64,000 bases of DNA. It comes from Maritalea myrionectae DSM 19524 (GTDB lineage Bacteria > Pseudomonadota > Alphaproteobacteria > Rhizobiales > Devosiaceae). Every line of letters begins with the position of its first letter. Position 1 is the stretch's first letter. The translations under genes and the position numbers were made by a program. Location of the stretch: contig NZ_AUHV01000002.1 in NCBI RefSeq assembly GCF_000423365.1, positions 667,270-731,269 of the forward strand, given 5' to 3'. A model generated the notes under the pieces. It did no database searches and had not been told where the DNA came from. It saw nothing but the letters and a program-made list of their open reading frames with translations. This document shows positions 1 to 64,000 of this stretch, piece by piece.

Positions 1-76
1 AATGGAGCCAAATCAAAATTAGAATTGAATTTCTCAATATAAGCTATTGTTTTATATGCATAATTCAACAGGAATA

Positions 77-150
77 TGGAGCGGGTGAAGGGAATCGAAC
101 CCTCGTCGTCAGCTTGGGAAGCTGCTGCTCTACCATTGAGCTACACCCGC
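77..150 (-). tRNA. tRNA-Gly (anticodon CCC)
   Basis: Read on the minus strand this folds into a full cloverleaf: acceptor stem GCGGGTG/CACCCGC, D-arm GCTC/GAGC, anticodon loop TTCCCAA (anticodon CCC), T-arm with loop TTCGATT. The CCA end is encoded (TCCA at 77-80). The outermost anticodon-stem pair is a G-A mismatch (positions 27-43). It decodes GGG glycine codons. Nothing else is visible in bases 1-76. Confidence 0.96.
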
Positions 151-292
151 GAGAGATAAGCTTCGATATGCCGTGGTTTGGCGATGGCGTCAAGTGAAAT
201 TGAAATGGCAAGACGCCAGTTTAAGGCCAGGGCTTGCGCTCGCGGCGTGAAAGGGTAAGTTGGGAAAACTTATTTAATTTGAGAGGCGAATT

Positions 293-1285
293 ATGTCTAG
301 ATCTGACTCCAAAATCCGTGTTGGCCTGCTGGGCGCCGCCAATATCGCCATAGCCGCGCTGATTGAACCGGCGCGTCGGCGCGATGATGTGGAACTGGTG
401 GCGGTGGCCGCGCGCGATCTTGGGAAAGCGCAGGAATATGCGCGCAAACATGGGTTTGCGGAAGCGATGGAAGGCTATGAGGCGCTGATCAATCGGGATG
501 ATATCGACTTGATTTACAATGCGCTGATCCCTTCCCGTCATATGGATTTAAGCTGCAAGGCGCTTGAGGCGGGCAAACATGTGCTGGTGGAAAAGCCATT
601 CGCGCTGAATGTGGCGGAGACCGACAAAATGCTTGAAACCGGCGCGAAGAGCGGCAGATTTCTGATCGAAGCATTTCACGACCATTATCACCCTGTGTTG
701 CAGGAAGTGATGCGACTGGTGCAAGGCGGCAGCGTTGGCACCGTGCGCAGTTTTCGCGCCCAGTTTGATGTGGCCATCCCTTTCGAGGCCAGCCCCTTTC
801 GCCACACCAAAGAAATGGGCGGCGGCGCACTTATGGATTTGGGCTGCTATCCCGTACATTGGGCCACATCATTGTTGCGTGGCACGCCTGAAGTTTTGGA
901 GGCCAGCGCCACACTTACGCCCACCGGTGTGGATGAAAGCCTGAGTGCCAAGGTGCGCTTTGGTGATGTGGTGGCGGAGCTGGGCTGCAATATGGCCGAG
1001 GAAGTGGAACAGCGCGCCTTTCTGGACCTGGTGGGTGACAAGGGTCGGATCTATGTCGATAACCCGATCCTGCCGCATAATGGACATTATATCGAAACCG
1101 AAATAGATGGGATTTACCGCCGCTACACGATGGGCGCCGGCACCACTTATGACCATCAGCTTGAGGCCGTGTTGAACGCCATTCGCACTGGCACCCCCGC
1201 CGCCACCGGCGGCAACGCACCACGGATAATTATGCAGGTGGTGCAGGATATGTATGAAGCCGCGGGGATGGACCGGTCTTTTTAG
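293..1285 (+). CDS. Gfo/Idh/MocA-family NAD(P)-dependent oxidoreductase
   Basis: A 330-residue protein with an N-terminal Rossmann fold (GLLGAANIA at about residues 11-19), the family EKP motif at 100-102 and the C-terminal domain sequence GGGALMDLGCYPVHW at about 176-190, where Asp and His sit as in the Gfo/Idh catalytic region. Such enzymes oxidise or reduce sugar-, inositol- or dihydrodiol-type substrates using a nicotinamide cofactor. The substrate cannot be read from sequence. The ATG at 293 follows a GAGAGG ribosome site about 7 bases upstream. It is a monocistronic-looking gene followed by an acetyltransferase on the same strand. Confidence 0.9.
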   Translation: MSRSDSKIRVGLLGAANIAIAALIEPARRRDDVELVAVAARDLGKAQEYARKHGFAEAMEGYEALINRDDIDLIYNALIPSRHMDLSCKALEAGKHVLVEKPFALNVAETDKMLETGAKSGRFLIEAFHDHYHPVLQEVMRLVQGGSVGTVRSFRAQFDVAIPFEASPFRHTKEMGGGALMDLGCYPVHWATSLLRGTPEVLEASATLTPTGVDESLSAKVRFGDVVAELGCNMAEEVEQRAFLDLVGDKGRIYVDNPILPHNGHYIETEIDGIYRRYTMGAGTTYDHQLEAVLNAIRTGTPAATGGNAPRIIMQVVQDMYEAAGMDRSF

Positions 1286-1387
1286 GACAGGTGCTGATGC
1301 CGCTCTGGATTCCGAAGTCAAATGCGCTTTACGCCTTGGACAACAGCGCATACAACAGTGGAGGTGTCTGATTACGCGAGATTTGAT

Positions 1388-1900
1388 ATGACCCTGCCCG
1401 ACATTCTGTTTGAAACCGAACACCTGATCTGTCGCCCGTTTGAAGCGTCGGATTTTGAGGACTTGCTGGCGCTGCAAAGTGACGAGCAGGTTTATCAATA
1501 TGTGGGCAATGGGCAGCCTTTGTCATCAGACCAGGTCAGGTTGTGGATCGACCGGTCGCGCAAAAACATTGAAATAAATGGATTTGGCACTGGGGCGATT
1601 GTCTATAAGGGACAAAACGACCTGATTGGCTGGGCGGGCTATGTGCAGCCGCCGGAACAGGAAACTGAGATTATCTATGGCCTCTCTGAGGCAGAATGGG
1701 GCAAAGGGTTGGGCACGGAAATTGTGCAAGGTCTGGTGGAGGCGGCGCGAGGCCGCTATCAGATTTGGCCCCTACATGCGAGTGTGGACCCAGAAAATAG
1801 CCGTTCGATCAGCCTATTAAAGAAATTGGGCTTTGAGCTTTTTGCCAAGACCAAGGATGAAGATGGCTTGGACACAGACATCTACCAGCTGAACGCTTAA
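1388..1900 (+). CDS. GNAT-family N-acetyltransferase
   Basis: About 170 residues. The sequence opens FETEHLICRPFEASDFEDLLALQ, typical of RimJ/RimL-like GNAT enzymes, and contains an acetyl-CoA-binding motif around EAEWGKGLGTEIVQGLVE, then PENSRSISLLKKLGFE, the usual GNAT C-terminal signature. It should transfer acetyl from acetyl-CoA to an amine; the acceptor is unknown. The frame is open from an ATG at 1322, but homology to the fold begins only after the ATG at 1388, so I chose that start. No clear ribosome site fits either start; a GTG at 1364 is a third option. Confidence 0.82.
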   Translation: MTLPDILFETEHLICRPFEASDFEDLLALQSDEQVYQYVGNGQPLSSDQVRLWIDRSRKNIEINGFGTGAIVYKGQNDLIGWAGYVQPPEQETEIIYGLSEAEWGKGLGTEIVQGLVEAARGRYQIWPLHASVDPENSRSISLLKKLGFELFAKTKDEDGLDTDIYQLNA

Positions 1901-1903
1901 AAG

Positions 1904-1932
1904 GCTGCCCCCAACCGATGGTCGGGGGCGCT
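1904..1932. terminator. GC-rich hairpin between convergent genes
   Basis: GCCCCC-A-ACC pairs with GGT-C-GGGGGC (1907-1916 with 1920-1929), one mismatch, three-base loop. It lies between the ends of the acetyltransferase and the convergent PfpI gene and probably terminates transcription. The T-tract is weak. Confidence 0.5.
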
Positions 1933-1940
1933 TTGTTTGA

Positions 1941-2501
1941 TTATGCGACTTTGCGCTGGTGTTCACCTTCGCGCACCTCTTCAATGATTTTGGCCACGAA
2001 TGCATCCAAATCATTTGGGTTGCGTGAAGTGATGATGCCGTTGGAAATGGCCACTTCCTTATCCACCACATGTGCGCCAGCATTTTTCAAATCGGTGCGG
2101 ATGGATGGATATGACGTCATTTCACGACCTTCCACGACGCCTGCTTCAATGAGCAGCCATGGCGCATGGCAGATGGCGGCAATGATTTTGTCGTTTTTCA
2201 CAAACTCGCGGATTTTGCTGACGGCTATTTCATCAACCCGCAACAGGTCGGGGTTGATTTGACCGCCGGGCAGCACCAATGCGATATAATCATCAACATT
2301 CACGTCTTCGATCTTCAAATCCGCATTTACAGACTCGCCCCAATCCGCCTGATTCCAGCCTTTGATGGCTTCGCCATCTGGTGTGGCGACATGCACGGTG
2401 GCCCCCGCTTCTTTCAATTTTTCAAGCGGCGTGAACAATTCTGATTGCTCAAAGCCATGGGTCGCCATAATTAGAATTTTAGATTCGGTCAGCTTAGGCA
2501 T
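1941..2501 (-). CDS. DJ-1/PfpI-family protein (type 1 glutamine amidotransferase-like)
   Basis: A 186-residue single-domain protein. The nucleophile elbow AAICHAPW places Cys111-His112, and Glu18 in GFEQSE is the expected partner of the catalytic cysteine in the PfpI/YhbO group. Family members act as proteases, glyoxalases or deglycases and are often stress-induced; which activity applies here cannot be told. The start has a strong AAGGAG site 6 bases upstream. It is alone on its strand and ends against the acetyltransferase gene. Confidence 0.9.
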   Translation of the reverse strand: MPKLTESKILIMATHGFEQSELFTPLEKLKEAGATVHVATPDGEAIKGWNQADWGESVNADLKIEDVNVDDYIALVLPGGQINPDLLRVDEIAVSKIREFVKNDKIIAAICHAPWLLIEAGVVEGREMTSYPSIRTDLKNAGAHVVDKEVAISNGIITSRNPNDLDAFVAKIIEEVREGEHQRKVA

Positions 2502-2712
2502 CGCAATCTCCTTAAATATTTATGGTGGTCAGATTTGCTGCCGCATCACCGCAAGGGCGGAAAATTTCGCGCGGCTCAGCAATAATTTGTCTTCATGAGA
2601 AAAACAGATGAGCGCGATGATCGTTCCATAACGATTTCGATCGGATCACGCATTTCAACGAAAATGGCGGCGCAAAGCGGACAGATAAACTTGAATTAAG
2701 TTAAAACAATGT

Positions 2713-2735
2713 GTTCATGCGCCATATGCATGAAC
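2713..2735. promoter_or_regulatory. perfect 8-bp inverted repeat, possible operator of the glutarate operon
   Basis: GTTCATGC (2713-2720) and GCATGAAC (2728-2735) are exact reverse complements separated by 7 bases, in the AT-rich 390-bp gap (2502-2890) between the divergent PfpI and gcdH genes. The size and symmetry suit a dimeric regulator. No regulator gene is adjacent. The rest of the gap shows no gene; it ends in an AGGAGAAGGA ribosome site for gcdH. Confidence 0.45.
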
Positions 2736-2890
2736 TTATACCTATTTATCGCTTCAATCCTTCAATCTTAAAGCGTTTAATGCCTCAAACTCATAAATAT
2801 CACCTTGTTAGGTGCAATGGGCCATCGAATGGGATATCGAGGAGGATATCGGCCCCAACAGCGCACTCACATTAGGAGAAGGATAAGCCG

Positions 2891-4114
2891 ATGACTGCAG
2901 ATCGCCCCAAAATTCGGGATAAAGACCGCCCCAATCTCAGCTCGTTCAAATGGGAAGACCCGTTTTTGCTGGACGACCAGCTGACCGATGAAGAGCGCAT
3001 GGTGGTGGACACGGCCCGCGCCTTCGCCGACGAGAAGCTGCGCCCGCGTGTGCGCGAAGCCTATAATGAGGAAAAGACCGATCCGAACCTTTTCAAAGAG
3101 TTCGGCGAAATGGGGCTTTTGGGCTCAACCATTCCGGAAGAATATGGCGGGGCGGATTTGGGCTATGTGGCCTATGGCCTGATCGCGCGGGAAGTTGAGC
3201 GCGTGGACAGCGGCTATCGCTCGATGATGTCTGTGCAAAGCTCCTTGGTGATTTATCCAATCTATGCCTATGGCACCGAAGAGCAGCGGCAGAAATATTT
3301 GCCCGGCCTGATTGATGGTAGCTTGATCGGCTGCTTCGGCCTGACCGAGCCGGATGCCGGTTCTGACCCCGGCGCCATGTTGACCCGCGCCAAAAAGACC
3401 GAAAATGGCTATGTGCTGAATGGCACAAAGATGTGGATTTCCAACAGCCCGATTGCCGACGTTTTTGTGGTGTGGGCGAAATCAGAAGCCCATGACGGCA
3501 AGATCAAAGGCTTTGTGCTGGAAAAAGGCATGAAGGGTTTGAGCGCGCCGAAAGTTGGCGGCAAATTATCTTTGCGCGCCTCGATCACTGGTGAAATTGT
3601 GATGGACAATGTGGAAGTGGGCGAAGACGCGCTGCTGCCCCATGTGGAAGGGCTTAAGGGTCCATTTGGCTGCTTGAACCGGGCGCGTTATGGCATCAGC
3701 TGGGGCGCGATGGGCGCGGCGGAAGCCTGCTGGCACGCAGCCAACCGCTATGGCCAGGAGCGCAAGCAATTTGGCAAGCCATTGGCACAGATGCAATTGT
3801 TCCAAATGAAGCTGGCCAACATGATGACCGACATTACGCTCGGGCTGCAAGGCTCGCTGCGGGTGGGTCGCTTGATGAATGAAGCGAAGGCTGCGCCGGA
3901 AATGATCTCGCTGATGAAGCGCAACAATTGCGTGAAAGCGTTGGACATTGCGCGGATGGCCCGCGACATGCATGGCGGGAACGGCATTTCGGATGAATTT
4001 GACGTTATCCGCCACATGATCAACCTTGAAACGGTGAACACATATGAGGGCACAGCCGATGTGCACGCTCTGATTTTGGGCCGTGCGCAAACTGGCTTGC
4101 AGGCCTTCTTTTAA
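2891..4114 (+). CDS. gcdH: glutaryl-CoA dehydrogenase
   Basis: A 407-residue FAD-dependent acyl-CoA dehydrogenase. It should oxidise and decarboxylate glutaryl-CoA to crotonyl-CoA, passing electrons to electron-transfer flavoprotein, in lysine, tryptophan and glutarate breakdown. Diagnostic stretches are [25 protein letters not shown], the FAD-contact segment [19 protein letters not shown] and the C-terminal [16 protein letters not shown], whose Glu (about residue 386) is the catalytic base. Length matches the family. It is the first gene of a tight + strand operon; a CoA-transferase follows after 23 bases. A strong ribosome site (AGGAGAAGGA) precedes the ATG. Confidence 0.93.
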
Positions 4115-4137
4115 GCCCGGGCAACAAGGTATTATCA

Positions 4138-5292
4138 ATGCAAGAGCAACCACTTAAAGGTTTAAAAGTGCTTGAATTGGCACGGGTATTGGCCGGCCCC
4201 TGGGTTGGCCAAACCCTTGCGGATTTGGGCGCAGACGTGATCAAGGTGGAATCGCCCAATGGCGACGATACCCGCACCTGGGGACCCCCATGGATTGAAC
4301 GCGGCGATGATAAGAGCGCTGCCTATTTCCATTCTTGTAACCGGGGCAAACGCTCGATCGCGTTGAACTTTAAGGATGCGGATGACCTTGAAACTGTTCG
4401 CCAATTGGTCAAGCAGTCAGACGTGTTGGTGGAGAATTTCAAGCTCAACGGATTGCAAAAATATGGACTGGATTATGAAAGCCTGAAGGCGATTAATCCA
4501 CGCCTGATTTATTGCTCCATCACCGGATTTGGCCAGAATGGGCCTTATGCCCCGCAGCCCGGCTATGATTTTATCGTGCAGGGCATGTCGGGCATGATGT
4601 CCATCACCGGCGAGCCGGACGGACAGCCGCAAAAAATCGGCACAGCGCTGGCGGACATCATCACTGGCCTTTATGCCACGATCGGCATTCAAGCGGCCCT
4701 ATGGCAACGTGAGCGCACGGGGCTGGGTCAGCAGGTGGACATGGCGCTTTTGGACAGCATGGTGGGCGTTTTGGCCAACCAAGCGATGAACTATCTCGCC
4801 AGCGGCACGGCCCCCACACGGTTGGGCAATAGCCACCCCAATATCTGCCCCTATCAGGTGCTGCCCGTGAAAGATGGTCACATCATTCTGACGGTGGGTA
4901 ATGACAGCCAATTCCGCCATTTGGCGCAGCTTTTGGGCATGGAACAGATTGCAGATGACGAGCGTTTCGCCACCAATGGTGCCCGCGTGGCGCATCGACT
5001 TGAGCTGACGGCGCTTTTGGAAGCCGAGTTCCAAAAGTGGGAGAAGCTGAAACTGCTGGATGCGCTGCACGCGGCGAATGTGCCGGCCGGACCGATCAAC
5101 ACGATTGATGAAGTGTTTGCCGATCCGCAGGTTTTGGCGCGGAAAATGGCGCTAGATTTTGATGGTGTGCCGGGCGTGCGCACGCCGATCCAATTCTCGG
5201 ATGCGACGCTAACCTTTGATCGTCCTTCTCCCAAGGTGGGCGAGCACACCCAAGAGATTTTGAACGAGCTTAAAGCTCTCAACGATAATTAA
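4138..5292 (+). CDS. family III (CaiB/BaiF) CoA-transferase, probably glutarate-activating
   Basis: A 384-residue family III CoA-transferase. LARVLAGPWVGQTLADLGADVIKVE near the N-terminus is the family signature, and Asp173 in ALADIITGLYA is the residue that carries the acyl group in the formyl-CoA transferase mechanism. Its place directly after gcdH suggests it moves CoA from succinyl-CoA or another donor to glutarate, as in mammalian SUGCT and bacterial glutarate operons. That substrate is an inference from context. The next gene starts 13 bases downstream. Confidence 0.88.
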   Translation: MQEQPLKGLKVLELARVLAGPWVGQTLADLGADVIKVESPNGDDTRTWGPPWIERGDDKSAAYFHSCNRGKRSIALNFKDADDLETVRQLVKQSDVLVENFKLNGLQKYGLDYESLKAINPRLIYCSITGFGQNGPYAPQPGYDFIVQGMSGMMSITGEPDGQPQKIGTALADIITGLYATIGIQAALWQRERTGLGQQVDMALLDSMVGVLANQAMNYLASGTAPTRLGNSHPNICPYQVLPVKDGHIILTVGNDSQFRHLAQLLGMEQIADDERFATNGARVAHRLELTALLEAEFQKWEKLKLLDALHAANVPAGPINTIDEVFADPQVLARKMALDFDGVPGVRTPIQFSDATLTFDRPSPKVGEHTQEILNELKALNDN

Positions 5293-5305
5293 AGAGCACA
5301 TACAA

Positions 5306-6949
5306 ATGGCAAAAATGACCGGCGGCGAAATTTTGGTGAAATGCCTTGAAGCGCAGGAGGTGGACCGCGTGTTCTGCGTGCCGGGCGAAAGCTATTTGGC
5401 GGTGCTTGACGGGCTGCATGACAGCAATATCGACGTGGTGACCTCGCGCCATGAAGGCGGCGCGGCGATTATGGCGGAAGCGGATGGCAAGATGCTGGGC
5501 CGCCCCGGCATTTGCATGGTGACCCGCGGACCGGGCGCCACCAACGCCGCTGCGGGCGTGCATATCGCCAAGCAAGACAGCACGCCGATGATTTTATTTG
5601 TGGGTCAAATTGGCCGCGCCATGAAAGGCCGCGAGGCGTTTCAGGAAGTGGATTATCGGCAAACCTTTGGCGATTTGGCCAAATGGGTGGAAGAAATCGA
5701 CGATGCGGCGCGCATTCCCGAAGTGATTGCCCACGCCTATCACATTGCCATGTCTGGTCGCCCTGGTCCCGTGGTTTTGGCACTGCCGGAAGACATGTTG
5801 CGGGACGAAGTGGACGTGCCCGTTTGCCCCTACATCGAAGTGGCGGAGCCTGCCCCGAGCCTGAAAGCCGCGGCGCGGTTTGAAGAGCTGCTGCGCACGG
5901 CAGAGCGCCCTTTCATCGTGGCCGGTGGCTCGCGGTGGACAGAGCAATCTGTGGCGCAGTTGAAAGCCTTTGCGCATAAGCACGACATTCCGGTGGGTTG
6001 TTCATTCCGGCGGCAGCAATTGTTTGACCACACTGACAGCCACTATGCGGGCGATGTGGGCTTGGGGATCAACCCGGCGCTGAAAGAACAGATCGAGCAA
6101 TCGGATTGCCTGATTTTGCTAGGCGCTCGTTTTTCGGAAAATCCGAGCCAGAACTTTACGCTTTTGGGCATGCCCAATCCGGGCAAAACTTTGATCCATA
6201 TTCATCCCGGCGCGGAAGAATTGGGGCGGATTTACACGCCAACGCTTTCCATCAACGCCACGCCTGAATGTTTCTTTGACGCGGTGGATCATATTGATGC
6301 CCTGCCCGCAGCGGATCGCGGCAAAAAGGCCAATGAGATTTATCGCGCCTGGACGGATGCGATGCCGGAAACGCCCGGCGATGTGCAAATGGGCGGCGTG
6401 ATGACCTATTTGCGTGAAGCGCTTTCAAACGATGCCATTATGTGCAATGGCGCGGGCAATTATGCGATTTGGCTGCACCGTTTTTGGCGTTTCCAGCGCT
6501 ATGGCACCCAACTGGCCCCGACCTCCGGGTCGATGGGCTATGGCGTACCTGCCTCCATCGCCGGCAAATTGCGGCACCCGGAGCGGGATGTGATTTGCTT
6601 TGCAGGCGATGGCTGTTTCCAAATGACCGGGCAAGAATTTGCCGCCGCCGCTCAGTTTGGCGCCAACATCATTGTGTTGGTGATCGACAATGGCATTTAC
6701 GGCACCATCCGCATGCACCAGGAAAAACATTATCCAGAGCGCATTTCCGCAACGGATTTGGTGAACCCAGATTTTGCCGCATGGGCTCGCGCTATGGGCG
6801 GCCATGGTGAGACGGTTGAGCACACCGACCAGTTCCCACTCGCGTTTGAACGAGCACGGGAAAGCGGCAAGCCAGCGATTATTCATATCAAGACCTCGGC
6901 TGAGGCGATTTCACCGACGGCGACGATCTCGCAGTTGCGGGGGAAGTAG
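5306..6949 (+). CDS. thiamine-diphosphate-dependent enzyme of the acetolactate synthase type
   Basis: A 547-residue enzyme with the three-domain layout of acetolactate synthase and related 2-oxoacid decarboxylases: N-terminal pyrimidine-binding domain with the catalytic Glu50 (SRHEGGAAIMAEA), a middle domain, and a C-terminal diphosphate-binding domain with GDG at about 433 followed by DNGIYG about 28 residues later, the Mg/ThDP motif. It is larger and different in context from IlvB: no IlvH-like regulatory subunit follows and it is last in the gcdH operon. Substrate unknown. Candidates are a 2-oxoacid or acyl-CoA linked to lysine/glutarate breakdown. The ATG lies 13 bases after the CoA-transferase stop. 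Confidence 0.88.
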   Translation: MAKMTGGEILVKCLEAQEVDRVFCVPGESYLAVLDGLHDSNIDVVTSRHEGGAAIMAEADGKMLGRPGICMVTRGPGATNAAAGVHIAKQDSTPMILFVGQIGRAMKGREAFQEVDYRQTFGDLAKWVEEIDDAARIPEVIAHAYHIAMSGRPGPVVLALPEDMLRDEVDVPVCPYIEVAEPAPSLKAAARFEELLRTAERPFIVAGGSRWTEQSVAQLKAFAHKHDIPVGCSFRRQQLFDHTDSHYAGDVGLGINPALKEQIEQSDCLILLGARFSENPSQNFTLLGMPNPGKTLIHIHPGAEELGRIYTPTLSINATPECFFDAVDHIDALPAADRGKKANEIYRAWTDAMPETPGDVQMGGVMTYLREALSNDAIMCNGAGNYAIWLHRFWRFQRYGTQLAPTSGSMGYGVPASIAGKLRHPERDVICFAGDGCFQMTGQEFAAAAQFGANIIVLVIDNGIYGTIRMHQEKHYPERISATDLVNPDFAAWARAMGGHGETVEHTDQFPLAFERARESGKPAIIHIKTSAEAISPTATISQLRGK

Positions 6950-6956
6950 TTGGTTC

Positions 6957-7037
6957 TCGCTCACGGTTGAGCGGCGCTGCGCGCCTAACCTCCGCGAGGG
7001 CGAAACCTAAAGGTTTCGGGCTGGGCCGCCCCAGCCC
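6957..7037 (+). repeat. diverged copy of the multi-hairpin repeat
   Basis: Starts 8 bases after the ThDP-enzyme stop. Hairpin 1 is CGCTCA-CGGT-TGAGCG, identical to the arrays at 22.5 and 24.6 kb. Hairpin 2 is GGCGC-TGC-GCGCC, where other copies have GGCACC/GGTGCC. Hairpin 3 is CGAAACC-TAAA-GGTTTCG (7001-7018), wholly different in sequence from the third stem elsewhere but again perfect. A fourth, GGGCTGGG-CCGC-CCCAGCCC, spans 7018-7037. It is probably part of the 3' untranslated region and may act as terminator or RNA-stabilising structure. Confidence 0.7.
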
Positions 7038-7145
7038 TGTTTAGGTGCCAAAAGTGGAAGGTCGCCCCTTAAGCCCTTCACCCCCATGGGGAGTGGTGCT
7101 GATTTGGACTACGCCCGTTGTCCCCGCGCTGCTGCCCGGGCAAAC

Positions 7146-7174
7146 TTGACACCCTCTCCGCGGCATCCCTACAC
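7146..7174 (+). promoter_or_regulatory. sigma-70-type promoter
   Basis: TTGACA at 7146-7151 and CTACAC at 7169-7174 with a 17-base spacer, about 65 bases ahead of the small secreted-protein gene. This fits the housekeeping promoter form of alphaproteobacteria. Confidence 0.6.
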
Positions 7175-7238
7175 TCGGCCTGAACTCGGCATTCATAAGC
7201 TGAATGCTGAACAAAGGGGAAATGGAAGGAGACCAAGC

Positions 7239-7550
7239 ATGCGCATTCTGACACTCGCGGCGATCTTCGCTCTATCGGCGTCTGCAGGCTACGCGCAGGG
7301 CGTTTCAGGAGCTGACGAAGTTTATGGCACCGACACAGTGGGAGAAGCCATTTCGTCGGGCTTCATGGGCAACACATCCAATCCAAGCGGCAAAGGCAAT
7401 GGCGTTTTGCCAAGCCGTTCGCCCGGACCACACACAAATGATGGTGGTTTTGGTAATTTGGGAAAATATGCGTCCGGACAATACCTTACCGGCGGTGGCA
7501 CGGTTGATAACGAACCAAACCCTGACACCGGCTTACCGGCCGACCAATAG
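7239..7550 (+). CDS. small secreted protein of unknown function
   Basis: The chosen start gives 103 residues: MRILTLAAIFALSASAGYAQG is a clear Sec signal peptide with likely cleavage after YAQ. The mature part is about 80 residues, rich in Gly, Asn, Ser and Pro and free of Cys (GFMGNTSNPSGKGNGVLPSR, GGTVDNEPNPDTGLPADQ), so it is probably flexible. The ATG at 7239 follows a GGAAGGA site; the frame is open further upstream but without a start signal. I do not recognise a family. A 7-bp hairpin (CCACGGC at 7572-7578 with GCCGTGG at 7594-7600) lies just after the stop. Confidence 0.65.
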   Translation: MRILTLAAIFALSASAGYAQGVSGADEVYGTDTVGEAISSGFMGNTSNPSGKGNGVLPSRSPGPHTNDGGFGNLGKYASGQYLTGGGTVDNEPNPDTGLPADQ

Positions 7551-7827
7551 GCGCAACACAACAATCTGATGCCACGGCGCTTGATATTCATGGGCCGTGG
7601 TCATTCTGAACAGTTCCAACTGTATGGACATTCAGGATGGAGCTTTTCACGGCTAATGCAGGGCGAGCAATTCTCTATTGGCCCCGCTCCACTTCGCCAG
7701 AACACTGGCGCAAGGCGAATGAACTTTGTTCGCATCTATTTAAATCTAATTGAAAACCCGGCGGCCAGCACCTACCTTTAAGCTGTGCGCTGCGCGTGAA
7801 GCGCGGTGGCAAAAAAGGAGAGGTTAC

Positions 7828-8037
7828 ATGTCCCTCGATAAGATCGCCCTGGCGATTGTGATTGTGGCGGCGGGTATTTATGTCGGCGTGATGGCGTTTG
7901 GCATTTTTTCATCGGGTGTGCCGCTTTGGCCGTTCTTTATCTTGCTCGCGATTGCTATCTACATTTTGTCGCGCATCATTTCCGACAAGTTGAACAACAA
8001 AGAAGATAAATATTACGAAGATAATATTCAGGAGTAG
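7828..8037 (+). CDS. small membrane protein, unknown function
   Basis: 69 residues with two hydrophobic segments, about 6-28 (IALAIVIVAAGIYVGVMAFGIF) and 33-50 (PLWPFFILLAIAIYILS), then a charged tail ending KEDKYYEDNIQE. The ATG at 7828 has a strong AAGGAGAGG site; I prefer it to the longer frame from 7750. A YbjQ-family gene follows after 6 bases and a cupin gene 2 bases after that, so the three are probably co-transcribed. No family recognised. The 277-bp gap before it (7551-7827) holds only a small hairpin (CGCCAG/CTGGCG at 7695-7710). Confidence 0.75.
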   Translation: MSLDKIALAIVIVAAGIYVGVMAFGIFSSGVPLWPFFILLAIAIYILSRIISDKLNNKEDKYYEDNIQE

Positions 8038-8043
8038 TGATAA

Positions 8044-8361
8044 GTGATTGTGACGACAGGACTAACTGTACCCGAAGGCGAGATTAGTGAAACCATCGGC
8101 ATTGTGCGGGGCAACACCATACGCGCCAAACATATTGGCACTGACATCGTTGCCGCCTTACGCAATTTGGTGGGCGGCGAAGTGGGTGAATATACCAAAC
8201 TGATGGCCGAGGCCCGCGAGCAAGCTTATGATCGTATGGTCGCTCACGCCGAAAGCCTTGGTGCTGATGCGATTATCGGGGTGAACTTTACCACTTCCAT
8301 GATTACTGATGGCGCGGCAGAAATCCTCGCTTATGGCACTGGCGTGAAGTTAAAGCGGTAA
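8044..8361 (+). CDS. YbjQ/UPF0145-family protein
   Basis: 105 residues beginning with GTG. The sequence IVTTGLTVPEGEISETIGIVRGNTI, then AYDRMVAHAESLGADAIIGVNF and a closing AEILAYGTGVKLKR, is typical of the YbjQ (UPF0145) family, small homo-oligomeric cytoplasmic proteins sometimes described as heavy-metal-binding but without a proven role. It sits 6 bases after a small membrane-protein gene and 2 bases before a cupin gene. Confidence 0.9.
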   Translation: MIVTTGLTVPEGEISETIGIVRGNTIRAKHIGTDIVAALRNLVGGEVGEYTKLMAEAREQAYDRMVAHAESLGADAIIGVNFTTSMITDGAAEILAYGTGVKLKR

Positions 8362-8363
8362 AA

Positions 8364-8819
8364 ATGCCGAAGATTGAACTGCCGGGTTGGACTGAACATG
8401 ATGGCCAACCCCATCCACTAACCGGGCAATATGATGGCCCCTATGCCGACAAGGCGCTGAGCAAGGCCATGGGCATGTCCGGGTTGGGCGTGCGCATGGA
8501 AAAATTGCCGCCCGGCTCTGCCTCGTCTCATCGACATTGGCATGAAACCGAAGATGAGTTCTTGCTGATACTATCGGGTGAACTGGTGTTGGTTGAGGAT
8601 GAAGAGACTGTTTTGCGGGCGGGCGACTGCGCGGCGTGGAAGGCGGGTAGCCCGGTTGGACATTGCTTGCACAATCGGTCTGATGCGGACGCCAGCTTTT
8701 TGATTGTCAGCGCAAATCGCGAAAAGGATAAGGTGCATTATCCCGATCATGATCTGACCCTACATCGCGAAGGCGGCAAGAGTGACTATACGCGCCTTGA
8801 CGGCACGCCGATCAAGTAG
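8364..8819 (+). CDS. cupin-domain protein
   Basis: 151 residues. A single cupin barrel is visible with metal-ligand motif 1 SSHRHWHETEDEFLLILSGELVL (two His and a Glu) and motif 2 GDCAAWKAGSPVGHCLHNRS (a His). The C-terminal part (KVHYPDHDLTLHREGGKSDYTRLDGTPI) is seen in a group of uncharacterised stand-alone cupins. It could be a small metal enzyme or sugar-binding protein; nothing in the neighbourhood specifies a substrate. The start codon follows the YbjQ-family stop by only 2 bases, so it is probably translationally coupled. Confidence 0.87.
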   Translation: MPKIELPGWTEHDGQPHPLTGQYDGPYADKALSKAMGMSGLGVRMEKLPPGSASSHRHWHETEDEFLLILSGELVLVEDEETVLRAGDCAAWKAGSPVGHCLHNRSDADASFLIVSANREKDKVHYPDHDLTLHREGGKSDYTRLDGTPIK

Positions 8820-8837
8820 GCGACCCCAGCAAGAAAC

Positions 8838-9932
8838 CTAGTTCTGCTTAAAGTGTTTGGACAATTTTAGGTGCTGGCCCTGGTAGTTTGAGCCAAGGTC
8901 CGCGCCATAAAGATTATCAGGGCGTTCTGCCATGCGCTCATAAACCAGGCGGCCGATGGTTTGGCCGTGTTCCACCAAAAATGGCACTTCGCGTGAACGC
9001 ACTTCCAGAACGGCACGGCTGCCCGCACCTGCAGCGCCGGCATGGCCGAAGCCGGGATCGAAAAAGCCGGCATAATGCACGCGGAACTCGCCAACAAGCG
9101 GGTCGAACGGCACCATCTCGGCGGCATAATCTGGTGGCACATGCACCGCTTCGCGCGACACGAGAATGTAGAACTCGTCCGGGTCGAGGATCAGCTCGCC
9201 GGTGCCGCGATCATGCAAGGGTTCCCAAAAATCGAGAATGTCGAGCGCGGCTTTTTTGTCCACATCGACAACGGCAGTGTGGCGCTTTGAACGATAGCCG
9301 ATCAATCCGCCGCGATCAGTGCCAAGAAGGTCAATTGAAAGGGACACGCCCTGTTCGACAATTGCGTCATCATCAAATACCAGGGTTTCTTTGGCATGCA
9401 ATTCTTTGTGCTCGGCCACGCTCAAACGGCTATCGCCGGAGCGGAAACGGATTTGGCTGAGGCGTGAGCCTTGGCGCACCAGCGCGGGGAATGTGCGCGG
9501 GCTGATTTCGAGATAGAGCTTGCCCTTATAGCCTGTGGGCACTGTGTCGAACGCGCGGCCCTCATCAGTGATGACGCGGGTGAATATGTCCAAGCGGCCG
9601 GTGGAGCTTTTAGGGTTGGTGGTGGCGCTGACGCCCTTCGGCAAAGCCAGCTCTTCCATCAGCGGCACGATATAGACGCAGCCGCGTTCCAGCACTGCGC
9701 CGTCGCCAAGATTGATCTGATGCAGTTTGAGATCTTCAATCCGCTTCATCACCGAGGTTTTTGGCCCCGGCAAGAAGCTGGCGCGGACGCGATATGCAAT
9801 TGTGCCCAAGCGCAAATCGAGACTGGCGGGCTGCACCTGATCCGCATCGAAAGGCTGCGCAGAAATAATGGCGCCATCTTGATGCATTTGATTGATCATG
9901 CGGGCGGAATAGATACCGGTTGCTGACGTCAT
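8838..9932 (-). CDS. dcd: 2'-deoxycytidine 5'-triphosphate deaminase, long form
   Basis: 364 residues, about twice the size of E. coli Dcd, which is the usual alphaproteobacterial form with two dUTPase-like halves. The first half contains FDADQVQPASLDLRLG and TNPKSSTGRLDIFTRVITD; the second has PFDPLVGEFRVHYAGFFDPGFG. It should deaminate dCTP to dUTP (or onward to dUMP) for thymidylate supply. Divergent from metZ, with a 215-bp gap that holds the metZ riboswitch. It is alone on its strand and ends 18 bases from the convergent cupin gene. Confidence 0.88.
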   Translation of the reverse strand: MTSATGIYSARMINQMHQDGAIISAQPFDADQVQPASLDLRLGTIAYRVRASFLPGPKTSVMKRIEDLKLHQINLGDGAVLERGCVYIVPLMEELALPKGVSATTNPKSSTGRLDIFTRVITDEGRAFDTVPTGYKGKLYLEISPRTFPALVRQGSRLSQIRFRSGDSRLSVAEHKELHAKETLVFDDDAIVEQGVSLSIDLLGTDRGGLIGYRSKRHTAVVDVDKKAALDILDFWEPLHDRGTGELILDPDEFYILVSREAVHVPPDYAAEMVPFDPLVGEFRVHYAGFFDPGFGHAGAAGAGSRAVLEVRSREVPFLVEHGQTIGRLVYERMAERPDNLYGADLGSNYQGQHLKLSKHFKQN

Positions 9933-10027
9933 TTACTTGACTTACCCATTACATTCTTTTGCAGACCATTTGTTGTTAGCAATGTTAAACATTGACGCCA
10001 AGCCACAATTGGCATTAGATCACATAA

Positions 10028-10094
10028 TTCGGTGGTCATTTGGCCGGTCTGCTTGCAGCCACCTTGGGAACTTCCCTAAATCAACTTGCTAAGG
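10028..10094 (+). promoter_or_regulatory. SAM-II-type riboswitch upstream of metZ
   Basis: P1 stem GGTGG (10031-10035) pairs with CCACC (10059-10063). The loop carries the conserved CATTTGGCCGG and TGCTTGCAG blocks, and TAAA and GCTAA follow at 10077-10080 and 10088-10092, the 3' strand of the SAM-II pseudoknot. Known SAM-II RNAs precede metA/metZ/metX genes in alphaproteobacteria and shut them off when SAM is bound. Here a short extra stem (GGGA-ACT-TCCC, 10066-10076) is inserted before the TAAA block. Recognition is by memory of the consensus; no covariance-model search was possible. Confidence 0.78.
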
Positions 10095-10105
10095 CGACCG
10101 CGTAT

Positions 10106-10130
10106 GCCGGCCATTTGGGTCGGCTTTTTT
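10106..10130 (+). terminator. intrinsic terminator (attenuator) of the metZ leader
   Basis: GCCGGCC (10106-10112) pairs with GGTCGGC (10118-10124) over 7 base pairs with one G-U, loop ATTTG, followed by six T (10125-10130). It lies 12 bases after the riboswitch and 18 bases before the metZ ATG. Its left arm is complementary to the aptamer core GGCCGG (10042-10047), and its right arm can instead pair with CGACC (10095-10099), so alternative antiterminator folds exist. Confidence 0.75.
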
Positions 10131-10147
10131 GTTTGGAGAATTATAAG

Positions 10148-11353
10148 ATGGCGCAAAGCAAAAACCCTCTGTTGGACCCCAAGAAGCAAAGCCCTGCGAC
10201 GCGCATGGTGCACGGGGGCACAGATCGGAGCCATCACGGAGAAACCTCAGAGGCGCTATATCTGACCTCTGGCTTTACCTACGACAGTTCTGAAGCCGCA
10301 CGGCTCCGCTTTAAAGGCGATACGGAAGGCCATATTTATTCGCGGTTCTCCAACCCCACTGTTGAAATGTTTCAAAACCGCATGGCGCTTTTAGAAGGCG
10401 GCGACGCGGCACGCGGCACAGCAACCGGCATGGCCGCGGTAACGACGGCATTGATGAGCCTTGTGCAGGCGGGCGACCATGTGGTGGCCTCACGTGCCTT
10501 GTTTGGCGGCTGCCGCTATGTGGTGGAAGATTTTTTGCCGCGTTGGGGCGTGAGCTCAACTTTGGTGGACGGACGCGACCCGAAGAACTTTGAAGCGGCG
10601 ATGCGCGACAACACCAAGGCCATTTTTGTGGAAAGCCCCACCAACCCCACCATAGAGCTGGTGGATTTGGAAGCCGTGGGCAAAATCGCCAAGGCCCATG
10701 GCGCAAAATTTGTCGTCGACAATGTGTTTGCCACCCCGATCTATCAAAGCCCGCTAGAGCTGGGCGCTGATCTGGTGGTTTATTCCGCCACAAAGCATAT
10801 TGATGGCCAAGGCCGTTGCTTGGGCGGCGTCATTGTAGGCGATCAAGAGCTCATCGAAGGTGATGTGCATACCATCATTCGCCAAACCGGGCCGTCCATG
10901 AGCCCGTTCAATGCCTGGGTGATGCTCAAAGGTCTGGAAACGCTGGGCTTGCGCGTTGAAAAAATGGCGCAGAATGCAGCAGCGGTTGCGGACATGTTGG
11001 CCAACCACCCAAAAGTGGAGCGGGTCTATTATGCCGGGCACCCAAGCCACGCGCAGTATGAATTGGCGCAAAAGCAAATGACAGGCGGTTCCAACATGTT
11101 GGCCTTTGATGTCAAAGGCAAACAGGCCGATGCTTATGCGGTGGCGGACCATTTGGCGCTGATCAAAATCTCCAACAATTTGGGCGATGCGAAAAGCATC
11201 ATCACGCACCCAGCGACCACCACCCACCAACGGTTGGAAGAGGCGGATCGGGCTGAATTGGGGATTTCTGAGAAGTTGCTACGCTTGTCTGTTGGACTTG
11301 AAGCAGAGGAAGATTTGCTCAGCGACCTGCAATTTGCACTGGATCAGATTTAG
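10148..11353 (+). CDS. metZ: O-succinylhomoserine sulfhydrylase
   Basis: 401 residues from the ATG at 10148, which has a GGAG site 9 bases upstream; the longer frame from 10040 would run through the riboswitch and is rejected. It is a PLP enzyme of the Cys/Met metabolism family: FSNPTVEMFQNRMALLEGG, VESPTNPTIELVDL, and the PLP-lysine segment VVYSATKHIDGQGR. It makes homocysteine from O-succinylhomoserine and sulfide in methionine synthesis. The substrate (succinyl rather than acetyl ester) is inferred from family resemblance and the SAM-II leader. A 7-bp hairpin at 11357-11373 follows the stop. Confidence 0.9.
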   Translation: MAQSKNPLLDPKKQSPATRMVHGGTDRSHHGETSEALYLTSGFTYDSSEAARLRFKGDTEGHIYSRFSNPTVEMFQNRMALLEGGDAARGTATGMAAVTTALMSLVQAGDHVVASRALFGGCRYVVEDFLPRWGVSSTLVDGRDPKNFEAAMRDNTKAIFVESPTNPTIELVDLEAVGKIAKAHGAKFVVDNVFATPIYQSPLELGADLVVYSATKHIDGQGRCLGGVIVGDQELIEGDVHTIIRQTGPSMSPFNAWVMLKGLETLGLRVEKMAQNAAAVADMLANHPKVERVYYAGHPSHAQYELAQKQMTGGSNMLAFDVKGKQADAYAVADHLALIKISNNLGDAKSIITHPATTTHQRLEEADRAELGISEKLLRLSVGLEAEEDLLSDLQFALDQI

Positions 11354-11382
11354 GGCCCCGGCACTATGCCGGGACGGCCAAA

Positions 11383-12003
11383 TCACTCGGTGATCTTATT
11401 GCCATATTCCTGGTAGGCCAAAAGCATGCGCGCAATTGCCGTATAAAACACGGCGGCGGCGAAGAGACCTGCCAGCACATTGAAATATTGCGGCCAGATG
11501 CAAAGCGCGGCGAAGAAGGCGATTGTTTCCGTGCCCTCGGTGAGGCCAGTGGAAAAATAAAGCGACTTTGCTCCGCGCTTGGTGGTCGTCAATTTGTGCT
11601 TTTCGGCCAGGATGGCGTAGCCCAAAAAGGTGCCGCCATTAAAATAGAAGCTGACCAAGAGCACGGCGCCCCAGACCCCATTTTGCGCAGGATCGAAGAT
11701 GATGAAGGCCAGCGGAAACGCGCCGTAGAACAGAAAATCTGCGGTGATGTCGAAATAGCCGCCGAAATCGGTTTTTTGCGTGGCGCGGGCCACGGCCCCG
11801 TCTAAACCGTCCATCACCCGCGACAACAGCATCAAAATCAATCCGGCATAGAAGTATCCCATGGCCACCGTGACGGCTGAAATGAGGCCAATCACAAGGC
11901 CCGCAAGGGTGACGCCATTGGCACTTATGCCCGCCCGCGCCAATTGTCGGCCAACAAAATTGAGCGGCGGATCGATCCATTTGCGCATTTGGCCATCAAG
12001 CAT
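11383..12003 (-). CDS. CDP-alcohol phosphatidyltransferase family protein
   Basis: 206 residues, integral membrane, with the family signature D-G-x2-A-R-x8-G-x3-D-x3-D seen as DGLDGAVARATQKTDFGGYFDITAD, which binds metal and the CDP-alcohol. Several hydrophobic helices follow. It should transfer a phosphoalcohol from a CDP-activated lipid or alcohol; this subgroup resembles PgsA-like proteins but the product (phosphatidylglycerol phosphate, cardiolipin or other) cannot be set. The first 14 residues before NFVGRQLARAGI are soluble. It is convergent with metZ and divergent from trkH. Confidence 0.85.
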   Translation of the reverse strand: MLDGQMRKWIDPPLNFVGRQLARAGISANGVTLAGLVIGLISAVTVAMGYFYAGLILMLLSRVMDGLDGAVARATQKTDFGGYFDITADFLFYGAFPLAFIIFDPAQNGVWGAVLLVSFYFNGGTFLGYAILAEKHKLTTTKRGAKSLYFSTGLTEGTETIAFFAALCIWPQYFNVLAGLFAAAVFYTAIARMLLAYQEYGNKITE

Positions 12004-12194
12004 AAATTGTCCTTCGCCGTCGGTTATTGTGCCTTCAGGTGCCGCTTCCAGCGGTACAAGGCTTCACTTGCAAAGCAAACTAAACTATCACTCAAGGGTT
12101 GAGAACATGCTGCACATGTTTGTGAGCAGAATGTTATGATATAGCATCGTGGCAACACGAAAAGAGTCGGCAACCATCCGGGATCTGCACATTT

Positions 12195-13640
12195 ATGGAA
12201 TTTCGTCCGATTTTGATGATCATTGGTGTGCTGACCGCGATCTTGGGCTGCTCGATGTTTTTGCCTGCCATTGCCGACGCGCTGGTGGGCAATGATGACT
12301 GGATCGTTTTTGTCACGTCGGGCCTGATCACCACCCTTTTGGGCGCAGGCACCTGGGCGGCTTCCTTCGGCTATGACCAAAGCCTGAATGCGCGGCAGGC
12401 GTTTTTTATGACCGCCATTATCTGGGTGGTGCTGGCCGTTTTTGGCGCCCTGCCCTTTTATTGGGCCGGGATAAATCTCAGCTATACGGACGCATTTTTT
12501 GAATCCATGTCGGGCCTGACCACGACAGGTGCAACCGTCATTTCCGGCCTCGACAATCTACCTCCCGGCATTTTGCTTTGGCGCAGCCTGCTGCAATGGT
12601 TCGGCGGGTTGGGGATTATCGTGATGGCCGTTGCTGTTTTGCCGATGCTGCAAATCGGGGGCATGCAGATGTTTAAGGCCGAAGCCTTCGACACAGCAGA
12701 GAAAATTTTGCCCCGCGCCGCGCAAATCGCGTCCAACATGACAACGATTTATATTGCCCTCACTTTCGTTTGCGCTGTCAGCTATTGGGCGGCAGGCATG
12801 TCACTTTTTGATGCCGTTTCCCACTCTATGACCACGGTGGCCACAGGTGGCTTTTCCACCCGCGATGGCTCCATCGATAGTTATGGCTCTGCCATGATCG
12901 ATTATATCGCGGTGGCCTTTATGATATTGGGGGCGTTGCCGTTTTTGATCTATGTGAAAATGGTACGCGGCAATATTTCCAGCCTTTGGCGCGACAGCCA
13001 AGTGCGCGCCTTTTTGCTGGTGTTGGCTGCAGTGACCTTGGTGGCCGTTATCGTCCAGTATGTCGATGAAATTGACCGTGGCGAAGTGGCGTTTCGCCAT
13101 GCAATCTTCTCGGTCACCTCGGTGATGACCGGCACGGGTTATGCCACCACAGATTATGGTGCGTGGGGCGGCATTTCAGTGACGTTGTTTTTCATCATCA
13201 CCTTTATTGGCGGTTGTGCGGGGTCCACCTCCTGCGGCATCAAAATCTTCCGGTTTCAGGTGCTGTTCTTGGATTTGAAACAGCATATTCGGCAAATTCT
13301 CTATCCGTCTGGCGTGTTCGTGAAGCGCTATAATGGGCAAATCATCTCAGACACGGTTTCCGCCTCTGTGATGAGCTTTATTTTCCTTTATTTCTTCTTT
13401 TTCATCATTTTAGCCCTGTTGCTGTCATTGACCGGGTTGGACAGCCTGACGGCCTTTTCCGGCGCGGCCACTGCCATTTCCAATGTGGGGCCGGGCTTGG
13501 GCGACATTATCGGACCGTCGGGCAATTTCGGGCCACTTTCAGATGTTTCAAAATGGCTGATTGCCACCGGCATGATTGTCGGTCGCCTCGAGATTTTCAC
13601 TGTGCTGGTGCTGTTTTTGCCGCGCTTTTGGCGCGGCTAA
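12195..13640 (+). CDS. trkH: TrkH-family potassium uptake protein
   Basis: 481 residues with about ten hydrophobic segments arranged as four K-channel-like M1-P-M2 repeats. Filter-like stretches are SMSGLTTTGATVISGLD, STTVATGGFST-type (MTTVATGGFSTRDGS), SVTSVMTGTGYATTDYG and AATAISNVGPGLGD. It should carry K+ across the inner membrane together with a TrkA regulatory subunit, which is not in this window. The 191-bp gap from the divergent gene upstream has no other gene. A GC-rich inverted repeat (GCCGCGC/GGCGCGGC) overlaps the 3' end, 8 bases before the convergent efflux gene stop. Confidence 0.93.
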   Translation: MEFRPILMIIGVLTAILGCSMFLPAIADALVGNDDWIVFVTSGLITTLLGAGTWAASFGYDQSLNARQAFFMTAIIWVVLAVFGALPFYWAGINLSYTDAFFESMSGLTTTGATVISGLDNLPPGILLWRSLLQWFGGLGIIVMAVAVLPMLQIGGMQMFKAEAFDTAEKILPRAAQIASNMTTIYIALTFVCAVSYWAAGMSLFDAVSHSMTTVATGGFSTRDGSIDSYGSAMIDYIAVAFMILGALPFLIYVKMVRGNISSLWRDSQVRAFLLVLAAVTLVAVIVQYVDEIDRGEVAFRHAIFSVTSVMTGTGYATTDYGAWGGISVTLFFIITFIGGCAGSTSCGIKIFRFQVLFLDLKQHIRQILYPSGVFVKRYNGQIISDTVSASVMSFIFLYFFFFIILALLLSLTGLDSLTAFSGAATAISNVGPGLGDIIGPSGNFGPLSDVSKWLIATGMIVGRLEIFTVLVLFLPRFWRG

Positions 13641-13648
13641 CAGGCGCG

Positions 13649-16600
13649 CTATTCTGCTGGATCAGTTCGACGCGGCACCGTGTGGTGATGGCCGAGCAGT
13701 AGTCCGCGGAAACTCGGGGCGTTTTCGCGCAGGAACAGCCAGCCAAAGAAGGCACCAATATCTGCACCAATGCCGATAAAGGCAGGCACGAGGAACAGCA
13801 CCAATGCGGTGGCCAAGCCCAACCCAAACACGATGGTGATCGCCATGGGGATGAGGAACTGCGCCTGCAAGCTGGTTTCAAACAGCAGTGGGGTAAGCCC
13901 GCCAATGGTGGTGAGCGATGTGAGCAGCACAGCGCGGAGCCTGTCGCGCGAGGCGCCCGTGGCCGCTTCATAAAGGCTGTCGCCTTCCTCCAGACGCTCC
14001 TGCAATCGCGACACAAGCACAATCGAGTCATTGACCAAAATGCCGGCCAAGCCCAGCAGGCCCATCACCGAAATGATGGTGAGGGAATAGCCCATGATAA
14101 AGTGGCCCCAAATGGCACCGACCACCCCAAACGGGATGATGAGCATCACCGCAAGTGGGGCAAAGTAGGACGCGAAAATCCACGCGATGATCACATACAT
14201 AATGCCCAGCGCGATCAGACCGCCCAGCCGCAAATCGCCAAAGGCGGCGTTCTGCTCGGCTTGTGTGCCACCAAAGCTGTAATTGACGCCGTGTTCGGCC
14301 ACAATCGCGCCCATATAATCCTGCTCAAGGCGCGTGATGACTTCGGGCCCCGAAATGATGTTGTTGTCGGTATCGGCAATCACCCGCACGGTGGTTTTGC
14401 CTTCTTCGCGCACAATGCGGTTGAAGCCTTGACGTTCGCTCAAATCGACAACTTCAAGCAAGGGGACAAAGTTACCCGCTGGCGACCGCACCCATAGGTT
14501 TCTGAGGGCTGAGGTGCCCTCATTTTCGCCATCACGCTCCACGCGGATGGTGATTTCTTCATCCTCTGCCGCAACACGACGGGCGACACGCCCCTCAAAA
14601 GCGTCCCGGATTTGGCTGCCTAAGCTATCGATATTGAAGCCCAATGCGCTGCCGCGTGGGGTGAGCTCAAGGACAAGTTCGGGTTTGCCATAATTAAGGG
14701 TGTCATTGATGTCTTGCACCCCATCGAAGCCTTCGAGCACAGCGGACAAATCTTCAGCTGCGGCCTTCAAGGTGGCCGTATCTGCGCCGGTAAATTCCAC
14801 ATCGATGGCGCGTCCTGGAGGTCCGCCCCGCGGTTCGCGGACGCCGATACGGTCAACACCCGCGAAGCGCGGCAATTGCTGACGAATGGCGGCGCCGATT
14901 TCACGGGTACGCACGGAGCGCTGTTCAGACGGCGTGAGATAGATTTGAATATTGGCGCGGCCATTTTCCACATCAAGTGAGGCGAAACTGGTCACAATGA
15001 GGGTTTCTCCCTCTGGCGTCAGTTCCTTTTCGACTTTTTCGACAACCTTGCCCATCTCATCAATCAGGGCATACATATCTTCTTGCGGCACACCAGGTTG
15101 GAAATTGGCATTCAGCGACACAGTTTCGCCCTCGACAGAGGGGAAAAACTCAAATCCCAATTTGCCAGCAGGGATCAACGCACCGCCCAAGATCGCCAAC
15201 GCGATGGCAATGGCGGTGGTGGCATAGCGCCAGCGATAAGACAGGCGCGACACCGCACCAAAAATGCGGTCCTTGAAGAAATCAAACCCACGGTCAAAGT
15301 TGCGACGGAACATGCCCGGCGCTTTACGCACTTTGGGCAGAGCATGGGACAAGTGGCCGGGCAACACCAAGAAACATTCGATCAGGGAGGCGATCAGCAC
15401 CGCGATGACCACCATGGGCAAAGCGGACAGGATTTGCCCCACCACATCGCCTACCAGCAAAATCGGGCCAAAGGCCGCCATGGTCGTCAGGCTGGCGGCA
15501 ATGACGGGCGCGGCCATGCGCCCTGCCCCGGCAATCGCCGCATCCGCGCGGTCGTCGCCCATGGCATAGCGGGTGGCGGTATGCTCGCCCACCACAATGG
15601 CATCATCCACAATGATCCCCAGGGTGAGGAGCAGCGCAAACATGGAAATCATATTGATGGTTTGGCCCGTGAGATACATCACCCCAAGGGTCATCAACAG
15701 CGAGATGGGAATGCCCACGGCAACCCAAAATGCAATACGGAAATCCAAAAAGATAAACAGCACAATCAAGACAAGCGCCAGCCCCGTGACACCATTTTTG
15801 ACCAGCAAGGCCAAGCGATCTTCCACCAACGAGGCGGCCGCGTTGAACACTTCAATTCGCAATGAAGCGGGCAATACTTCGCGGATTTCCTCCAAATAGG
15901 TGTTCATGGTTTCAAAGGATTCAACAGTGTCTGCGGTGGCAGAACGCGACACTGACAAGCGGATGGCCTGATCGCCGCCCATAAAGCCGACGCTTTGGTC
16001 GCTGTTGAACCCGTCTTCGATTTGCGCCACATCACCCAACAGCAATTTATCGCCTTGGGACGTGGTTTTGAGTTCCAACTTCGCCAGTTCGTTCACACCA
16101 ATTTCAGCGGCCAACGCTCGGATTTGCGCCTGCAAGTCGCCTTCCACCGAGCCGGAGGGGCGGTCGGCTGTGTTTTGCGAAATAGTTTGCGCAATTTCGG
16201 CGGTAGTAAGATCGAGCTGTCGCAGCTTTTGATCATCGACAATGATATTGATCTCGCGGTCGCGATAGCCGGTAAATGTTACACGATCGACGCCGGCATC
16301 CAGCAGACCGTCGCGAATTTCGCGGGCATAAAACCGCAAGGTGGCTTCAGGGAATGGTCCCGATATCCCAATATCCGCGATGGGGTCGAAGAATTTTGGG
16401 CTGTTCACTTCAGGTGTTTCCGCATCGATGGGCAAATTGGTTACCCCGGCGACTGCCGCCTCGACCTGTGCTTCGGCCTGGCGCATATCGGTGTCGCGCT
16501 CAAATTCAAGCGAAATGGTGCCCGAGCCTTCGCGCGCTTGTGACGACATGGACCGCACCCCATCCAAAAAGCGCACTGTCGGCTCAATAGCTTGCAGCAT

Positions 16601-16813
16601 GTTTTTTCGAATGTCGTCGGCACTGGCGCCGGACCAGACCATCGAGACTTGTATTTGCTTCACTTCCAACGAGGGAAAGAATTGGCGATTGAGCTTGGAA
16701 ACGCCCCATGCGCCAAACAAGATCATCAAGATCATCAGCAAATTGGCGGCGTTGCGGTGGCGCACAAACAGCTCAAGAATTGAGCGGGCGCGGTTTTTGC
16801 GGGCGGCACTCAT
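13649..16813 (-). CDS. RND-family efflux transporter permease
   Basis: 1054 residues, the length of AcrB/MexB-type inner-membrane pumps. It has one N-terminal helix (NLLMILMILFGAWGVSKL), a large periplasmic loop, a block of membrane helices with the proton-relay segment (TLGIIVDDAIVVGEHTATR), then a second loop and helix block (GLLGLAGILVNDSIVLVSRLQER). It should export drugs, detergents or lipophilic compounds driven by protons, working with the adjacent membrane-fusion protein. Sequence style (FPSLEVKQIQVSMVWSGAS, TREIGAAIRQQLPRF) is of the broad HAE-1/uncharacterised RND group. The start overlaps the adaptor stop by one base. No outer-membrane channel gene is adjacent. Confidence 0.92.
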   Translation of the reverse strand: MSAARKNRARSILELFVRHRNAANLLMILMILFGAWGVSKLNRQFFPSLEVKQIQVSMVWSGASADDIRKNMLQAIEPTVRFLDGVRSMSSQAREGSGTISLEFERDTDMRQAEAQVEAAVAGVTNLPIDAETPEVNSPKFFDPIADIGISGPFPEATLRFYAREIRDGLLDAGVDRVTFTGYRDREINIIVDDQKLRQLDLTTAEIAQTISQNTADRPSGSVEGDLQAQIRALAAEIGVNELAKLELKTTSQGDKLLLGDVAQIEDGFNSDQSVGFMGGDQAIRLSVSRSATADTVESFETMNTYLEEIREVLPASLRIEVFNAAASLVEDRLALLVKNGVTGLALVLIVLFIFLDFRIAFWVAVGIPISLLMTLGVMYLTGQTINMISMFALLLTLGIIVDDAIVVGEHTATRYAMGDDRADAAIAGAGRMAAPVIAASLTTMAAFGPILLVGDVVGQILSALPMVVIAVLIASLIECFLVLPGHLSHALPKVRKAPGMFRRNFDRGFDFFKDRIFGAVSRLSYRWRYATTAIAIALAILGGALIPAGKLGFEFFPSVEGETVSLNANFQPGVPQEDMYALIDEMGKVVEKVEKELTPEGETLIVTSFASLDVENGRANIQIYLTPSEQRSVRTREIGAAIRQQLPRFAGVDRIGVREPRGGPPGRAIDVEFTGADTATLKAAAEDLSAVLEGFDGVQDINDTLNYGKPELVLELTPRGSALGFNIDSLGSQIRDAFEGRVARRVAAEDEEITIRVERDGENEGTSALRNLWVRSPAGNFVPLLEVVDLSERQGFNRIVREEGKTTVRVIADTDNNIISGPEVITRLEQDYMGAIVAEHGVNYSFGGTQAEQNAAFGDLRLGGLIALGIMYVIIAWIFASYFAPLAVMLIIPFGVVGAIWGHFIMGYSLTIISVMGLLGLAGILVNDSIVLVSRLQERLEEGDSLYEAATGASRDRLRAVLLTSLTTIGGLTPLLFETSLQAQFLIPMAITIVFGLGLATALVLFLVPAFIGIGADIGAFFGWLFLRENAPSFRGLLLGHHHTVPRRTDPAE

Positions 16814-18249
16814 TATTCTTCACCCTCGGTGGCGTTATCGTCCGATCGCGACTGTTGTTCACCTTGTGCAGGGCGTTCTCCGTCGCCACGCCGACCCTCG
16901 CCCCGTGCGGGAATGGGTGGTGCCTCGCCTTCAACGGTCACCGCCAAACCATCGCCTGCCTGTGCCAGCCGGGTGGTGATCACCTCGGCGCCATCGTCTA
17001 TATCAGCACGCACCAGTAATTGTGCGCCATCCCGCGCGACGATTTCGGCATCGTGGGAGACCATGCGTCCCTCTTCAATGGTGTAAATCAAGCGGTTGTC
17101 GTAAATCGCGGTTTCCGGCAAGCGGATGACATCTTCATATTCACGGCCGGGCACAAATATTTTGACAAAGGTGCCGGGGCGGAAGGTGGTCGCCTGCGCA
17201 TTTTCGAGCCGTGCATAGACCTGCACCCCGCCCTTGGCAGCATCAATTTCAGCGCCAGCGCGGGTGATGTGTCCGTTTGCGGTGAGGTTTTCCGGCTCAA
17301 CTTCCCACACGACTTCAACCGGGCGATCAATCAGCCCGTCAGCAAATATCTGGCCATATTGACGATCAGACATGGTGAACCGCACATCCAACTGGTCTTG
17401 GCGGTAAAGGCTGACCAATGCCTCATTGGCGTTGACAATTTTGCCCAACGCGATGGCTTCACTGTTGATTACGGCGTCGAATGGCGCGTAGATTTCGGTG
17501 TTTTCAAGATCACGTTCGGCCCGTTCCACTTGCCACTCAAACCGCTCCATGCTGGCCAATTGGCGATCAAGCTGCGCTTGCTGGATGGCAATGTTGGCTT
17601 GGCGTTGTTTTAGAGCTTGCTCGCGCTGAGACACAAGCAATTCACGGTCATCAACATTCTTTTGGGTCAACGCGCCTGATTGCAGCAATGTCTGCGCGCG
17701 TTCGAGATCTCTTTTGGATAACTCCAACTGCTCACGGGCGAAATCCAAATTGTCTTCTTCCAATTGCAAGCGTTCGCGCGCTTCGGTGGCGCCTAGTTGT
17801 GCTTCGGCCAAACTGGTCTTGGCTTCGGTCAGCGCGCCACGGTAAGCAAAATCGTCGATCCGCGCGATCAACTCGCCTTGACTGATGCTGTTGCCTGCGG
17901 CCACGTTTGGATGAATGTCCACAATTTCGCCCACCACTTGCGCACGCACATCGAGCGAGCCAGCAGCAACGATTTCGCCAAAATAGGTCAGGTTGGGTTG
18001 GGCGGATAGCGCGTTCACTTCAATGGTGCGCACGGTGAAGGTGCGTTCTCGCGCTTGCCGTTCAGGCGGCTCTGGCCGGGAAGAGACCATTTGAAACGCG
18101 AAAAAACCAGCGCCGCCTATGATGGCGATGGCCAAGAGGAGCCTGAACAGCAGGCCAAAAAACGACACCCTGCGGCGCTGAGGTGCGGCGGGTTGTGGGT
18201 TTTGCGCTACGGGTTCAGAGGCGGTTGGCTGATCCACTTGGCGGTCCAT
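16813..18249 (-). CDS. RND efflux periplasmic adaptor (membrane-fusion) protein
   Basis: 478 residues from the ATG at 18249, preceded by an AGGATC site; an upstream in-frame ATG at 18300 lacks one. The chain has a Pro-rich cytoplasmic start, one membrane anchor (LFRLLLAIAIIGGAGFFAF), a lipoyl-type half-motif, a long alpha-helical hairpin (about 150-260, ALTEAKTSLAEAQLGATEARERLQLEE and onward), beta-barrel and membrane-proximal domains, and a low-complexity acidic tail rich in Gly, Glu and Arg (GEGRRGDGERPAQGEQQ). It links the RND pump to an outer-membrane channel. It is the first gene of the two-gene operon. Confidence 0.9.
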   Translation of the reverse strand: MDRQVDQPTASEPVAQNPQPAAPQRRRVSFFGLLFRLLLAIAIIGGAGFFAFQMVSSRPEPPERQARERTFTVRTIEVNALSAQPNLTYFGEIVAAGSLDVRAQVVGEIVDIHPNVAAGNSISQGELIARIDDFAYRGALTEAKTSLAEAQLGATEARERLQLEEDNLDFAREQLELSKRDLERAQTLLQSGALTQKNVDDRELLVSQREQALKQRQANIAIQQAQLDRQLASMERFEWQVERAERDLENTEIYAPFDAVINSEAIALGKIVNANEALVSLYRQDQLDVRFTMSDRQYGQIFADGLIDRPVEVVWEVEPENLTANGHITRAGAEIDAAKGGVQVYARLENAQATTFRPGTFVKIFVPGREYEDVIRLPETAIYDNRLIYTIEEGRMVSHDAEIVARDGAQLLVRADIDDGAEVITTRLAQAGDGLAVTVEGEAPPIPARGEGRRGDGERPAQGEQQSRSDDNATEGEE

Positions 18250-18375
18250 TGTAAAGATCCTGTTTTTATTCAATCTACGCCGCTGGCGCATCTTGAACAA
18301 ATTAAACTTTGTACATCTTTACGTGGTGCGGCCCGCCACCGGATCAACCTTCTGCCGCAATTAAAAGCGAATGCG

Positions 18376-19371
18376 CTAGTCTTTCAGGAACAGGTGGGGA
18401 TTGAAATGATAGGCCGTGGAGCAAAATTCACACACCACTTCAATATCACCATCGACCACCATGGAGTCGATATCCTCGTTGGAAAACTGCTCCAGCATGG
18501 CTTCGATTTTGTCGGCATTGCAGCCGCACTTTTCTTCCAAAACCATAGGCTCGAAAACGCGCACACCCGTTTCATGATACAGGCGGAACAAAAGCCGCTC
18601 TGATGAAACCTGCGGATCGACCAGTTCATGATCATCCACCGTTTCAAGCAAGGCGCTGGCCTCAACCCAGTTGTTTTCCGGCTCAAAATCAGTGTCGGCA
18701 GTTTCAGGATTATCAAAATTCCCATCACCAGGAAGGTCAGCCATGGCCCGTTCGCCATGTGCGGGCAAATGCTGGAGCAAAATGCCCCCCGCGCGCCACT
18801 GATCCGCCGCTTTGCCTTTTTCGCTAAACTGGGCAACGGCCAAACGAACTTTGGTTGGGATTTGTTCAGATTGCATAAAGTAGCGGTGGGCCACATCTTC
18901 CAATCCGTCGCCATCCAACTGCACAATGCCTTGATAGCGCTCGGTCATCTCGCCCTGATCAATGGTCATGGCCAAGATGCCTTTGCCCAACAATTCTTCA
19001 GGTGACAAGGCACCCTTTTCAGCGGCTTCGCTGAGGGCCACTTCGTCAAACCGCGCATAGCCGCGCAACCCGTTAGGTGTTTGCAAATCAACCACGATCA
19101 TGCTGACCGGGCCATCGGTTTGGGTTTGCAGAATAAAGCGCCCTTCAAACTTGAGCGAAGAGCCGACAAGACTGGCCAATACAATGGCTTCGCCCAGCAG
19201 GCGCGCCACGGGCGTTGGATAATCGTGCCGTGTCAATATTGTGTGCAGCGCTTCATCCATTTTGACCGAACGGCCCCGGACATCCAGCCCTTCAACAGCA
19301 AAAGGCACCACGCTATCGCTAAGGCTTTCCTCGCGGTCCAACCCAGCGGCTTTCAAAAAGTCTTCTGTCAT
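18376..19371 (-). CDS. hslO: Hsp33 redox-regulated chaperone
   Basis: 331 residues. The C-terminal zinc/redox switch is intact: Cys282-Gly-Cys284 and Cys314-x-x-Cys317. The N-terminal substrate-binding fold is recognisable ([26 protein letters not shown]). Hsp33 holds unfolded proteins after oxidative stress releases zinc and forms disulfides. The ATG overlaps the argF stop by 4 bases (ATGA), so it is translationally coupled to the arginine genes, an arrangement common in Hyphomicrobiales. Slightly longer than the E. coli protein. Confidence 0.94.
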
Positions 19372-20294
19372 TTAAGCTCCTCAATGCCGAACACCCAGCA
19401 CAAAACTGCTTTTTGGGCATGCAGCCGATTTTCAGCTTCGTCAAAAACAACCGATTTGGGCCCATCCAACACGTCGGACGTCACCTCGTCACCGCGGTGC
19501 GCGGGCAAACAATGCATAAAGATGGCGTCGGGCTTTGCCTCGGCCATCAATTCGTCTGTCACCCGGTGTGGAGACAAGATTTCACGACGGATGGTGGCGT
19601 CCAGATCACCCATAGACACCCAAGTGTCTGTGATGACCAAATCCACATCTTTCATGGCCTCAATCGGATCTTGGGTGACACGCACCTTACCGTTGCTGGC
19701 ATTTATCTCTGCCTGCATGGCCTGATTTGGCTTATATTGTTCAGGACACGCAATATTCAACTGACAATTAAACAATTTTGCAGCCTGAATCCATGACATC
19801 AACACATTGTTACAATCGCCCTGCCAGGCAATCTTGATGCCTTCAATTGGCCCACGATGTTCTTCATAAGTCATAATGTCGGCCATGATCTGGCAAGGGT
19901 GCGAAAAGCGCGTTAGGCCATTGATCACCGGAATGGTCGCCGCCGCAGCCATTTCTTCCAGATCATCATGGCTGAGCAGCCGGATCATGATGGCATCGAC
20001 ATAGCGCGACATGACGCGCGCCGTATCGGCGATGGTTTCATCGCGCGACAATTGCATTTCGTCACCCGTCAACATCAATGTTTGGCCGCCAAGCTGGCGC
20101 ATGCCCACGTCAAATGAAACGCGGGTGCGGGTGCTTTCTCGGTCGAAAATCATAGCCAACACTTTGTCTTTCAACAAAGGTGGTTTTTCACCCTCTTTCA
20201 ATTTTGCTTTGAGGGCGTGCGCCAAATCGAGAATTTTTCTCAGTTCTTCTTTTGTGAACTGACCGAGATCCAAAAAATGTTGTGTTGCAGCCAT
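19368..20294 (-). CDS. argF: ornithine carbamoyltransferase
   Basis: 308 residues from the ATG at 20294 ([18 protein letters not shown]); the frame is open further upstream to 20393 but without start signals. Carbamoyl-phosphate site [16 protein letters not shown], ornithine/carbamoyl site [10 protein letters not shown], and the C-terminal [12 protein letters not shown] loop are all present. It makes citrulline from ornithine and carbamoyl phosphate. Second gene of argD-argF-hslO, 58 bases after argD. Confidence 0.95.
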
Positions 20295-20352
20295 GGTGAC
20301 TGTCCTTTTGTCATGAGTTGCTTGTGGGGGAAGCGAAGATCTGTTGAACGAA

Positions 20353-21513
20353 TTAAGCGGAGAACGCTTTTTCCATTCGGTTGATCGCCTCATCTATATC
20401 CTGTTTTTCAACAATGAGCGGCGGCAGAAAACGGATAACATTATCACCTGCGCCTGCGACAAGCAGATGTTGATCGCGCAATTTCGCCACCAATTCACCA
20501 GCAGGCTGATTGACCTTTATGCCGGCCATCAAGCCCTTGCCGCGCACCTCCAACACCTCGTTGGGGAACTTTTGTGCCAATTGCTGCAAAGACCAGCTCA
20601 AATATTTGCCCATCTCTTCAACATGGTCCAAAAAGCCATCTTCTGAAATGCGGTCCAACACAGCATTGCCCACAGCACAAGCCATGGGGTTGCCACCATA
20701 GGTGCTGCCGTGGGTGCCTGGCACCATCGAAGCGCCGACCTTTTCAGTCGCCAAACACGCGCCGAGCGGGAAGCCGCCGCCAATGCCTTTGGCCAATGCC
20801 ATCACATCTGGCTCAATGCCTGCCCATTCATAAGCAAACATTTTACCGGTGCGGCCATAGCCACATTGGATTTCATCCAAAATCAACAAGATGCCATGCT
20901 CGTCACACAGGGCGCGCAATGCACGCAAAAATTCGGTGCTAAAGACATTGATGCCACTTTCGCCTTGAATAGGCTCAAGCAAAATGGCAGCGGTTTTATC
21001 GTTGATGGCAGCTTTTACAGCATCGAGATCGCCAGCGGGGACCTGAGGGAAACCTCCGGCCTTGGGGCCGAAGCCTGTTAAATAGGCTTCGTTGCCGCCT
21101 GCGGCGATGGTGCCCAAGGTCCGGCCATGAAACGCACCTGTGAAAGTGATGATCTCATAACGATCGGCCTGACCCTGATCATAAAAATAGCGCCGCGCTG
21201 TTTTAATGGCACATTCAATGGCTTCCGCGCCAGAATTGGTGAAGAACACCATATCCGCGAAAGAACTGTCGACCAAACGCTGCGCAAGCTTTTCCGCTTC
21301 GGGAATAGAAAAGATGTTGGAGACGTGCCAGAGCTTTTCTGCTTGCTCTTTTAATGCACGCACAACATACGGATCAGCATGGCCCAATGCATTGACGGCA
21401 ATGCCAGCGGCAAAATCAAGATATTCTCCTCCATCAGATGAGAATAGTCGCACCCCTTCGCCCCGCTCAAACGAGAGATCGGCGCGTTGATAGTTTTTAT
21501 AGAGTGCGGACAT
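20353..21513 (-). CDS. argD: acetylornithine aminotransferase
   Basis: 386 residues of the class III PLP aminotransferases: [19 protein letters not shown], the cofactor Asp in [24 protein letters not shown] and the PLP lysine at about residue 240 ([14 protein letters not shown]). It converts N-acetylglutamate semialdehyde to N-acetylornithine in arginine synthesis and may also serve as succinyldiaminopimelate aminotransferase. First gene of the operon with argF and hslO. Confidence 0.93.
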
Positions 21514-21723
21514 TGTCTTGATGTTCCTTTCTGCCCTTTAATTGGTGCGACACAGGCACCTAAAACCAAAAAACGCGTTGCCCGCAACGGCGCAACGCGA
21601 TAACCAATGCATTTATGACCAGTTTAGCCAGAAAATGTCAATTGGTTGCGAAATTGCCTAAATGCAACGCTGGTGAAAAATGTCTTGGATAACCGGAATA
21701 AAAGCCACTCGAGCCTTGTCACG

Positions 21724-21848
21724 GATTCATCCGGTCTTGTAAAGTAATCCTATAGGAACACGATATCTCGTGTGGCGGACCTATAAGTACATACGATGGA
21801 TGGTATTTGAACCGGATTTTACGCATTTTTCGGTGAGGTGCCCGAGTC
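21724..21848 (+). promoter_or_regulatory. gcrA upstream region with two GANTC sites and an inverted repeat
   Basis: The 363-bp gap between argD and gcrA holds GATTC at 21724-21728, GAGTC at 21844-21848, and a perfect 6-bp inverted repeat ACACGA/TCGTGT at 21758-21773. GANTC is the CcrM adenine-methylation target that GcrA-controlled promoters contain, so gcrA may be autoregulated or methylation-sensitive. The role is inferred; no start site is mapped. Confidence 0.55.
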
Positions 21849-21876
21849 TATCTTTTGATTAAAATGGAGGAACTCC

Positions 21877-22452
21877 ATGGCGTGGACAGACGAGCGCGTT
21901 GCGATTTTGAAAAAACTCTGGATGGAAGGCTTGAGCGCAAGCCAGATCGCGGCAGAGCTTGGCGAAGGGGTGACCCGCAATGCGGTGATCGGCAAAGTAC
22001 ACCGGTTGAAACTTTCTGGCCGGGCAAAGCCTGCTTCTTCAGCACCACGTGCGCGTAAACCGCGGGCAACAGCCGCGAGTGCGCCAAGGCGACCGAGTGG
22101 CAGCGCCTCGAGCACTACAGCACGCAGCGCGGGCAGCCGCCCAGCCGCAGCATCCGCACCGCGCCGTTCCAGCGGCGGCCCTGCTGTTGCCGGCAACACA
22201 GCGTTGAAAATGAGTGCCGATACAGAAGCCGAGCAATCATTTGAATTAAATGCTGAATCTGAGATTTTCATTCCAGAGGCCGATCGCATTGGCTTGATGG
22301 AACTGAATGAGCACACATGTAAGTGGCCAATTGGTGACCCTGTTTCTGAAGACTTCCACTTTTGTGGTCGGCACAGCGATGAAGGCAAGCCTTATTGCGA
22401 GTTCCACTCCAAGCGGGCTTATCACTCCCTTGATCGGCGCAAGAAAAGCTAG
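21877..22452 (+). CDS. gcrA: GcrA cell cycle regulator
   Basis: 191 residues. The N-terminal DNA-binding segment AWTDERVAILKKLWMEGLSASQIAAELGEGVTRNAVIGKVHRLKLS is the hallmark of GcrA. A Pro/Ala/Ser/Arg-rich linker (about 50-110) is followed by the C-terminal sigma-70-interacting domain (CKWPIGDPVSEDFHFCGRHSDEGKPYCEFHSKRAYH) with paired Cys. GcrA binds RNA polymerase sigma-70 and activates promoters carrying methylated GANTC sites, coupling replication to transcription. A TGGAGG ribosome site precedes the ATG. Its presence points firmly to alphaproteobacteria. Confidence 0.97.
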   Translation: MAWTDERVAILKKLWMEGLSASQIAAELGEGVTRNAVIGKVHRLKLSGRAKPASSAPRARKPRATAASAPRRPSGSASSTTARSAGSRPAAASAPRRSSGGPAVAGNTALKMSADTEAEQSFELNAESEIFIPEADRIGLMELNEHTCKWPIGDPVSEDFHFCGRHSDEGKPYCEFHSKRAYHSLDRRKKS

Positions 22453-22471
22453 AGATATATGACTTAAAATC

Positions 22472-22496
22472 GGGTCGCTTTGTGCGGCCCTTTTTT
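22472..22496 (+). terminator. intrinsic terminator of gcrA
   Basis: GGGTCGC (22472-22478) pairs with GCGGCCC (22484-22490) across loop TTTGT, followed by six T. It starts 20 bases after the gcrA stop. Confidence 0.85.
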
Positions 22497-22504
22497 GGAG
22501 TTTT

Positions 22505-22785
22505 TTCGCTCGCGGTTGGGGTGTTTGTTTTCGCTCACGGTTGAGCGGCACCTTCCGGTGCCTAACCTGCGCGGGCGCGGCGCAAAAGTGCGCCGGGGTC
22601 CTCGCGGCGCTCGTCCGTCTTTTCCATTGCGGCGGCAATTTTGTTTTCGCTCGCGGTTGAGCGGCACCTCTCGGTGCCTAACCTGCGCGGGCGCGGCGCA
22701 AAAGTGCGCCGGGGTCCTCGCGGTGCTCGTCCGTCTTTTCCCATTGTTGTGTCAATGTGCTTTTCGCTTGCGGGTGGGTAGCGCC
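22505..22785 (+). repeat. tandem array of the multi-hairpin repeat (two full, two partial units)
   Basis: Full units begin at CGCTCA 22532 and CGCTCG 22648; partial ones begin at 22507 and 22765, giving a period of 116-117. Each full unit folds as hairpin 1 (CGCTC[AG]-CGGT-TGAGCG), hairpin 2 (GGCACC-NNNN-GGTGCC with loops TTCC and TCTC), hairpin 3 (CGGCGC-AAAAGT-GCGCCG) and a weaker hairpin 4 (ATTGC-GGCG-GCAAT in the first, CATTG/CAATG in the second). A conserved unpaired box GTCCTCGCGG-Y-GCTCGTCCG lies between hairpins 3 and 4. It fills the 384-bp gap between gcrA and the convergent LysR gene. Confidence 0.85.
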
Positions 22786-22836
22786 ACGTTTCATGGGGGC
22801 GGTGGTTTGTTGTGTTCGCGCGCAGCCTTTTCCCTC

Positions 22837-23757
22837 TTAAGTAAAGGAAATATGGCGGTCCCAAGCTGGTTCGGGCGAGAGTTCTTCGGCTATAAAGTCA
22901 ATCAGCGACCGCACGCGACGAGGTATATTGCGGTTTTGGGCGAAAAGGGCGTAGGCCGCATAGTCTGACCATTCATGATCGGCAAAAAGCGGCACAAGTG
23001 TGCCCGACGCGATGGCTTGATAGGTGATGAAGGTAGGCTCAAGCACCACCCCAAGCCCTTTTTCCGCTGCCATGCACAGCATATCACCATTGTTGACGGC
23101 CATGCGGCTGCCGAGCTTGACGACACCACTGGTGCCGTCGGGACGGGTGAAGGGCCATGTGAGGTGGTTGCGGGTGGAGCGATAGGTCAAGATCGGAAGT
23201 TCAGCCAGATCTTCCGGTTTTTCCGGCTGCCCATATGCTGCCAAAAGCGCAGGAGCGGCACAAGGCACCCGGCGAATGGTGGTCAGCCGCTTTGCGATCA
23301 GACCGCTATCGGACAATTGGCCAATTCTGATGGTGAGGTCGAACCCTTCACCAATCAAATCCACCCGCCGATCATTGAGATCAAGATCAATATTCACCTC
23401 AGGATGCTGGACCATAAAATCCAACAGGATGGGGCCCAGATGCTGGGTTGAAAATGTGAGGGGCGCGGCCATGCGAATGCGGCCCATCAGCTTTTTTGCA
23501 CCTTGGGAAACGGCACTTTCGGCTTCTTGAATATCGTCGAGTATGCGGCGGCAGCGCCAGAGATAATCCTCGCCCGCAGTGGTTAGATTTATACTTCTTG
23601 TCGAGCGCAAAATCAGGGTTGTGCCGAGCCGCCGCTCCAGCTCCTTCAAGCGTCGACTGACCGCCGACAAGGCAATGTTCAATGTGCCCGCGGCACCGGT
23701 CAGGCTCTGCGCATCTGTGACAGCCACGAAGGTGCGCATCTCATCGAGATGACTCAC
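22837..23757 (-). CDS. LysR-family transcriptional regulator
   Basis: 306 residues from a GTG at 23757 that has a TTGGAG site 6 bases upstream; the frame extends to a TTG at 23769 lying inside that ribosome site. The N-terminal winged helix-turn-helix is clear (FVAVTDAQSLTGAAGTLNIALSAVSRRLKELERRLGTTLILRSTRSINLTTAG), followed by a LysR substrate-binding domain of the two-lobe type. It is divergent from the azoreductase gene over a 125-bp AT-rich gap, the usual layout when a LysR protein controls its neighbour, so it probably senses a quinone, aromatic or electrophile. That role is an inference. Confidence 0.9.
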   Translation of the reverse strand: MSHLDEMRTFVAVTDAQSLTGAAGTLNIALSAVSRRLKELERRLGTTLILRSTRSINLTTAGEDYLWRCRRILDDIQEAESAVSQGAKKLMGRIRMAAPLTFSTQHLGPILLDFMVQHPEVNIDLDLNDRRVDLIGEGFDLTIRIGQLSDSGLIAKRLTTIRRVPCAAPALLAAYGQPEKPEDLAELPILTYRSTRNHLTWPFTRPDGTSGVVKLGSRMAVNNGDMLCMAAEKGLGVVLEPTFITYQAIASGTLVPLFADHEWSDYAAYALFAQNRNIPRRVRSLIDFIAEELSPEPAWDRHISFT

Positions 23758-23882
23758 ATTATTCTCCAAATTGCAATAATATCTTGCTATCTAATGCTAT
23801 TATTCTGGATATGTAAAGCTGCTATTGCTTCCGCTCGACACCATGTGGGCCAAGCCCCGAATACAATTGGAAGGAATATGGC

Positions 23883-24506
23883 ATGAGCGAAAAAATGAAA
23901 ATTTTGCAGGTGAATAGCAGCGTGATGGGAGAGGCCAGCCAATCCGGCCGCCTGGCCACGCGGATCATTGATCAGCTGGCTGATCAAGGCCTTGTTGACC
24001 AGGTGGTGCTGCGCGATCTGAACAACAGCCTGCCCCTTATTACGCAGGAATGGGTTATGGCCAACAATAGTCAGGAAGAAGATCGGACGGCTGCGCAGCA
24101 AGAGGTGCTGGCCCTATCCGATCAATTGATCGCTGAAATTGAAGAGGCGGATATATTGGTCATCGGGGTGGCGCTCTATAATTTTGCCGTGTCGGCCAGT
24201 CTGAAAGCCTGGATTGATTTGATCTGCCGCGCGCGTAAAACATTCGTTTACAGCGAAGATGGGCCAAAAGGACTGTTGAAAGGGAAGAAGGCGATTGTGA
24301 CTTTTGCATCGGGCGGCACGCCGTTTGGCTCTGACATCGATTTTGCCAGCGACTTTTTGCGCCATATTCTTGGGTTCATCGGGATTGATGATGTGGAATT
24401 TGTTGCTGCTGATCAGCACTTTATGGCCGAAAACGCGCTAGAGAATGCGGACCGCTCTGCGGACGATCTGGTGGCGCGAATTAGTGCATCCGAGAAAGCG
24501 GCATAA
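23883..24506 (+). CDS. azoR: FMN-dependent NADH-azoreductase (quinone reductase type)
   Basis: 207 residues with a flavodoxin-like fold: KILQVNSSVMGEASQSGRLATRI at the phosphate-binding loop of FMN, ADILVIGVALYNFAVSASLKAWIDLICRARKTFVYSEDGPKGLLKGKKA, and the FASGGTPFGSDIDFASDFLRHILGFIG segment typical of AzoR. It reduces quinones and azo compounds by two-electron transfer and protects against thiol stress. Transcribed away from a LysR regulator that probably controls it. Confidence 0.92.
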   Translation: MSEKMKILQVNSSVMGEASQSGRLATRIIDQLADQGLVDQVVLRDLNNSLPLITQEWVMANNSQEEDRTAAQQEVLALSDQLIAEIEEADILVIGVALYNFAVSASLKAWIDLICRARKTFVYSEDGPKGLLKGKKAIVTFASGGTPFGSDIDFASDFLRHILGFIGIDDVEFVAADQHFMAENALENADRSADDLVARISASEKAA

Positions 24507-24536
24507 GGCTGCAAAACCGCTGCGGTTTGAACAGAA

Positions 24537-24560
24537 ACCGGGTCGCCCTCGGGCGGTCCG
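24537..24560 (+). terminator. strong hairpin after azoR
   Basis: CCGGGTCGCC pairs with GGCGGTCCGG over 10 base pairs with loop CTCG (approximate positions 24537-24560), 30 bases after the azoR stop. No direct T-tract follows, so termination is possible but not certain; it directly precedes the hairpin-repeat array. Confidence 0.5.
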
Positions 24561-24591
24561 GGTTCATCGGGTAGCTCATTTTGAGTTTTAT

Positions 24592-24925
24592 TTCGCTCAC
24601 GGCTGAGCGGCACCTTGCGGTGCCTAGCCTGCGCGGGCGCGCGCGAAAAGTCGCGCGGGGTCCTCGCGGCGCTCGTCCGTCTTTTTCCATTGCCGGGGCA
24701 ATGTTCTTTTCGCTCACGGGTGAGCGGCACCTCACGGTGCCTAGCCTGCGCGGGCGCGCGCGAAAAGTCGCGCGGGGTCCTCGCGGCGCTCGTCCGTCTT
24801 TTTCCATTGCCGGGGCAATGTTCTTTTCGCTCACGGTTGAGCGGCACCTAACGGTGCCTAGCCTGCGCGGGCGCGCGCGAAAAGTCGCGCGGGGTCCTCG
24901 CGGCGCTCGTCCGTCTTTTTCCATT
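24592..24925 (+). repeat. three-unit 117-bp tandem array of the multi-hairpin repeat
   Basis: Units begin at CGCTCA 24594, 24711 and 24828, an exact 117-base period. Each has hairpin 1 CGCTCA-CGG[CGT]-TGAGCG, hairpin 2 GGCACC-NNNN-GGTGCC with loops TTGC, TCAC and TAAC, hairpin 3 CGCGCGA-AAAG-TCGCGCG and, in the first two, hairpin 4 CATTGCC-GG-GGCAATG. Differences between units are almost confined to loop bases. Because 117 is divisible by three, long frames stay open on both strands; these are not taken as genes. The array lies between azoR and the convergent queF. Confidence 0.9.
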
Positions 24926-24950
24926 TGGGCGCTGCGGATGGGTTGTGTGG

Positions 24951-25415
24951 TTAGCCGCGGCCTCTGTAAGGGGGGACGCCTTGGTCTGGGAGCCAGAGTT
25001 GTTCGGGGACGGGGCCAGATTGCCAGAACACATCGATGGGGATACCGCCGCGTGGATACCAATAGCCGCCGATCCGGAGCCATTGCGGCTCTAGAAAATC
25101 GACCAGGCGGCGCGCGATGGAGATGGTGCAATCTTCATGGAAGGCGCCGTGGTTGCGGAAGGAGATTAGAAACAGCTTGAGCGATTTTGACTCCACCAGC
25201 CACGCGCCGGGGGCATAATCAATCACCAGATGCGCGAAATCTGGCTGGCCTGTCATCGGGCAAAGTGAGGTGAACTCCGGTGCGGTGAAGCGCACATTGT
25301 AGGTCACATCTGCTTGCGGGTTGGGCACACGCTCCAGCTCTGCCTCTTCCGGCGAAGCTGGAATGCGGGTTTCGCCGCCCAGTTGCTTTAAGTTCGCATA
25401 GATATTTTCAGTCAT
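24951..25415 (-). CDS. queF: NADPH-dependent 7-cyano-7-deazaguanine (preQ0) reductase
   Basis: 154 residues, the short single-domain QueF type. The catalytic Cys lies in [20 protein letters not shown], and the QueF signature [23 protein letters not shown] contains the substrate-binding Glu. It reduces the nitrile of preQ0 to the amine of preQ1 for queuosine in tRNA. It is the last gene of queC-D-E-F, 10 bases after queE, with a GGAG ribosome site. Confidence 0.95.
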
Positions 25416-25424
25416 GAGTTTCTC

Positions 25425-26132
25425 CTATACGCCGCGTTTATTGCCCCACAACAACACATGCAGTTGCGGCAAGATACGGGGGGCGAACCAGCGATCAGCC
25501 ATCGCTGTGTCTGTTAGCCACGCCAATCGGTCAATAAGCGATTGCGGGTCAATTGGGGTTTGAGGGTCCACCTCTGGGTTGCCGGGTTGAAGATAAAGCG
25601 GCAGATCAGGATAGCGGCCATGGACTTGCTTTGCCCAATCATAATCGGTCTGGTCGAAAATGACGATCTTCATCACCATTTGCCGCGCCGCAGCACCCGC
25701 TTTTAGGCATTCATCGAAGTTGGACCAGTTCACCACTTCGCCGCTGGAGGGTGGCTTGGGCGACAGCACCAATGTGTCCAGCTCGGCAAACCACGGCCGT
25801 GCAACAGAACCTTGGGTTTCGCAGGCGAAACGATACCCCGCCGCGCGGCCCCGCGCGATGACCGGGCCAAAATCTTGAATGGCGGGGTTGCCGCCGCTCA
25901 GTGACACCGTGAGCGGTTGCCCGCCAGAAAGCCGCAGCACCTCGTCCCACACGGCCTCATCACTCATCGCGGCCCAATCGTGGCGATACTGACTTTCCAC
26001 AGCATGAAGGCTATCGCACCAGCTGCAACGATAATCGCACCCGCCCGCGCGGATAAAGACGGTGGGTTCACCGATCAGTGCGCCCTCGCCCTGCACTGTG
26101 GGGCCAAAAATTTCTGCGATGCGCAAAGTCAT
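25425..26132 (-). CDS. queE: 7-carboxy-7-deazaguanine synthase
   Basis: 235 residues of the radical-SAM superfamily. The cluster motif [10 protein letters not shown] (Cys-x3-Cys-x2-Cys) follows [21 protein letters not shown]. It converts 6-carboxytetrahydropterin into 7-carboxy-7-deazaguanine. I start at 26132 because this ATG overlaps the queD stop by 4 bases; the frame stays open for 26 more codons inside queD. Followed 10 bases later by queF. Confidence 0.94.
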
Positions 26133-26482
26133 GGGCGGTATTCGGCCCATGTTTTGGGCGTTTCGCTGATCAAAACCGCACTGGTTTCCGGCCACCGCGC
26201 GTGGCACCACTTGTAAAAATGCAGCGCCATATTTTCCGCTGTGGACGGGCCGTCCATCACGTCATTCAAATGCCGGTGGTCGAAATGATCATCAATATAG
26301 GTTTTGAGCGGTTTAAGATCATGATAATCGCGCACAAAACCGTCTTGATTTAAGGTTTCGGCGGCCAGCTCCACAACGACAATATAGTTGTGGCCGTGCA
26401 ACCGCGCGCATTGATGGTCTGCGGGCAAATGGTCCAATTGATGCGAGGCGGAGAAATGAAATTCTTTGCGAATACGGAACAT
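26129..26482 (-). CDS. queD: 6-carboxytetrahydropterin synthase
   Basis: 117 residues of the QueD/PTPS fold. Zinc ligands are visible as His in FHFSASHQL and the pair in [10 protein letters not shown]; the catalytic Glu is near the C-terminus ([15 protein letters not shown]). It turns dihydroneopterin triphosphate into 6-carboxytetrahydropterin, the second step toward queuosine. It shares one base with the queC stop (TAATG) and overlaps queE by 4 bases. Confidence 0.94.
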
Positions 26483-27183
26483 TATCGCTTCTCCCCTTCT
26501 GCCACGGCTTCAAGCCAATAATCTGGATCAGCATAAAGTGTGGGGTCTGCCACGCCCGCAAGGTGGAAGGCTTCGCGGCGTTCGACACATGTGCCGCACC
26601 GGCCGCAATGCGCCTCGCCCCCTTTGTAGCAAGACCAGGTTTCAGCAAAAGGAGTGCTGTGTGCCGCGCCTTCTTTCACAATGTCTGCCTTGCTGCGCTC
26701 CACAAACGGGGTATAGAGCTGAACATTTGCATAGCCATCCAGCGCTGCCTTTTGCATCTTATCGAAGGCGCGGGTGAATTCGGGGCGGCAATCGGGATAG
26801 ATAAAATGGTCACCGCCATGCACCGCCGTGGCCACGGCCTCATCGCCATTGGCGGCGGCGATGCCAAAGCCGATGGTGAGCATGATGGCATTGCGGTTCG
26901 GCACCACGGTCACCCGCATTGTGTCCTCGGCATAGTGCCCATCCGGCACATCAATATCATCAGTGAGCGCAGAGCCAGATAAGGCGGCGCCGATGCCGCG
27001 CATATCCATGAGATGATGGGGCACATTTAAGCGCTTGGCAGCCGCGGCTGCAAAATCAAGCTCCTTGCGATGGCGTTGGCCATAATCGAAGGAGACAAGC
27101 CGGGTCAGCTCATGCTGATCGGCTATAATATGCGCGAGCGAGACGGAATCCAGCCCGCCCGAGCAGATAACGAGTGTTTTCAT
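26482..27183 (-). CDS. queC: 7-cyano-7-deazaguanine synthase
   Basis: 233 residues. The PP-loop ATPase motif SGGLDSVSLAH is at the N-terminus, with the zinc-binding Cys cluster CYKGGEAHCGRCGTCVERREAF near the C-terminus. It converts 7-carboxy-7-deazaguanine to preQ0 with ATP and ammonia. First gene of the queCDEF operon, so the whole preQ1 branch after GTP cyclohydrolase is encoded here. The leader upstream has hairpins but no preQ1 riboswitch that I could recognise. Confidence 0.95.
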   Translation of the reverse strand: MKTLVICSGGLDSVSLAHIIADQHELTRLVSFDYGQRHRKELDFAAAAAKRLNVPHHLMDMRGIGAALSGSALTDDIDVPDGHYAEDTMRVTVVPNRNAIMLTIGFGIAAANGDEAVATAVHGGDHFIYPDCRPEFTRAFDKMQKAALDGYANVQLYTPFVERSKADIVKEGAAHSTPFAETWSCYKGGEAHCGRCGTCVERREAFHLAGVADPTLYADPDYWLEAVAEGEKR

Positions 27184-27203
27184 TTTTAGGGCCCTTGTTT
27201 TGA

Positions 27204-27291
27204 TATCCGGGTAGGCTGCGACCGGAAAAGAGGTGTTCTAAACCATAGACCACCCCTAATGCAAGCCGGATATGCTGAGAAATCCGGCCTC
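27204..27291 (-). terminator. two stem-loops between the orphan permease gene and queC
   Basis: Reading the minus strand after the permease stop: GCCGGAT pairs with ATCCGGC (about 27266-27290), then AGGGGTG pairs with CACCTCT over 7 base pairs with one G-U and a 15-base loop, followed by a short TTT. They probably end permease transcription ahead of queC. Neither has a long T-tract. Confidence 0.4.
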
Positions 27292-27308
27292 TTGGTGCGG
27301 CGGGGCCG

Positions 27309-28151
27309 CTATTGCTTCACTGCACCGGCGGTGAGACCGGCGACCATGCGCCGTTGCACAAATGGAAAAATGAGCAAAACCGGTAAGATACCGATCAGGC
27401 TGGCAGCCATCACGTCGTTCCATCGCGCCACCGATCCTTGTGCATACGGAAATAACCCAAGCGGCAGGGGCTGCATTTCCGGCGTCCACAAAAAGGCGAA
27501 GGCGATCACAAATTGTTGCGAATAGGCGCCGATAAAGGTCGCGATCGCAACCACGGCGATGCCCGGCATGGCAATGGGCATGATGACTCGGCGCAAAATG
27601 TAGAGCCTTGAAGCGCCATCGACCCATGCGGCTTCTTCAAGCTCGCGGGGGATGGTCAACATGTAAGAGCGCAGCAGCCAGATGCCCACCGGGATCAAAA
27701 AGGTCGCGCCGGGCAAAATCACTGCCCAATAGGTATCAAGAAGCCCGAATTTGAGAAAAATCTTGAACAGGGGCAAAATAAAAACGGTCGGCCCAATCAT
27801 GGTGATGGTCAGAAATGCGGTGAGCAGCACCTCGCGGCCCTTAAACTCAAATCGCCCAAAGGCCCAAGCGGCGGGGATCACCGCAATCAGGGTCAGGATG
27901 GTCACGCTGCTGGCAATGAAAAAGCTGTTCCAAATATAGTGCCCGAGCAGAGGCACATGGTTCCACACACTGAAATAAGCGTCAAAGCTCATGCCTTCAG
28001 TGAAGACTTCATAGGGTATAGACACGATTTCCCGCCAAGGGCGCAGCGACACCAAAAATGCTTCAATGAAGGGCGCGAGGATAAAGGTGAGGAATATGGC
28101 GATGCCAATATAGATGCCCACAATCTCGTACCATCTATATTTGTTGATCAT
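27309..28151 (-). CDS. sugar-type ABC transporter permease (MalG family), orphan
   Basis: 280 residues with six predicted membrane helices. The EAA loop that docks on the ATPase is complete: EEAAWVDGASRLYILRRVIMPIAMPG. N-terminal helix IGIAIFLTFILAPFIEAFLVSL and the closing GLTAGAVKQ are typical of MalG-like permeases (CUT1). No partner permease, substrate-binding protein or ATPase gene lies within the window nearby, which is unusual, since these work as heterodimers with a MalF-like partner. Either it pairs with components elsewhere or it is a remnant. The frame is intact. Confidence 0.88.
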   Translation of the reverse strand: MINKYRWYEIVGIYIGIAIFLTFILAPFIEAFLVSLRPWREIVSIPYEVFTEGMSFDAYFSVWNHVPLLGHYIWNSFFIASSVTILTLIAVIPAAWAFGRFEFKGREVLLTAFLTITMIGPTVFILPLFKIFLKFGLLDTYWAVILPGATFLIPVGIWLLRSYMLTIPRELEEAAWVDGASRLYILRRVIMPIAMPGIAVVAIATFIGAYSQQFVIAFAFLWTPEMQPLPLGLFPYAQGSVARWNDVMAASLIGILPVLLIFPFVQRRMVAGLTAGAVKQ

Positions 28152-28466
28152 GCCTTGCTCCTAAAAAAATCTAAAAAGTCAGGGGAGACGCCCCCTTAAA
28201 TCGGAATAAATCGCGCTTAAGCGCAGGGGCGCTTGGGCAATTCTTACCTGTAATCAGAATGAAATCGAAAGATGGCCGAATTCCCAATTGTAGTAAACCT
28301 ACATATGAAATTGTTTTTAATCGGTTACGGAAATTCGAGTGAACTGAAATGGTTTGCATCAGGCACCAAGATTTCGCAGAAATGCCCCCCAAACTAATAG
28401 GTTTCCGGCTGGCCAGTGGCAAATATCGCCAATATAAGAACTATATGATGAGAAGGGATTGTTTAA
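28152..28466. other. intergenic region between divergent genes, with a 12-bp palindrome
   Basis: 315 bases without a credible gene, AT-rich in the second half. The perfect palindrome GCGCTTAAGCGC lies at 28213-28224, close to the start of the orphan permease, and could be an operator. Toward the other end AGAAGGGA is the ribosome site of the CYTH gene. Confidence 0.45.
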
Positions 28467-29054
28467 ATGCAACAGCGCTCTGACCACTTGGAAACCAAAG
28501 GCATGCTTTGTGATCCCGGCGATCATTTTAAAGGGCGCTTCGAGGTAGAGAGAAAATTCCGGGTGGCAGACATTGCGTCTGTGAGAGAACGCCTTGAAAA
28601 ATTATCAGCCATACCTTTTACCCTTGGCAATGCCGAAACTGACGTTTTTCTTGATTTACCCGATGGGCGACTTGAGGCTAACGGCCAGTTTCACACTCTC
28701 CGGCATATGCGCCCGTCTGAACGCGTTCTTTGGATTTCAAAAGGACCGGCAAAAGATGAATGTGTGGCAATGGACCTTGCCAATTATGATAAAGCACTCG
28801 CGATGCTAAAATCACTCGGCTTCATTGAGAAGCGGCAAATACACAAACGTCGAGATATCTATTTCATCGATAAATTTCACGTCACATTAGATCACGTAGA
28901 AGGTCTAGGTTCATTTGTTGAACTGGCAATAATGACCGACGATGAAGATTTGCTCCCCACGCTGCGCGACGAGGTGCAACACACAGCAATGGAGCTCAAA
29001 CTAACTAGCTATCCTGAGGAGCACCTGTCTTACCGTGAGCTCCTATTTGGCTGA
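28467..29054 (+). CDS. CYTH-domain protein (class IV adenylate cyclase / triphosphatase-like)
   Basis: 195 residues. The CYTH signature ExExK appears as FEVERKFRV at about 24-32, followed by the alternating charged strands of the triphosphate tunnel (RHMRPSERVLWISKGPAKDE, KRRDIYFIDKFHVTLDHVEGLGSFVELAI). The layout resembles CyaB/class IV cyclase and thiamine-triphosphatase proteins; activity on a triphosphate is likely, the exact substrate unknown. It is monocistronic, and base use is more AT-rich than in neighbouring genes, so recent transfer is possible. Confidence 0.82.
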   Translation: MQQRSDHLETKGMLCDPGDHFKGRFEVERKFRVADIASVRERLEKLSAIPFTLGNAETDVFLDLPDGRLEANGQFHTLRHMRPSERVLWISKGPAKDECVAMDLANYDKALAMLKSLGFIEKRQIHKRRDIYFIDKFHVTLDHVEGLGSFVELAIMTDDEDLLPTLRDEVQHTAMELKLTSYPEEHLSYRELLFG

Positions 29055-29082
29055 GCAGATGGAAGATGGCATCTTTCAACCG

Positions 29083-29781
29083 TTAAGCCGTGGCGAATTT
29101 CTCGTCGAACGAATAGCCGGCGCCGCGGACGGTGCGGATGGGGTCTTTTGAGCGGCCGCGGTTGATGGCTTTGCGCAGGCGGCCGACATGGACGTCGACG
29201 GTGCGTTCATCCACATAGACATCATGGCCCCAAACGCTATCCAGCAATTGCTCGCGGGTATACACCCGGCCTGGGCTTTGCATTAAATATTCCAGCAACC
29301 GATATTCGGTGGGGCCCAAATGCACCTCGCGACCGGAACGACTGACGCGGTGGGTTTGGCGGTCCAGTTCAATATCGCCTGCGGTGAGGCTTTGAGCTGT
29401 GAGATGCGGGTTGGAACGGCGGAGCAAAGCTTTAACTCGCGCCAGCAGCTCTGGCACGGAAAACGGCTTCACCACATAATCATCAGCACCAGTGGCCAAG
29501 CCGCGCACACGCTCTTCTTCTTCGCCACGTGCGGTCATCATAATGATGGGCGTGCGGGCTGTTTCTTCGCGGGTACGCCAGCGGCGGCATAATTCAATAC
29601 CCGACAGGCCCGGCAGCATCCAATCAAGCAAAATCAAATCTGGCACTTCTTCGCGCATGATCAAAGCGGCTTCGTCACCGCTTTCGGCGGCGGAGACCTT
29701 ATAGCCTTCTGCTTCCAGATTATAGCGCAGCATTAATGCCAGATCGGCTTCATCTTCGACGATCAGTATGTGTGGTGACAT
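29083..29781 (-). CDS. phoB: phosphate regulon response regulator PhoB
   Basis: 232 residues: receiver domain with phospho-acceptor Asp53 (DLILLDWMLPGLSG) and Lys in DDYVVKPFSVPEL, then a winged-helix OmpR-type DNA-binding domain (LLEYLMQSPGRVYTREQLLDSVWG, ERTVDVHVGRLRKAIN). It activates genes with Pho boxes when phosphate is scarce. Last gene of the phoR-pstSCAB-phoU-phoB run. Confidence 0.95.
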   Translation of the reverse strand: MSPHILIVEDEADLALMLRYNLEAEGYKVSAAESGDEAALIMREEVPDLILLDWMLPGLSGIELCRRWRTREETARTPIIMMTARGEEEERVRGLATGADDYVVKPFSVPELLARVKALLRRSNPHLTAQSLTAGDIELDRQTHRVSRSGREVHLGPTEYRLLEYLMQSPGRVYTREQLLDSVWGHDVYVDERTVDVHVGRLRKAINRGRSKDPIRTVRGAGYSFDEKFATA

Positions 29782-29805
29782 AACCCCAACCTCGCAGTTT
29801 TTGGC

Positions 29806-30510
29806 TTATCCCAAAGAGACCTTGCCGCTCTCAATATCGTTATAAAGATTGCCGCCTGTTTCCAAATAATAGGCTGCTTCTGCGATATTGGTCGCGTGGT
29901 CGCCTGCGCGTTCCAGATTTTTGGCGCAGAACAACAAATGCGTGCAATCGGTGATGTTGCGCGGATCTTCCATCATATAGGTGAGGAATTCGCGGAACAG
30001 TGAGATGTACAGCGAGTCCACTTCATCATCACGACGGCACACATCAATGGCGATTTTTGAATCCCGTGCGGTGAACGCATCCAGCGCGCGCTTGACCTGC
30101 TGCAAAGACAGGTCCGACATATGCCGCACGCCATTATAAAGCTGCTTGGACACACGTTGACTGTCGATATGAAGGGTCCGGCGCGACAGGTTTTTGGCAA
30201 TGTCGCCAATGCGCTCCAGATCGTTAGCCACGTGGATCGCGGAAACGATGTGACGCAAATCGCCAGCCATGGGTTGGCGACGGGCGATCATGGAGACGGC
30301 CTGCTCGTCAATCAGGCGCTGCATATCATCCACGCGCTTGTCGCCATTGGCGGTTTGCTTGGCCAGCTCATGATCCACACGGATCAGTGCTTGGGTGGCG
30401 TTGGTGATGGCCACCTCCACCATGCCGCCCATTTCTGAAATGGCGCGCGTCAAAGATGTCAGTTCATCTTCGTAAGAGGTAACAATATGTTCGTTATCTG
30501 GAGTTGCCAT
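29806..30510 (-). CDS. phoU: phosphate signalling protein PhoU
   Basis: 234 residues, all-helical, two tandem PhoU repeats (about 15-105 and 120-215) with acidic metal-binding motifs such as DKRVDDMQRLIDEQ and CRRDDEVDSLY. It links the Pst transporter to PhoR and keeps the Pho regulon off when phosphate is plentiful. It lies between pstB and phoB, 24 bases from each. Confidence 0.95.
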   Translation of the reverse strand: MATPDNEHIVTSYEDELTSLTRAISEMGGMVEVAITNATQALIRVDHELAKQTANGDKRVDDMQRLIDEQAVSMIARRQPMAGDLRHIVSAIHVANDLERIGDIAKNLSRRTLHIDSQRVSKQLYNGVRHMSDLSLQQVKRALDAFTARDSKIAIDVCRRDDEVDSLYISLFREFLTYMMEDPRNITDCTHLLFCAKNLERAGDHATNIAEAAYYLETGGNLYNDIESGKVSLG

Positions 30511-30534
30511 AATTATGTCTTTCGCCGCTTATTA

Positions 30535-31350
30535 TTACCCGATACGCCCTGTAATATAGTCTTGCGTCTTTTTGTTGATCGGGTTGGTGAAAATCTGGTC
30601 AGTTGGGCCCTCTTCAATCAGCTTGCCCAAATGGAAGAACGCTGTTTTCTGGCTCACCCGCGCCGCCTGCTGCATGGAGTGGGTCACGATTACAATCGTA
30701 AAGTTCGCGCGCAATTCGTCAATCAATTCTTCAATAATCGCTGTGGCGATGGGATCGAGCGCTGAGCATGGCTCGTCCATCAGCAACACTTCAGGCTGCG
30801 TGGCAATGGCGCGGGCAATGCACAAACGCTGCTGCTGACCGCCGGAAAGGCCGGTGCCAGGCTGATCCAGACGATCCTTGACTTCTTCCCAAAGGCCCGC
30901 ACGGCGCAAGGACGAGGTGACCAAATCGTCCAGCTCATCCTTTGAACGTGTCATCCCGTGGATGCGCGGACCATAGGCCACATTCTCATATATGCTTTTG
31001 GGGAATGGGTTTGGCTTTTGGAACACCATGCCCACGCGGGCACGCAGCTCAACCACGTCGATATTTTTGTCGTAAATATCTTGCTCGTCCAACACGATCT
31101 TGCCGGTCACCTTACACACATCGATGGTGTCGTTCATGCGGTTCAAGCAACGCAGGAAGGTGGATTTACCGCAGCCCGAAGGCCCAATCAAAGAGATCAC
31201 CTGATTTTTGTAGATATTCAAATCCACATCAAACAGCGCCTGCTTATCGCCGTAAAACACGTTAACGCCGTTGCCGCTCATTTTCAGCTTGCCCGCTTTA
31301 TCTGCCGGCGCTTGCGCGGCGGTGGCGGCCAAATTTGCGTCTACACTCAT
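30535..31350 (-). CDS. pstB: phosphate ABC transporter ATPase
   Basis: 271 residues from the second of two adjacent ATG codons, spaced better from GAGG. Walker [20 protein letters not shown], signature [16 protein letters not shown] and Walker [15 protein letters not shown] are complete. An N-terminal extension of about 25 residues is Ala/Asp-rich. It drives high-affinity phosphate import with PstC and PstA. Confidence 0.95.
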
Positions 31351-31388
31351 CATCTACCTCAATATATGTGGTTGCACCGAAGCTCGGC

Positions 31389-33221
31389 TTACCAGCGGCG
31401 TTCGAAACGTTTGCGCAGGACAACAGCAAGCGCGTTCATTGCAATCAAAAAGCCCAACAACACCATAATCGCAGCCGATGTACGTTGTTGGAAGGCGGGT
31501 TCAGGAAAATCGGCCCACATGAAGATTTGTACCGGCAACACTGTGGATGGATCGGAAAAGCCCATCGGAATATCGACCACAAAGGCCACCATGCCGATCA
31601 TCAAAAGCGGTGCTGTTTCGCCCAAGGCTTGCGCCATGCCAATGATGGTGCCGGTGAGAATGCCAGGCATGGCCAATGGCAACACATGGTGCAGCACTGT
31701 TTGCAAGCGCGAGGCACCAATGCCGAGGGCCGCTTCGCGGATCGATGGTGGCACGGCGCGCAATGCGGCACGTGAGGCGATGATGATGGTGGGCAATGTC
31801 ATCAACGCCAAGACCATACCGCCAACGTAAGGCGCGGAGCGATCCAGTTCAAAATAATTGAGGAACACCGCCAAACCGAGCAAACCAAACACGATGGAGG
31901 GCACAGCGGCGAGGTTGTTGATGTTCACCTCAATCAAGGTGGTCCAGCGGTTTTTCGGCGCGAACTCTTCCAGATAGATCGCGGCGGCTACCCCCAAGGG
32001 GAACGACAAGAGCAAGGTGACAATCAGGGTCAGGGCCGAGCCAACCGCCGCACCGAGCACACCCGCCATTTCCGGCTCACGGCTGGCGCCGCGGGTGAAG
32101 AAAATTGTGTTGAGGCCCGAGCGGACATAGCCACGCTCGACCAGCTCATCCGTCCAAACGATTTCCTGGTCGGTGAATTTGCGATTGGCCTCAGGCACTT
32201 CGAGCACACGGATATTCCACTGATTAGCAGCGATTGACGTTGTGGCCTCGTTAAGTGGCATATATTCAACCACATTGGCTGTGGTGGACGTGACCTGCTC
32301 TACCTTGAGCACCGCATCATTGGCGTAGACCAGCACAGACAACATTTCGCCGGTCAGCTTTTCGCCCAAGCCAGGATTGGCCACGCGGCTCTCAATAGCG
32401 TTGGTTTGCTCTTCAAGCTGCTTAATGCGCGCTTCGAGCACCGAAATATCTGATTGCGAACGCTCAAGTTCAGCTTCCAACCGAGACTTCACATTGGCGT
32501 TGGTTTCTGCTGGAATGCGCCCTTGCAAGGCTTCGATATCACCACGGGTTTTATTGAGTGACAATTGCAAGCCTGATTGCTGGTCGCGCATGCTGGCGGC
32601 CTGATTTTTCAATGCTTCTTTGGCGCGGGCCAATGCATCGGCAAACACAGGTTCATCGGCAATCAAGCGCAACCCCTTATCATTGCGATCAACTTGTAAG
32701 GCGCCATTGCCTTCGATGATAGAATCGTTGGTGATTTGGCCCTTAAGGTAAAGATCGGCAAAATCTGAAATCGGGATTTCCAGGCGCTTATCACTGCCCA
32801 GCACACTTGGGTCATCGAGCACTTGCTGGCGCAAGTAAACAGGAGCGCCCGACGACAAGAGGCCGCTCAGCGCGCGTTTCTCGCTCCGCCCCGTTACACT
32901 TGGAAATTGATCACGAATGGCGTCGCGCACGACCGCGTCATAATTGGCTTTGCGCAAGCTGTCATATGATCCATCCGTATCCAGTTTTTCTTTGGTCAGC
33001 TCGAACGGCAGATTGACGAAATTGAATGTGAAGGCTGGCATGCCCTGAAAAACAACGGTGGAAAGCAGCAACAGCAAAAACGCGACAGAAACGCCAATGG
33101 CTGATCGACCGAGCCATTTAAACAATGACTCGCCGCGATAACGCTTTGCCAAGCGTGAACGCGCATCATCGCTGGTATGGATCGAGGCCTTCTCCACATT
33201 GCCACCTGTTAAATCAGTCAT
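31389..33221 (-). CDS. pstA: phosphate ABC transporter permease PstA, long form with N-terminal extension
   Basis: 610 residues, twice the E. coli size. The C-terminal half is the PstA permease (GVAAAIYLEEFAPKNRWTTLIEVNINNLAAVPSIVFGLLG, AALRAVPPSIREAALGIGASRLQTVLHHVLPLAMPG). The N-terminal half has one membrane anchor (IGVSVAFLLLLLSTVVFQGMPAF), then a large periplasmic region of the DUF3333 type with a coiled coil at roughly 210-285 (LQLSLNKTRGDIEALQGRIP, LEAELERSQSDISVLEARIKQLEEQ). Long PstA of this kind is usual in alphaproteobacteria. It overlaps pstC by 8 bases. Confidence 0.93.
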   Translation of the reverse strand: MTDLTGGNVEKASIHTSDDARSRLAKRYRGESLFKWLGRSAIGVSVAFLLLLLSTVVFQGMPAFTFNFVNLPFELTKEKLDTDGSYDSLRKANYDAVVRDAIRDQFPSVTGRSEKRALSGLLSSGAPVYLRQQVLDDPSVLGSDKRLEIPISDFADLYLKGQITNDSIIEGNGALQVDRNDKGLRLIADEPVFADALARAKEALKNQAASMRDQQSGLQLSLNKTRGDIEALQGRIPAETNANVKSRLEAELERSQSDISVLEARIKQLEEQTNAIESRVANPGLGEKLTGEMLSVLVYANDAVLKVEQVTSTTANVVEYMPLNEATTSIAANQWNIRVLEVPEANRKFTDQEIVWTDELVERGYVRSGLNTIFFTRGASREPEMAGVLGAAVGSALTLIVTLLLSFPLGVAAAIYLEEFAPKNRWTTLIEVNINNLAAVPSIVFGLLGLAVFLNYFELDRSAPYVGGMVLALMTLPTIIIASRAALRAVPPSIREAALGIGASRLQTVLHHVLPLAMPGILTGTIIGMAQALGETAPLLMIGMVAFVVDIPMGFSDPSTVLPVQIFMWADFPEPAFQQRTSAAIMVLLGFLIAMNALAVVLRKRFERRW

Positions 33222-34605
33222 ATTGCTCTCGATATTTTTGGATCACCCGAAGCGCAATGACGTTCAGCAGCAGGGTAACGCAAAACAGCACCAAGCCCAA
33301 GGCAAAGGCAGCGAGTGTTTTTGCGCTATCGAACTCCTGGTCACCGACAAGCAGGGTTACAATTTGCACGGTTACGGTGGTTACCGCCTCAAGGGGGTTC
33401 ACCGTCATATTGGCGGAAAGGCCAGCGGCCATCACCACAATCATGGTTTCGCCAATGGCGCGGGAAATGGCCAGCATCAGGGCAGACACAATGCCGGGCA
33501 ACGCCGCTGGTAAAATCACGCGTCGAATGGTTTCTGATTTGGTGGCGCCCAAGCCAGCAGACCCATCCCGCAAACTCTGCGGCACCGCATTGATCACATC
33601 GTCTGACAAGGAGGAGACGAAAGGAATGATCATGATGCCCATGACCAACCCCGCCGCCAACGCGCTTTCAGACGACACTGAAATGCCCACGGCCTCACCT
33701 GTGTTGCGGAAGAACGGGGCCACGGTCAACGCGGCGAAAAAGCCGTAAACCACGGTGGGGATGCCGGCCAAAACTTCCAAAATGGGTTTGGCTGTAGCGC
33801 GCAGTTTTGGCGACGCATAGTCGGACAGATAAATGGCGGACATTAGCCCAATCGGCGCGGCGACAAGAATGGCAATCGCGGTGATCAACAATGTGCCGGC
33901 AAATACTGGAATGGCACCGAAGACTTCTGAATTTCGGCCCGTGGCTTCCTCGCCAACGCCTTCAAAAGCGCTTTGCGGGCTCCAGTGCGTGCCGAACAAA
34001 AAGTCCAGGAAATTCACTTTTTGGAAGAAGTGAATGCTTTCAAAAATCAGGGACAGCACGATGCCAAGCGTGGTGAGAATGGCCACGCCAGATGCGGCGA
34101 TCAAAACGACCATGACTGTTTTTTCAACAATCTGGCGGGCGCGCAAATCTTTACTGATCGCGCGCACGGCGAACCAACTGCCCACAATCACCAAAACGGC
34201 AACCACAGCCTGCAGGGCCAACGCCGTGTTGGCCACAAATGACCGATAAGCCTCAACCGCATTGACCTCGATCGCGCCCAGCGCACTCAAATCTGTGCGG
34301 TTCGCGAACGAGCGCATGTTGCGCATCAATGCTTGCTGTTCAATTGTCGCCAGATTGGCAAAATCGGCACCAAGCTGAGACGCGACAAACGCATTGGTCA
34401 AATAGCGGGAAAATAAAAGCCAGGTGAAGAACACCAAAACGGCGGGCACGATGCCGCAAATCATGACAAAGGCGCCATGAAAACCGGGTTTTGAGTGGAG
34501 AAGAGTCGAGTCCCCACCTACCGCGGAGACAGCACGAGAGCGGCCAACATAAAACAGCGCACCTGCTGTTAAAACCAAAATGAGTACGAAGAACCAGCCT
34601 TGCAC
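33214..34605 (-). CDS. pstC: phosphate ABC transporter permease PstC
   Basis: 463 residues, also longer than E. coli PstC. Two N-terminal helices and a periplasmic stretch (about 70-130) precede a third helix and then the permease core, with TLLITAIAILVAAPIGLMSAIYLSDYA and the ATPase-docking segment VPQSLRDGSAGLGATKSETIRRVILPAALPG. It forms the membrane channel with PstA. The start is at ATG 34605; a 93-bp gap with a hairpin separates it from pstS. Confidence 0.93.
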   Translation of the reverse strand: MQGWFFVLILVLTAGALFYVGRSRAVSAVGGDSTLLHSKPGFHGAFVMICGIVPAVLVFFTWLLFSRYLTNAFVASQLGADFANLATIEQQALMRNMRSFANRTDLSALGAIEVNAVEAYRSFVANTALALQAVVAVLVIVGSWFAVRAISKDLRARQIVEKTVMVVLIAASGVAILTTLGIVLSLIFESIHFFQKVNFLDFLFGTHWSPQSAFEGVGEEATGRNSEVFGAIPVFAGTLLITAIAILVAAPIGLMSAIYLSDYASPKLRATAKPILEVLAGIPTVVYGFFAALTVAPFFRNTGEAVGISVSSESALAAGLVMGIMIIPFVSSLSDDVINAVPQSLRDGSAGLGATKSETIRRVILPAALPGIVSALMLAISRAIGETMIVVMAAGLSANMTVNPLEAVTTVTVQIVTLLVGDQEFDSAKTLAAFALGLVLFCVTLLLNVIALRVIQKYREQYD

Positions 34606-34654
34606 CTTGCCACCCCGTTCTTAATCATTGATGCCCTTTAAGAGCACATGGGCC

Positions 34655-34675
34655 GCCCCGGGGAAAGCCCCGAAG
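34655..34675 (-). terminator. hairpin between pstS and pstC
   Basis: CGGGG (34659-34663) and CCCCG (34668-34672) with a 4-base loop, no T-tract on the minus strand. Its place suggests an RNA structure that stabilises the pstS message or partly stops transcription, giving more binding protein than permease. Confidence 0.35.
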
Positions 34676-34698
34676 CGACTCTTATTCAGTGAAAAGAT

Positions 34699-35700
34699 TT
34701 ACATCTTTTCAGCAGGCACCAAGTTCTCGGCGTCTGATTTGAATTCGGCACGTGCTTCCGCAGGCAATGGGATCAGACCTTTTTCAGTCAAATAACCTTC
34801 ATCGCCCCAAGCAGCTTCGTTGGTGAATTCAGCAACATATTCTTGAATGCCAGGGATCACGCCAACATGCTCTTTTTTCACATAGAAATAGAGTGAGCGA
34901 GAAACTGGGTAATCGCCATCAGCAATGGCATCAAAAGTTGGCTCGACGCCATCAACGGTTGCACCTTTGATTTTGTCAGCGTTTTGATCCAAGAAAGAGA
35001 AACCGAAGATGCCAACGGCAGCTGGGTTTGCTTCAAGCTTTTGCACGATCAAATTGTCGTTTTCGCCTGCATCGATGAATGCGCCATCTTCACGGATTTC
35101 GCCACATGCATCTTCTTCGATGCCTTCCTGGCAAGATTCTTCCATCACCAACTCAACAAACGCGTCGCGAGTGCCTGAGGTTGGTGGTGGGCCAAGTACT
35201 TCAATTTTTGAAGCTGGCAATGATGGGTCAATGTCTGACCAGTTTACATATGGATTGGCGATGATCTGGCCATCCACAACAACGTTCTTCGCCAAGGCCG
35301 CAAAAATCTGATCGCGGCTTACAGACAAGTCCGCACCTGATTTTGCGCCAGCCAATACGATACCGTCGAAGCCAACTTTAACTTCAACAGGTGTTGCGCC
35401 ATTGGCCATGCACTTATCGATTTCAGAGTTTTTAATGCGACGTGATGCGTTTGTGATGTCTGGCGTACCTTCGCCAACACCTTCGCAGAACAATTTCAGA
35501 CCGCCGCCTGAACCAGTGGATTCAACAACAGGTGTTGGGAAATCACTTGTTTGACCAAAACGCTCTGCAACTGCTGTAGCGAATGGAAATACAGTGGAAG
35601 AACCTACGATTGAGATTTGGTCACGTGCTTGTGCACCAGTTGCGGCAACTGTGCCTGCAACAACCAAAGCAGCAACACTTGCATATTGGGCGAATTTCAT
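34699..35700 (-). CDS. pstS: phosphate ABC transporter substrate-binding protein
   Basis: 333 residues with a Sec signal peptide (MKFAQYASVAALVVAGTVAATGAQA, likely cut after AQA). The phosphate-binding loop IVGSSTVFPFATAVAE and ESTGSGGGLKLFCEG are diagnostic. The two Cys pairs (CEG...CMANG; CQEGIEEDACGE) may form disulfides. It catches phosphate in the periplasm for PstCAB. A Pho box lies 133 bases upstream of the start. Confidence 0.95.
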   Translation of the reverse strand: MKFAQYASVAALVVAGTVAATGAQARDQISIVGSSTVFPFATAVAERFGQTSDFPTPVVESTGSGGGLKLFCEGVGEGTPDITNASRRIKNSEIDKCMANGATPVEVKVGFDGIVLAGAKSGADLSVSRDQIFAALAKNVVVDGQIIANPYVNWSDIDPSLPASKIEVLGPPPTSGTRDAFVELVMEESCQEGIEEDACGEIREDGAFIDAGENDNLIVQKLEANPAAVGIFGFSFLDQNADKIKGATVDGVEPTFDAIADGDYPVSRSLYFYVKKEHVGVIPGIQEYVAEFTNEAAWGDEGYLTEKGLIPLPAEARAEFKSDAENLVPAEKM

Positions 35701-35832
35701 AATGTCATCCTCTTTAGAGCTCGCACTCGAATTCAGTAATCAGGCCGAGAAACCAGCATTTGTCTGACTGGTTGTTTCCTCCCGGACTGCGGGCACCCTA
35801 TTGCTCTGTGCTAATGGTTTTATGTCTTTTAA

Positions 35833-35850
35833 ATGACAATTAGATGACAG
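35833..35850 (-). promoter_or_regulatory. Pho box (PhoB binding site) of the pst operon
   Basis: On the minus strand this reads CTGTCATCTAATTGTCAT, two 7-base half-sites (CTGTCAT, TTGTCAT) with the standard 4-base spacing, near-perfect to consensus. A weaker third half-site-like AAGACAT follows at the same spacing. It lies upstream of pstS, so PhoB should induce pstSCAB-phoU-phoB. Confidence 0.88.
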
Positions 35851-35918
35851 TATAAGTGTTTGTATTCGCTTATATTTTTTGAACTCCCATTGTGGGCAAC
35901 GGTGCTAGATGACAGCTA

Positions 35919-37214
35919 TTATAACGGCAAAAAGACGCTGATCTCGGTGCCCTCGCCGACCACAGAACTGATCCGCAACTCGCCGCGATGCCTGCTCACA
36001 ATGTGTTTCACGATGGCAAGGCCCAGCCCTGTGCCCTTTTTGCGGCGCGATGATTCTGCATCCACACGATAGAATCGTTCTGTTAGGCGCGGCACGTGTT
36101 CTGCCGGGATGCCCGGGCCATTGTCTTTGACGGTGATCCGAACTTCATGATTGTGGTGATCCGGCTCTTTTTCCAAGCGCACCTCTACCTGCCCGCCTTC
36201 GTGGCCATATTTGATGGCATTTTCGAGCAGGTTTGTGACCACTTGCGTAAGCTCGTTACGGTCACCGGTCACTTCCGTGCCCTCAAGTTGGTTGGAGAAA
36301 CTCAACTCGGCTTTATTTTCGGTGATTTGCGGCTGCAGCATTTCAATCGATTCTTTGATCAATTTGCCCAAATCCACCTTGGTGGTCGGGCGTTGGTGCT
36401 GGCGCAACTCAATGCGCGAGAGCGACAATAAATCATCGATAAGCCGCGACATGCGCTCGGCTTGCCCGCGCATAATGCCCAGAAAGTGGTCGCGTGCTTT
36501 AGCATCATTGGCGGCGGGCCCCATCAACGTATCCAAAAATCCCATTAACGATGTGAGCGGCGTGCGCAATTCATGACTGGCATTGGCCACAAAATCGGCG
36601 CGCATTTGATCCAATGACCGCTGCTCGGTCTGATTATCGATGGTCACCACAAATAGGTTTGCTCGCGGGGTGGGCGCAATGCCTGGTTTTTGCACTTCAA
36701 GGGGCACAGCACTCACCTTGTACCAACTGGCGGCAGGCACAGTTTCTCGAAACTCGCCAACCGCGCGATCATTCTCAGCGATCGCTTTTTCAATCGTGTT
36801 CAACAAAAGTGGATTGCGCAGCGAAAACGACAAAGGGTCGCCGATAGAGGTGGACGGAAACTCCCCCGCTGCGGCCTTGTTGCGATAACGCAGGATGACC
36901 CGATGATCTACAATCAGGCAAGGGTCTGGCAAGGCTTCAGCAAAGCGCTTTGTCGACGTATCAGGCCATAGGGACGGTGCATGGTCATAATTGCCCACAG
37001 ACGGCACCAGATGAGCGCGACGCGGCACGGCAATGGCGGCCAAAAAGATCACACCAAAGGATAGAATGGCTTGGACGAGCGTGAGCCGCTCACCCAAATA
37101 GAGCGCCAAAAACACCAGCGAGCAGGCCAAAAGCACCCATCGCGCGGCGTAAAACCGGTCGCGCCAGCGAATAGTAAGACTGCGATTTGGGGCGGATGAA
37201 TCCATACCACTCAT
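35919..37214 (-). CDS. phoR: phosphate regulon sensor histidine kinase PhoR
   Basis: 431 residues. Two N-terminal membrane helices (about 25-45 and 48-66), a PAS-like region (about 95-195), the phospho-acceptor His in ADFVANASHELRTPLTSLMGFLDTL, and a HATPase domain with N box (VTNLLENAIKYG), G1 (VKDNGPGIPAEHV) and G2 (GTGLGLAIVKHI). It phosphorylates PhoB when phosphate is low. It precedes pstS on the same strand, separated by 218 bases with the Pho box, so its own expression is probably separate and constitutive. Confidence 0.93.
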   Translation of the reverse strand: MSGMDSSAPNRSLTIRWRDRFYAARWVLLACSLVFLALYLGERLTLVQAILSFGVIFLAAIAVPRRAHLVPSVGNYDHAPSLWPDTSTKRFAEALPDPCLIVDHRVILRYRNKAAAGEFPSTSIGDPLSFSLRNPLLLNTIEKAIAENDRAVGEFRETVPAASWYKVSAVPLEVQKPGIAPTPRANLFVVTIDNQTEQRSLDQMRADFVANASHELRTPLTSLMGFLDTLMGPAANDAKARDHFLGIMRGQAERMSRLIDDLLSLSRIELRQHQRPTTKVDLGKLIKESIEMLQPQITENKAELSFSNQLEGTEVTGDRNELTQVVTNLLENAIKYGHEGGQVEVRLEKEPDHHNHEVRITVKDNGPGIPAEHVPRLTERFYRVDAESSRRKKGTGLGLAIVKHIVSRHRGELRISSVVGEGTEISVFLPL

Positions 37215-37433
37215 TTTATATCCTAATAGAACTGATCGAAATATCCGACCTGATTTAGTCAGTCATTATGAAGTTTCAACGACAAAGACTTTAGACTTAT
37301 GGCCAAACGGCCCGCGCACAATGCTTTTTTCAGTTCATTCAAGTCTTTACGGCGACGCACCGGCACCATAGACTTTGCACTATTCTAGCCATTACATCCG
37401 CTTCCAATAAACTGAAAAGGGATAAAGCGCAAA

Positions 37434-38282
37434 TTGACCCAATTTGATTTAGACCATCCAGAACTGCCCGATCATGTGAAAGACCGGGCCTTTGCATCTG
37501 GCAATTATCCCTATGATGACAAGCTGAAGCGCAAAAAATATGACGCGCATTTGGAAGCGCTTCAAATAGAACTCACCAAGCTGCAAAGCCATTTGCAGGC
37601 AAGTGGCGAGCGGGTGGTTTTGGTGTTTGAGGGCCGTGATGCGGCGGGCAAAGGTGGGTCGATCCGCCGTTATATTCACTATTTGAATCCCCGCCACAAC
37701 CGCGTGGTTGCGCTTTCAAAGCCGACAGAGACCGAACAGGGACAATGGTATTTTCAACGCTATGTCTCGCACTTCCCAACCCGTGGCGAACAAGTACTAT
37801 TTGATCGGTCATGGTATAACCGAGCCGTGGTGGAACCTGTGATGGGGTTTTGCACGCCTGAACAAACCGAGCGCTTCTATCAACAATTGCCCGACGTCGA
37901 GCGCATGATTGTTAAAGAAGGTATCCACTTCTTCAAGTTCTGGCTGAATATCGGGCAGGAAATGCAGCTCAAGCGCTTTCATGATCGGCGACATAGTCCC
38001 CTAAAACATTGGAAGCTCAGCCCGGTTGATCTGCGCGCGCTTGAAAAGTGGGAAGACTATTCCGCTGCACGCAACGAAATGCTGGAACGCAGCGATTTTG
38101 ACTTTGCGCCGTGGACCGTTGTGCGCGCCAACGACAAACGTCGCGCTCGACTCGGGGTTATTCAAACCGTTGTGTCGAAGGTTGCCTATCAAGGGCAGGA
38201 CCGCGACGCAATTGGGGAAATTGATGCGCAAATTGTGCAGTCGGCAGAAACATTTTTGAGCCACTGCCCCAAAGACGAATAA
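37434..38282 (+). CDS. ppk2: polyphosphate kinase 2 family protein
   Basis: 282 residues beginning at a TTG codon; no in-frame ATG or GTG gives a plausible shorter protein, and AAAAGGGA lies about 10 bases upstream. Walker A is [15 protein letters not shown] (66-79) and Walker [11 protein letters not shown] (121-130), with [11 protein letters not shown] between them and [18 protein letters not shown] later, all typical of one-domain PPK2. It makes or uses polyphosphate to phosphorylate nucleoside diphosphates (or monophosphates). Its place next to the phosphate regulon fits phosphate storage; no Pho box was seen upstream. Divergent from phoR. Confidence 0.93.
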
Positions 38283-38305
38283 GGCGCGGAAAACCGCGCC
38301 TTTTT
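38283..38305 (+). terminator. intrinsic terminator of ppk2
   Basis: GGCGCGG-AAAA-CCGCGCC followed by five T, directly after the ppk2 stop codon. Confidence 0.92.
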
Positions 38306-38307
38306 AT

Positions 38308-39015
38308 TTATGCCATTGTGTCGATTTGAATGCGGTTATCTGGAACAACCACAATGGGTGAGCCCGACGGCACACGCTTATAAAAATCAACAATGTCATG
38401 GTTGGTCATGCGGATACAGCCAGATGAGGCAGCTGTGCCGATGGTCCACCATTCAGGCGAGCCGTGAATACGGTATAGGGTGTCGCGGCCATCTTTGAAG
38501 ATGTAAAGCGCGCGAGCGCCGAGTGGGTTGTCCAAGCCTGGAGGCTGGCCCTCACGCCATTTTTCAAGCGTTGGATCACGTTCGATCATTTCGCTCGGGG
38601 GCGTCCAAGTGGGCCATGGGCGCTTAAATTGTACCTTGGCACGGCCGGACCAGGTAAAGCCTGCTTTGCCAACACCAATGCCATAGCGCATGGCTTGGCC
38701 ATTATCCAAGGTGAGGTAGAGGAAACGATTTGGCGTGTCGACAACAATCGTGCCAGGCACTTCGCCAAACGGATCATCCACAACTTGACGCCACAGGCTG
38801 CGATCCAAACGGTTTGCAGGGATGGCAGGAACGGTGTAGCCATTATCCGTGAAGGACGCGAAACGCAGCAAATCGGGATCAGGCGTATTCACCTTTGGCC
38901 CTTCTGCCATTCTGGCGCTGCTCGCACCACAGCCCGTCAAGACAGCGGACATTGCCGCGCCTGACAAAAGCATCGAAAACTGTCGACGTGATAAATTCAC
39001 TTGTATCTCTCTCAT
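38308..39015 (-). CDS. L,D-transpeptidase (YkuD domain), lipoprotein-like
   Basis: 235 residues from the ATG at 39015. The N-terminus NLSRRQFSMLLSGAAMSAVLTGC has twin arginines and a lipobox ending at Cys29, so it is probably an exported lipoprotein. The YkuD catalytic motif HGSPEWWTIGTAASSGCIRM gives the His and the nucleophile Cys. It should form 3-3 cross-links in peptidoglycan or attach proteins to it. The frame is open to 39105 but without start signals. Its 3' end meets the ppk2 terminator. Confidence 0.9.
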   Translation of the reverse strand: MREIQVNLSRRQFSMLLSGAAMSAVLTGCGASSARMAEGPKVNTPDPDLLRFASFTDNGYTVPAIPANRLDRSLWRQVVDDPFGEVPGTIVVDTPNRFLYLTLDNGQAMRYGIGVGKAGFTWSGRAKVQFKRPWPTWTPPSEMIERDPTLEKWREGQPPGLDNPLGARALYIFKDGRDTLYRIHGSPEWWTIGTAASSGCIRMTNHDIVDFYKRVPSGSPIVVVPDNRIQIDTMA

Positions 39016-39154
39016 CCACAAAAAAAGCCGCCACGAGGTGACGGTGAAGAATTGATTGCAATCTATATCAGATTTCAATTCAATTATAGAGCATCTATGC
39101 CACACTCATGTAAATTTCTCATACAATAACACGCACGTTTTTGTGAAGTTCCAT

Positions 39155-39940
39155 TCAATGAGGGAATTTCCCGCCGAGCTTTGTCGTGACGCGGTGCGCT
39201 GCATTGATGACCATTTCGGCCAATTCAGCCGTTCGCTCCTGCGTGACGCGCACCGTGGGGCCGGATATGGACAGTGCACAAACAGGCTCCGCAAACTCAT
39301 TAAAAACCGGTGCTGCGATGCAGCGCAACCCCAAGGACTGCTCCTCATCATCCACAGCAAAGCCTTGATTTTTAACGGTTTCAAGTTCGTTTTCAAATGC
39401 AGGCAAATCCAAAATGGTTTTGTCGGTCAGGCGCGGGAAATGAAGGTTGGCCGTTAGGTTGTCGACCTCCTCGGCCGCGCCGAAGGCGAGCATGGCTTTG
39501 CCGACCGCACTGGCGTGCAATGGCCCGACACTGCCGATTTTCACTGCCATGCGCATTACTTCATCACATTCAATCTGTGCCACAAATACAACAGTGCCGC
39601 GATTGAGAATCGCCAAATTGACGGTTTCACCTGATTCTTGCATCAGCCGACGCATGGGCGCGCGAGCTGCAGCAACAAATTCCCGTCGGTGCAGGAACGC
39701 CGCGCCGATTTGGAACGCGCCAAGGCCAATTTGCCACGCGCCCGCCTGCGCATCAAAGGCCACCATCCCCTGCCCTTCCAGCGCACCAAGCAATCTATGG
39801 GTGGTAGAGGGCGCAAGATCGGCCTGCTGTGCCAAAGCGCCCAAGGCTATACCCTCAGGCGCGTCAGCGATGATGTTGAGCAAGCCAAAAGCCCGGTCCA
39901 GCGATTGCACAGGGCTTTTGCTTTGCTTTTTGTCGGCCAT
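39155..39940 (-). CDS. IclR-family transcriptional regulator
   Basis: 261 residues: N-terminal winged helix (VQSLDRAFGLLNIIADAPEGIALGALAQQADLAPSTTHRLLGALEGQGMV) and a C-terminal IclR effector domain (PMRRLMQESGETVNLAILNRGTVVFVAQIEC, LHASAVGKAMLAFG, GLRCIAAPVFNEFAEPVCALSISGP). The ATG follows the malate synthase stop codon directly (TAG-ATG), so the two are translationally coupled. It likely regulates glyoxylate/malate synthase expression, as E. coli IclR does for aceBAK; direct evidence is only the linkage. Confidence 0.92.
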   Translation of the reverse strand: MADKKQSKSPVQSLDRAFGLLNIIADAPEGIALGALAQQADLAPSTTHRLLGALEGQGMVAFDAQAGAWQIGLGAFQIGAAFLHRREFVAAARAPMRRLMQESGETVNLAILNRGTVVFVAQIECDEVMRMAVKIGSVGPLHASAVGKAMLAFGAAEEVDNLTANLHFPRLTDKTILDLPAFENELETVKNQGFAVDDEEQSLGLRCIAAPVFNEFAEPVCALSISGPTVRVTQERTAELAEMVINAAHRVTTKLGGKFPH

Positions 39941-42112
39941 CTATGCGTTGGCCTTTGCTTCAAGACGGCGGCGATGCAAGATCGGCTCCGTATAACCGGA
40001 AGGCTGGTTGGCGCCCTCGAACACCAGTTCGCAGGCAGCGGCGAAGGCGACGGATTTATCAAAATTGTCGGCCATTGGCTGATAGGCCGGATCGCCTTGG
40101 TTTTGCTCATCCACTTTTGCGGCCATTTTCTTCATGGCCTGCATCACCTGATCCTCATCCACCAGACCGTGCAACAGCCAGTTTGCGATATGCTGTGCGG
40201 AAATACGCAGGGTGGCGCGGTCTTCCATCAAGCCCACATCATTGATGTCCGGCACTTTGGAACAACCAACACCCTGCTCGACCCAACGCACCACATAGCC
40301 CAAAATGCCTTGGGCATTGTTTTCAAGCTCGTGTTGCACTTCATCCGCTGAAAGGTTGCGCCCCCCGAGCAATGGAGGAGTCAAAATATCGTCAAGGGCA
40401 GCTTTAGCGCGGGATTTCAACTGGTCCTGCACTGAAAACACATCGATCTGGTGATAGTGTGTGGCATGCAACACCGCAGCTGTGGGCGACGGCACCCACG
40501 CGCAATTCGCCCCGGCCTTCAAATGGTCGGTCTTGGCTTCGAGCATTTTTGCCATTTCATCAGGCATGGCCCACATGCCTTTACCGATCTGCGCTTTTTG
40601 CGAAAATCCAGTTTCAAGGCCCGTGTCCACGTTCCAATTCTCATAAGCGGTGAGCCATTTGGCGCCTTTAATGTCGCCCTTTGGTAGAACAGGCCCTGCC
40701 TGCATCGAGGTGTGGATTTCATCGCCTGTGCGATCCAAAAAGCCCGTATTGATGAACACAACCCGGTTTTGCACCGCGCGGATACATTCTTTCAGATTGA
40801 CGGTGGTGCGGCGCTCTTCATCCATCACACCCACTTTTATGGTGTGACGCTCCAAGCCATAGGCGTCTTCCACCCGATCAAACAATTCATCGGTGAGTGC
40901 AGCCTCTTCCGGGCCGTGCATTTTTGGCTTTACGATATAGATCGACCCCGCACGTGAATTTCGCGGGCCGCTCTCTTTGTTCAAATCGTGCAAGGCGCAC
41001 AGCACGGTGATCATTGCATCGAGCATGCCCTCAGGCACTTCTTCATCATTGGCAAAGAGTACAGCATTGTTGGTCATTAAATGCCCGACATTGCGCACAA
41101 GCATCAAAGAACGACCGGGCAATGTGATATTGCCGCCATCGGGCGTTTGAAAACCCAAGTCGCCATTGAGGGAGCGCACCATCTCTTTGCCGTTTTTGGT
41201 GAAGCTAGATTGCAGATCCCCCTTCATCAGCCCGAGCCAGTTGCGATAAACTTCTGCTTTGTCTTGCGCATCAACCGCCGCGACGGAGTCCTCACAATCC
41301 TGAATGGTGGTCAACGCCGCCTCTAGCACAACGTCCTTCACACCCGCGCCACTTTGCTGGCCGATCGGATCGGACTTATCGATCACCACTTCAATATGCA
41401 GACCATTATTGGCAAATAAATAGCCCTGCCCGGCTTTGGATTGGCGGGTGCCTAAGAATTGGCTTGGATCTTTGAGTGGAATATCGGCACCATCAATAAT
41501 GGCGAGGAGATTTTGCCCGTCGAGCTTATAGCCGGATGCGTCGGCATGTTTTCCTTTGCTCAAGGGAATGGCCTGATCCAAGAAGGCAGCGGCGCGCGCG
41601 ATCACTTCCGCACCGCGCTTTTCGTTGTAGGCTTTGCCGGGGGCTAACTCGCCCTCAGTTGCGATGGCGTCGGTGCCATAAAGCCCGTCATATAGCGATC
41701 CCCAGCGTGCATTGGCCGCATTTAGGGCAAAGCGGGCATTCATCACCGGCACCACAAGTTGAGGGCCAGCGACTTTGGCGATTTCATCGTCTACATTCTG
41801 CGTGCCGATCTCAAAGTCCGCGCCTTCTGCGACCAGATAGCCGATGGCTTTGAGAAACTTTTTGTAGGCGGCCGCATTCCAATCTGCGCCCTTATGCGCA
41901 AGGTGGTAATCATCAATCTGTTGTTGCAGCTTTTCGCGCTTGGCCAACAGTTCCTTATTGCGCGGTGCCAGGTCCGCCAGGATTTTTTCAAAGTTCGACC
42001 ATACCTGATCTGCGTCGATATTCAGACCCGGCAGAATTTCCTTCTCAACCAAACTGGCCAATGGCTTGGCCACCTTGAGTTGACCAATTTCAATATAATC
42101 AGATTCGCGCAT
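39941..42112 (-). CDS. glcB: malate synthase G
   Basis: 723 residues, the monomeric G-type length. Recognisable stretches are [30 protein letters not shown]-like (near 120-150), [42 protein letters not shown] and the catalytic region [22 protein letters not shown]; the C-terminal cap has [28 protein letters not shown]. It joins glyoxylate and acetyl-CoA to malate. It heads a two-gene unit with the IclR regulator. Confidence 0.96.
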
Positions 42113-42203
42113 ATGCCTGTCCTCGCCAATTTATTTTGAGCGAGTTTAGGCAATTTGGTAGGTTTATGTCAATTCTAATGGAATTGATTTCCATAATATG
42201 GAA

Positions 42204-42584
42204 TTATACTTTAGGCGGCGTTCTGCGGGTCACAATAAACAGTGCGGCACCCCCTAAACATGCCCCTTGAATGGCCAGCAATTTCCAATTCAGACCGATC
42301 AGAACACTGATCGAGAACACCACTGCCATGGTTGTCACCGCGGTAATTTTCGCGCGAGTCGATATGGCGTGATATTTTTCCCAATCAGCGATGGGCGGGC
42401 CAAGCTGGGGATGTTCAATCAACCATGTGTGAATTTTCTCATTTGATCGCGCGAACCCAAACGCCGCCAAAATCAAAAAGGGTGTCGTGGGCAGAATTGG
42501 CAAAAACACCCCGATAAACCCAAGCCCAAGACTGGTCCAGGCGACCGCGGCCCAAAACAAACGCCAAAATCTACTATCCGACAC
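42204..42584 (-). CDS. DUF454 (YbaN-type) small membrane protein
   Basis: 126 residues with an N-terminal helix (LFWAAVAWTSLGLGFIGVFLPILPTTPFLILAAFGFARS) and two C-terminal helices (TAVTTMAVVFSISVLIGL, LLAIQGACLGGAALFIV). The PILPTTPFLILAAFGFARSNEKIHTWLIEHPQLGP stretch is the DUF454/YbaN hallmark. Function unknown in general. Monocistronic. Confidence 0.9.
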   Translation of the reverse strand: MSDSRFWRLFWAAVAWTSLGLGFIGVFLPILPTTPFLILAAFGFARSNEKIHTWLIEHPQLGPPIADWEKYHAISTRAKITAVTTMAVVFSISVLIGLNWKLLAIQGACLGGAALFIVTRRTPPKV

Positions 42585-42713
42585 AGAATCACCCTTTTTT
42601 GCGCATCATGTCGAGTTGACAGAGGAAAATAAATATGATTTTTATACTCATGTTTAGATGTCACCTGCCTGAGACATCCTTTTGTCCACATCCCCCCTAA
42701 ATTGCCCGTGGAC

Positions 42714-42744
42714 AAAAAAAGGCCCGGTTCGTTGGAACCGGGCC
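42714..42744 (-). terminator. intrinsic terminator of the MCP gene
   Basis: GGCCCGGTTC and GAACCGGGCC form a perfect 10-bp stem with a 4-base loop, followed on the minus strand by seven T (42714-42720). It lies 29 bases after the MCP stop. Confidence 0.95.
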
Positions 42745-42772
42745 TTAAATTTATTCAGGTTGAGCGCTGTGC

Positions 42773-45310
42773 TTAGAACTCTTTCCAATCAGCATCTTCC
42801 TGCTCGTCTTCTTCCTGCTTTACCGCAGCGTTGCCGCGGGTGAGGTAAGACTTGGCAGCGGTGACAACTTTTTGCTGCAACCCTTTAATGCCTGTTTGCT
42901 GCGGTGCCGCCGCTGGAGCCGCTGCTGGAGCAGAGACGTGCTCGCTGCCGCTGGCATCGGTGACAAACACATCGACAATTGCATCCAGCTCAGAAGCTTG
43001 CGCCTCAGTTTGCTCGATTGCGGCGTTGGTTTCCTCAACCAACGCGGCGTTGCGCTGGGTCATGTCATCCATTTGCGCCACAGATGTTGTGATTTGCTCG
43101 ATTGAGGTGGCTTGCGCCTTACTCTTATCGGCAATCGAAACCATGATCGCATTGTTTGAACGGGCAGCTTCAAGCATTGATTCCAAGTTCGAAGCAGCTT
43201 CAGCCACCAGCTTGGTGCCATCCTCTACTTCAGAAACAGATTGCTCGATCAGCTTCTTCACGTCAGAAGATGCATTTGCTGCTGATTGCGCCAAGCGCCG
43301 AACTTCGACAGCAACCACCGCGAAGCCTTTACCTGCTTCACCGGCCCGCGCCGCTTCAACTGACGCGTTCAAGGCCAATAGGTTGGTTTGGAACGCAATG
43401 TCGTCAATCATGCCAATGATGTTCGAGATCTGGTTTGAAGAGGATGTGATCCGCTCCATCGCCTCGTTGGCCTGGCGCATCACTTCGCCACCTTTTTCAG
43501 CTGTCTCACGCACCTGATCCGCATTGGTGCTGGCGTCAGATGCTTCCTTGGCGTTTTCAAGCACCGTCTTCGACAATTCATTCATTGTCATGGATGTTTG
43601 ATTGATCGTTGCCGCTTGTTCATTTGTGCGGCTGGAAAGATCGTTGGCACCTGCGAGAATTTCGCTGGTCGCAACTTTCAACGCGCGTGAAGTTGACCGC
43701 AATTGACCGATAACATCGCTCAATTTTGAGTTCACGCGGTTTGTGTCGGTTTTCAACTGGTCGAACGCGCCCTTATATTCGCCTTCCATGCGCACCGTCA
43801 GGTTTGCATCTGCAAGAGCAGAGAGCACTTTACCAGTTTCATTAATGCCACGATCAACTGTTTCAACCAAGCGGTTCACACCGTCAGCCAATGTATTCAA
43901 TTCCTGATCGGGGAACTCAGCCTGTACGCGACGAGAGAAATCGCCGTCGACCGCTGCGTCGACCACATCACCAAATGCACTTTGCAGTTCTTGCATCATG
44001 GATTGACGTTCAGCTGCACGCGATGCGGATGCTTCTTTTTCCGCTTCTGTCATCTGCTCAACTTTGATGCCGTTTTCACGGAAAACTTCGACGGCACGGG
44101 CCATTTCACCCAATTCGTCTTTGCCTTTGGTGCCGCGCACCTCAACATCCAGATCGCCATCAGCCAAAGCCCGCATTGTCTTTGTCAGGCGAGAGATTGG
44201 TACGGTGACGGTGCGTGTTGCCAACAAACCAGCAACAACGGCAATGGCCAACATAATCGCGCCCACGATCAGCATCATGTTGCGCATTTCAGCAACAGGC
44301 TGGAACAGTTCTTTTATATCCTGGGTGGCAACCATGGCCCACTTCACGCCAGCAAATTCAACTGGAACGGCTTCCACATGAACCTGATTACCGTCGATGC
44401 CCATGGCAATGGATTGTGCCGGCTCGCCCTCAAGCGCTTTTGAAACCGCTTCTGTTTCCAACGACGCGACGAACGCATCATTTTCTTCAGTAAATGTTGA
44501 ATCCACACGGAGCAATTGGTCGGTGCCAACAAGCAGTGTTTCACCTGTTTCGCCCAAGCCCTTTTTCAAATGAATGAAATCGGCGATGGTCTGATAAGGC
44601 ACGCCAAAGACCAACACACCAACAAAATCACCTTTTTCGTTGACGATTTTGGAGCCCATAAAGCTGGCTGGGGCGTCCCCATAATATGGGTATGGAGTGA
44701 AGTCTGTGAAGACGACACTGCCCACTTCAGAACTGGCCGCTTTTTGCAAAATGCTATCAAGCGGTGTGCCAGGTTCAATTTTCGTCGCAAAATCACGCTG
44801 CTTGAACACAGAATAGACCACAACACCATCTGTCGACAGCATCATAATGTCTTTATAGCCCGCATTGACGGCCTGGGTCGACAATTCAGGGTGAATACGT
44901 GAGTGCGCAAAGTCATAGTTGGTGAATTGCTTCGCGGTGTTCGCCAAATGACGTTCATTTTCCGCATTCGGGTTGTTATCAATAAACCCTTCTTGCAAAT
45001 AGGCCGTAGGATCGTCGGCATCGGCCTGTTCCCACGTTTTACGCAATTCGGTTGCGTTGGTCACCACATTTGGATCCTGCGCAGCTTTCACCAAGTCATT
45101 GGACATTTTGGTCAGCAAGTCAGAAAGGGTTTCGGCGCGAATGGACGCAATGGTCGACAATCGCTGCTGCGTAAGACTATTCACCGTGTTTTGTGACACC
45201 TGATAGCTCACAAAACCAACGCCAGCGCCCACCAAAAGCGCCGCCGATACGACAACAATCGGCAATTTCTTTGCGATTGTGATGGATGGCATCTTGAGTT
45301 TTTTGAACAT
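42773..45310 (-). CDS. methyl-accepting chemotaxis protein
   Basis: 845 residues. TM1 at about 15-36 ([20 protein letters not shown]), a periplasmic cache-type sensor to about 345, TM2 ([21 protein letters not shown]), HAMP domains ([21 protein letters not shown]; a second HAMP-like helix pair at about 475-560), then the signalling tip [40 protein letters not shown]. The C-terminus ends DWKEF, an x-W-x-x-F pentapeptide like the CheR/CheB docking tail of high-abundance receptors. Ligand unknown. It is last in the chemotaxis run but has its own terminator. Confidence 0.94.
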
Positions 45311-45419
45311 GCTCGCCCTTTTCTACCTTCTGTAGAATCTCCCCCAAATTTGCGATAATTTGAGCAAAATTCGCAATTCTTCAAAAAACAATCTAAAATG
45401 GAAATGCTAAACTTGTCTT

Positions 45420-45452
45420 AAAAAAAGGCCCAATTGCTAAGCAAATTGGGCC
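45420..45452 (-). terminator. intrinsic terminator of the cheY gene at 45484
   Basis: GGCCCAATT (45427-45435) and AATTGGGCC (45444-45452), 9-bp stem, 8-base loop, then seven T on the minus strand. Confidence 0.92.
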
Positions 45453-45483
45453 TTTAATACTTGTTCAAGCTTTAAATCGAGAC

Positions 45484-45873
45484 TTAGGTCAGCGCGCCGA
45501 TTACTGCCTCGATCTTTTTCTTCATTGTTCCCGCATCAAACGGCTTGATGACATAATTGTTCACCCCGCACGCGATGGCTTCTTTCACCTGCTCTTTATC
45601 GCCGCGTCCTGTGGCCATGATAAAGGGCATCTTGTTGGTTTTTGGATGTTTTCGAATAACCTTGAGCAAGGTCAACCCATCCACATCGTCCATGTTCCAA
45701 TCTGAAATAATCAGATCGACATTGGCCGATTCCAATTTGGTGAGCGCATCCCGACCGGACTTGGCTTCAATTACTGTTTTGAAGCCGAGCTGGTTCAGAA
45801 TGAATTTACAGATCCCGCGCATGGATTGCTGATCATCAACAATCAAAACGGTCATAGAACTGGCTTTAGGCAT
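45484..45873 (-). CDS. CheY-type response regulator
   Basis: 129 residues, receiver domain only. Acidic pair DD at 13-14, phospho-acceptor Asp58 (DLIISDWNMDDVDG), Thr/Ser in FIMATGRGDK and Lys in NNYVIKPFDAGTM. It is one of two CheY proteins in the cluster. In alphaproteobacteria one CheY usually binds the flagellar motor and another acts as a phosphate sink; which is which is not decidable here. It has its own terminator and an 87-bp gap from cheB. Confidence 0.92.
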   Translation of the reverse strand: MPKASSMTVLIVDDQQSMRGICKFILNQLGFKTVIEAKSGRDALTKLESANVDLIISDWNMDDVDGLTLLKVIRKHPKTNKMPFIMATGRGDKEQVKEAIACGVNNYVIKPFDAGTMKKKIEAVIGALT

Positions 45874-45960
45874 ACGCTTGGGCCTCTGACATATTCTTAG
45901 TTAACTTTAATTCAAATCGCATCATAAACGTCAAACCGTTACTAATATATCAATTCATGC

Positions 45961-47022
45961 CTATGCGGCATCACGTTTTGCTTCCAAAGCCGCAATTAGC
46001 TTGGATGCGATCGATTCAATTTTCGCTTCTTCCTGCACTGCGCCCAATGAGTTAGCAGCACCAGGCATGCCGTAAATGAGGGCCGAAGACTGGCTTTGGC
46101 CAATCGTATATGCACCTGCATTTCGCATTTCCAGTAAGCCGTTTGCGCCATCTTTGCCCATACCGGTCAGAATCGCGCCGACTGCATATGGTCCAACTTG
46201 CTGCGCCACGGACTTGAACAAAACATCAACAGACGGACGGTGACCTGAAACCACATCGTCTTCGCCAATCCGACATTTGAGCTGTCCAGATGAATATTCC
46301 ACGCGCAAGTGAGCGCCGCCGGGTGCGATATAAGCATGGCCCGGTTTTACAACTTGGCGATCGGTCGCCTCCACAACAGTCAATCCGCTCACCTCGTTCA
46401 GTCGCGCGGCAAACCGCTCGGTAAATCCAGGTGGCATGTGCTGGGCGATTACAACAGGCGGACAATCTTGTGGTAGACCAGACAAAACCGTTTTGATGGC
46501 CTCAACCCCACCTGTTGACGCGCCAATGGCAATCAAAGCCTTGCGGGATGAATTGACCTTTGAGGGCACAGGTGCTGCGGTGGATGGAGTGCCCTTTGGT
46601 TGACGTGCCATCGCCCGCCCCCGCACATCGGACTGAGACGCGGCAATCACTTTTTCGCGCACTTCGCGACCAAATTGCTCCAAACCGCCGTCCAAATCAT
46701 GACCCGGCTTGGCCACAAAATCGACCGCCCCCAATTCCAGGGCCAGCAATGTCTCTTGCGCCCCTTTTTGGGTCAGCGTTGAAATCATCACCACTGGTGT
46801 TGGCCGCAACCGCATAATTTTTTCCAAAAACGCCAAACCGTTCATATTCGGCATTTCGATATCGAGGGTCACAACGTCTGGATTGAGCGTCTTGATTTTT
46901 CCCCGTGCATCCATTGGATCACATGCTGTGCCGACCACATGGATATTCGGGTCCTCACTCAGCAATGTTTGCAACACGCTGCGAATGAGTGCGGAATCGT
47001 CGACAATTAGAACTTTGATCAT
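45961..47022 (-). CDS. cheB: protein-glutamate methylesterase/deamidase CheB
   Basis: 353 residues: receiver domain with Asp54 (VVTLDIEMPNMNGLAFLEKIM), a linker of about 35 residues, and the CheB catalytic domain with Ser in IGASTGGVEAI, His in VIAQHMPPGFTERFA and Asp in LTGMGKDGANG. It removes methyl groups from receptors to reset adaptation. Its ATG overlaps the cheR stop by 4 bases. Confidence 0.96.
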   Translation of the reverse strand: MIKVLIVDDSALIRSVLQTLLSEDPNIHVVGTACDPMDARGKIKTLNPDVVTLDIEMPNMNGLAFLEKIMRLRPTPVVMISTLTQKGAQETLLALELGAVDFVAKPGHDLDGGLEQFGREVREKVIAASQSDVRGRAMARQPKGTPSTAAPVPSKVNSSRKALIAIGASTGGVEAIKTVLSGLPQDCPPVVIAQHMPPGFTERFAARLNEVSGLTVVEATDRQVVKPGHAYIAPGGAHLRVEYSSGQLKCRIGEDDVVSGHRPSVDVLFKSVAQQVGPYAVGAILTGMGKDGANGLLEMRNAGAYTIGQSQSSALIYGMPGAANSLGAVQEEAKIESIASKLIAALEAKRDAA

Positions 47023-47870
47023 GCTGCGCTCCGGGAGGCCGGTTCGTTTTTCGGTCTATAGATGGTTTTGCCCACCAGTTTGAATTTCTCGGATACCGAA
47101 TTCAGGTTTTCGGAATGGCCGATATAAAGATAGCCATGCGGCGCCAATAATTCGCCCATGCGGGTGAACATGCGCTCCTGCGTTGGCTTGTTGAAATAGA
47201 TCGCCACATTGCGACAGAAAATAGCGTCGAATGGCCCTTTCATTGGCCAATCATTCATCAGATTAAGCGGCTTAAACGCAATTGTTTTGCGAATAAAATC
47301 AGGGATGCGCACATCACCATTCCCGATCGGCTCAAAAAACTTTGAGCGCTCTGGGCTCAGGCCGGCCAAATCATTTTCTTTATAGATACCGGCTTGCGCA
47401 CGACGCACCACATCGGTGTCGATGTCTGTCGCCAAAATGCGCATGTCCCAGCTTTTCAGCTGCGGATAAGCATCAAAAAGGGCCATGGCGATTGTGTAAG
47501 GTTCCTGACCAGTGGAGCAACCCGCGGACCAGAACCGCAATCTTTTGCCAGACTTGATTTTGGGGTCTTCAAGCAGTTTGCCCACATGTTCGACCAAATG
47601 CTCAAAATGGTGATCTTCGCGGTAAAACCGCGTCAGATTGGTGGTCAATGCGTTGATAAATTCTTGCACATCATCTGGAGATGCACCGCGATCAAGAAAA
47701 TCCAGATAGTCAGAAAATGTATCCAGTTGAAGCCGACGAACAATTTTGGACAAACGCGACACTACAAGCGTGCGCTTCGCGTCGCTCATCGAAATGCCCG
47801 CAAGCTTGTAAACTTTATCTCTTACTGCTTCGAATTCGCGATCTGACAAAGAGATCTCACCACTATCCAT
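47019..47870 (-). CDS. cheR: chemotaxis methyltransferase CheR
   Basis: 283 residues from the ATG at 47870 (MDSGEISLSDREFEAVRDKVYKLAGI), which gives the usual CheR length; an in-frame ATG at 47909 and a further open stretch to 48050 are less likely. N-terminal all-alpha domain, SAM site FWSAGCSTGQEPYTIAMAL, then IFCRNVAIYFNKPTQERMFTRMGELL. It methylates receptor glutamates. No strong ribosome site. Coupled to cheB; a terminator separates it from cheD upstream, so a promoter should lie within 47871-48146. Confidence 0.94.
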   Translation of the reverse strand: MDSGEISLSDREFEAVRDKVYKLAGISMSDAKRTLVVSRLSKIVRRLQLDTFSDYLDFLDRGASPDDVQEFINALTTNLTRFYREDHHFEHLVEHVGKLLEDPKIKSGKRLRFWSAGCSTGQEPYTIAMALFDAYPQLKSWDMRILATDIDTDVVRRAQAGIYKENDLAGLSPERSKFFEPIGNGDVRIPDFIRKTIAFKPLNLMNDWPMKGPFDAIFCRNVAIYFNKPTQERMFTRMGELLAPHGYLYIGHSENLNSVSEKFKLVGKTIYRPKNEPASRSAA

Positions 47871-48146
47871 ACTGGTCCCAGCCTCATTTCCCCTAATCCT
47901 CGCGCCCATTTTGAGCACCAAGACAGCCCGTTGATTGGTGTAGCGCGCCACGTTTTGATGTGCGCTTTCGCTTTGATTATGGCGGACCACACCCTTAAAT
48001 TTGGTAAATGCAGACCCGTGCAAATCAAGCAAAATCAATTGGGATAGCAAATGGCGACCGAACTTCAGTTTTCGCCTTTGTGTAAACCTTGTTCAAAGGT
48101 AAACATTATTGGTTAATAGTTGGTTTTTACACGTGCTATTGTTCAC

Positions 48147-48173
48147 AAAAAAGGGTGCAGTATTATTGCACCC
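48147..48173 (-). terminator. intrinsic terminator of cheD
   Basis: GGGTGCA (48153-48159) and TGCACCC (48167-48173), perfect 7-bp stem, then six T on the minus strand (48147-48152). Confidence 0.9.
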
Positions 48174-48216
48174 TCTTTCCAAATCCTGGAAGAAATTTGA
48201 TTGTTGCAACAGCGCG

Positions 48217-48798
48217 TTAGAACAATTCGATATCGTCGTGCTCGACAACTGGCTTGTTGGCTTTTGAAATTTCTTCTTTGATCAATGTATCGTTGATGGA
48301 GCTGTCGAGGTGTTTGACAAAGACTTTGCCTAAAACCGGTTGAAACACCACGCGCCGCGCATAAGTGCCGCCCAAATCTTCTGCGGCGGCTTTATAGCCT
48401 TCCGCCGAGAGAAATCCGCGCACGAAGGCCGCGTTTTTGGCGCCGACATCATCCATTTTTTGGTTGATATTGCCGCCACCGAATACTTTTATTTCCAGCT
48501 GATCGCGTTGGCCGGAGCCTTGGTTCAGCACTTTGTTGATCAACTCTTCCATCGCATAAGCACCGTAGCGGGCGCTCTCACCATATCGGTCGCGAGAACT
48601 GTCGGACTGCACACCCAAAAGGAAATGGTTCATGCCGCCAACACCCGTGAGCTTATCTCGAATACACGCAGCAACACAGGAACCCAGAACCGTCGAGAAG
48701 GCGACGTCTTTGTCGTTGGTGACATGACAGTCACCTTGATGCACCTGCTGGGTGGATGCTGCGGATATATCTCTGGGCGATCTTGCGCTCGGCTTCAC
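48217..48798 (-). CDS. cheD: chemoreceptor glutamine deamidase CheD
   Basis: 193 residues from the GTG at 48798, which has AGGTGAG 5 bases upstream; a GTG at 48807 is the alternative. The catalytic Cys lies in FSTVLGSCVAACIRDKLTGVGGMNHFLLG and the His in GMNH. CheD deamidates receptor glutamines so that they can be methylated. The C-terminus ends HDDIELF, nearly the same as the tail of the small divergent gene at 48957 (NDDVELF). It is the end of the cheD transcription unit, terminated at 48147-48173. Confidence 0.93.
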   Translation of the reverse strand: MKPSARSPRDISAASTQQVHQGDCHVTNDKDVAFSTVLGSCVAACIRDKLTGVGGMNHFLLGVQSDSSRDRYGESARYGAYAMEELINKVLNQGSGQRDQLEIKVFGGGNINQKMDDVGAKNAAFVRGFLSAEGYKAAAEDLGGTYARRVVFQPVLGKVFVKHLDSSINDTLIKEEISKANKPVVEHDDIELF

Positions 48799-48956
48799 TA
48801 CACTCACCTGAAATAGTCGTTTTTACAAACCTACACCTTAAATTGTTAGTGAACTGCTAACCAAAACCAAAACTAGCGGATTTTTTGCACATAGTTTCAA
48901 ACCCTGTTTAGGAAATAGGCGTTAGGCTGGAAGTCTAGTAAATCGGGGGATCGCGT

Positions 48957-49307
48957 ATGTCCTTGGCAAAGTTGGCCATTGAGTTAGAAGAAACTGCCCG
49001 CCAAACGGCGGAAATGGTAGATCGGGTAAATGATGGCCTTGCCGTTCTTATGGACGACAGCGTCAGCTGCAAGACCGCGCGTGATGAAGCTATTCGGAAA
49101 ATTATTATCGGGTTGCAAATGCAAGATCGCATTCAACAACGCTGTGACAACATGGCTGGCGCCTCGCGCCGCATGGCAGAAATGGTTGAAATCGCTGATC
49201 GGGTTGAAGCAGAGGATGTTTGGGCGGGGCTCAATTTGGATGAGTTGCGCAAGCCAAATCTTTCCGGCGTGGCCCAACGCAACAATGATGATGTGGAGCT
49301 GTTTTAA
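48957..49307 (+). CDS. small helical protein, candidate CheZ-like CheY-P phosphatase
   Basis: 116 residues, almost all predicted helix to about 85, then a flexible acidic linker. Residues 54-62 read QMQDRIQQR: Asp57 and Gln61 have the i, i+4 spacing of the Asp and Gln that define the CheZ active site (QDxxxQ). The last six residues DDVELF resemble the acidic-hydrophobic-Phe tail by which CheZ grips CheY. It is far smaller than CheZ (about 214 residues) but it is the only + strand gene inside the chemotaxis cluster, divergent from cheD, with a shared 150-bp promoter region. I recognise no named family. Other possibilities are an MCP-linked adaptor or a CheD partner. Confidence 0.6.
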   Translation: MSLAKLAIELEETARQTAEMVDRVNDGLAVLMDDSVSCKTARDEAIRKIIIGLQMQDRIQQRCDNMAGASRRMAEMVEIADRVEAEDVWAGLNLDELRKPNLSGVAQRNNDDVELF

Positions 49308-49356
49308 ACCGGCTCGGCAAAACCAAGAGTTTTAAATTCGGTTGAAAAACCAAAAG

Positions 49357-49384
49357 AAAAAGCCCGGCCAAATGCCGGGCTTTT
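49357..49384. terminator. bidirectional terminator between the CheZ-like gene and cheW
   Basis: AAAAA-GCCCGGC-CAAAT-GCCGGGC-TTTT: 7-bp GC stem flanked by A and T runs so it can serve both converging genes. Confidence 0.93.
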
Positions 49385-49416
49385 CTGTGTCTCAATGACT
49401 GCTTGTGGCAGACGAC

Positions 49417-49902
49417 TTAGGATTCTTCGCCCGTATTGCCTACAACAGTGTCCAGATCGATCAACCCGACCATGCGATTATCATGGGTGATAATGCCGTT
49501 GAGCAATTCCGCATCCATATTCTCGCCTTCAGGCACATTATGGATATCATCTTTTTGAATGGTGAGAATGTCAGACACTGCATCCACCAAAATACCAATC
49601 CATTTGTCGCCGACAGACAGAACCACAACGACGTGGTTTTTTGTGGCCTCGGTCGCGCCTTCGCCAAACCGTGCGCGCAAATCAAAGATTGGCACGATCG
49701 TGCCGCGCAAATTGATCACACCACGCACATATTTGCGGGTATTCGGCAATGGGGTCGCCCCATTCCATGCGCGGATTTCCCGCACAGTGGTGATTTCCAC
49801 ACCATATACTTGCTCGCCAATTGAGAAGGCGATCAATTGAATTGAGTTGGCGCCGCCTGGCTCGTGGCCATTTTCACTGACTTCAATTGCTTCCATATTC
49901 AA
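49417..49902 (-). CDS. cheW: chemotaxis coupling protein CheW
   Basis: 161 residues of one CheW domain: IQLIAFSIGEQVYGVEITTVREIRAWNGATPLPNTRKYVRGVINLRGTIVPIFDLRARFG is diagnostic, with DKWIGILVDAVSDILTI following. It links receptors to CheA. The gene begins 15 bases after the cheA stop and has a terminator after it, so it ends the STAS-cheY-cheA-cheW unit. Confidence 0.96.
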   Translation of the reverse strand: MNMEAIEVSENGHEPGGANSIQLIAFSIGEQVYGVEITTVREIRAWNGATPLPNTRKYVRGVINLRGTIVPIFDLRARFGEGATEATKNHVVVVLSVGDKWIGILVDAVSDILTIQKDDIHNVPEGENMDAELLNGIITHDNRMVGLIDLDTVVGNTGEES

Positions 49903-49917
49903 TCTCCATTTATGCCG

Positions 49918-52470
49918 TTACGCGGCGTTCCGATGGTTTGGGCCTGCCTTTAGGCCCTGTACATCGACAATCAACGCCACTTGGCCATCACCTAGGATCG
50001 TGCCACCAGCAATGCCGTCGATACGCTCATAGTTTTCCTCTAAACTCTTAATAACAACTTGCTGCTGGCCGATAATTTCATCTACAACTAACGCAATCTT
50101 ACTAGAGCCATCTGCTTCACACAGAACCACGAAGCGATCTTTCTCTTCAGCGGTCGTATGCATCGCAAAACGTGTCGCCAAATCAGCCACTTGCACATAT
50201 TCGCCGCGAATTGAGAGCAAACGTGCGCCGCTTGGCGTTTTACCAAAGTCAGCTTTGCCTGCCTGGATCGTTTCAACGATTGAAGACAATGGCACCACAT
50301 AGGGGCATCCCGCGACGCTCACCAGCATCACGTCCAGTACCGCCAAAGTAAGCGGCAGGCGCAAGGTCATGCGTGTGCCACGACCCGGATGGGAGCGCAC
50401 ATGCACCGACCCACCAATCTTTTTAATGTTGGACAGCACCACATCCATGCCCACGCCGCGGCCTGAAATATCAGACACTTCGGTTGCGGTTGAAAAGCCA
50501 GGGGCGAAAATCAGATTATCGATCTGTTCGTCACTTGGGTTTTGCTCAGGCTGGATAACACCACGTTCCCGTGCAATGTCCAAAACCCGCTCGCGGTTAA
50601 TGCCTGCGCCATCGTCCTCGACAATAATCAAGATATTGCCGCCCGCCTGTTCGGCAGAAAGGCGGATGGTACCTTGTTCAGGCTTGCCGCGCGCGATGCG
50701 TTTTTCGACAGATTCCACACCATGGTCAGCTGAGTTCCGGATCATATGTGTCAGCGGATCGGACAATTGCTCGATCACCGTCTTATCGATCTCGGTCTGC
50801 TCGCCCACCATTTCCAACTTGATCTTCTTGCCGGTCTTCGTGGCCAATTCACGTACAAGGCGTGGCATACGGGAGAATACTGATTTTACGGGCTGGGCAC
50901 GGATGGCCATCACGCTATCTTGCAGACCACGCGTGGTTTGCGCCAGCACTTCAATGCCCCGCACCAGTTCCTGATATTTTTCCCGCAGCGTCTCATCCAT
51001 TTGCTGTGTCAGCATGGATTGAGTGATAACGAGTTCGCCCACCATATTCACAACACGGTCAACCTTATCCAGATCAACGCGAATAGATTGGACTGGCGAC
51101 TTGTCCGGCGCTTTTGACTGCGTAATTTTGTTTGCAGCAGCGGCTGCAGGCGGTGCCTTTGGCGCGGCAGGACTTGCGTCGGTTTGAGGGGCGGCTTTCG
51201 CCTTGGGCTCTTCTTCGTCCAAAAGATCGGACAGCATCGCTTCAGCATCCATGCTATCGTCACCCTGCTTTTGTTTGATTTCATCAGCAACGGCAGATGG
51301 CGTCTCATCATCTGAGCTGCTCGCCTCTGGCGCCTGTTCTTCTTCTGCTTCACCCAAGCCTTTAACGCCCAGTTCGCCCGCAAGATCTGCAAAGCTGACT
51401 TCGCTTTCGCCGGCCGCTGGTTCATCGGTGGCCGGTGTCATTTCATCGGGCTTCACAACAACTTTGGACGTGGCGCTAATGTCGCCCACCAAATGTGCGG
51501 CTTGCTGCTCGGAGATGCCTCCGGGCGGTGTAATTTCTATTTCGCAGTCGCCTTCAACGAACTCAAATACTTCGCGAATGCGCTCTTCGGTGACGTCATC
51601 ACCTTTGAGATAAATGGTCCAAGAACAATAAGGCTGGAATGGCTCAAAGTCCTGCAGCGGTGGAATTTCGCGCAGGTTGGCCCGCATTTTGGTTTCGCCA
51701 ATAATTGCCATTTCGCGGAACAGCAATAGAGGGTCATTGGCGCGCTCATAAAGCGCGGGCAGCGGCGTAAAGACAACGCACCAGCAATCCGAGGCACCCA
51801 TGTCGGCGGCGTCAATGTCGCTTTCTTCATCTGAATGATCTGCGGTGGCCGGATTGTCGCTCTCAAATACCACATCCGCATTGGCAATCTCCTCTGCCAA
51901 GGCTTCATGGTCACTATCGTCAACATTGTCCATCAAAGCGGCGTTCAGATCTTCTTCAAGCGGCGACTCTTCAAACTCATCGCTTTGCTCGGCATCAGCG
52001 TCGCTGCTGTCGACCTCAACCATTACCGGGGTGAATTCGATGTCGAAATCTTCTGGGTCTTCTTCGCCCGCTTCGCCATCGGCATCCGGGTTGCACAATT
52101 CATCGAATTGGCGTTTCTCGTCGGCGCCGTAATCGGCTCCCAATTCACGATTTTCTTGAGCTGCTGTCACAAAATCCGCGACCAAATCGATTGAACGGAT
52201 GCAAAGCTTGATGACATCTTCGGTCAGCTCAACCCGACCATCACGCACAAAATCAAGCAACGTTTCAAAGCTGTGGGCAAATCCAACCAAACCTTGGAAG
52301 CCAAACGCACCCGCGCCACCTTTGATAGAGTGAATGGCACGAAAAACAGCATTAAGACGCTCAGTGTCCTGATCGCCTTCTTCAATTGCGACAAACTGCT
52401 CTTCAAGCTCAATCAAGAGCTCCGAACATTCATCAAAATACGTTGCTTTAAACTCGTCTAGTTCACTCAT
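49918..52470 (-). CDS. cheA: chemotaxis histidine kinase CheA
   Basis: 850 residues. HPt domain with His47 in AIHSIKGGAGAFGFQGL; a long acidic region (about 125-230); a P2-like domain (about 230-330, CWCVVFTPLPALYERANDPLLLF, ITPPGGISEQQAAHL); an Ala/Pro/Lys-rich linker; dimerisation helices (VDLDKVDRVVNMVGELVITQSMLTQQM); HATPase with HMIRNSADHGVES and VEDDGAGINRERV, SDISGRGVGMDVV; and a C-terminal CheW-like domain. It phosphorylates CheY and CheB. The acidic linker makes it longer than E. coli CheA (654). Confidence 0.96.
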   Translation of the reverse strand: MSELDEFKATYFDECSELLIELEEQFVAIEEGDQDTERLNAVFRAIHSIKGGAGAFGFQGLVGFAHSFETLLDFVRDGRVELTEDVIKLCIRSIDLVADFVTAAQENRELGADYGADEKRQFDELCNPDADGEAGEEDPEDFDIEFTPVMVEVDSSDADAEQSDEFEESPLEEDLNAALMDNVDDSDHEALAEEIANADVVFESDNPATADHSDEESDIDAADMGASDCWCVVFTPLPALYERANDPLLLFREMAIIGETKMRANLREIPPLQDFEPFQPYCSWTIYLKGDDVTEERIREVFEFVEGDCEIEITPPGGISEQQAAHLVGDISATSKVVVKPDEMTPATDEPAAGESEVSFADLAGELGVKGLGEAEEEQAPEASSSDDETPSAVADEIKQKQGDDSMDAEAMLSDLLDEEEPKAKAAPQTDASPAAPKAPPAAAAANKITQSKAPDKSPVQSIRVDLDKVDRVVNMVGELVITQSMLTQQMDETLREKYQELVRGIEVLAQTTRGLQDSVMAIRAQPVKSVFSRMPRLVRELATKTGKKIKLEMVGEQTEIDKTVIEQLSDPLTHMIRNSADHGVESVEKRIARGKPEQGTIRLSAEQAGGNILIIVEDDGAGINRERVLDIARERGVIQPEQNPSDEQIDNLIFAPGFSTATEVSDISGRGVGMDVVLSNIKKIGGSVHVRSHPGRGTRMTLRLPLTLAVLDVMLVSVAGCPYVVPLSSIVETIQAGKADFGKTPSGARLLSIRGEYVQVADLATRFAMHTTAEEKDRFVVLCEADGSSKIALVVDEIIGQQQVVIKSLEENYERIDGIAGGTILGDGQVALIVDVQGLKAGPNHRNAA

Positions 52471-52500
52471 GGCTTATCCAGCCCCATTACTTATTGTGGT

Positions 52501-52860
52501 TTAGTGGCTGACCTTTTTAATGACGCTCAGCAGCTTATCGGGATCAAAAGGCTTCACAATCCACCCTGTGCCGCCAGCTGCACGTCCTTGATCTCGCTTA
52601 TCCTGGCTCGTTTCTGTAGTCAGAATGAGAATAGGCAAGCTTTGATGCTTCCCTGACGCTCTGACGTTTTTGATAAATTCTATGCCATCCATAATCGGCA
52701 TATTGATATCAGTGATCACCACATCTACGGACTCGTTTTGCAAGACATCCAGGCCTTCCTGGCCATTCTCGGCTTGCAAAACCTCGTATCCAGCGCCAGC
52801 AAGCGTGTGCTGGAGCATGGCGAGGATGGTGCGAGAATCATCAACCGTGAGTACACGCAT
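52501..52860 (-). CDS. cheY: CheY-type response regulator
   Basis: 119 residues, receiver domain only: DD at 7-8, phospho-acceptor Asp51 (VDVVITDINMPIMDG), Thr in LILTTETSQDK and Lys in GTGWIVKPFDPDKL. Placed 30 bases before cheA in the STAS-cheY-cheA-cheW unit, as is typical of alphaproteobacterial clusters. The stand-alone GWIVKPF ending resembles CheY proteins that interact with CheA; motor binding is unproven. Confidence 0.94.
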   Translation of the reverse strand: MRVLTVDDSRTILAMLQHTLAGAGYEVLQAENGQEGLDVLQNESVDVVITDINMPIMDGIEFIKNVRASGKHQSLPILILTTETSQDKRDQGRAAGGTGWIVKPFDPDKLLSVIKKVSH

Positions 52861-52867
52861 AAACCGA

Positions 52868-53158
52868 CTATCCTTTCATATAAGGTTCAAATGCGTCATC
52901 TAGTCCGAGTGTTGAGACTGCACTTGAAAAGTGTTCACTTGGCGCGGACAGGCGCAATTCATAGTCATGCTGTTTGGCAGCAACACCTGCACTTAACAAC
53001 ATGAACAACGCACTTGTTGACACACGCTCTACGTTTGAAAGTTCAATCTCAAGACTGCCGGCATTAAGCGCATCCAGCATCTCCTCGCGCATATTATCGA
53101 CAACACCAGTGTCAGCAACTGCGGGCATTTCTATTGTCTTTAATTGAGTCTCGGCCAT
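52868..53158 (-). CDS. STAS-domain protein (anti-sigma-factor-antagonist type)
   Basis: 96 residues from the ATG at 53158, preceded by GGGAGAGG. The STAS core is seen in SLEIELSNVERVSTSALFMLLSAGVAAKQHDYELRLSAPSEHFSSAVSTLGLDDAF; the serine-rich RVSTSAL sits where STAS proteins carry the phosphorylated Ser/Thr. It leads the chemotaxis operon, 7 bases before cheY. In such clusters a STAS protein is thought to tune CheA or receptor arrays, but its function is not settled. Confidence 0.88.
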   Translation of the reverse strand: MAETQLKTIEMPAVADTGVVDNMREEMLDALNAGSLEIELSNVERVSTSALFMLLSAGVAAKQHDYELRLSAPSEHFSSAVSTLGLDDAFEPYMKG

Positions 53159-53289
53159 TCTAGCCTCTCCCTCATACACACGATTCAATTCATGCCAGTT
53201 TCACCACTAACTATTTAAGATTTCCTAACCATATGGCGATTAGCGCGATTTTATTTCACCAAACGGTTGAATACTGCTTTGAGACGGGA

Positions 53290-54333
53290 TCAGTTTGTCA
53301 GTAAAAAAGAGAATTGGTCTTGCGAGACTTCGCGAATGCTTTTTGGCTGCCAATTCGGGTTGTTGTCCTTATCCACCAACACAGCGCGCACGCCCTCTGA
53401 AAAATCGGGCGCGGAGACGATGGCCCGCGCAACATCCCGTTCAATTTCAAACTGCACCGCAATGTCGTCAATGCTGGCCGACCGCTTGACCAACAAAAAG
53501 GACGCCATCAAGGATGTCGGGCTGCCCGCCACTAAACCTTGATGCAGTTTTTGAGCGCGTTCATCCCCCGCCGACGCCGCACCTAGGGCATCGATAATCG
53601 CTTGCAAATCGTCACGTTCAAAAACGGATTGATGCTGATCGGCCCACGCGGTAAAGGGCGCGTCCATTGTGGTTTGTGCCAAGGCTGCAGTGGCCTTTTT
53701 GGCGGCAGCCAGCGGATCGGGCGCTTGCGCACATTCTTCAAGTATCTCCGGCAGTTTTGCCCAATCATTTTCGCTGATCAGCGTGTCAGACAGGTTGAGC
53801 GCAATTGCGTCAGCGGGCGACACCAACTCCCCCGTCAGCAAAAAGGCCATGCGCTGATGAAGAGGTGCGGCTTTGACCAAATAATTGACCGCAACATCGG
53901 TGAAGAAACCAATAGATTTTTCCGGCATGGCGAACCGCGCGCCTTCTCGTACCAATCGCAATTGTGCGTGGCCGGACAATCCGATCCCCCCGCCCATAAC
54001 AATGCCGTGCTGCAGCGACACCACAGGGATTTTTGACACGGCTATGCGCTCGTAAAGCGCATATTCGCGATCGAAAAATGCCGTGGCACCATCAACACCA
54101 CCAGCCTCCAATGCCGCCCGCACGGCTTTTACATCGCCACCGGCGCAAAAACCTTTTTCCCCCTCGCCGGACAAAACGATCATCGAGACCGCATTATCCT
54201 GCTCCCACGCATTAAGCTGAGCCGTCATCGCATCAATCATATCCAGGTCGAGCGAATTGAGTGCACGCGGTCGATTAAGTTTGATCTCACCGAGTTTTCC
54301 ACGCTGTGCGAATAAGGTTTTTTCTTCAGTCAT
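53290..54333 (-). CDS. 3-hydroxyisobutyryl-CoA hydrolase (crotonase family)
   Basis: 347 residues of the enoyl-CoA hydratase superfamily. GFCAGGDVKAVRAALEAGG supplies the CoA-binding oxyanion loop, HGIVMGGGIGLSGHAQLRLVREGARFAMPEKSIGFFTDVAVNYLV the second, with an extended C-terminal helix bundle that distinguishes HIBCH-type enzymes from simple hydratases. It should release 3-hydroxyisobutyrate from its CoA ester in valine breakdown. Alternative: another crotonase of this length. Monocistronic. Confidence 0.88.
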   Translation of the reverse strand: MTEEKTLFAQRGKLGEIKLNRPRALNSLDLDMIDAMTAQLNAWEQDNAVSMIVLSGEGEKGFCAGGDVKAVRAALEAGGVDGATAFFDREYALYERIAVSKIPVVSLQHGIVMGGGIGLSGHAQLRLVREGARFAMPEKSIGFFTDVAVNYLVKAAPLHQRMAFLLTGELVSPADAIALNLSDTLISENDWAKLPEILEECAQAPDPLAAAKKATAALAQTTMDAPFTAWADQHQSVFERDDLQAIIDALGAASAGDERAQKLHQGLVAGSPTSLMASFLLVKRSASIDDIAVQFEIERDVARAIVSAPDFSEGVRAVLVDKDNNPNWQPKSIREVSQDQFSFLLTN

Positions 54334-54415
54334 TATGCGTTTGGCCCTTGTTATTCTTTGATCTTTACCTAGAGTTTATCCGGTTATGACGGGAAATGGC
54401 AAAGGAAGTCAAAAC

Positions 54416-55018
54416 ATGTCCATCGTTAAAACTGAAGCGGAATTGGGCGCCATATATGGCGGCGTATCTGAAGCCTCATTGGTGAAAGAAATCGATTTCC
54501 TCTCCGAAGGCTATCAAGCTTTTGTCACGCATTCGCCCTTTGCCATTCTATCCACCGTGGGGCCGGAAGGCACCGATTCCAGCCCGCGTGGCGACAAGCC
54601 CGGCTTCGTGCACATTGCTTCCCCCCGCGAATTGCTGATGCCAGATCGACGCGGCAATAATCGCATCGATAGCCTGCGCAATATTGTCCGCGATCCGCGA
54701 TGTAGTTTGATGTTTATGGTGCCGGGAAATGCCAATGTGCTGCGGGTGAACGGCCTTGCCGAGATTGATGTTGATCCAGCGCTGTGCGCCCGTTTCGACA
54801 TTGATGGAAAATCGCCCAGAAGTGTGGTGCGGCTGCGCATTGAAAAGGCCTATTTTCAATGTGCTCGCGCGATAATGCGCGCCGATTTATGGGGCGATCA
54901 TGACGCCCCTCACCTGCCTACACCCGGCCAATTGATGAAAGAGATCACAAACGGCAGTTTTGATGGTGCCGCCTATGATCGGGAATGGCCGGCTCGCGCC
55001 AAAACCAGCCTTTGGTGA
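54416..55018 (+). CDS. pyridoxamine 5'-phosphate oxidase-related flavin-binding protein
   Basis: 200 residues from the ATG at 54416 with AAGGAAG upstream; the 54386 start would add ten residues. It has the split beta-barrel fold: FVTHSPFAILSTVGPEGTDSSPRGDKPGFVHI, RRGNNRIDSLRNIVRDPRCSLMFMVPG, then LRVNGLAEIDVDP and RLRIEKAYFQCARAIMRADLW. This subgroup (MSMEG_1061-like) binds FMN and reduces or binds unknown small molecules. Substrate not predictable. Divergent from the hydrolase gene. Confidence 0.85.
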   Translation: MSIVKTEAELGAIYGGVSEASLVKEIDFLSEGYQAFVTHSPFAILSTVGPEGTDSSPRGDKPGFVHIASPRELLMPDRRGNNRIDSLRNIVRDPRCSLMFMVPGNANVLRVNGLAEIDVDPALCARFDIDGKSPRSVVRLRIEKAYFQCARAIMRADLWGDHDAPHLPTPGQLMKEITNGSFDGAAYDREWPARAKTSLW

Positions 55019-55352
55019 CCCACGCTCATTTTCGCCCATAAAGACTTTCGCGGCGACAAGTGAAATTGAGAAATCCTGGGCCACTTCAAGAGCAAATTTT
55101 GCTCAAGGTAAGTATAGCTGACCTAATTTTTATTCCTCTTAGAATATTTTTTTCACAGATCCTTTCGCCCCTCTATTCGCCAAATCTTCTCAAGTCTTCA
55201 TCAAAAAAGTCTTGGAATCCGGCAGCATATTGGCTGGACCAATTTATTTCTTCTTTATCGCTGCAGAAAAAATTGATCAAACCAATTCATCATTATAAAT
55301 TTGTTCTTGAAAAAGGCCGAAAGTTCGATAGTCTCACTCAAAACAAAAAAAT
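55019..55352 (+). other. AT-rich leader region of the oligopeptide importer operon
   Basis: 334 bases, visibly more AT-rich than the surroundings, with no credible gene. It contains a perfect 15-bp palindrome GAGCAAA-T-TTTGCTC at 55090-55104. AT-richness continues for about 60 codons into the following ATPase gene. A 108-codon frame (55060-55386) crosses it but lacks coding character. Confidence 0.5.
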
Positions 55353-56357
55353 ATGCTGGGGGGAAGAGCGATTAAGCCGGTATTAGATGTTACTGACTTA
55401 AGAACTGTATTTCATACTCAAGACGGAACGGTGCACGCGGTAAATGGCATTAGCTTTTATCTTGAGGAAGGTGAGTTATTAAGCGTAGTTGGGGAAAGCG
55501 GATCTGGTAAGAGTGTTACCATGATGTCGCTATTGAAATTGTTGCCTATTCCGCCTGCCGAAATTGTGGCTGGCACGGTCGAATTTGATGGCAACGACCT
55601 TCTTAAATTGGAACCCGAAGCCCTGCGGCAAGTCCGCGGCGGCGATATTGGGTTTATTTTCCAAGATCCGATGACTTCATTGAACCCCGTGTTCAAAGTC
55701 GGCTTCCAGATTATGGAGCCGCTCAAGGAGCATTTGGGCCTTTCCGAAAAAGAAGCAAGAAAGCGCGCAGTTGAGCTTTTGGAGCTTGTGGGCATTCCCA
55801 GCGCGTCAGATCGGCTGGATGATTATCCACACCAGTTTTCCGGCGGCATGCGCCAACGGGTGATGATCGCGATTGCGCTGGCTTGCGACCCGAAAATTTT
55901 GATTGCCGACGAGCCGACCACCGCTTTGGATGTGACCATTCAGGCGCAGATCATTGAGCTGGTGAAAAAGCTACGGCAAAAGCTGGGCATGGCCATTGTC
56001 TGGATCACCCACGATTTGGGTGTGGCTGCGGGCATCTCTGACCGCATCATGGTGATGTATGCCGGCTTTGTGGTGGAGCACGCCAAGGTCAAAGACCTTT
56101 ATAAGCGACCTTTGCACCCCTACACCCGCGCCCTGTTGGCGACTTTGCCGACAGACGATGAAGAAGGCGAAGATCGGCTAAAATCCATTTCCGGCTTGCC
56201 ACCCGCGCTGCACGAATATCCCAATTCCTGTCCTTTTGCGCCACGCTGCGAACATGCATTTGATCGCTGCCAGAAGGAAAATCCACTCTTGATGGAAATG
56301 GGCGATGGCCACCAGGTGGCTTGCTGGTGGGATGTTGAAAAGGGAGCGCCGCGATGA
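55353..56357 (+). CDS. oligopeptide ABC transporter ATP-binding protein (DppD/OppD type)
   Basis: 334 residues. Walker [19 protein letters not shown]-loop [14 protein letters not shown], signature [19 protein letters not shown], Walker [13 protein letters not shown] and the C-terminal OppD/DppD Cys-containing segment ([16 protein letters not shown]), which can hold an iron-sulfur cluster in this family. The ATG at 55353 has no good ribosome site (GGGGAAG lies after it), so the true start is uncertain by a few codons. The first 60 codons are AT-rich relative to the rest. The following gene overlaps by 4 bases. Confidence 0.9.
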
Positions 56358-57337
56358 CCAAACATGATCAGGTTTTGGTGAAAGCCCAAAATGTAAAAGT
56401 GCACTTCCCGATCCACAAAGGCATTTTGAGACGGCAAGTCGGCTCTGTGAAAGCCGTTGACGGGCTGAATTTTGAAATCCGCAAAGGCGAGACCCTTGGT
56501 CTTGTGGGCGAAAGTGGTTGTGGCAAATCCACAGCCGGGCGCGCCATGCTGCGCCTTTATGAATTGACCGAAGGGCAATTGGATTTTGAAGGCGTGGATA
56601 TTGCCAGCCTTGATCCGAAAGCCTTGCGTGAAATTCGCCCGCGGATGCAAATGATCTTTCAAGATCCGCAAGCCTGCTTGAACCCGCGCATGACCGTTGG
56701 CTCCATCATCGCTGAACCTTTGGACGAGCACACCAACCTATCGACCGAGGAAAAGCGCGAAAAGGTGAAGAGCCTTTTGGATGCGGTGGGCATGAACCGG
56801 GACTTTGTGAACCGCTATCCGCACGAATTTTCTGGCGGTCAACGCCAACGTATCGGCATTGCGAGAGCCCTGGCGCTCGACCCTGATTTTATCGTTTGCG
56901 ACGAACCCATTGCCGCCTTGGATGTGTCCATTCAGGCGCAAGTGGTGAATTTGCTGCAAGATATTCAGGAGCGGATGGGGCTCACCTATTTGTTCATCTC
57001 GCACGATCTGAGCATGGTGCGCCATATCGCGGACCGCGTGGCGGTGATGTATTTGGGCAAAATTGTAGAGCTGGCTGATAAGCGGGATCTATATAAAACA
57101 CCCAAGCACCCCTACACGCAGGCGCTTTTATCCGCTGTGCCTGTGCCCAACCCCGAAGTGGAAGCCAAGCGGGAGCATATCGTTCTTCAAGGCGACGTGC
57201 CCAGCCCGGCCAATCCGCCGAAGGGATGTAATTTTTGCACGCGCTGCCCGGTTGCCATCGACAGATGTCGAGTGGAGGAGCCGGAATTGCGCGAGCTAAA
57301 TAAGGGCCAGTTTGTGGCCTGCCATTTGGCGGAGTAA
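56354..57337 (+). CDS. oligopeptide ABC transporter ATP-binding protein (DppF/OppF type)
   Basis: 327 residues. Walker [19 protein letters not shown]-loop [16 protein letters not shown], signature [19 protein letters not shown], Walker [19 protein letters not shown], and the C-terminal [13 protein letters not shown] segment. Second ATPase of the importer; two different ATPases are typical of Opp/Dpp systems. ATG overlaps the first ATPase stop by 4 bases. Confidence 0.93.
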
Positions 57338-57382
57338 TTCGCCAAATTTCGTTTCTGGTCAGCAGTGCTGGCCGGGGAAATC

Positions 57383-57435
57383 CCCAGCTTTCGAGCTGGG
57401 CGTTCGTCGCCTTCAAAACAATAAAAAAGAAGGCG
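57383..57435 (+). terminator. two hairpins between the ATPase and binding-protein genes
   Basis: CCCAGCT-TTCG-AGCTGGG (57383-57400) and CGCCTTC/GAAGGCG (57408-57414 with 57429-57435). No T-tract, so they more likely shape or protect the downstream message than fully terminate it; the binding-protein RNA is usually needed in excess. Confidence 0.4.
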
Positions 57436-57459
57436 CGAGCTCTTAACCAGGAGGAAATA

Positions 57460-59163
57460 ATGCGTAAACTTAAAACTCTGATTATGGCAACGGCTGCGGC
57501 GTCTACGTTCGCAACTGTCGCTTTGGCAGAGCGCGGTTCAGACGGAAACCTCAATGTCGCTTATTGGCAAGCGGTTTCCATTTTGAACCCGTATCTGTCT
57601 GGCGGTACCAAGGATATTGAAGCGTCTTCATTGATTTTGGATCCTTTGGCCAACTATCGCCCTGATGGCTCTATGGAGCCTGCCTTGGCGACAGAAATTC
57701 CAACCATTGAAAATGGCGGCGTTTCTGAAGACCTGACATCCATCACGTGGAAATTGCGTGACGATGTTGTGTGGTCTGACGGCACACCATTTACAGCAGC
57801 TGACGTTGTCTTCTCGGCCAATTATTGCTTGGACCCAGAAGGTGGCTGTAACGCAGCATCAAACTTTGCTGATGTGGAAAGCGTTGAGGCGCTTGACGAT
57901 CACACTGTGAAGATCAACTTCTCAGTGGCAAAGCCATTCCCATATGGTCCATTTGTGGGCGCGACTGCTCCTGTGATCCAGGAAGCCCAGTTCAAAGAGT
58001 GCATGGGCGCGAAAGCACCTGAGTGTACTGAAGCGAACTTTGGCCCCATCGGCACAGGCCCATTTGTTGTGGACGAGTTCCGCGCGAATGACGTTGTGAC
58101 CTATAAAGCCAACGAAAACTATCGCGATCCTGCACAGCCTGCTTTTGCAACCGTGACCCTTAAAGGCGGCGGCGACAGCGCAGCAACAACACGCTCTGTG
58201 CTTGAAACTGGCGAATTTGACTATGCATGGAACGTGCAGGTTGAGCCTGAAGTGCTTGACCAAATGATGGCTGCCGGCAAAGGCGAAATCATTTCTGCGT
58301 TTGGTACATCTGTTGAACGTTTGATGGTGCAATTGACCAACCCAGATCCATCTTTGGGCGACAAGCGCGCAACTGTTGAAGGCGGGCCACACCCGTTCTT
58401 GAGCGACATCAATGTGCGTAAAGCATTGTCTATGGCCATTGACCGCGACATCTTGGTTGAAGTGGGCTATGGCCCGAACGGTCAGGTGACATGTAACGTG
58501 CTGCCTGCGCCTGAAATTTATGCTTCAACCGCAAATGATGCATGTAAAACTCAAGACGTTGAAGGCGCCAAAGCGCTTCTTGACGAAGCTGGCTGGTTGC
58601 CAGGTCCTGATGGCGTTCGTGAAAAAGACGGCGTGCGTTTGTCAATTCTATACCAAACATCCACCAACTCCGTTCGTCAGGGCACACAAGCTTTGATCAA
58701 ACAGATGTGGCAGGAAATTGGTGTTGAAACTGAGTTGCGCAACATCGACGCTGGTGTGTTCTTCGGTGGTGACCAATCTTCACCTGACACATTCCAGAAA
58801 TTCTTTGCTGACATCGAAATGTACACCAACAACTTCGACGGCACTGACCCTGAAGCCTATATGGGCAACTGGGTCTGCTCAGAAATTCCTTCTCCTAAGA
58901 ACCAGTGGATCGGCAACAACATGCCGCGCTTCTGTTCAGAAGAGTATGATGCTTTGAGCGCTGAGATGGGCCAAACTGCTTCAATTGAAAAGCGGTCTGC
59001 CCTTGCGAAAAAGATGAACGACATGCTGATGCAGGAATATGTGATTATTCCTTTGATCCACCGTGGTCGTGTATCCGCAGCGTCTAACACCCTTGGCAAT
59101 GTTGTTCTGAACCCATGGGATTCAGAATTGGCGTTCGCTGAAGAGTGGACACGCGTTGAATAA
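57460..59163 (+). CDS. oligopeptide ABC transporter substrate-binding protein
   Basis: 567 residues with a signal peptide (RKLKTLIMATAAASTFATVALA, cut before ERGSD). SBP family 5 signatures include LTSITWKLRDDVVWSDGTPFTAADVVFSANY, TVKINFSVAKPFPYGPFVG, INVRKALSMAIDRDIL and ALLDEAGWLPGPDGVREKDG. Eight cysteines fall into four close or paired positions (CLDPEGGC, CMGAKAPEC, CNV...DAC, CSE...FC), suggesting disulfides in the periplasm. It should bind peptides or related solutes. Strong AGGAGG-type ribosome site. Gene base use is more regular (highly expressed style) than its neighbours. Confidence 0.92.
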   Translation: MRKLKTLIMATAAASTFATVALAERGSDGNLNVAYWQAVSILNPYLSGGTKDIEASSLILDPLANYRPDGSMEPALATEIPTIENGGVSEDLTSITWKLRDDVVWSDGTPFTAADVVFSANYCLDPEGGCNAASNFADVESVEALDDHTVKINFSVAKPFPYGPFVGATAPVIQEAQFKECMGAKAPECTEANFGPIGTGPFVVDEFRANDVVTYKANENYRDPAQPAFATVTLKGGGDSAATTRSVLETGEFDYAWNVQVEPEVLDQMMAAGKGEIISAFGTSVERLMVQLTNPDPSLGDKRATVEGGPHPFLSDINVRKALSMAIDRDILVEVGYGPNGQVTCNVLPAPEIYASTANDACKTQDVEGAKALLDEAGWLPGPDGVREKDGVRLSILYQTSTNSVRQGTQALIKQMWQEIGVETELRNIDAGVFFGGDQSSPDTFQKFFADIEMYTNNFDGTDPEAYMGNWVCSEIPSPKNQWIGNNMPRFCSEEYDALSAEMGQTASIEKRSALAKKMNDMLMQEYVIIPLIHRGRVSAASNTLGNVVLNPWDSELAFAEEWTRVE

Positions 59164-59239
59164 TCGAACTTGTGGGGCGCGCATGGCGCGCTCCACGCTT
59201 CCCACTTTTGGGCAATAATGTAGTGTTGGGGAACTCTTC

Positions 59240-60250
59240 ATGCTGAATTACACCCTTAGGCGTTTGCTGTTTGCGATCCCTACCCTTTTGGTGATCAGCT
59301 TCATTATCTTCGTGATATTGGATCTAGCGCCGGGCGATCCAACCGGCCAATTACCGCTAACCATTCCCGCTGAAGTGCGCGCGAAAATCCGCGAAAGCCT
59401 TGGCGTTGGTGAGCCTATTCATATCGCCTATTTCAAATGGGTGCGTGGTTTCTTTGTTTATGAACCGCTTTATTGGCTTGATCAAATTGGCATCACCATT
59501 GGTGATCCCTCCGAACGTGCTCGGATCATTTCTTACGCCACCCGTGGCCCTGTATTCGATCTGATCCTTGAGCGCATCCCGCAAACCTTGTGGGTGGTGG
59601 GCCTTTCTTATGTGTTTGGCATTTTGATCGCTTTGCCGATCGGCGTGATTTCTGCCTATAAGCAATATTCATGGTTTGACCAGTTGGGCACATTTATCTC
59701 CATGGTGGGCTTTTCCGTGCCGACCTTCTTTACTGGCCTCTTGATGATCGTGATCTTCTCTGTGCAGTTGGGCTGGTTCCCATCGGTCTATGACACTACA
59801 TTAGATGTGAATAGCTGGGACACATTCATTTTGCAGGTAAAGCAGATGGTGATGCCTGTTGCTGTGCTCGCCCTTTATAATGCCTCGCAGATTTCACGTT
59901 TTATGCGCGCGTCGATGCTCGATAATCTGACACAGGATTATGTGCGCACGGCCCGTGCAAAAGGCATGAGCGAAAAAGTAGTGGTGTTGACCCACGTGCT
60001 GCGCAACTCGTTGATCCCGGTGGTGACCGTGATCGCCCTCGGCGTACCGACCATTTTCTCTGGTGCGATTATCACCGAGCAAATTTTCCGGGTGAACGGG
60101 CTGGGCCAATTGCTGATTATTGGCATTCAGGGCAGCGACTTCCCGCTCGTGCAAACACTGACCTTCATCTTTGCCATTCTCATCGTGCTGTTCAATCTGA
60201 TCGCCGATGTGATCTATGGCATTCTCGACCCAAGGATCCGCTATGACTGA
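59240..60250 (+). CDS. oligopeptide ABC transporter permease (OppB/DppB type)
   Basis: 336 residues with six membrane helices. LLFAIPTLLVISFIIFVILDLAPGDPTG at the N-terminus and the EAA-like cytoplasmic loop YVRTARAKGMSEKVVVLTHVLRNSLIPVVT are typical. Overlaps the next permease gene by 8 bases. Confidence 0.93.
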   Translation: MLNYTLRRLLFAIPTLLVISFIIFVILDLAPGDPTGQLPLTIPAEVRAKIRESLGVGEPIHIAYFKWVRGFFVYEPLYWLDQIGITIGDPSERARIISYATRGPVFDLILERIPQTLWVVGLSYVFGILIALPIGVISAYKQYSWFDQLGTFISMVGFSVPTFFTGLLMIVIFSVQLGWFPSVYDTTLDVNSWDTFILQVKQMVMPVAVLALYNASQISRFMRASMLDNLTQDYVRTARAKGMSEKVVVLTHVLRNSLIPVVTVIALGVPTIFSGAIITEQIFRVNGLGQLLIIGIQGSDFPLVQTLTFIFAILIVLFNLIADVIYGILDPRIRYD

Positions 60251-61157
60251 TCAAGCTGCAACCACAACATTGGGCAAGCCGCAGCGCTCCTTGTGGGGCG
60301 ATGTATTGCGCCAATTCTTGAAGCATAAGGGCGGCGTGGCTGGCCTTGTGATCTTCTCGTTCATCCTTTTTGCGGTATTGTTTGGTCCTTATATCCACAC
60401 CATCGACCCGCAATATCTAGATATTCGCAACAAAAATTTGGGGCCAACCTGGAAGCACCCCATGGGCACCGACAATTTGGGACGTGACGGCTTGGCGCAA
60501 GTGCTGAGCGGCGGCCGCGTGTCTTTGGCCGTGGGCATCGCGGCGATGGCGTTGTCGCTGTTGCTGGGCACCTTGATCGGCATTCTGGCTGGTTTCTTCC
60601 GCAAGTTGGATGGGCCGCTTATGCGGACCACGGATTTGTTTCTGGCGCTGCCCATTTTGCCGCTTTTGCTGGTGATCATTTTGTTGTTCCGCGACACGTT
60701 GCGGTCCGCATTCGGGCCGGAGATGGGCATCTTCTTGCTGATCGTGTTTGTGATCGGCATCACCAGTTGGATGAATACGGCGCGGATTGTGCGCGGCGAA
60801 GTGCTGGCGGTAAAAGAACGTGAATTTGTGTTGGCGGCCCGCTCCATCGGCACCGGCTCAACCAAGACCATTCTGCGTCACATTTTTCCCAACGTGTTGA
60901 GCCCGGTGATGGTCTCGGCCACGCTGGGGATTGCCACAGCGATCATTACCGAATCCGCTTTGAGCTTTTTGGGCCTTGGCTTTCCATCCGACTTCCCCAC
61001 ATGGGGACGGCTTCTTTATGATGGCGCCAACTTTATGACCCTTAACCCCGCACGGGTGATTTGGCCTGGTCTGGCGATCTCGCTGACCGTGTTGAGCGTC
61101 AATTATATTGGCGACGGCATCCGCGATGCGCTCGACCCGCGCATTCGGGGACGGTAA
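60243..61157 (+). CDS. oligopeptide ABC transporter permease (OppC/DppC type)
   Basis: 304 residues from the ATG at 60243, inside the end of the OppB-like gene. It has an OppC N-terminal segment (LGKPQRSLWGDVLRQFLKHKGGVAGLVIFSFILFAVLFGPYI), the HPMGTDNLGRDGLAQVLSGGRVSLAVG motif and the ATPase-docking loop EFVLAARSIGTGSTKTILRHIFPNVLSPV. It completes a five-gene importer in the order ATPase-ATPase-SBP-permease-permease. Confidence 0.93.
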   Translation: MTDQAATTTLGKPQRSLWGDVLRQFLKHKGGVAGLVIFSFILFAVLFGPYIHTIDPQYLDIRNKNLGPTWKHPMGTDNLGRDGLAQVLSGGRVSLAVGIAAMALSLLLGTLIGILAGFFRKLDGPLMRTTDLFLALPILPLLLVIILLFRDTLRSAFGPEMGIFLLIVFVIGITSWMNTARIVRGEVLAVKEREFVLAARSIGTGSTKTILRHIFPNVLSPVMVSATLGIATAIITESALSFLGLGFPSDFPTWGRLLYDGANFMTLNPARVIWPGLAISLTVLSVNYIGDGIRDALDPRIRGR

Positions 61158-61184
61158 GAATTCAACATTTTTAATATGTGATAA

Positions 61185-61211
61185 AACGGCACCAGCAATG
61201 GTGCCGTTTTT
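61185..61211 (+). terminator. intrinsic terminator of the peptide importer operon
   Basis: AACGGCACC (61185-61193) pairs with GGTGCCGTT (61200-61208), loop AGCAAT, followed by T-rich bases. Confidence 0.92.
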
Positions 61212-61290
61212 GTTTCTGCGGGCGTTGCGCCTTGACGCAAGAATAAGGGCTGGCTAGCCTCTTTTCATTCTTAGAGCAGGAGTTTCCCTG

Positions 61291-61320
61291 ATGAAAAAAG
61301 TACAAGGCACTACCGCTTAA
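61291..61320 (+). CDS. possible 9-residue leader peptide upstream of the ABC exporter
   Basis: ATG at 61291 after a strong GCAGGAG site encodes MKKVQGTTA and stops at TAA (61318-61320). A stem-loop CTTCC/GGAAG follows immediately, then the 108-base approach to the exporter ATG at 61428. The arrangement (ribosome site, short ORF, hairpin, exporter gene) resembles translation-controlled leaders of resistance genes, but there is no homology to support it and it may be chance. Confidence 0.35.
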   Translation: MKKVQGTTA

Positions 61321-61427
61321 GCCTTCCGATTTCTTGGAAGTTGCGAAAGCCGAATGAAAGCTGAACGGGCCCGCGCGAAAGCGACGCCCGCAGCATATTT
61401 TGTTGCTTTTCTCTAGGACCAATTTAC

Positions 61428-63254
61428 ATGTTTAAACTTATTTCGGATCTGGTCGATCCGTTCGTGCGCGGGCGCATGGATACGCCTAATTCCACCCCCC
61501 TTGGCTTTATCCGCCAACAAATGCGCCCCTTGCGCTGGATTATTCTTGCTTGTCTTGTGACCACAATATGCGCCGCTCTAATTGAAGTGTGGCTGGTTTA
61601 CTATGCTGGACATCTCGTCAACCGCCTGGTTGCAATTCCACCCGATCAGATTTGGGCGTTAATGGGCGCAGAACTTGTTCTGGCGGCGTCCATATTGCTG
61701 GCGCTGCGCCCTGCCGTGGCTCTTTTGAATGAAGGACTGGACGATATTGTTTTTCGGCCAATTGCTGTCAGCATGGTCAGATGGCAGGCGCACCAGCATA
61801 TTATGCGACAATCAGTTGGTTGGTTTCGCAACCAGCAATCCGGGCAATTGGCCCAACGCGTGCGCGAAATTGGCGTTTCGGCCACAGGCACCATTTATGC
61901 CGTTCTGCATGGCCTTATCTACGTGGTCACCTATTTTGTCGGGTCATTTTGGCTGTTCACCGCGATCGATTTTCGTCTGGCTATTCCACTTTTGATCTGG
62001 GTCGCGTTCTATTTATTGCACATGGCCTATGCCGTACCCCGGTTCAGTCGCCACTATGAGCGGTTTGAAGCGGCGAAAACCGATTTAACCAGCCTGTTGG
62101 TGGACAATTATGCCAATATCGAAACGGTCAAGCTTTATGCCGACCAAAGCTATGAAGATCAGCATGCGCTCACCAAATTCAGGCGCGCCTTCACGGCATT
62201 TGTTGGTGTCCAACGTTTTGAAGTGGTGATCAATGTTGGCATGGTTGTGTTGAGCAACATGTTGCTGGTGGGGCTGATCGGGTATGCGCTTTATTTGTGG
62301 CACGTGGGGGCGGCTCAATTGGGCCTGGTGGCCGCATCGCTGGCATTGGCGACACGCGTTTCCAGCATGGCGGAATGGATGATGGACGCAGTTGCCTCGA
62401 TTTACGGCAATATTGGTGCAACCCGCGAGGCCTTGCGCTCCGTCGCGCAGCCTTTGGATATGCCCGCCAACCCCAATGCACCGAACCTGAATTTTAAAGG
62501 CGGTGCGATTGAGTTTCGTGATATTTCGCATCACTATGGACAGGGTGCTGGCGGCTTGGACAGGCTGTCGCTTCACATCGAGCCGGGCCAGAAGGTAGCG
62601 CTGGTCGGGGCCTCGGGCGCTGGCAAATCAACGCTGGTCAATTTGATGCTGCGCCATTACGCGCCCGAACGGGGAAAAATCTTACTGGATGGGCAAGATA
62701 TCAGCCATATCGATCAAAATTCGTTGCGCCAAAACATCGCCCATGTCTCGCAAGATGTTTCACTGCTAAACCGTTCTCTTCGCGACAATATTGCATTTGG
62801 CCACTCTCAGGCGTCGCAGTCTGACCTTTATGATGCCGCCCGTCGCGCCCATGCACATCAGTTTATCCAAAACACGGTGGATGACATGGGCAACCAGGGT
62901 TATGATGCCATTGTGGGCGAACGCGGGGTGCGGCTTTCAGGTGGACAAAAGCAGCGCATTTCGTTGGCACGGGCACTGCTGCGCAACGCCCCCATCCTGA
63001 TATTGGATGAAGCAACATCGGCGCTCGATTCCGAGGTTGAAGCCGACATTCTGGATGCTCTTTATACGTTTATGGCGGACAAAACCGTGATTGCGATTGC
63101 GCACCGCCTGTCCACCATTGCACATATGGACAAAATCGCGTTTATCGAGAATGGGCGGATCGTTGAACTGGGGCGTCATGATGAGCTGCTGGCGCGCAAT
63201 GGACGATATGCCAGCTTGTGGCATACACAAAGCCGCGACAAGCTAACCGAATAA
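61428..63254 (+). CDS. ABC exporter, fused membrane and ATPase domains
   Basis: 608 residues. An N-terminal six-helix exporter domain (about 35-320; LRWIILACLVTTICAALIEVW, ITYVVTYFVG-like helices) is fused to an ATPase domain with Walker A LVGASGAGKSTLVNLML, signature LSGGQKQRISLARALLRNAP, Walker B ILILDEATSALDSEVEADIL and a His-switch (IAIAHRLSTI). Half-transporters like this dimerise to export drugs, lipids or peptides. The sequence is of the broad MsbA/multidrug type; substrate unknown. It may be controlled by the upstream short ORF. Confidence 0.92.
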   Translation: MFKLISDLVDPFVRGRMDTPNSTPLGFIRQQMRPLRWIILACLVTTICAALIEVWLVYYAGHLVNRLVAIPPDQIWALMGAELVLAASILLALRPAVALLNEGLDDIVFRPIAVSMVRWQAHQHIMRQSVGWFRNQQSGQLAQRVREIGVSATGTIYAVLHGLIYVVTYFVGSFWLFTAIDFRLAIPLLIWVAFYLLHMAYAVPRFSRHYERFEAAKTDLTSLLVDNYANIETVKLYADQSYEDQHALTKFRRAFTAFVGVQRFEVVINVGMVVLSNMLLVGLIGYALYLWHVGAAQLGLVAASLALATRVSSMAEWMMDAVASIYGNIGATREALRSVAQPLDMPANPNAPNLNFKGGAIEFRDISHHYGQGAGGLDRLSLHIEPGQKVALVGASGAGKSTLVNLMLRHYAPERGKILLDGQDISHIDQNSLRQNIAHVSQDVSLLNRSLRDNIAFGHSQASQSDLYDAARRAHAHQFIQNTVDDMGNQGYDAIVGERGVRLSGGQKQRISLARALLRNAPILILDEATSALDSEVEADILDALYTFMADKTVIAIAHRLSTIAHMDKIAFIENGRIVELGRHDELLARNGRYASLWHTQSRDKLTE

Positions 63255-63301
63255 TTGTTGCGGCAGCGGCATCAAAAATGGGCGAAAAGCGGCCTTTTCC
63301 C

Positions 63302-63330
63302 TTGACTTCAAAGGGATTCTCCAGCATAAC
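63302..63330 (+). promoter_or_regulatory. sigma-70-type promoter for rplU
   Basis: TTGACT (63302-63307) and CATAAC (63325-63330) with a 17-base spacer, about 160 bases ahead of the rplU start. It is the only good promoter match in the 238-bp gap after the exporter gene. The long untranslated leader could carry L21-type control; I see no convincing fold. Confidence 0.55.
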
Positions 63331-63492
63331 CGCCCTCGAATTGAAGCGTAGCTGGGGACAGGTGCGCCGATTTTCATTGGAAAAACTGCAGCTTAAGGCT
63401 TTCAGGTTGACCTGAATAAAAGACCGGTAATCCGGCGCCGCACAGCGCGTGACAACACTCTGGCCCACGAACGGCCTTTGAAAGGAATAAAT

Positions 63493-64000
63493 ATGTTTGC
63501 TGTGATTAAGACAGGCGGCAAGCAGTACAAAGTTGCTGCTGATGACGTCTTGAATGTTGAAAAACTTGATGCCGAAGCCGGCGACACCGTCACCTTTGAT
63601 CAAGTGTTGATGGTTGGCGCTGAAGGCGACGTAACAATCGGTGCTCCGTTGGTAGACGGTGCTTCTGTTGTTGCTGAGTTGGTTGAGCAAAAGCGCGATA
63701 AGAAAATTGTGATCTTCAAAAAGAAGCGTCGCCAAAACTATCGCCGCAAAAATGGTCACCGTCAGCATTTGAGCGTTGTGCGCATCACCGACATTTTGAC
63801 CGGTGGCGCAAAGCCAAAAGCAACGAAGAAAGCAGCGCCGAAAAAAGAAGCTGCTAAAGAAACAGCAAAGTCTGAAGCACCTGCCGCTAAAGCAGACGCA
63901 AAAGACGATTTGAAATTGATCTCTGGTGTTGGCCCAGCTTTGGAAAAGAAATTGCACGCTGCAGGCGTGACCTCTTTGAAGCAAGTGGCGGAATTCACCA
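63493..64000 (+). CDS. rplU: 50S ribosomal protein L21 with C-terminal helix-hairpin-helix extension (runs past window end)
   Basis: The frame from the ATG at 63493 has no stop before the window ends, giving 169 codons. [25 protein letters not shown] and [28 protein letters not shown] are ribosomal L21, which binds 23S rRNA near helix junctions. After about residue 100 a Lys/Ala/Glu-rich linker leads to [32 protein letters not shown], a helix-hairpin-helix DNA/RNA-binding unit. L21 with this tail is known in alphaproteobacteria. AAGGAATAAAT provides the ribosome site. Gene is partial at the 3' end. Confidence 0.96.

Follow-up and report, generated by a model that had tools for sequence, protein, structure and literature searches.

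What are the rows of perfect hairpins that lie directly behind genes at three places in a 64,000-nucleotide stretch of the Maritalea myrionectae DSM 19524 genome (the window, part of contig C1 of the 3.54 Mb genome, G000): RNA structures serving the genes in front of them, transcription terminators, or repeats that arrived there as DNA? Our analysis demonstrated a repeat family with a frame of its own, covarying stems, a preference for gene ends, tandem arrays, and orthologous sites that differ between species in having or lacking a unit and in its orientation. The family is best read as a new mosaic palindromic gene-end repeat, in kind like REP/BIME, CIR or RIME.

Repeat units in the window and in the genome

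The window holds six repeat units, all on the + strand and each 3' of a + strand gene, which confirms the three loci, and their orientation, proposed in the initial annotation. Counted from the first C of CGCTCA, the units start at 6958, 22532, 22648, 24594, 24711 and 24828, and the tandem period of the window arrays is 116-117 bases. The units and their neighbours are:

5306..6949, + strand: TPP enzyme gene, 5' of the 6.96 kb unit
6955..7021, + strand: core unit, single copy, with the CGCTCACGG frame, hairpin 2 (H2) GGCGC/GCGCC, CCTCCGCGAGGGCG, and hairpin 3 (H3) CGAAACC-TAAA-GGTTTCG
7018..7049, + strand: tail B, hairpin GGGCTGGG/CCCAGCCC, plus TTTAGGTGCC
21877..22452, + strand: gcrA, 5' of the 22.5 kb array
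22472..22490, + strand: terminator-like stem of gcrA, followed by TTTTTT, with the repeats directly behind
22501..22523, + strand: apparently decayed unit piece, CGCTCGCGGTTGGGG (by eye)
22525..22640, + strand: gcrA array unit 1, core 22529-22598, H2 loop TTCC
22641..22757, + strand: gcrA array unit 2, core 22645-22714, H2 loop TCTC
22758..22790, + strand: apparently decayed start of a third gcrA-array unit, TTTTCGCTTGCGG (by eye)
23883..24506, + strand: flavodoxin-fold/FMN reductase gene, 5' of the 24.6 kb array
24587..24703, + strand: 24.6 kb array unit 1, core 24591-24660, H2 loop TTGC, H3 CGCGCGA-AAAG-TCGCGCG
24688..24703, + strand: last hairpin of 24.6 kb unit 1, CATTGC/GCAATG, terminator-like with the T tract of unit 2 behind it
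24704..24820, + strand: 24.6 kb array unit 2, core 24708-24777, H2 loop TCAC
24821..24935, + strand: 24.6 kb array unit 3, core 24825-24894, H2 loop TAAC

The single core unit begins 6 bases beyond the end of the TPP enzyme gene. The first unit of the gcrA array has H3 CGGCGCA-AAAG-TGCGCCG and a tail A with GTCCTCGC..GCTCGTCC, and the CATTGC/GCAATG hairpin of the 24.6 kb array recurs at 24805-24820. The five loops (TTCC, TCTC, TTGC, TCAC and TAAC) and the stems GGCACC, GGCGC, CGGCGC, CGCGCGA and CGAAACC had all been read correctly from the start. The common plan is a unit of about 100-117 bases made of a short T tract, an outer-stem arm bearing the variable H2, the variable H3, and a tail with one or two hairpins. 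Tails A and B occur with differing H3, giving the units a mosaic make-up, and a companion repeat lies 59-122 bp from a unit at six of its seven places.

Scanning the genome with a covariance model built from the Maritalea copies alone (R1) gave nine strong matches (E up to 1.4e-16), six of them in the window, two on contig C4 and one on C2; a class model (R2) added three copies of a wider type that score weakly with R1 (C4:312392, C4:329564 and C5:123291). In the nine strong copies, standard pairs fill 159 of 159 stem cells, both-side changes occur in 32 cells against 9.6 (sd 2.5) after shuffling and are carried by 9 of the 18 stem pairs, and sliding the 3' partners by 1-3 columns lowers pairing to 28-43%, which bears out the compensatory stem changes and free loops first noticed in the window. 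Because the structure was read from these very copies, their pairing is a description, and the wider family provides the better test. Five units were folded by minimum energy (z-scores -2.4 to -4.0); in the folds of three of them (those of 22.5 kb, of 24.6 kb and a copy on C4) ACGG..GAGC pairs in a third way, with GCTCG..CCGT of tail A, and the unit head thus has several possible partners.

A constant frame around variable hairpins

At E up to 0.001, R1 matched 13 of 41 related genomes, its own included, with 13 matches in a genome of another family (G035), and the 47 R1 matches that were read share a frame, CTCACGG ... CCT[G/C]CG, around variable hairpins. Of 297 genomes of the order, 29 contain this frame as an exact pattern, the genome studied here among them (two matches look coding), so that the family is not confined to this strain; the reversed pattern gave no match in the same 297 genomes. 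The most pattern matches in one of these genomes is 33, a figure that undercounts, and tandem periods are mostly 96-117 in several genomes. Since the pattern required the frame letters, their constancy in pattern matches proves nothing; a fairer view of the frame comes from the R1 matches, yet R1 favours its own letters.

In the class as a whole, a pattern scan matched 13 of 387 genomes, with a paired H2 seen by eye in four (G000, G048, G163 and G284), and a search with the class model matched 7 of 387, own included, its zeros meaning little because only 13 candidates per genome were scored. When one genome per species was scanned with the pattern, at least 119 stretches were returned; among the matches listed, 69 units in 62 loci have both H2 and H3 paired, and 67 units in 60 loci were left once two coding-like loci (L174 and L193) had been taken out. 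A later step took 70 of the at least 119 loci, those member-like by eye. The hairpin check on H2 and H3 is passed by 41 of the 80 titled loci among the matches listed, of which 35 are alphaproteobacterial by title, six are untyped (bacterium or proteobacteria) and none belongs to another class; the alphaproteobacterial reading of genus and family titles was checked for Henriciella, Robiginitomaculum and Cohaesibacter. Contig titles among the matches listed include Rhodospirillales, Rhizobiaceae, Cohaesibacter, Devosia and Henriciella, besides others. The family is low in copy number and patchy in distribution, which counts against our reading of it as a repeat that multiplies in these genomes, and it is spread over several orders.

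The wider family also changes the picture of the first hairpin. The CGCTCA/TGAGCG stem, initially described as the constant hairpin 1, is kept in this genus and a few others (G035, for example). Many members have TATT, GTTC, AATT, GCAC or the like in place of TGAGC, and the partner of CGCTCACGG is then CCTGCGCG, which lies downstream of hairpin 2. This gives a class-wide longer stem, CGC-T-CA-c-GG / CC-TG-c-GCG, whose arms lie some 40-50 bases apart and which can form in the window units too; CGCTCA/TGAGCG is the alternative pairing of those members that have TGAGC in the bulge.

The longer stem covaries. In an alignment of 44 rows (A3, comprising 39 of the 67 hairpin-checked units and five units of this genome), the pairs that covary connect the CGC of CGCTCACGG with the GCG of CCTGCGCG: G-C fills column pair 6-62 in 30 rows and U-A in 13, with 1 row unpaired, and pair 5-63 is C-G in 36, G-C in 4, U-G in 1 and unpaired in 3, the 5' partners of both having been left free by the search pattern; column pair 15-55 is C-G in 35, U-A in 6 and unpaired in 3. 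Two further alignments, A4 with 59 distinct rows and A5 with 95, are model-fitted, so that their pairs lean towards the model; their first two outer-stem pairs are G-C 30 / U-A 28 and C-G 51 / G-C 8 in A4, and G-C 75 / U-A 18 and C-G 76 / G-C 8 in A5, and their covariation scores are 0.462 against 0.109 shuffled (A4) and 0.389 against 0.101 (A5). One frame pair (C with G or C) fails oftener, being unpaired in 12 of 59 rows of A4 and 8 of 95 of A5, in CCTCCG copies, and the H2 pairs align poorly (70-85% paired) because the register of H2 shifts. The covarying secondary structure expected of a structured RNA is thus present, by controls that ignore the tree; as the tree is not modelled, pair counts with shuffles are weaker than R-scape.

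The pairs themselves are almost exclusively Watson-Crick. The inner H3 pairs comprise 194 Watson-Crick, 2 G-U, 1 A-C and 5 other cells in A4, and 333, 3, 1 and 4 in A5 (together, 5 G-U and 2 A-C in 543 cells); the three outer-stem pairs comprise 175, 0, 1 and 1 in A4, and 267, 4, 3 and 10 in A5. A register-free count at a penalty of 0.5 gave 8 G-U and 8 A-C in H2, and 6 G-U and 5 A-C in H3, besides other mismatches in 29 H2 and 83 H3 cells, many of which probably reflect the finder overrunning the stem. There is no clear excess of G-U over A-C in the stems. Selection on an RNA made from one strand should favour G-U over A-C; the test does not exclude RNA, however, because transcription of both strands, which is plausible between convergent genes, would blunt it, and the tRNA control (G-U in 2 of 77 pairs in 11 tRNAs) is so small that a lack of G-U in the repeats cannot be concluded from it.

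The stem changes jump from one Watson-Crick pair to another, and copying of one arm from the other could give the same pattern. On such an account, perfect stems would be made by mutation through template switching, with no selection at all, and H3 looks much as one would then expect: there are three alleles among the nine copies, whole stems differing without intermediates and all of them paired. The outer stem, however, covaries too, across the distance between its arms (the 30 GC and 13 UA of pair 6-62), and single compensated changes are seen by eye at orthologous loci, so we regard a purely mutational origin of the stems as unlikely. The selection on structure that had been claimed from the window is therefore likely but not proved, as changes almost confined to Watson-Crick pairs also fit arm copying.

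Gene ends and turnover between species

With a crude custom gene caller, 44 of 123 arrays lay at edges or inside called genes and were set aside, and three duplicates were removed from the 79 left; the resulting 76 arrays were compared with 152 element-free intergenic regions of at least 100 bases. Convergent gene pairs flank 34 of the 76 arrays against 23 of the 152 control regions (Fisher p 3e-6), and divergent pairs 7 against 47 (p 2e-4). The arrays in tandem settings are 11 sense, 21 antisense and 3 mixed (binomial p 0.11 for sense versus antisense). The copies thus lie preferentially at gene ends and are under-represented in divergent regions, with no preference for the sense strand. The sense orientation at first taken as a rule holds in the window, and as a rule of the family it is rejected by the tandem counts; convergent regions cannot tell orientation.

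Comparison of orthologous sites within the genus shows how units come and go. The gcrA end has units in G000, G001 and G005, with hairpins and tails that are partly different, and the more distant G002 and G003 have a terminator there and no unit within the 480 bases read. The TPP gene end carries a unit in G000 and G005, with one stem pair of tail B altered on both sides in G005 (G-C to T-A, by eye), and none within the 300 bases read in G001, which is 90% identical upstream. In a convergent region on C4 (DUF2794/Bax1-I genes), G000 has a unit pointing one way, and G005 has one and G001 two pointing the opposite way. The 2Fe-2S ferredoxin gene end on C2 keeps its unit in three species, and G001 differs from G000 and G005 in one H2 pair changed on both sides and one that has become G-U (by eye). 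The single clear empty site seen carries another repeat. These comparisons thus reveal both persistence and gain, loss or inversion of units. Persistence in two or three species at the gcrA, ferredoxin and TPP gene ends is what a conserved local function would give, and it counts against our reading of the family as a mosaic repeat.

One alternative is a structured cis-regulatory or 3'-UTR-derived RNA acting on the sense strand, for which the covarying stems, the sense position of every window copy behind a gene, and the compensated and G-U changes in the ferredoxin H2 all speak. We nevertheless consider it improbable: sense copies do not outnumber antisense ones in tandem settings, one orthologous site holds units in opposite orientations, the genes upstream of the window units are unrelated, and G-U shows no surplus over A-C in H2 and H3, or hardly any. 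The data lend no support to selection on an RNA of fixed orientation.

The T tract 5' of the frame has a T frequency of 0.56-0.89 at positions -7 to -1, the last two of which lie inside the model. Among the units with distinct full-length upstream flanks (147 of 156), a stem ends just before the T tract in 43 of the 128 that stand first or alone (mononucleotide shuffles give 19.7, sd 3.5) and in 9 of the 19 that come later in an array (shuffles give 5.6, sd 1.8). The last hairpin of a unit and the T tract of the next one together resemble a terminator, and the region holds 8 terminator-like sites against 3.9 (sd 2.1) shuffled. That the units are ordinary intrinsic terminators is nonetheless very unlikely, as a unit's own T tract sits 5' of its main hairpins, gcrA has a separate terminator before its units, and G002 and G003 keep a terminator with no unit.

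Known repeat systems and the preferred reading

An Rfam scan of the window at the gathering threshold found only a tRNA and a SAM-alpha riboswitch and left the repeats unmatched, and at E up to 1 the seven loci searched gave four matches, each under its gathering score. The 22.5 kb array had no blastn match among plasmids and phages. A literature search that reached few subscription papers, and not those on CIR and RIME, found no description of this frame, and a search with sequence strings matched only one 10-letter string, with no title on such repeats among the papers listed.

REP/RAYT elements are described, in the available part of the source, as carrying a GTAG/GTGG tag 5' of the palindrome and as usually numbering more than 100 copies per genome (PMC2817692). 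Like REP/BIME, the present repeats are extragenic palindromes in composite arrays that combine different palindromic modules; unlike REP/RAYT as described there, they are low in copy number and have the CTCACGG frame where the tag would stand (alignments, by eye). A REP or REPIN moved by a RAYT (Y1 HUH) transposase is the least probable of the alternatives, for although the family recalls REP/BIME in its gene-end location, palindromes, tandem arrays and mosaic composition, and a Y1_Tnp gene is present in 3 of 12 host genomes, the hairpin lacks the tag and Y1_Tnp (PF01797) was found in none of the six genus genomes and is absent from 9 of the 12 hosts, including G531 and G284 with their 24 and 18 pattern matches. 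The RAYT-type transposase that the initial annotation suggested looking for is accordingly rejected as the mover in this genus, unless it was recently lost or escapes the Pfam model.

The CIR repeats of Caulobacter and relatives (Chen and Shapiro, 2003, via PMC2229807) are, by the description available there, intergenic elements of ~110 bp with two hairpin arms and a linker, and have a conserved GANTC (CcrM) site at the terminal loop. The present family likewise has units of about 110 bp that are intergenic and alphaproteobacterial, with two hairpin arms joined by a linker. It differs from CIR as so described in bearing further tail hairpins and in its near lack of GANTC, which occurs in 1 of 149 distinct units, or 17 of 149 when 45 downstream bases are added. 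A Caulobacter MAG gave one weak match, which looks coding. The family is thus set apart from CIR by description, and a relation in sequence is possible.

RIME1 of rhizobia is reportedly intergenic, palindromic and roughly 110-120 bp long. De novo searching of 250 kb of S. meliloti pSymB (five 50-kb stretches) recovered a palindromic repeat at five places (CTAGAGCGGGATGAGG...), which we take to be RIME1. The present units resemble RIME1 in being intergenic, palindromic and, going by its reported size, of similar length, and by eye they have no frame in common with the pSymB repeat; R2 found nothing convincing on pSymB (best E 0.031 in those 250 kb and 0.205 for the whole replicon). In Bradyrhizobium, the accessible part of one report describes Br-REP1 and Br-REP2 as palindromic elements in 3'-UTRs with quick turnover between species, and Br-REP1 with two flanking palindromes as three stem-loops between convergent genes, where RNA reads are found (PMC5082802). 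Br-REP as described there has another sequence (CCGGAATCTCGAGATTCCGG) and a central palindrome with a consensus, whereas the present family has variable hairpins within a constant frame. Among the features tested, the family fails defining ones of both REP/RAYT and CIR.

With a probability of about 0.6, we propose that these are non-coding mosaic repeats that multiply in alphaproteobacterial genomes and settle at gene ends, where they would act at the ends of transcripts. The units would spread as DNA, their insertion perhaps directed to sites with a hairpin and a T tract, terminators for instance; units that persist would be tolerated or useful. Transcribed either way, such units would end the transcript in a series of stable hairpins, which may hinder 3' exonucleases and read-through between neighbouring genes. 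As to how they move, it is a tentative and rather doubtful suggestion that the family is a class-wide mobile DNA whose putative mover recognises the frame (a T.C-mismatched stem with an extruded C) in single-stranded, folded DNA and inserts it next to hairpin-plus-T-tract sites; both arms would be rewritten together on copying, staying paired with no slow route through G-U.

The family is unusual in its constant frame, its variable and nearly wobble-free hairpins and its low-copy spread across orders: the REP-type repeats with which we compared it keep their palindrome, whereas here the frame is kept and the palindromes vary, in several orders and with very few wobble pairs. Such repeats form a natural series in which compensatory changes can be examined as products either of selection on folding or of templated mutation, and a starting point for tracing the mover of repeats in genomes with no detectable RAYT.

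A companion repeat near the units

A second repeat that also combines a frame with a hairpin, TACGCGCCGCC-hairpin-CCCCGGCA, was found at seven distinct places in the same genome (G000), and its inner part is variable, as in the variable-hairpin family. Six of these places lie 59-122 bp from a variable-hairpin unit, the distance being 71 bp in three. Places of this repeat outside the window (contigs C2, C4 and C5 of G000) include:

C2:143239-143338
C4:312527-312565
C4:329455-329493
C4:404350-404388
C5:123131-123169

Gene ends in sister species and a riboswitch match

Downstream of gcrA in sister species G005 (L328), the final bases of the gene and its terminator are duplicated, each copy being followed by one unit. 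At the 3' end of the TPP gene in sister species G001 (L326), a different palindrome, CCCCGGATCAAGTCCGGGG, present in more than one copy, occupies the site of the G000 and G005 unit. Within the window, a SAM-alpha riboswitch match (10022-10099, + strand) barely exceeds the Rfam threshold (36.5 versus 36 bits).

Flanks containing GANTC

Units in some genomes (loci L117, L118, L146, L197 and similar) are flanked by GGAACCACTCTAG and GATTCC..CGGAAACGCCCTAG, which look like parts of a different, GANTC-containing repeat.
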